Positions 1 through 9,423 of a stretch of 9,423 nucleotides of DNA are shown here, one piece after another. The stretch covers positions 1 through 9,423 of the forward strand of contig JADZET010000025.1 of NCBI GenBank assembly GCA_020850375.1, in the 5' to 3' direction. The DNA is from Phycisphaeraceae bacterium (GTDB lineage Bacteria; Planctomycetota; Phycisphaerae; Phycisphaerales; Phycisphaeraceae). Within the stretch, counting starts at the first letter, position 1; the number at the start of each line of letters is the position of its first letter. The position numbers were made by a program, and so were the translations under genes. The notes beneath the pieces were generated by a model. It saw only the letters and a program-made list of their open reading frames with translations. It was not told the origin of the DNA and ran no database searches.

Positions 1-844
1 GCCCAACTACTTCGGCCCCCAGCGCTTCGGCTACCGCCTGGTCAACCACGAGCTCGGCCGCCTCCTGATCCTCCGCCGCTACCAGGAGCTCCTCGACCTC
101 CTCCTCGGCGACCCGCGCCCCACCGACATCCCCCCCGGCCAGGAAGCACGCCAGGCCTACGAACGCGGCGACTTCGGCCGCGCCCTGCACCTCTGGCCCA
201 CCGCGCTCCCCTTCGACCGCCAGGCCCTCGAGGCTCTCGTCCACGGCCGATCACCCGAGCAGGCCGTCCGCGCCATCGACCCCCGCCAGCGACTCTTCCT
301 CGTCTCCGCCTTCCAGAGCGCCGTCTTCAACCTCGTCCTGCGCCGCCGCGTCCAGGCCGGCGCCTTCGATCGCCTCCTCCCCGGCGACCTGGCCATGAAG
401 CACGACTCCCGCGGCGTCTTCCCCGTCGATCAACCCACCGCCGATCTAGAGAACACCCCCGGAACTTCCGGGGGCGGCCGCATCCCTAATCTGCAGATCA
501 GCCCCACCGGCCCCATGTGGGCCGCCGACATGATCCAGCCCGCCGGCGAAGTCCTCGCCGCCGAACAAGCCGCCATGTCCGAGCTCGGCCTGACCCCCGA
601 GGATTGGTCGACCCTCGACGTCACCAGCCGCAGCGCCATGGTCCAAGGCGTCGAGGGCGAGCGTCGTCCCCTCCGCGTCCCCCTGGGCAATCCCCGCCTC
701 ACCGCCGACCACGACGAGCACGGCCCATGCCTGCGCCTCGAGGTCGACCTCCCCCGCGGCTCCTTCGCCACGGTCCTGCTCGACGAGATCATCAAGTCCT
801 CCCCCGACCCCTCCGACCCGCAGCTCAGCGATCACCAGGAATAA
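1..844 (+). CDS. truD: tRNA pseudouridine(13) synthase TruD, C-terminal part (5' end outside window)
   Basis: TruD isomerises uridine 13 of certain tRNAs to pseudouridine in the cytoplasm. The reading phase starts at base 2 and runs open for 280 codons to TAA at 842-844; the N-terminus with the catalytic Asp lies upstream of the window. Visible family hallmarks are PNYFGPQRFG at the very start, NHELGR shortly after, the helix RLFLVSAFQSAVFN (about fragment residues 97-110), GDLAMKHDS, ISPTGPMW, GERRPLRVPL and LPRGSFATVLLDEI near the end. Between PVDQP and ISPTGPMW there is a short Gly/Pro-rich insertion (about bases 440-495) that holds a perfect GC palindrome at 456-474. The gene converges on the ATP-grasp gene with only 7 bases between stop codons and no visible terminator. 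Identification is from conserved motifs and is firm; the start is not visible. Confidence 0.93.
   Translation, partial: PNYFGPQRFGYRLVNHELGRLLILRRYQELLDLLLGDPRPTDIPPGQEARQAYERGDFGRALHLWPTALPFDRQALEALVHGRSPEQAVRAIDPRQRLFLVSAFQSAVFNLVLRRRVQAGAFDRLLPGDLAMKHDSRGVFPVDQPTADLENTPGTSGGGRIPNLQISPTGPMWAADMIQPAGEVLAAEQAAMSELGLTPEDWSTLDVTSRSAMVQGVEGERRPLRVPLGNPRLTADHDEHGPCLRLEVDLPRGSFATVLLDEIIKSSPDPSDPQLSDHQE
456..474. repeat. Short GC palindrome inside truD (copy 1)
   Basis: CCCCCGGAA-C-TTCCGGGGG: 9-bp perfectly complementary arms around one central base. It is read in frame as TPGTSGG within an insertion of TruD. It shares the CCCCCGG/CCGGGGG arms with two copies in truA (8214-8232 and 8801-8819). Confidence 0.75.
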
Positions 845-851
845 CCCGCCC

Positions 852-1847
852 TCACCCCACAGCCACCGCCGCCTCCACCTTCCCCCGCGTGTCGAACCTC
901 ACCGGCCCCTTCCGCCACCGCAGCGGCGCCGCTCCCTCCACGATCGCCACCGCCACCGACGTCTCGCACAACGCCTTGAGCCCGATGTACGACATCGTCA
1001 CCCGCGGGTTGATCTCCAGCACCACGTCCTGCCCCGCCGCCTCGCCCTCCTCCGCCAGCACCAGGTCCACGTCCACGAACCCCCGCAGCCCCGGCACGCG
1101 CTCCAGCGCCCGCTCCGCCAGCGCAAACGCCCGCCCCGCCAACGTCTCATCCACCGGCACACTCCCCCCCCGGTAGTGCAGCCGCAGCGACCCCTCGACC
1201 ACCTGCCGGCACACCTGTAGCCGTCGCGGCACCCCCCCGTGCAAAATGAACGAAGCGCTGACCGCCGCCCCCGCCGCATGGTCCTGCATGATCCAGTCCC
1301 GCCCGAACGGCACCTGCGACAGATCCCCCTTGGTCCGGCACAGATAGACCTCCTCGCACCCCGCCCCCCGGCGCCGCTTGACGATCACCGGCTTGGCCAG
1401 CTCCGCCTCCACGTTCAGCCGCCGCGTCAGCGGCGTCGGAACCCCCCCGCGCATCATCGCGTCGGCGAACCCCAGCTTGTCCGCGCACAACGCCACCGCG
1501 TCCGGCCGCGAACCCAACCGCCTCGCACCCGCCGCCGTCAGCTTCGCCGACCACGACTCCAGGATCCCCTCCGTCTCCGGCGCGATCACCAGCGCGTAGT
1601 CCGCCTCCGCCGCCAGCTGGTCGATCACCGCCTCGATGCTCGACCGCCCATCCGCCCGCAGCACCTGTGCTCCCTCGAGCCGCAGCGAGATCCGGTGGTC
1701 CAGCGTCGTGAGCACCTGCACCCCCGCCCGCAGAAAATCATCCACCACCGCCGACAGCACCGCCGAGCTTCGCTCGACCGTCGCCGAGTCCAACGGCTGG
1801 CGGATCATCCCGCCCCCGCACACGTGCTCAAAGACAAACACACGCAT
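852..1847 (-). CDS. ATP-grasp ligase, COG1821 / MfnD-like (tyramine-glutamate ligase family)
   Basis: A 331-residue ATP-grasp enzyme; such enzymes join a carboxylate, activated as acyl phosphate, to an amine. The N-terminus MRVFVFEHVCGGG resembles the short start of COG1821/MfnD proteins. Then come ADKLGFADAMMRGGVPTP (residues 122-139, the usual helix and strand entering the ATP-grasp fold), KPVIVKRRRGAGCEEV (152-167, nucleotide-binding Lys157 and the Arg/Gly-rich loop), WIMQDHAAGAAVSASF (185-200, hinge), GFVDVDLVL (256-264) and VLEINPRVTMSYIGL (276-290), where Glu278 and Asn280 fit the Mg2+ ligands. ATG at 1847 was preferred over the longer TTG/GTG-type starts because the conserved N-terminus begins there. 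In methanogens MfnD makes gamma-glutamyltyramine for methanofuran, and planctomycetes can carry C1-transfer genes; no other C1 gene is visible here, so the substrate is unassigned. The gene stands alone on its strand, divergent from the exported SIS-like gene. Confidence 0.82.
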   Translation of the reverse strand: MRVFVFEHVCGGGMIRQPLDSATVERSSAVLSAVVDDFLRAGVQVLTTLDHRISLRLEGAQVLRADGRSSIEAVIDQLAAEADYALVIAPETEGILESWSAKLTAAGARRLGSRPDAVALCADKLGFADAMMRGGVPTPLTRRLNVEAELAKPVIVKRRRGAGCEEVYLCRTKGDLSQVPFGRDWIMQDHAAGAAVSASFILHGGVPRRLQVCRQVVEGSLRLHYRGGSVPVDETLAGRAFALAERALERVPGLRGFVDVDLVLAEEGEAAGQDVVLEINPRVTMSYIGLKALCETSVAVAIVEGAAPLRWRKGPVRFDTRGKVEAAVAVG

Positions 1848-1871
1848 CCCTACCGCCTTGTCTTCCGTGCC

Positions 1872-1905
1872 CCCGACCTTCCGGGCCGGGGGGCCGGGGG
1901 TCGGG
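1872..1905 (-). promoter_or_regulatory. Hairpin in the 5' leader of the ATP-grasp gene
   Basis: CCCGACC at 1872-1878 is complementary to GGTCGGG at 1899-1905, enclosing a 20-base G/C-rich loop with several GGCC/CCGG blocks. If transcription starts just below the TACAAT box at 1908-1913, the hairpin would form the very 5' end of the mRNA, about 25 bases ahead of the ATG. Its role is unknown; it could stabilise the 5' end or be a simple GC-rich fold. Confidence 0.4.
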
Positions 1906-1907
1906 CG

Positions 1908-1936
1908 ATTGTACGTCCCCCCCCAGCCTGTCGCAC
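1908..1936 (-). promoter_or_regulatory. Putative sigma70-type promoter of the ATP-grasp gene
   Basis: On the minus strand there is TACAAT (1913 down to 1908), a 5/6 match to the -10 consensus. Upstream is GCGACA (1934 down to 1929, 4/6 match to TTGACA, 15-base spacing) or GTGCGA (1936 down to 1931, 17-base spacing, 3/6). The -35 region overlaps that of the divergent plus-strand promoter. Confidence 0.45.
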
Positions 1937-1958
1937 GATCCACCATTCATGCGATAAT
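1930..1958 (+). promoter_or_regulatory. Putative extended -10 promoter of the exported SIS-like gene
   Basis: TGCGATAAT at 1950-1958 is an extended -10 element (TGn plus GATAAT, 5/6 match). The hexamer GTCGCA at 1930-1935 lies 17 bases upstream, only a 3/6 match to the -35 consensus, as is common for extended -10 promoters. This predicts a start near 1965 and a leader of about 45 bases containing the ribosome-binding site at 1995-2001. Confidence 0.45.
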
Positions 1959-1994
1959 CAACGTGTTCACCGCCCCCGCGAGACACCCCGGCCC

Positions 1995-2001
1995 AGAGGA
2001 G
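1995..2001 (+). promoter_or_regulatory. Shine-Dalgarno site fixing the start at 2010
   Basis: AGAGGAG lies 8 bases before the ATG at 2010. It is the clearest Shine-Dalgarno sequence in the window. It rules out the much longer in-frame opening that begins upstream, opposite the ATP-grasp gene. Confidence 0.7.
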
Positions 2002-2009
2002 CGTTCATC

Positions 2010-3245
2010 ATGTCCCACCGTCTGTCCCCGCGGATGCTCACCTCTCTGACCCTGCTGATCGGCCTGCTGACCGCGGCTCAATCCGCCCCCGCCGACCGAA
2101 TCCCCCCCGACGAAGCACCCGCCGCCCGCGCCGCTCTCGACGCCGCCGATCTCCTGCTCGATCGTCTCCGCCAGCAGATGCCCACCCTCATCGAGGCCTC
2201 CGAACTCGCCGCCGAGAAGGTCATCGCCGGCGGAAAAGTCTGCGTCCCCGGCGATCCCGCCCTCGCCCTCGAGCTCTCCCGCCGCCCCGGCGCCCTGGCC
2301 CTGATGTCACCCGACGAGCCCGTCAAGGGCGACGTCCTGCTCTTCGCCGCCGACCCCACCGCCGATTCCCTCGACGAAGCCCGCCGGCACACCGACCACG
2401 GCGTCACCGTCATCCTCCTCGCCTCCCGCCGACAGCTCGACGCCGCCGACCTCCTCGCCCGCGCCGACGCCGTCGCCTCCGCCATGATCGACACCGCCGC
2501 CGGCGACGATCTCGCCCCGCTCGCCCCCGCCGCCCACCTCATCACCGCCTGGTGCTTCCAGGCCGAGCTCGCCTCCGCCCTCACCCGCCGGGGCCGCATC
2601 CCTCTCGCCTGGTCCGCCCCCGCCATTCCCCACCCCACGACGCGGGAATCGCTCCTGATCGAAGACCCCAACGTCACGCCCATCCCCGCCGGCCAATGGG
2701 CCGAGCAGTACCTCCACGCCATGCACTCCGTCCTGCACGAGATCGGCGGCGGCTCCTGGGACAACCTCGCCCGCGCCGCCCGCAAGGCCACCCGCGCCCT
2801 CCGCGCCCACCGCAACGTCTACCTCGCCTCCGTCATCCCTTACGCCGCGTCGCGTCTCTCCCCGGACGACTCTCACCCCGCCTGGCTCCGCTACCTCGAC
2901 CTGCGCGACCCCGGCCGCGACCAGCCCGCCCGCGGCGACTTCGTCATCGCCCTCGGCCGCGACGAACGTCCCGGCACCGAGGACTGGGGCCCCAACGTCT
3001 CCCTCCTCCGCCGCGCCACCGCCGGCGTCGCCTGGGTCTGCATCGACATCGGCTCCCCCCGCGAACGGGCCAAGAAACGCGACGTCCGCATCAACCCCGG
3101 CTACCCCGCCGACGACGCCGTGATCAAACTCCCCTCGCCCGGCGCCCGCATCGCCCCCGTTTCCACCCCCGCCGCAGAGATCGTCCTCGCCGCCATCCTC
3201 GCCCAGGTCCAGGCCGACCTCGACAAAAACCCCATCCGCCCCTGA
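2010..3245 (+). CDS. Exported protein with two degenerate SIS-like halves, function unknown
   Basis: A 411-residue protein. Residues 1-28 form a Sec signal peptide: basic start, hydrophobic LTSLTLLIGLLTAA, and APA before Asp29 as a signal peptidase I site. The mature part reads as two similar alpha/beta halves. Half one has a long helix (39-73), GGKVCVPGDPALALELSRR (74-92), KGDVLLFAADPTADS (106-120), HGVTVILLASRR (130-141) and a C-terminal helical stretch (169-195). Half two has a helix (233-266), RNVYLASVIPYAASRL (268-283), ARGDFVIALGRDERPG (307-322), GVAWVCIDIGSP (339-350) and a closing helix (385-403). The pattern resembles sugar-isomerase (SIS) domains, but the Ser/Thr phosphosugar-binding signature is absent, so catalysis is doubtful. 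The SIS assignment is inference from pattern only; signal peptide and start (Shine-Dalgarno at 1995) are seen directly. The methyltransferase gene follows 28 bases downstream, probably co-transcribed. Confidence 0.7.
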   Translation: MSHRLSPRMLTSLTLLIGLLTAAQSAPADRIPPDEAPAARAALDAADLLLDRLRQQMPTLIEASELAAEKVIAGGKVCVPGDPALALELSRRPGALALMSPDEPVKGDVLLFAADPTADSLDEARRHTDHGVTVILLASRRQLDAADLLARADAVASAMIDTAAGDDLAPLAPAAHLITAWCFQAELASALTRRGRIPLAWSAPAIPHPTTRESLLIEDPNVTPIPAGQWAEQYLHAMHSVLHEIGGGSWDNLARAARKATRALRAHRNVYLASVIPYAASRLSPDDSHPAWLRYLDLRDPGRDQPARGDFVIALGRDERPGTEDWGPNVSLLRRATAGVAWVCIDIGSPRERAKKRDVRINPGYPADDAVIKLPSPGARIAPVSTPAAEIVLAAILAQVQADLDKNPIRP

Positions 3246-3273
3246 CTCCCGCCAAGCCGTCTGACGCCCCCTG

Positions 3274-4023
3274 ATGTCCATCCTCTACCACCAACTCGCC
3301 CACCTCTGGCCGCTGCTCAGCCCACCCGCCGACTACCACGCCGAGGCCCGCCGGATCACCACGATCCTGCGCCGCCATCTCGCCCGTCCCCCGCGAGGCC
3401 AACGCCCCACGCTCCTGGACCTCGGCACCGGCGGCGGACACCTCCTCTCCCACCTCAAGCACCAGTTCACCGCCACCGCCGTCGACCTCTCCCCGGCCAT
3501 GCTCGACAACGCCCGCCGCCTCAACCCCGACGTCGAGCACCACGAGGGCGACATGCGTTCGATCCGCCTCGATCGCACCTTCGACGTTGTCCTGCTCCAC
3601 GACGCCATCGACTACATGACCACCCCCGACGACGTCCACCTCGCCCTGACCACCGCCCGTCACCACCTCCGCCCCGGCGGCGTCACCCTCTTCAGCCCCG
3701 CCTACGTCGCCGAGACCTTCCTCGACCACGAGGCCGAGCACGACCACCACCACGTCCCCGGCCCCCCCGAGATCGATCTGACCTACTTCACCTACGTCCA
3801 CGACCCCGACCCCGCCGACACCCGCGTCGAGATGGTCCTGCTCCTGCTGATCCGTCAGGACGGCCAACTGACCATCCACCAGGACCGCCAGCAGCTAGGC
3901 CTCTTCCCCACCGACCACTGGCTCGCCATGCTCCGCCTCGCCGACCTCACCCCCTCCTCCGAGCCCGCCTCCCGCAGCCGCACCGCCAGCCACGGCGCCC
4001 CCTGGTTCGTCGGCCGCGGATAA
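3274..4023 (+). CDS. Class I SAM-dependent methyltransferase
   Basis: A 249-residue cytoplasmic enzyme expected to transfer a methyl group from S-adenosylmethionine to an unknown acceptor. Motif I, TLLDLGTGGGHLL (residues 46-58), is the SAM-binding Gly-rich loop. AVDLSPAML (69-77) supplies the acidic residue Asp71 for the ribose. EGDMRSI (91-97), FDVVLLHDAIDYM (103-115) and HLRPGGVTLFSP (131-142) are the following core strands. The N-terminal helix with ADYHAEARRITTIL and the phrase DAIDYM are typical of small-molecule or amine methyltransferases of the methyltransferase-25-like group. A His/Asp-rich stretch (HEAEHDHHH, 152-160) lies before the C-terminal beta region. The ATG at 3274 has no Shine-Dalgarno site. 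It lies 28 bases after the exported SIS-like gene and is likely in the same transcript. Substrate cannot be read from the sequence. Confidence 0.85.
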   Translation: MSILYHQLAHLWPLLSPPADYHAEARRITTILRRHLARPPRGQRPTLLDLGTGGGHLLSHLKHQFTATAVDLSPAMLDNARRLNPDVEHHEGDMRSIRLDRTFDVVLLHDAIDYMTTPDDVHLALTTARHHLRPGGVTLFSPAYVAETFLDHEAEHDHHHVPGPPEIDLTYFTYVHDPDPADTRVEMVLLLLIRQDGQLTIHQDRQQLGLFPTDHWLAMLRLADLTPSSEPASRSRTASHGAPWFVGRG

Positions 4024-4030
4024 CCGATCC

Positions 4031-4165
4031 CCCGTGAATCTGCGCAAGCTATTCGGATATCACCGGACGGACATTGCCATTCCAGCACCCTCGATGCCCG
4101 GACAGGTCAAACCCCCCATCTCCTGAGCCGATAACACCCTCGCCAGCGACATGCACCCGTGAATC
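4031..4165 (+). repeat. Two 10-bp direct repeats in the gap before the PilZ gene
   Basis: CCCGTGAATC occurs at 4031-4040 and again at 4156-4165, each followed by AAGC (after five extra bases in the first copy, directly in the second). Both lie in the non-coding gap between the methyltransferase and the PilZ gene. They could be operator half-sites or a chance repeat. The rest of this 182-base gap holds a weak -10-like GATAAC at 4130-4135 and the hairpin at 4169-4192. Confidence 0.35.
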
Positions 4166-4168
4166 AAG

Positions 4169-4192
4169 CCCCTGTCTCGCCGGGAACAGGGG
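4169..4192 (+). promoter_or_regulatory. Leader hairpin overlapping the probable ribosome-binding site of the PilZ gene
   Basis: CCCCTGT (4169-4175) pairs with ACAGGGG (4186-4192) around a 10-base loop. The 3' arm runs into a G-tract (AGGGGGGG, about 4188-4196) that is the only Shine-Dalgarno-like sequence before the ATG at 4206. Folding would hide the ribosome-binding site. No known riboswitch consensus is complete here. Confidence 0.4.
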
Positions 4193-4205
4193 GGGGACCA
4201 CTTCA

Positions 4206-4814
4206 ATGACCACCGCAGCGCGTGCCCTGCGCCCGATCAGCGTCCAGGACCTGAGTCTTGGCCAGCACCTGCACGGCTCGATCTACGCCGCCGACGGCCG
4301 CGTCCTCCTGCCCTCCGGCACCGTCATCGACCTCCCCGAACTCGCCGCCCTGCGCCGCCACGACCTCTACGTCCGCCCCGACTGGTTCAAGAAGGCCGCC
4401 AAGCAGCCTCCCACCCATGAGCCCGATGCCACACCCATCATCCAAGCCCTGACCCAGAAGTACGGCCCACGGGACCCCCAAAAATCCACCGACCGCCGAG
4501 CCCACCCCCGTTACCCCTGGAACGTGACCATCCACGTCGACCTCGAGGAATCCACCCCCAACGGACCAGCCCACCGTCGCATCGAGGTCACCACCCTGAA
4601 CATCTCCCTCGGCGGCGTCGCCTTCTCCCACCGCCAGTTCATCCACCTCGGCACCAAGGTCTCGATGGTCTTCGACACCCTCCCCGGCCAGCCCGCCTAC
4701 AAGGGCCTCGTCCGCTCCTGCGTCCCGATCGGCGGCATGCAGCACCGCATCGGCGTCCAGTTCACCACCACCGTCAAGCAAAAGAAAAAGCCCGATCCCT
4801 CCACCCCCGCCTGA
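4206..4814 (+). CDS. PilZ-domain protein (probable cyclic-di-GMP receptor) with an HD-GYP-type N-terminal region
   Basis: A 202-residue cytoplasmic protein. The C-terminal half (about 95-190) is a PilZ domain. It has the RxxxR motif as Arg98-AHP-Arg102 and the second motif [D/N]xSxxG as Asn132-Ile-Ser134-Leu-Gly-Gly137, the residues that grip cyclic-di-GMP, so binding is likely. The N-terminal part, PISVQDLSLGQHLHGSIYAADGRVLL continuing to YVRPDW (residues 10-60), resembles the small domain found ahead of HD-GYP phosphodiesterases (phrases like 'dL.pG..l...i...dG.lLlp.G'). A charged linker (about 61-95) joins them, and the tail is Lys/Pro-rich. ATG 4206 was chosen because conserved sequence begins there and a G-rich ribosome-binding site precedes it; the longer opening from 4074 is Pro/Ser-rich and not convincing. 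The output pathway is unknown; motility, polysaccharide or stalk control are usual for the family. Confidence 0.85.
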   Translation: MTTAARALRPISVQDLSLGQHLHGSIYAADGRVLLPSGTVIDLPELAALRRHDLYVRPDWFKKAAKQPPTHEPDATPIIQALTQKYGPRDPQKSTDRRAHPRYPWNVTIHVDLEESTPNGPAHRRIEVTTLNISLGGVAFSHRQFIHLGTKVSMVFDTLPGQPAYKGLVRSCVPIGGMQHRIGVQFTTTVKQKKKPDPSTPA

Positions 4815-4833
4815 CCTGCCCCCTCCGACTTCT

Positions 4834-4862
4834 TTGTCACCCCCGCCCCCTTTCCGTATCAT
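4834..4862 (+). promoter_or_regulatory. Strong sigma70-type promoter of glyS, probably giving a leaderless mRNA
   Basis: TTGTCA at 4834-4839 (5/6 of TTGACA) and TATCAT at 4857-4862 (5/6 of TATAAT) are separated by exactly 17 bases. Only 8 bases lie between the -10 box and the ATG at 4871, so transcription should begin at or within about two bases of the start codon. No Shine-Dalgarno sequence is present, in agreement. Confidence 0.7.
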
Positions 4863-4870
4863 CTGCCCCC

Positions 4871-6547
4871 ATGTCACAAAACCCCGCCCCCTCCACCGTC
4901 AAATCGATGGACGACATCGTCGCTCTCTGCCGTCGCCGCGGCTTCATCTGGCAGTCCTCCGAAATCTACGGCGGCATCAACGGCTTCTGGGACTACGGTC
5001 CTCTCGGCGCCGAGCTCAAACGCAACCTCAAGGACGCCTGGTGGCACGACATCGTCCGCTGCCCCGCCACGGGCCCCCACGGCCAGACCATCGACATGGT
5101 CGGCGTCGACTGCACCATCATCATGAACCCCAAAGTCTGGGTCGCCTCCGGCCACGTCGGTGCCTTCGCCGATCCCGCCAGGAAATGCCCCGGCTGCGGG
5201 CACTTCGTCCGAGCCGACCAGTTGTGGGATGTCCTGGGACAGAACAGCGAATGGTTCGCCTCGCTGCTCCAAGAGTTCACGCCCGTCACCGGCCACATCG
5301 ATTCGCCCGGGTTGATCAAATGGGCCAAGGGCAAGGGCAAGAAACTCGCGCCAAACCTCGCCCTGGTCCGTCAGCCCGAGGTGGTTCTGAGTTTTCTCGC
5401 CACGCGCGTCAACGGCCAACCCGATGCCCCGCCCGACCTGCAGGAAATCGTGCGCTACCTCGCCACCGCCCAACCCCACGCCACCGGCTTGCAGGAGCCC
5501 TGTCCCCTTTGCGGTGACGCCTTGGGTGAATCCAAGCCCTTCACGCAGATGTTCGAGTCCTACATCGGCCTCGAAAAAAACGACGAAAGCCGCGTCTACC
5601 TCCGCCCCGAGACCGCCCAGGGCATCTTCGCCAACTACCGCAACGTGCTGGACACCTCCCGCGTCAAGATCCCCTTCGGCATCGCCCAGATCGGCAAAGC
5701 CTTCCGCAATGAGGTCACCCCGCGCAACTTCACCTTCCGCTCCCGTGAGTTCGAGCAGATGGAGATCGAGTTCTTCATCCACCCCGACACCGCCCACGAG
5801 TGGTACAAGTTCTGGCGCGACGCCCGTTACGCCTGGTGGCAGTCCATCGGCCTGGCCGGCGAGAACCTCCAACTCCGCGAGCACGACAAGGACGAACTCG
5901 CCCACTACGCCAAGGAGGGCGCCGGCACCAGCGACATCGAGTACCGCTTCCCCTTCACCGCCCCCGGCTTCGGCGAGCTCGAGGGCGTCGCCCATCGCAC
6001 CGACTACGACCTCCGCCAGCACGCCCAGCACTCGGGCATGGGCGACAAGCTCAAATACTTCGACCAGGAGCTCCAGGTCCAGCTCCAGAATCAGGGCGTC
6101 CCCAAGGAAGAGATCAACCAGCGCAGCCGCTACTTCCCCCACGTGATCGAGCCCTCCGCCGGCGCCGACCGCGGCACGCTGGCGCTCCTCTGCGAGGCCT
6201 ACACCCCCGACCCCTCGCGCCCCAGCGGCGTCTACATGAAGTTCCAGCCGCGCATCGCCCCGATCAAGGCCGGCATCTTCCCCCTCGTCAACAAGGACGG
6301 CATGCCCGAGGTCGCCGACAAGCTCTACCAGGACCTCCGCACCCAATACGCCGTCCAGTTCGACGAAAAACAATCCATCGGCAAGCGCTACGCCCGCATG
6401 GACGAGGCCGGCACCCCCTTCTGCTTCACCATCGACGGCGACACCCTCAAGGACCAGACCGTCACAGTCCGCCACCGCGATTCCCAGCAGCAGGAGCGCC
6501 TCAACATCGACAACGTCCCCGCCTTCCTCGCCGAAAAAATCGCCTAA
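4871..6547 (+). CDS. glyS: Glycyl-tRNA synthetase, single-chain (alpha2) type
   Basis: Charges tRNA-Gly with glycine using ATP; class II synthetase in the cytoplasm. The 558-residue chain is the homodimeric type, not the separate alpha and beta subunits of E. coli. It starts with the characteristic MDDIVALCRRRGFIWQSSE (13-31) and GGINGFWDYGPLGAELK (34-50). Motif 2 is FRNEVTPRNFTFRSREFEQM (278-297) and motif 3 lies around GADRGTLALLCEAY (431-444). ETAQGIFANY (247-256) is the family signature. Two CxxC pairs, Cys106/Cys109 and Cys211/Cys214, probably hold zinc. The C-terminal anticodon-binding domain starts near RIAPIKAGIFPL (461-472). At 558 residues it is longer than many bacterial homologues (roughly 460-510), the excess lying between the CxxC pairs (about 125-205), where codon use is also less C-ending. 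A consensus promoter ends 8 bases before the ATG and an intrinsic terminator follows, so it is probably its own transcription unit. Confidence 0.96.
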   Translation: MSQNPAPSTVKSMDDIVALCRRRGFIWQSSEIYGGINGFWDYGPLGAELKRNLKDAWWHDIVRCPATGPHGQTIDMVGVDCTIIMNPKVWVASGHVGAFADPARKCPGCGHFVRADQLWDVLGQNSEWFASLLQEFTPVTGHIDSPGLIKWAKGKGKKLAPNLALVRQPEVVLSFLATRVNGQPDAPPDLQEIVRYLATAQPHATGLQEPCPLCGDALGESKPFTQMFESYIGLEKNDESRVYLRPETAQGIFANYRNVLDTSRVKIPFGIAQIGKAFRNEVTPRNFTFRSREFEQMEIEFFIHPDTAHEWYKFWRDARYAWWQSIGLAGENLQLREHDKDELAHYAKEGAGTSDIEYRFPFTAPGFGELEGVAHRTDYDLRQHAQHSGMGDKLKYFDQELQVQLQNQGVPKEEINQRSRYFPHVIEPSAGADRGTLALLCEAYTPDPSRPSGVYMKFQPRIAPIKAGIFPLVNKDGMPEVADKLYQDLRTQYAVQFDEKQSIGKRYARMDEAGTPFCFTIDGDTLKDQTVTVRHRDSQQQERLNIDNVPAFLAEKIA

Positions 6548-6580
6548 CCCGCGACATCACCCTTGCAGCGCCCACCTAAG

Positions 6581-6615
6581 CCCAGGCACGGCGTGCCTGG
6601 GTTTCTTATTGTTTT
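6581..6615 (+). terminator. Intrinsic terminator of glyS
   Basis: CCCAGGCAC (6581-6589) and GTGCCTGGG (6593-6601) form a perfect 9-bp stem with a GGC loop, extendable by three pairs through the flanking AAG and TTT. It is followed directly by a T-rich tract (6602-6615). The tract overlaps the last codons and stop of the convergent HAD gene. There is no T-run on the other side, so it acts mainly for glyS. Confidence 0.9.
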
Positions 6616-7319
6616 CCCATCCCACTCCCCTCCACCAACCCCACAATCCCCCCCGCCTCATGCACGATCGCCTGCGCCCCATGCTCGCGCAGCTCGCTCT
6701 CCTCTCGAAACCCCCACGTCACCCCCACCGTAAACATCCCCGCCCCCCGTCCCGTCCGCATGTCCGCCGCCGTGTCCCCCACGTACATCCACCTCCCCGG
6801 CTCGATCCCCAGCTCCCGCGCGATCCCCAGCGCCCCCGCCGGGTCAGGCTTAAGTGGGCTTCCGGGGGTGATCCCCATCACCGCCGCGAACCGCACCCCC
6901 GCAAACAATCCCTCCAGGCACTCCACCACCGCCTCGTGCGGCTTATTGCTCAGCACCGCCATCACGATCCCGCGCCGCCCCAGCTCCCCGAGCATCTCCA
7001 GCACCCCCGGGTAGGGCTTGGTCAGGCTCATCCCATGCCGCGCATAATGCGCCTGATAGATCGGCCGCCCCTCCTCGATCCGATGCCTCTGCCCCTCCGG
7101 CAGCGTGTTACGGATCAGCGCCTCGAGTCCCTGCCCCGCCAGGTACCGGTACTCATCCACCGCCCGCCCCGCAAATCCAAGCTCCGCCAGCATGTGATTC
7201 GCCGCCGCCGCGATCGGCCCGAGCGTGTCCGCCAGCGTCCCATCCAGATCAAACATCACCGCCGCGAACCGAGCCTTCATGGCCGCAGGGGACAGGGAAG
7301 CAGTAGGGGGGTTAAGCAT
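6606..7319 (-). CDS. HAD-family phosphatase, phosphoglycolate-phosphatase-like
   Basis: A HAD hydrolase of 237 residues from ATG 7319 (224 from ATG 7280). Motif I FDLDGTLADT carries nucleophile Asp24 and acid/base Asp26. A helical cap follows (about 33-100). Motif II is Ser124 in VLSNKP, motif III Lys157 in LKPDP, and motif IV GDTAADM with Asp182 and Asp186. The C-terminal GVTWGFREESELREHGA is typical of Gph/PpaX-like enzymes, which remove phosphate from 2-phosphoglycolate or pyrophosphate; which substrate applies cannot be told. Conserved sequence starts near residue 14 (MKARFAAVMFDLDGT), so 7280 is a plausible start, but a promoter-like TATAAC lies only 9 bases before ATG 7319, favouring a leaderless start there. 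Neither ATG has a Shine-Dalgarno site. The last codons lie inside the T-tract of the convergent glyS terminator. Confidence 0.87.
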   Translation of the reverse strand: MLNPPTASLSPAAMKARFAAVMFDLDGTLADTLGPIAAAANHMLAELGFAGRAVDEYRYLAGQGLEALIRNTLPEGQRHRIEEGRPIYQAHYARHGMSLTKPYPGVLEMLGELGRRGIVMAVLSNKPHEAVVECLEGLFAGVRFAAVMGITPGSPLKPDPAGALGIARELGIEPGRWMYVGDTAADMRTGRGAGMFTVGVTWGFREESELREHGAQAIVHEAGGIVGLVEGSGMGKQ

Positions 7320-7328
7320 GGGCGGGCA

Positions 7329-7357
7329 GTTATAGACCAAATGCTAAATCCTGGCCA
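7329..7357 (-). promoter_or_regulatory. Putative promoter of the HAD phosphatase gene
   Basis: On the minus strand TGGCCA (7357 down to 7352, 4/6 of the -35 consensus) is followed after 17 bases by TATAAC (7334 down to 7329, 5/6 of the -10 consensus). The -10 box ends 9 bases before the ATG at 7319, the same geometry as the glyS promoter, suggesting a leaderless or nearly leaderless transcript. Confidence 0.45.
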
Positions 7358-7431
7358 CCCCGCTGACTTTGCAGAATTTAACGCGTTGCTTAAGCTGTGT
7401 TCGTTGCTCCCTGCTCGGGGGGGCAACCCCG

Positions 7432-7465
7432 GGTGCCTGGATGGGGGTCGGACGCGCCAGGCGTC
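7432..7465 (+). other. Hairpin in the leader of the flavin-reductase-like gene
   Basis: GCCTGG (7435-7440) pairs with CCAGGC (7457-7462), extendable by one GC and two GU pairs to about nine pairs, with a 16-base loop. A second small G/C hairpin lies at 7416-7431. The 192-base gap 7320-7511 otherwise shows only weak plus-strand promoter candidates (for example TTGCAG at 7369 with TAAGCT at 7391). It does not fit the FMN riboswitch pattern. Confidence 0.3.
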
Positions 7466-7511
7466 GCCCGCGGGCTCCAGTTCTTTCTCCTGACGACCGA
7501 GGCGGTGCGCT

Positions 7512-8018
7512 GTGGAATCAACTCCTCCGGTTCTGTCGGAACAGGCTCTCGCCGAGGTCTCCAAGGCCCTCGGACGCATCCCCTCGGGACTCTTCGTCCT
7601 GACCGCCCGCCACGAGGATCGCCGCATGGGCATCCTCGCCTCCCTCGTCCAGCAGGTCTGCTTCAATCCCCCCATGGTCTGCGTCGCCATCGCCAAGGGA
7701 CGCCCCATCATGCCGCTCATCAGCGAGTCCCGCCGCTTCGCCGTCTGCCAGATGGCCAAGGGCGACAAGGTCCTCATGCGCAAGTTCGCCGCCCCCAGCA
7801 TCCAGGGCGACGACCCCTTCCTCGGCTTCGAGCTCCTGCCCCACACCGCGCTCAGCCTCCCCGTCCTCGCCGGCGCCATGGCCTACCTCGAGTGCGAGGT
7901 CACCTGTCACATCGACGTTGACGGCGACCATGACCTCTTCGTCGGCGCCGTCCGTAACGGCGGCGCCAAGGCCGGCGACCCCTACGTCCACCTCCGCGAA
8001 GACGGCCTCAAGTACTAG
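7512..8018 (+). CDS. Flavin reductase-like protein (FMN-binding split-barrel fold)
   Basis: A 168-residue cytoplasmic protein of the flavin reductase-like (DIM6/NTAB, PF01613-type) family, which binds FMN and uses NAD(P)H to reduce flavin or a partner. The N-terminal core ALGRIPSGLFVLTAR (19-33), the stretch MGILASLVQQVCFNPPMVCVAI (39-60), then KGRPIMPLISESRRFAVCQM (62-81) follow the family order: GxxPSGvxVlT, asxvqQvsfxPPxv.va, and the 's..f.vn.l' strand with Cys79 here. AYLECEVTCHIDVDGDHDLFVGAV (124-147) is the usual closing beta hairpin. The start is GTG at 7512, supported by GAGG at 7499-7502. truA begins five bases after the TAG, so the two are almost certainly co-transcribed and may be translationally coupled. 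The physiological electron acceptor is unknown. Confidence 0.87.
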   Translation: MESTPPVLSEQALAEVSKALGRIPSGLFVLTARHEDRRMGILASLVQQVCFNPPMVCVAIAKGRPIMPLISESRRFAVCQMAKGDKVLMRKFAAPSIQGDDPFLGFELLPHTALSLPVLAGAMAYLECEVTCHIDVDGDHDLFVGAVRNGGAKAGDPYVHLREDGLKY

Positions 8019-8023
8019 CTCCC

Positions 8024-9106
8024 GTGACCGACTCCCCGTTGAAATCCGACGCTCTCGATCACCCCCTCCCGCGCCGCCGGTACAAGCTCCTCATCGCCTA
8101 CGACGGCAGCAACTTCCGAGGCTGGCAAAAACAATCCCCCGCCCCCGGAATCGCCCCCGGAATCGCCCCCTCCCCCGACCCCGCGATCGTCGCCGATGAT
8201 CCGAACGTTTCAGCCCCCGGCTCCCCCGGGGGGGACGCCCCTTCTCTACCCATCCCCGCCCCACGCACCGTCGCCGCCGTCCTCGAAGACGCCATCGCCC
8301 GCACCGTCGGCCAGCCCATCAGGCTCGTCGGCGCCTCCCGCACCGACGCCGGTGTCCACGCCCTCGGACAGGTCGCCCACTTCGACGCCGCCACCCGCAT
8401 CCCCACCGAACGCCTCGCCCAGGCCATCAACGCCCGCCTCCCCCGCGACCTCGAAGTCCTCTCGGCGTGCGCCGTCCCCGACACCTTCGACGCCATCACC
8501 GACGCCACGTCTAAACAGTACCGCTACCGCATCTTCAACGCCCCCCAGAAGCCTCTGGCCGTCCGCCACCTCGTCTACCACTGCTGGCGCCCCCTCGACC
8601 TCGACGCCATGGCCGACGCCGCCCGCCGCCTCGTCGGCACCCACGACTTCGCAGGCTTCGCCGCCGCCGACCACGGCCGCGTCACCACCGTCCGCACCAT
8701 CTTCGACTGCCACGTCGAATCCCACCCCCTCACGCAAGTCGCCGCCCAAGCCTTCTTCCCCCCACCCCCGCAAGCAACCCCGCCAGCCCACGCCCTCCAG
8801 CCCCCGGCTCCGCCGGGGGGTACCTCCCCCTCCGATCTCCCCGCCGCCCCCGCCAGCCCCGAAGGCCACCGCTTCCCCCCCCGCGAGGTCCACGTCGTCG
8901 TCACCGGCTCGGGCTTCCTCTACAACATGGTCCGCATCATCGCCGGCACCCTCGTCGAGGTCGGCTGGGGCCGTCTCAAGCCCGAAGTCGTCACCGAAGT
9001 CCTTGCCACCCAGAACCGCCGCCTCGCCGGCAGCACCCTCTCCCCCAACGGCCTGTGCCTCGAGTGGATCAAGCACCGCGAGCTCAACCCACCACCTCAG
9101 CAGTAG
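8024..9106 (+). CDS. truA: tRNA pseudouridine(38-40) synthase TruA with two low-complexity insertions
   Basis: TruA converts uridines 38-40 in the anticodon arm of tRNAs to pseudouridine. Family motifs are LLIAYDGSNFRGWQKQ (22-37), LVGASRTDAGVHALGQVAHF (101-120) with catalytic Asp108, YRYRIFN (166-172), HDFAGFAA (207-214) and GSGFLYNMVRIIAGTLVEVG (295-314). At 360 residues it is about 90-110 longer than usual TruA. The excess is two Pro/Ala/Gly-rich insertions: residues about 38-80, between GWQKQ and RTVAAVLE, and about 235-285, before REVHVVVTGSGF. In E. coli TruA both positions are short turns, so the core fold should be intact. Each insertion contains a CCCCCGG/CCGGGGG palindrome, and the first also has a 12-bp tandem repeat. 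The GTG start at 8024 is five bases after the flavin reductase stop, without a clear Shine-Dalgarno site; the exact start is less certain. Confidence 0.94.
   Translation: MTDSPLKSDALDHPLPRRRYKLLIAYDGSNFRGWQKQSPAPGIAPGIAPSPDPAIVADDPNVSAPGSPGGDAPSLPIPAPRTVAAVLEDAIARTVGQPIRLVGASRTDAGVHALGQVAHFDAATRIPTERLAQAINARLPRDLEVLSACAVPDTFDAITDATSKQYRYRIFNAPQKPLAVRHLVYHCWRPLDLDAMADAARRLVGTHDFAGFAAADHGRVTTVRTIFDCHVESHPLTQVAAQAFFPPPPQATPPAHALQPPAPPGGTSPSDLPAAPASPEGHRFPPREVHVVVTGSGFLYNMVRIIAGTLVEVGWGRLKPEVVTEVLATQNRRLAGSTLSPNGLCLEWIKHRELNPPPQQ
8141..8170 (+). repeat. 12-bp tandem repeat inside truA
   Basis: GCCCCCGGAATC at 8141-8152 is repeated exactly at 8153-8164 and followed by a partial GCCCCC. It encodes APGIAPGIAP in the first TruA insertion. 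The core CCCCCGGAA equals the left arm of the truD palindrome at 456-464. Confidence 0.75.
8214..8232. repeat. Short GC palindrome inside truA (copy 2)
   Basis: CCCCCGG-CTCCC-CCGGGGG: 7-bp arms and a 5-base loop. It is read in frame as part of APGSPGG (residues 64-70) in the first TruA insertion, in the same phase as the truD copy. Confidence 0.7.
8801..8819. repeat. Short GC palindrome inside truA (copy 3)
   Basis: CCCCCGG-CTCCG-CCGGGGG: 7-bp arms, extendable to 8 bp through the C and G flanking TCC. It is read as PPAPPGG (residues 260-266) in the second TruA insertion, shifted by one base in phase from copies 1 and 2. It differs from copy 2 only at one loop base. Confidence 0.72.
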
Positions 9107-9138
9107 ACCCCTCGCCTCGCCCCCCATACCCTATTCCC

Positions 9139-9423
9139 ATGTCCAACATCCTCGTCATCGGCCCTCATCCAGACGACCAGGAACTCGGCATGGGCGGCTC
9201 CATCGCCCGCCTTGCCGCGCAGGGTCACAACCTCCTGCTCCTGGACATCACCAACGGCGAGCCCACCCCCCCCGGCTCCCCCGAGATCCGCCGGCGCGAA
9301 TCCACCGCCGCCGCCGAGATCCTCGGCGTCACCCGCCAACTCCTCGGCCTCAAAAACCGCGAAGTCCAGCACACCCTCGAAGCCCGCCACGCCGTCGCCG
9401 CCGTCATCCGCCGCTTCCGCGCC
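9139..9423 (+). CDS. PIG-L/LmbE-family deacetylase (BshB-like), N-terminal part, runs off window
   Basis: The first 95 residues of a zinc-dependent N-acetylglucosaminyl deacetylase family protein. VIGPHPDDQELGMGGSIARL (6-25) contains the PHPDDxE metal-binding motif: His10 and Asp13 as zinc ligands, with Asp12 as the likely catalytic base. DITNGEPTPPGSPEIRRRES (36-55) is the second signature, which matches the BshB branch (NGEPTPxGSPExR). NREVQHTLEARHAVAAVIRR (73-92) also fits. The third metal ligand lies downstream of the window. BshB enzymes deacetylate GlcNAc-malate in bacillithiol synthesis, but close relatives act on other GlcNAc conjugates, so the substrate is not assigned. ATG 9139 is 32 bases after the truA stop, consistent with the same operon; no Shine-Dalgarno site is visible. 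Confidence 0.88.
   Translation, partial: MSNILVIGPHPDDQELGMGGSIARLAAQGHNLLLLDITNGEPTPPGSPEIRRRESTAAAEILGVTRQLLGLKNREVQHTLEARHAVAAVIRRFRA

Follow-up and report, generated by a model that had tools for sequence, protein, structure and literature searches.

Two REP-type hairpins in truA and a probable separate word insertion in truD of a Phycisphaeraceae bacterium

Three short, nearly identical GC-rich palindromes lie within two pseudouridine synthase genes of a Phycisphaeraceae bacterium, which raises the question of whether they are copies of a single element. An initial annotation of the window (the whole stretch analyzed, 9,423 nucleotides of contig JADZET010000025.1) had proposed that they are: a family of three in-frame insertions, conserved as DNA rather than as peptide, and perhaps a REP-like planctomycete mini-element spreading through loops of RNA-modification genes. 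Scanning the window with the pattern CCCCCGGN{1,7}CCGGGGG returned exactly the three palindromes described there, at positions 456–474, 8214–8232, and 8801–8819, and 0 matches in 200 dinucleotide shuffles of the window. All three are located within open frames: copy 1 in truD (2–844, forward strand; Pfam TruD, 160.5 bits), which is partial because the contig end cuts its 5′ side, and copies 2 and 3 in truA (8024–9106, forward strand; Pfam PseudoU_synth_1, 122.6 bits). By arithmetic on the sequence, the first base of copies 1 and 2 is a second codon position and that of copy 3 a first, so that two copies are indeed read in one phase and one in another.

The placement in loops was confirmed as well, as all three palindromes fall in variable, extended loops. 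These were measured with crude text patterns, and sequences that the patterns did not catch were left out. Among the 110 of 120 sequences that were caught, loop 1 of truA has a median of 8 residues, versus 43 in the window; for loop 2 (81 of 120 caught) the figures are 17 and 65. The truD spacer 3′ of the EN motif has 7 residues versus 3 in 63 of 121 sequences, in a count where 34 of the 121 were not caught and some others were caught at wrong places. Equally long or longer loops of different sequence occur in the homologs P0004 and P0005 (truA loop 1), P0003 (loop 2), and P0150 (truD).

A profile was built from 74 copies of a repeat in G020, a Phycisphaeraceae genome and the nearest one examined. 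With flanks included, and against a maximum of 53.2 bits, copy 2 scored 39.8 and copy 3 scored 47.9, whereas the scores of copy 1 were negative on both strands (−16.5 on its own, −13.4 on the opposite one); the best score among 20 shuffled windows was 4.0. On these scores we rejected a single family containing all three palindromes, which are instead two unlike things: a truA pair from one REP family, and a separate copy in truD. Copy 2 (8209–8236, forward strand) consists of a TTCAG foot, the hairpin, and GGAC, and encodes SAPGSPGGD in loop 1, while copy 3 (8796–8823, forward strand) consists of a TCCAG foot, the hairpin, and GTAC, and encodes QPPAPPGGT in loop 2; the feet proper are TCAG and CCAG, respectively. 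Inverted REP dimers were not seen within the window.

The REP unit is 28 nt long, with a YAG foot, a CCCCCGGC-NNN-GCCGGGGG hairpin, and GTAC. The consensus of 44 copies from G020 reads TTCAG-CCCCCGGC-TCN-GCCGGGGG-GTAC, with 42–44 of the 44 copies agreeing in the columns of TCAG and 33–43 in those of GTAC. At up to 3 mismatches, G020 contains 149 copies of the 28-mer and 0 of the reversed control pattern, a copy number clearly above the control. The 28-mer was matched in 12 of 51 family genomes, leaving 39 without a match; these whole-genome counts are free of sample-choice bias and come from relatives of the window's organism rather than from its own genome. Gene context was read in a G020 sample of 636,385 bases, made up of 36 loci chosen round listed copies and transposases, which yields proportions rather than genome densities. 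Genes in this sample and in that of a second genome, G019, were called with our own codon-usage script rather than a standard program. With these calls, 39 of the 74 footed copies were intergenic, and 11 copies inside genes were antisense.

The intergenic copies bear directly on a simpler reading, in which no element is involved and the palindromes are low-complexity coding sequence, GC-rich codons for Pro/Gly/Ala linkers. All of them are hosted by PA/G-rich loops that vary in length and contain CCCCCG runs, in a window of high GC content. The shuffles nevertheless failed to produce the pattern, and a consensus of 28 nt whose unpaired flanks are conserved, antisense copies in genes, and an empty reversed control are hard to reconcile with a coding origin, which makes this reading most improbable; for copies 2 and 3, coding low complexity is refuted by intergenic copies bearing the same flanks. 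The hairpins could also be intrinsic terminators or RNA-stability hairpins spread by selection. They fold as DNA with energies of −9.3 to −11.6 kcal/mol (copy 2 only moderately better than its shuffles, 22 of 200 of which fold as well), and some intergenic copies lie at most 150 nt after a gene. However, no T-run follows the stem on its 3′ side, where GTAC and then mixed bases are found (44 G020 copies), and in the first G020 sample 4 of 45 hairpins are flanked by divergent genes. Copies are also found within genes on both strands and clustered round a transposase gene. We therefore rejected the terminator reading, and consider an origin of this kind very unlikely.

Three of the five open frames of the REP consensus occur in G020 (QPPAxPGGT, SAPGSAGGY, and YPPAEPGAE). 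Copies 2 and 3 likewise fit the 28-nt family while being read in more than one frame, in keeping with conservation as DNA rather than peptide. The hosts in G020 are diverse: of 10 called host genes tested with Pfam, 9 were of other known kinds (GatB, SNF2 helicase, UvrD-like helicase, SBP_bac_5, ABC permease, OEP, HlyD, nitrogenase-type oxidoreductase, and ScpA), and 1 was without a family. Pseudouridine synthases are thus not special as REP hosts, and the supposed spread aimed at RNA-modification genes is supported neither by these hosts nor by the 39 intergenic copies of the sample. The proposal of a REP-like mini-element itself stands for copies 2 and 3 and fails for copy 1. Head-to-tail REP pairs are common in G020, and inverted dimers are found with feet outward in G010 (L220, L221, and L222) and G018 (L229), and with feet inward in G018 (L230), G022 (L234), G032 (L241), G035 (L242), and G034 (L243). 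The foot was TTAG in all 12 G010 hairpins retrieved, of 16 counted.

Homologous proteins suggest an order for the two truA copies. P0002, a TruA 80% identical to that of the window, has SAPGSAGGY at the copy 2 site, precisely what the REP consensus encodes in that frame, and copy 3 is absent from the TruA proteins P0002 and P0003. Read from the proteins, truA thus carries two REPs in the window, one in P0002, and none in P0003. Of the best 119 TruA homologs listed, one (P0002) has the copy 2 peptide and none has that of copy 3; the best 120 TruD homologs contain neither peptide. As copy 2 is shared with this relative and has mutated since, we infer that it is the older one. Copy 3 is probably a later gain in the lineage of the window, although its loop varies in length, by a net 14 residues versus P0002, which is more than one 28-nt unit, so that P0002 may instead have lost it.

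In G020 and four relatives, the gene of a divergent REP-associated tyrosine transposase (RAYT) lies between hairpins of this kind, and two further RAYTs of the clade are accompanied by sister hairpins. In G020, three REP copies lie upstream and two downstream of the gene (C17:15121–15573), all within 114 nt. Around the G010 RAYT and six others at 40–48% identity, a scan covering loop-3 hairpins only found them, with stems of 7–10, within 150 nt in 7 of 7 cases. Among the 22 hairpins, 19 have a YAG foot as printed and the other 3 after moving one base from stem to foot, and CCCCCGGC stems are present at 5 of the 7 RAYTs. WHxH and a tyrosine, by analogy the putative catalytic residue, are invariant in all seven. 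Two RAYTs tested matched Pfam Y1_Tnp (PF01797) with 25.6 and 25.0 bits (cut-off 23), and the best NCBIfam match of four tested was the REP-associated tyrosine transposase, with scores (30.6, 24.5, 24.6, and 16.2) far under the equivalog cut-off of 80. A PF01797 search of the family missed the G020 RAYT, which was recovered using the G010 RAYT as query, and listed six others, none of which has a REP hairpin closer than 1 kb (the shortest distance is 1,015 bases). The G020 RAYT had no match in a plasmid collection. This RAYT likely moves the REPs, and the window's own genome would be expected to hold the transposase.

The system closely resembles the REP/REPIN-RAYT systems (GTAG-tagged REPs with an IS200/IS605-like TnpA-REP), with which it shares a short GC hairpin preceded by unpaired foot bases, a high copy number, inverted dimers, a mostly intergenic location with some in-frame genic copies, and a repeat-flanked transposase gene. 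It differs in its foot, TCAG/TTAG rather than the canonical GTAG, for which reason we do not file it in the GTAG superfamily, and in a RAYT clade remote from the NCBIfam model (30.6 of 80 bits at best). The motifs of these RAYTs (WHxH and Y[IV]xxH) match no subclass signature in the available part of PMC6006769. That part describes Class 3 TnpA-Y1 proteins of Planctomycetes with CnGA-foot structures, which are also planctomycete Y1 transposases adjoining high-copy hairpins; their foot, however, is 5′ CnGA, whereas here it is 5′ TCAG/TTAG, with CTGA only as the complement on the 3′ side, and we do not assign our RAYTs to this class. Intragenic REPs have been published for several species in truB and for Stenotrophomonas maltophilia in truA (PMC3733652, available part). 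The truA copies are therefore intragenic REPs of a known kind, with precedent in pseudouridine synthase genes, and their foot is a small variation. The initial annotation had drawn its parallel with Rickettsia palindromic elements (RPEs), which share in-frame palindromic insertions in housekeeping genes, but REP/RAYT systems are closer, having a footed hairpin and an adjoining transposase. According to the same part of PMC3733652, RPE-4/6 are CGTC-tagged repeats without transposase-gene association, and RPE-1 is longer. Compared by its description of CGTC-tagged repeats (CGTC foot, 8–9 bp stem, and 4–5 nt loop), our repeats have a matching 8-bp stem, but differ in foot (TCAG/TTAG) and loop (3 nt).

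The palindrome in truD (456–474, forward strand) is built differently. It reads CCCCCGGAA-C-TTCCGGGGG, two copies of the 9-mer CCCCCGGAA in inverted orientation, and lacks a REP foot. The window has LENTPGTSGGGRIPN where P0121, a TruD 95% identical, has LENAPEGRIPN, a net 12-bp insertion known from protein. The probable insert is ACTTCCGGGGGC (464–475, forward strand; net four codons, with borders deduced from this comparison), the reverse complement of GCCCCCGGAAGT. Copy 1 is not a REP, since it has no foot, a negative profile score, and a net insertion shorter than the 28-nt unit. A degenerate member of the REP family would account for the identical CCCCCGG...CCGGGGG arms, and in 7 of 44 G020 copies the loop does hold an additional CCGGGGG block, which reads TTCCGGGGG in 6 cases; yet, besides the features just named, half of copy 1 alone is a far commoner word and the best 120 TruD homologs lack REP peptides, making such descent improbable. 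Template switching at quasi-palindromes yields perfect inverted repeats, and copy 1, perfect and with a 1-nt center, could have arisen in this way at a truD quasi-palindrome, unrelated to the dispersed 9-mer. No close inverted 9-mer pair (spacing 0–4 or 0–6) occurs in the G020 sample, in favor of this origin. On the other hand, the inserted 12-mer is exactly a dispersed word reversed (ACTTCCGGGGGCGG, 41 occurrences on both strands in the G020 sample), and identically coded TSGG stretches fall in homolog gaps of other G020 genes. We regard template switching as a possible, though not a favored, origin.

The word itself, CCCCCGGAA, is the most over-represented 9-mer in samples of two family genomes, G020 and G019 (421 observed versus 17 expected in one, and 66 versus 0.9 in the other, under a third-order Markov model); the G019 sample was chosen round listed copies of the word's tandem form, and the ratios in both samples lean high. 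In one of the two genomes it shows no preference for gene, strand, or frame; the strand split in coding sequences of G019 is 27/25. In the window, two direct copies with a 12-bp step precede REP copy 2 within truA loop 1 (8142–8162, forward strand), where P0002 has PGSAPGSAPAPGS, encodable by the 9-mer in our reading; another lies in ordinary coding sequence (TPGSP) of a HAD-family gene (6860–6868, reverse strand). Homolog pairs at 9-mer sites were without a gap in 15 of 19 cases in G019 and with a gap in 23 of 31 in G020, calls that partly rest on low-identity linker alignments and include several rows from one gene.

Neisseria DUS and Haemophilus USS are the most over-represented words of their genomes, on both strands and inside and outside genes, and the 9-mer shares these properties. 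It differs in also forming tandem arrays and insertions in G020 and the window, which to our knowledge DNA uptake sequences do not. ComEC was found in 44 of 51 genomes, including some without the 12-mer (such as G021, G037, G043, and G049), and is therefore not informative on uptake. The literature searched contained no report of a DNA uptake sequence in planctomycetes, nor any on an over-represented uptake sequence in the context of a phylum, and among the matches listed for the letters CCCCCGGAAG, titles concern other organisms or topics. Tentatively, CCCCCGGAA(GTG) may be a family-wide Phycisphaeraceae recognition word like those of Neisseria and Haemophilus. It would have accumulated by substitution in some genomes (G019), whereas in the lineage shared by G020 and the window it would have run away as insertions of 12 bp and as arrays, decorating loops of conserved proteins, TruD and TruA among them. 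Its function is putative, and it is a more novel lead than the REPs.

Taken together, the truA pair are very probably REPs, likely copied by a RAYT, that survived in frame in loops, and the truD palindrome is probably a separate 12-bp word insertion. The Y1 (HUH) tyrosine transposase would recognize the GC hairpin (8-bp stem, 3-nt loop) with its YAG foot, ahead of the weaker GTAC tail, and probably copies the REPs as single-stranded DNA. In conserved genes, the only survivors would be copies that leave the reading frame intact and land in a flexible loop, copy 2 first and, if the direction of gain is read correctly, copy 3 later; in truD, the over-represented word would have been inserted beside an CCCCCGGA already present. 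These results place in Phycisphaeraceae a REP/RAYT system whose foot is not GTAG; housekeeping proteins carry its REP copies in frame, and presence or absence in near relatives orders these copies in time. GC-rich palindromes in such genomes may look alike and have different origins. If the 9-mer is a recognition word, we know of no earlier signature of the uptake type from planctomycetes.

The window contained CCCCCGG-N(1-7)-CCGGGGG at precisely the three places reported in the initial annotation, 456–474 in truD (copy 1) and 8214–8232 and 8801–8819 in truA (copies 2 and 3), and the pattern had no match in 200 dinucleotide shuffles. The nearest named relatives of TruA, both from Phycisphaeraceae MAGs, were 80% (P0002) and 61% (P0003) identical, and the TruD protein was 95% identical to its homologue P0121. 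Gene order in G020, a genome of the same family, resembles that of the window, with HAD and flavin reductase genes followed by truA and a PIG-L gene; the flavin reductase–truA interval is about 1.7 kb longer in G020. Directly downstream of the GlyRS gene, at 6578–6604, lies a 13-bp inverted repeat (CCCAGGCACG/CGTGCCTGGG, 92% complementary) that is likely a terminator, and G020 also has CCAGGCATGG/ATGCCTGGG stems resembling it.

The bare hairpin pattern, which is self-complementary and thus gives equal counts on both strands, occurred 152 times in G020 (reversed control, 0) and at least once in 41 of the 51 family genomes. Among 44 oriented G020 copies, TCAG preceded the stem (42–44 of 44 per column), and GTAC followed it (33–43 of 44). 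REPs are short hairpin repeats with an unpaired foot. With up to 3 mismatches, the 28-mer of TTCAG, hairpin, and GTAC was found 149 times in G020, 17 times in G022, and 1–6 times in each of ten further genomes, while 39 of the 51 had no match and the control gave 0 in all. A profile built from 74 footed copies assigned 39.8 bits to copy 2 and 47.9 bits to copy 3 (maximum, 53.2), against a top score of 4.0 in 20 shuffled windows; these two belong to one repeat family. Copy 1, in contrast, scored below zero on either strand, so that the family of three proposed initially is not upheld: the suggested REP-like mini-element accounts for copies 2 and 3, while copy 1 is a separate repeat.

Two further arrangements were seen in G020. 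Seven of the 44 copies (loci L135:12672, L135:12839, L136:10122, L138:4424, L138:4474, L140:223, and L146:11274) carry an additional CCGGGGG block in the loop, six of them as TTCCGGGGG, and look as if a 9-mer discussed below were nested within the REP. Head-to-tail tandem pairs 39–41 bp apart (L192:10486-12622, L137:14995-15706, and L139:12545-15631) look like products of local duplication.

In the G020 sample (636,385 bases, 77.9% coding according to our own gene caller), 39 of the 74 footed copies were intergenic, 34 intragenic (23 sense, 11 antisense), and 1 was at a gene edge. Three open frames out of five (QPPAxPGGT, SAPGSAGGY, and YPPAEPGAE) account for all intragenic copies. Both Arg-rich open frames were absent among these 34; this absence, to which the gene caller may contribute, suggests a filter at the peptide level. 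Host genes were functionally diverse, with Pfam domains in 9 of 10 tested, and the REP fell inside the span of the domain match in one SNF2 helicase and one ABC permease. Among the loci compared, a spanning homologue was found for 4 of the 34 copies (26–35% identity), three of which showed a gap at the REP site.

At the copy 2 site, P0002 reads SAPGSAGGY, the exact translation of the REP consensus, versus SAPGSPGGD in the window; by this protein comparison, copy 2 appears to be common to both, with the window version mutated. Among the best 119 TruA homologues, only P0002 had the copy 2 peptide and none that of copy 3. As copy 3 is absent from P0002 and both copies are absent from P0003, copy 3 may represent either a gain in the window lineage or a loss in P0002, in a loop that is highly variable in protein.

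In the genome G010, inverted hairpin dimers with TTAG feet lie on both sides of a Y1 transposase gene. With its protein as query (E ≤0.001), matches were found in 30 of the 51 family genomes, including six close ones (40–48% identity). One of these six, a REP-associated tyrosine transposase (RAYT) gene of G020 (C17:15121-15573), has three hairpins of the copy 2/3 type upstream and two downstream, each at most 114 nt away. A scan limited to loop size 3 found 22 hairpins within 150 nt of the seven RAYTs, G010 included, with every RAYT represented; stems were CCCCCGGC at five and a sister stem at two. In G010 the feet of paired hairpins pointed outward, as opposed to inward in G032, G034, and G035. 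All seven proteins share WHxH and a Tyr. Both RAYTs tested passed the Pfam cut-off, and the top NCBIfam match of all four tested was REP-associated tyrosine transposase, under the model cut-off. Taken together, these features match the organisation of a REP/RAYT system. A Pfam Y1_Tnp search of the family listed six G020 genes, and no hairpin of the copy 2/3 type was found within 1 kb of any of these six. Four of them (L183, L180, L181, and L185) adjoin other repeat families (GGGTGCCACACAGCA, ACGAGCCGCGCGCGTCAGCAAGCGGT, GTTTAGCGGGCGATCGC, and CCCCGCATGGAAATGCGGGGC). There appear to be at least five REP/RAYT pairs in G020. In G040 (L200:1950-2078), two ATAG-CCCCCGGCATGCCGGGGG hairpins in inverted orientation, 3 and 114 nt before the matched Y1 stretch, apparently lie inside the transposase's own 238-aa open frame, like the in-frame REPs inside RAYT genes described in PMC6006769.

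The window TruD has four more codons than P0121 (LENTPGTSGGGRIPN versus LENAPEGRIPN). Copy 1 was considered as a REP and rejected, since a 28-nt unit is incompatible with this 12-bp net difference. Deleting ACTTCCGGGGGC (464–475), the reverse complement of GCCCCCGGAAGT, would give NTPGGR, against NAPEGR in P0121.

The half-site of copy 1, CCCCCGGAA (extended form, CCCCCGGAAGTG), was the most over-represented 9-mer in the samples of both G020 (observed 421, expected 16.9) and G019 (149,320 bases; observed 66, expected 0.9). The window has five copies (456, 466, 6860, 8142, and 8154; expected 0.16), four of them within the extended TruD/TruA loops. No close inverted pair of the 9-mer was found in the G020 sample, which counts against a simple tie to copy 1, though CCCCCGGAAGTTCCGGGGG is present in G016 and G019. 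CCCCCGGAAG was rarely found with one mismatch: G019 had 51 perfect copies, versus at most 4 for any single change within its first nine positions, and G020 had 301, versus at most 47. Counts of CCCCCGGAAGTG were 280 (G020), 272 (G019), 78 (G022), 77 (G053), and 70 (G030); it was present in 44 of the 51 family genomes, in several at control level (0–3 per strand). An order-wide draw of 400 genomes, family members included, had matches in 154, with maxima outside the family of 49 (G088), 23 (G336), 20 (G229), and 19 (G084), against a control of up to 6 in one genome.

Coding sequence accounts for 81% of the G019 sample and contained 52 of the 66 copies, 27 sense and 25 antisense and in every phase; the 9-mer is indifferent there to genes, strand, and frame. 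No gap was seen in 15 of 19 homologue pairs spanning a site, suggesting that it arose there by substitution. DNA-uptake words behave in this way, being dispersed regardless of gene, strand, or frame and arising by substitution. In G020, gaps in 23 of 31 homologue pairs, predominant spacings of 12 and 18, and an intergenic position for 244 of 421 copies point to insertion and arrays. ComEC is encoded in 44 of the 51 family genomes, including genomes without the word. On the boldest reading of its function, by analogy, the 9-mer could possibly be an uptake-type word.

REPs in pseudouridine synthase genes were known in kind before: PMC3733652 reports GTAG and CGTC repeats across many phyla, including Planctomycetes, and REPs within genes, including truB of several species and truA of Stenotrophomonas maltophilia. 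Besides in-frame REPs, PMC6006769 describes a class of planctomycete Y1 proteins whose associated feet are CnGA. The two truA palindromes, copies 2 and 3, thus add a further example of this known kind, and copy 1 is a separate and less understood repeat.
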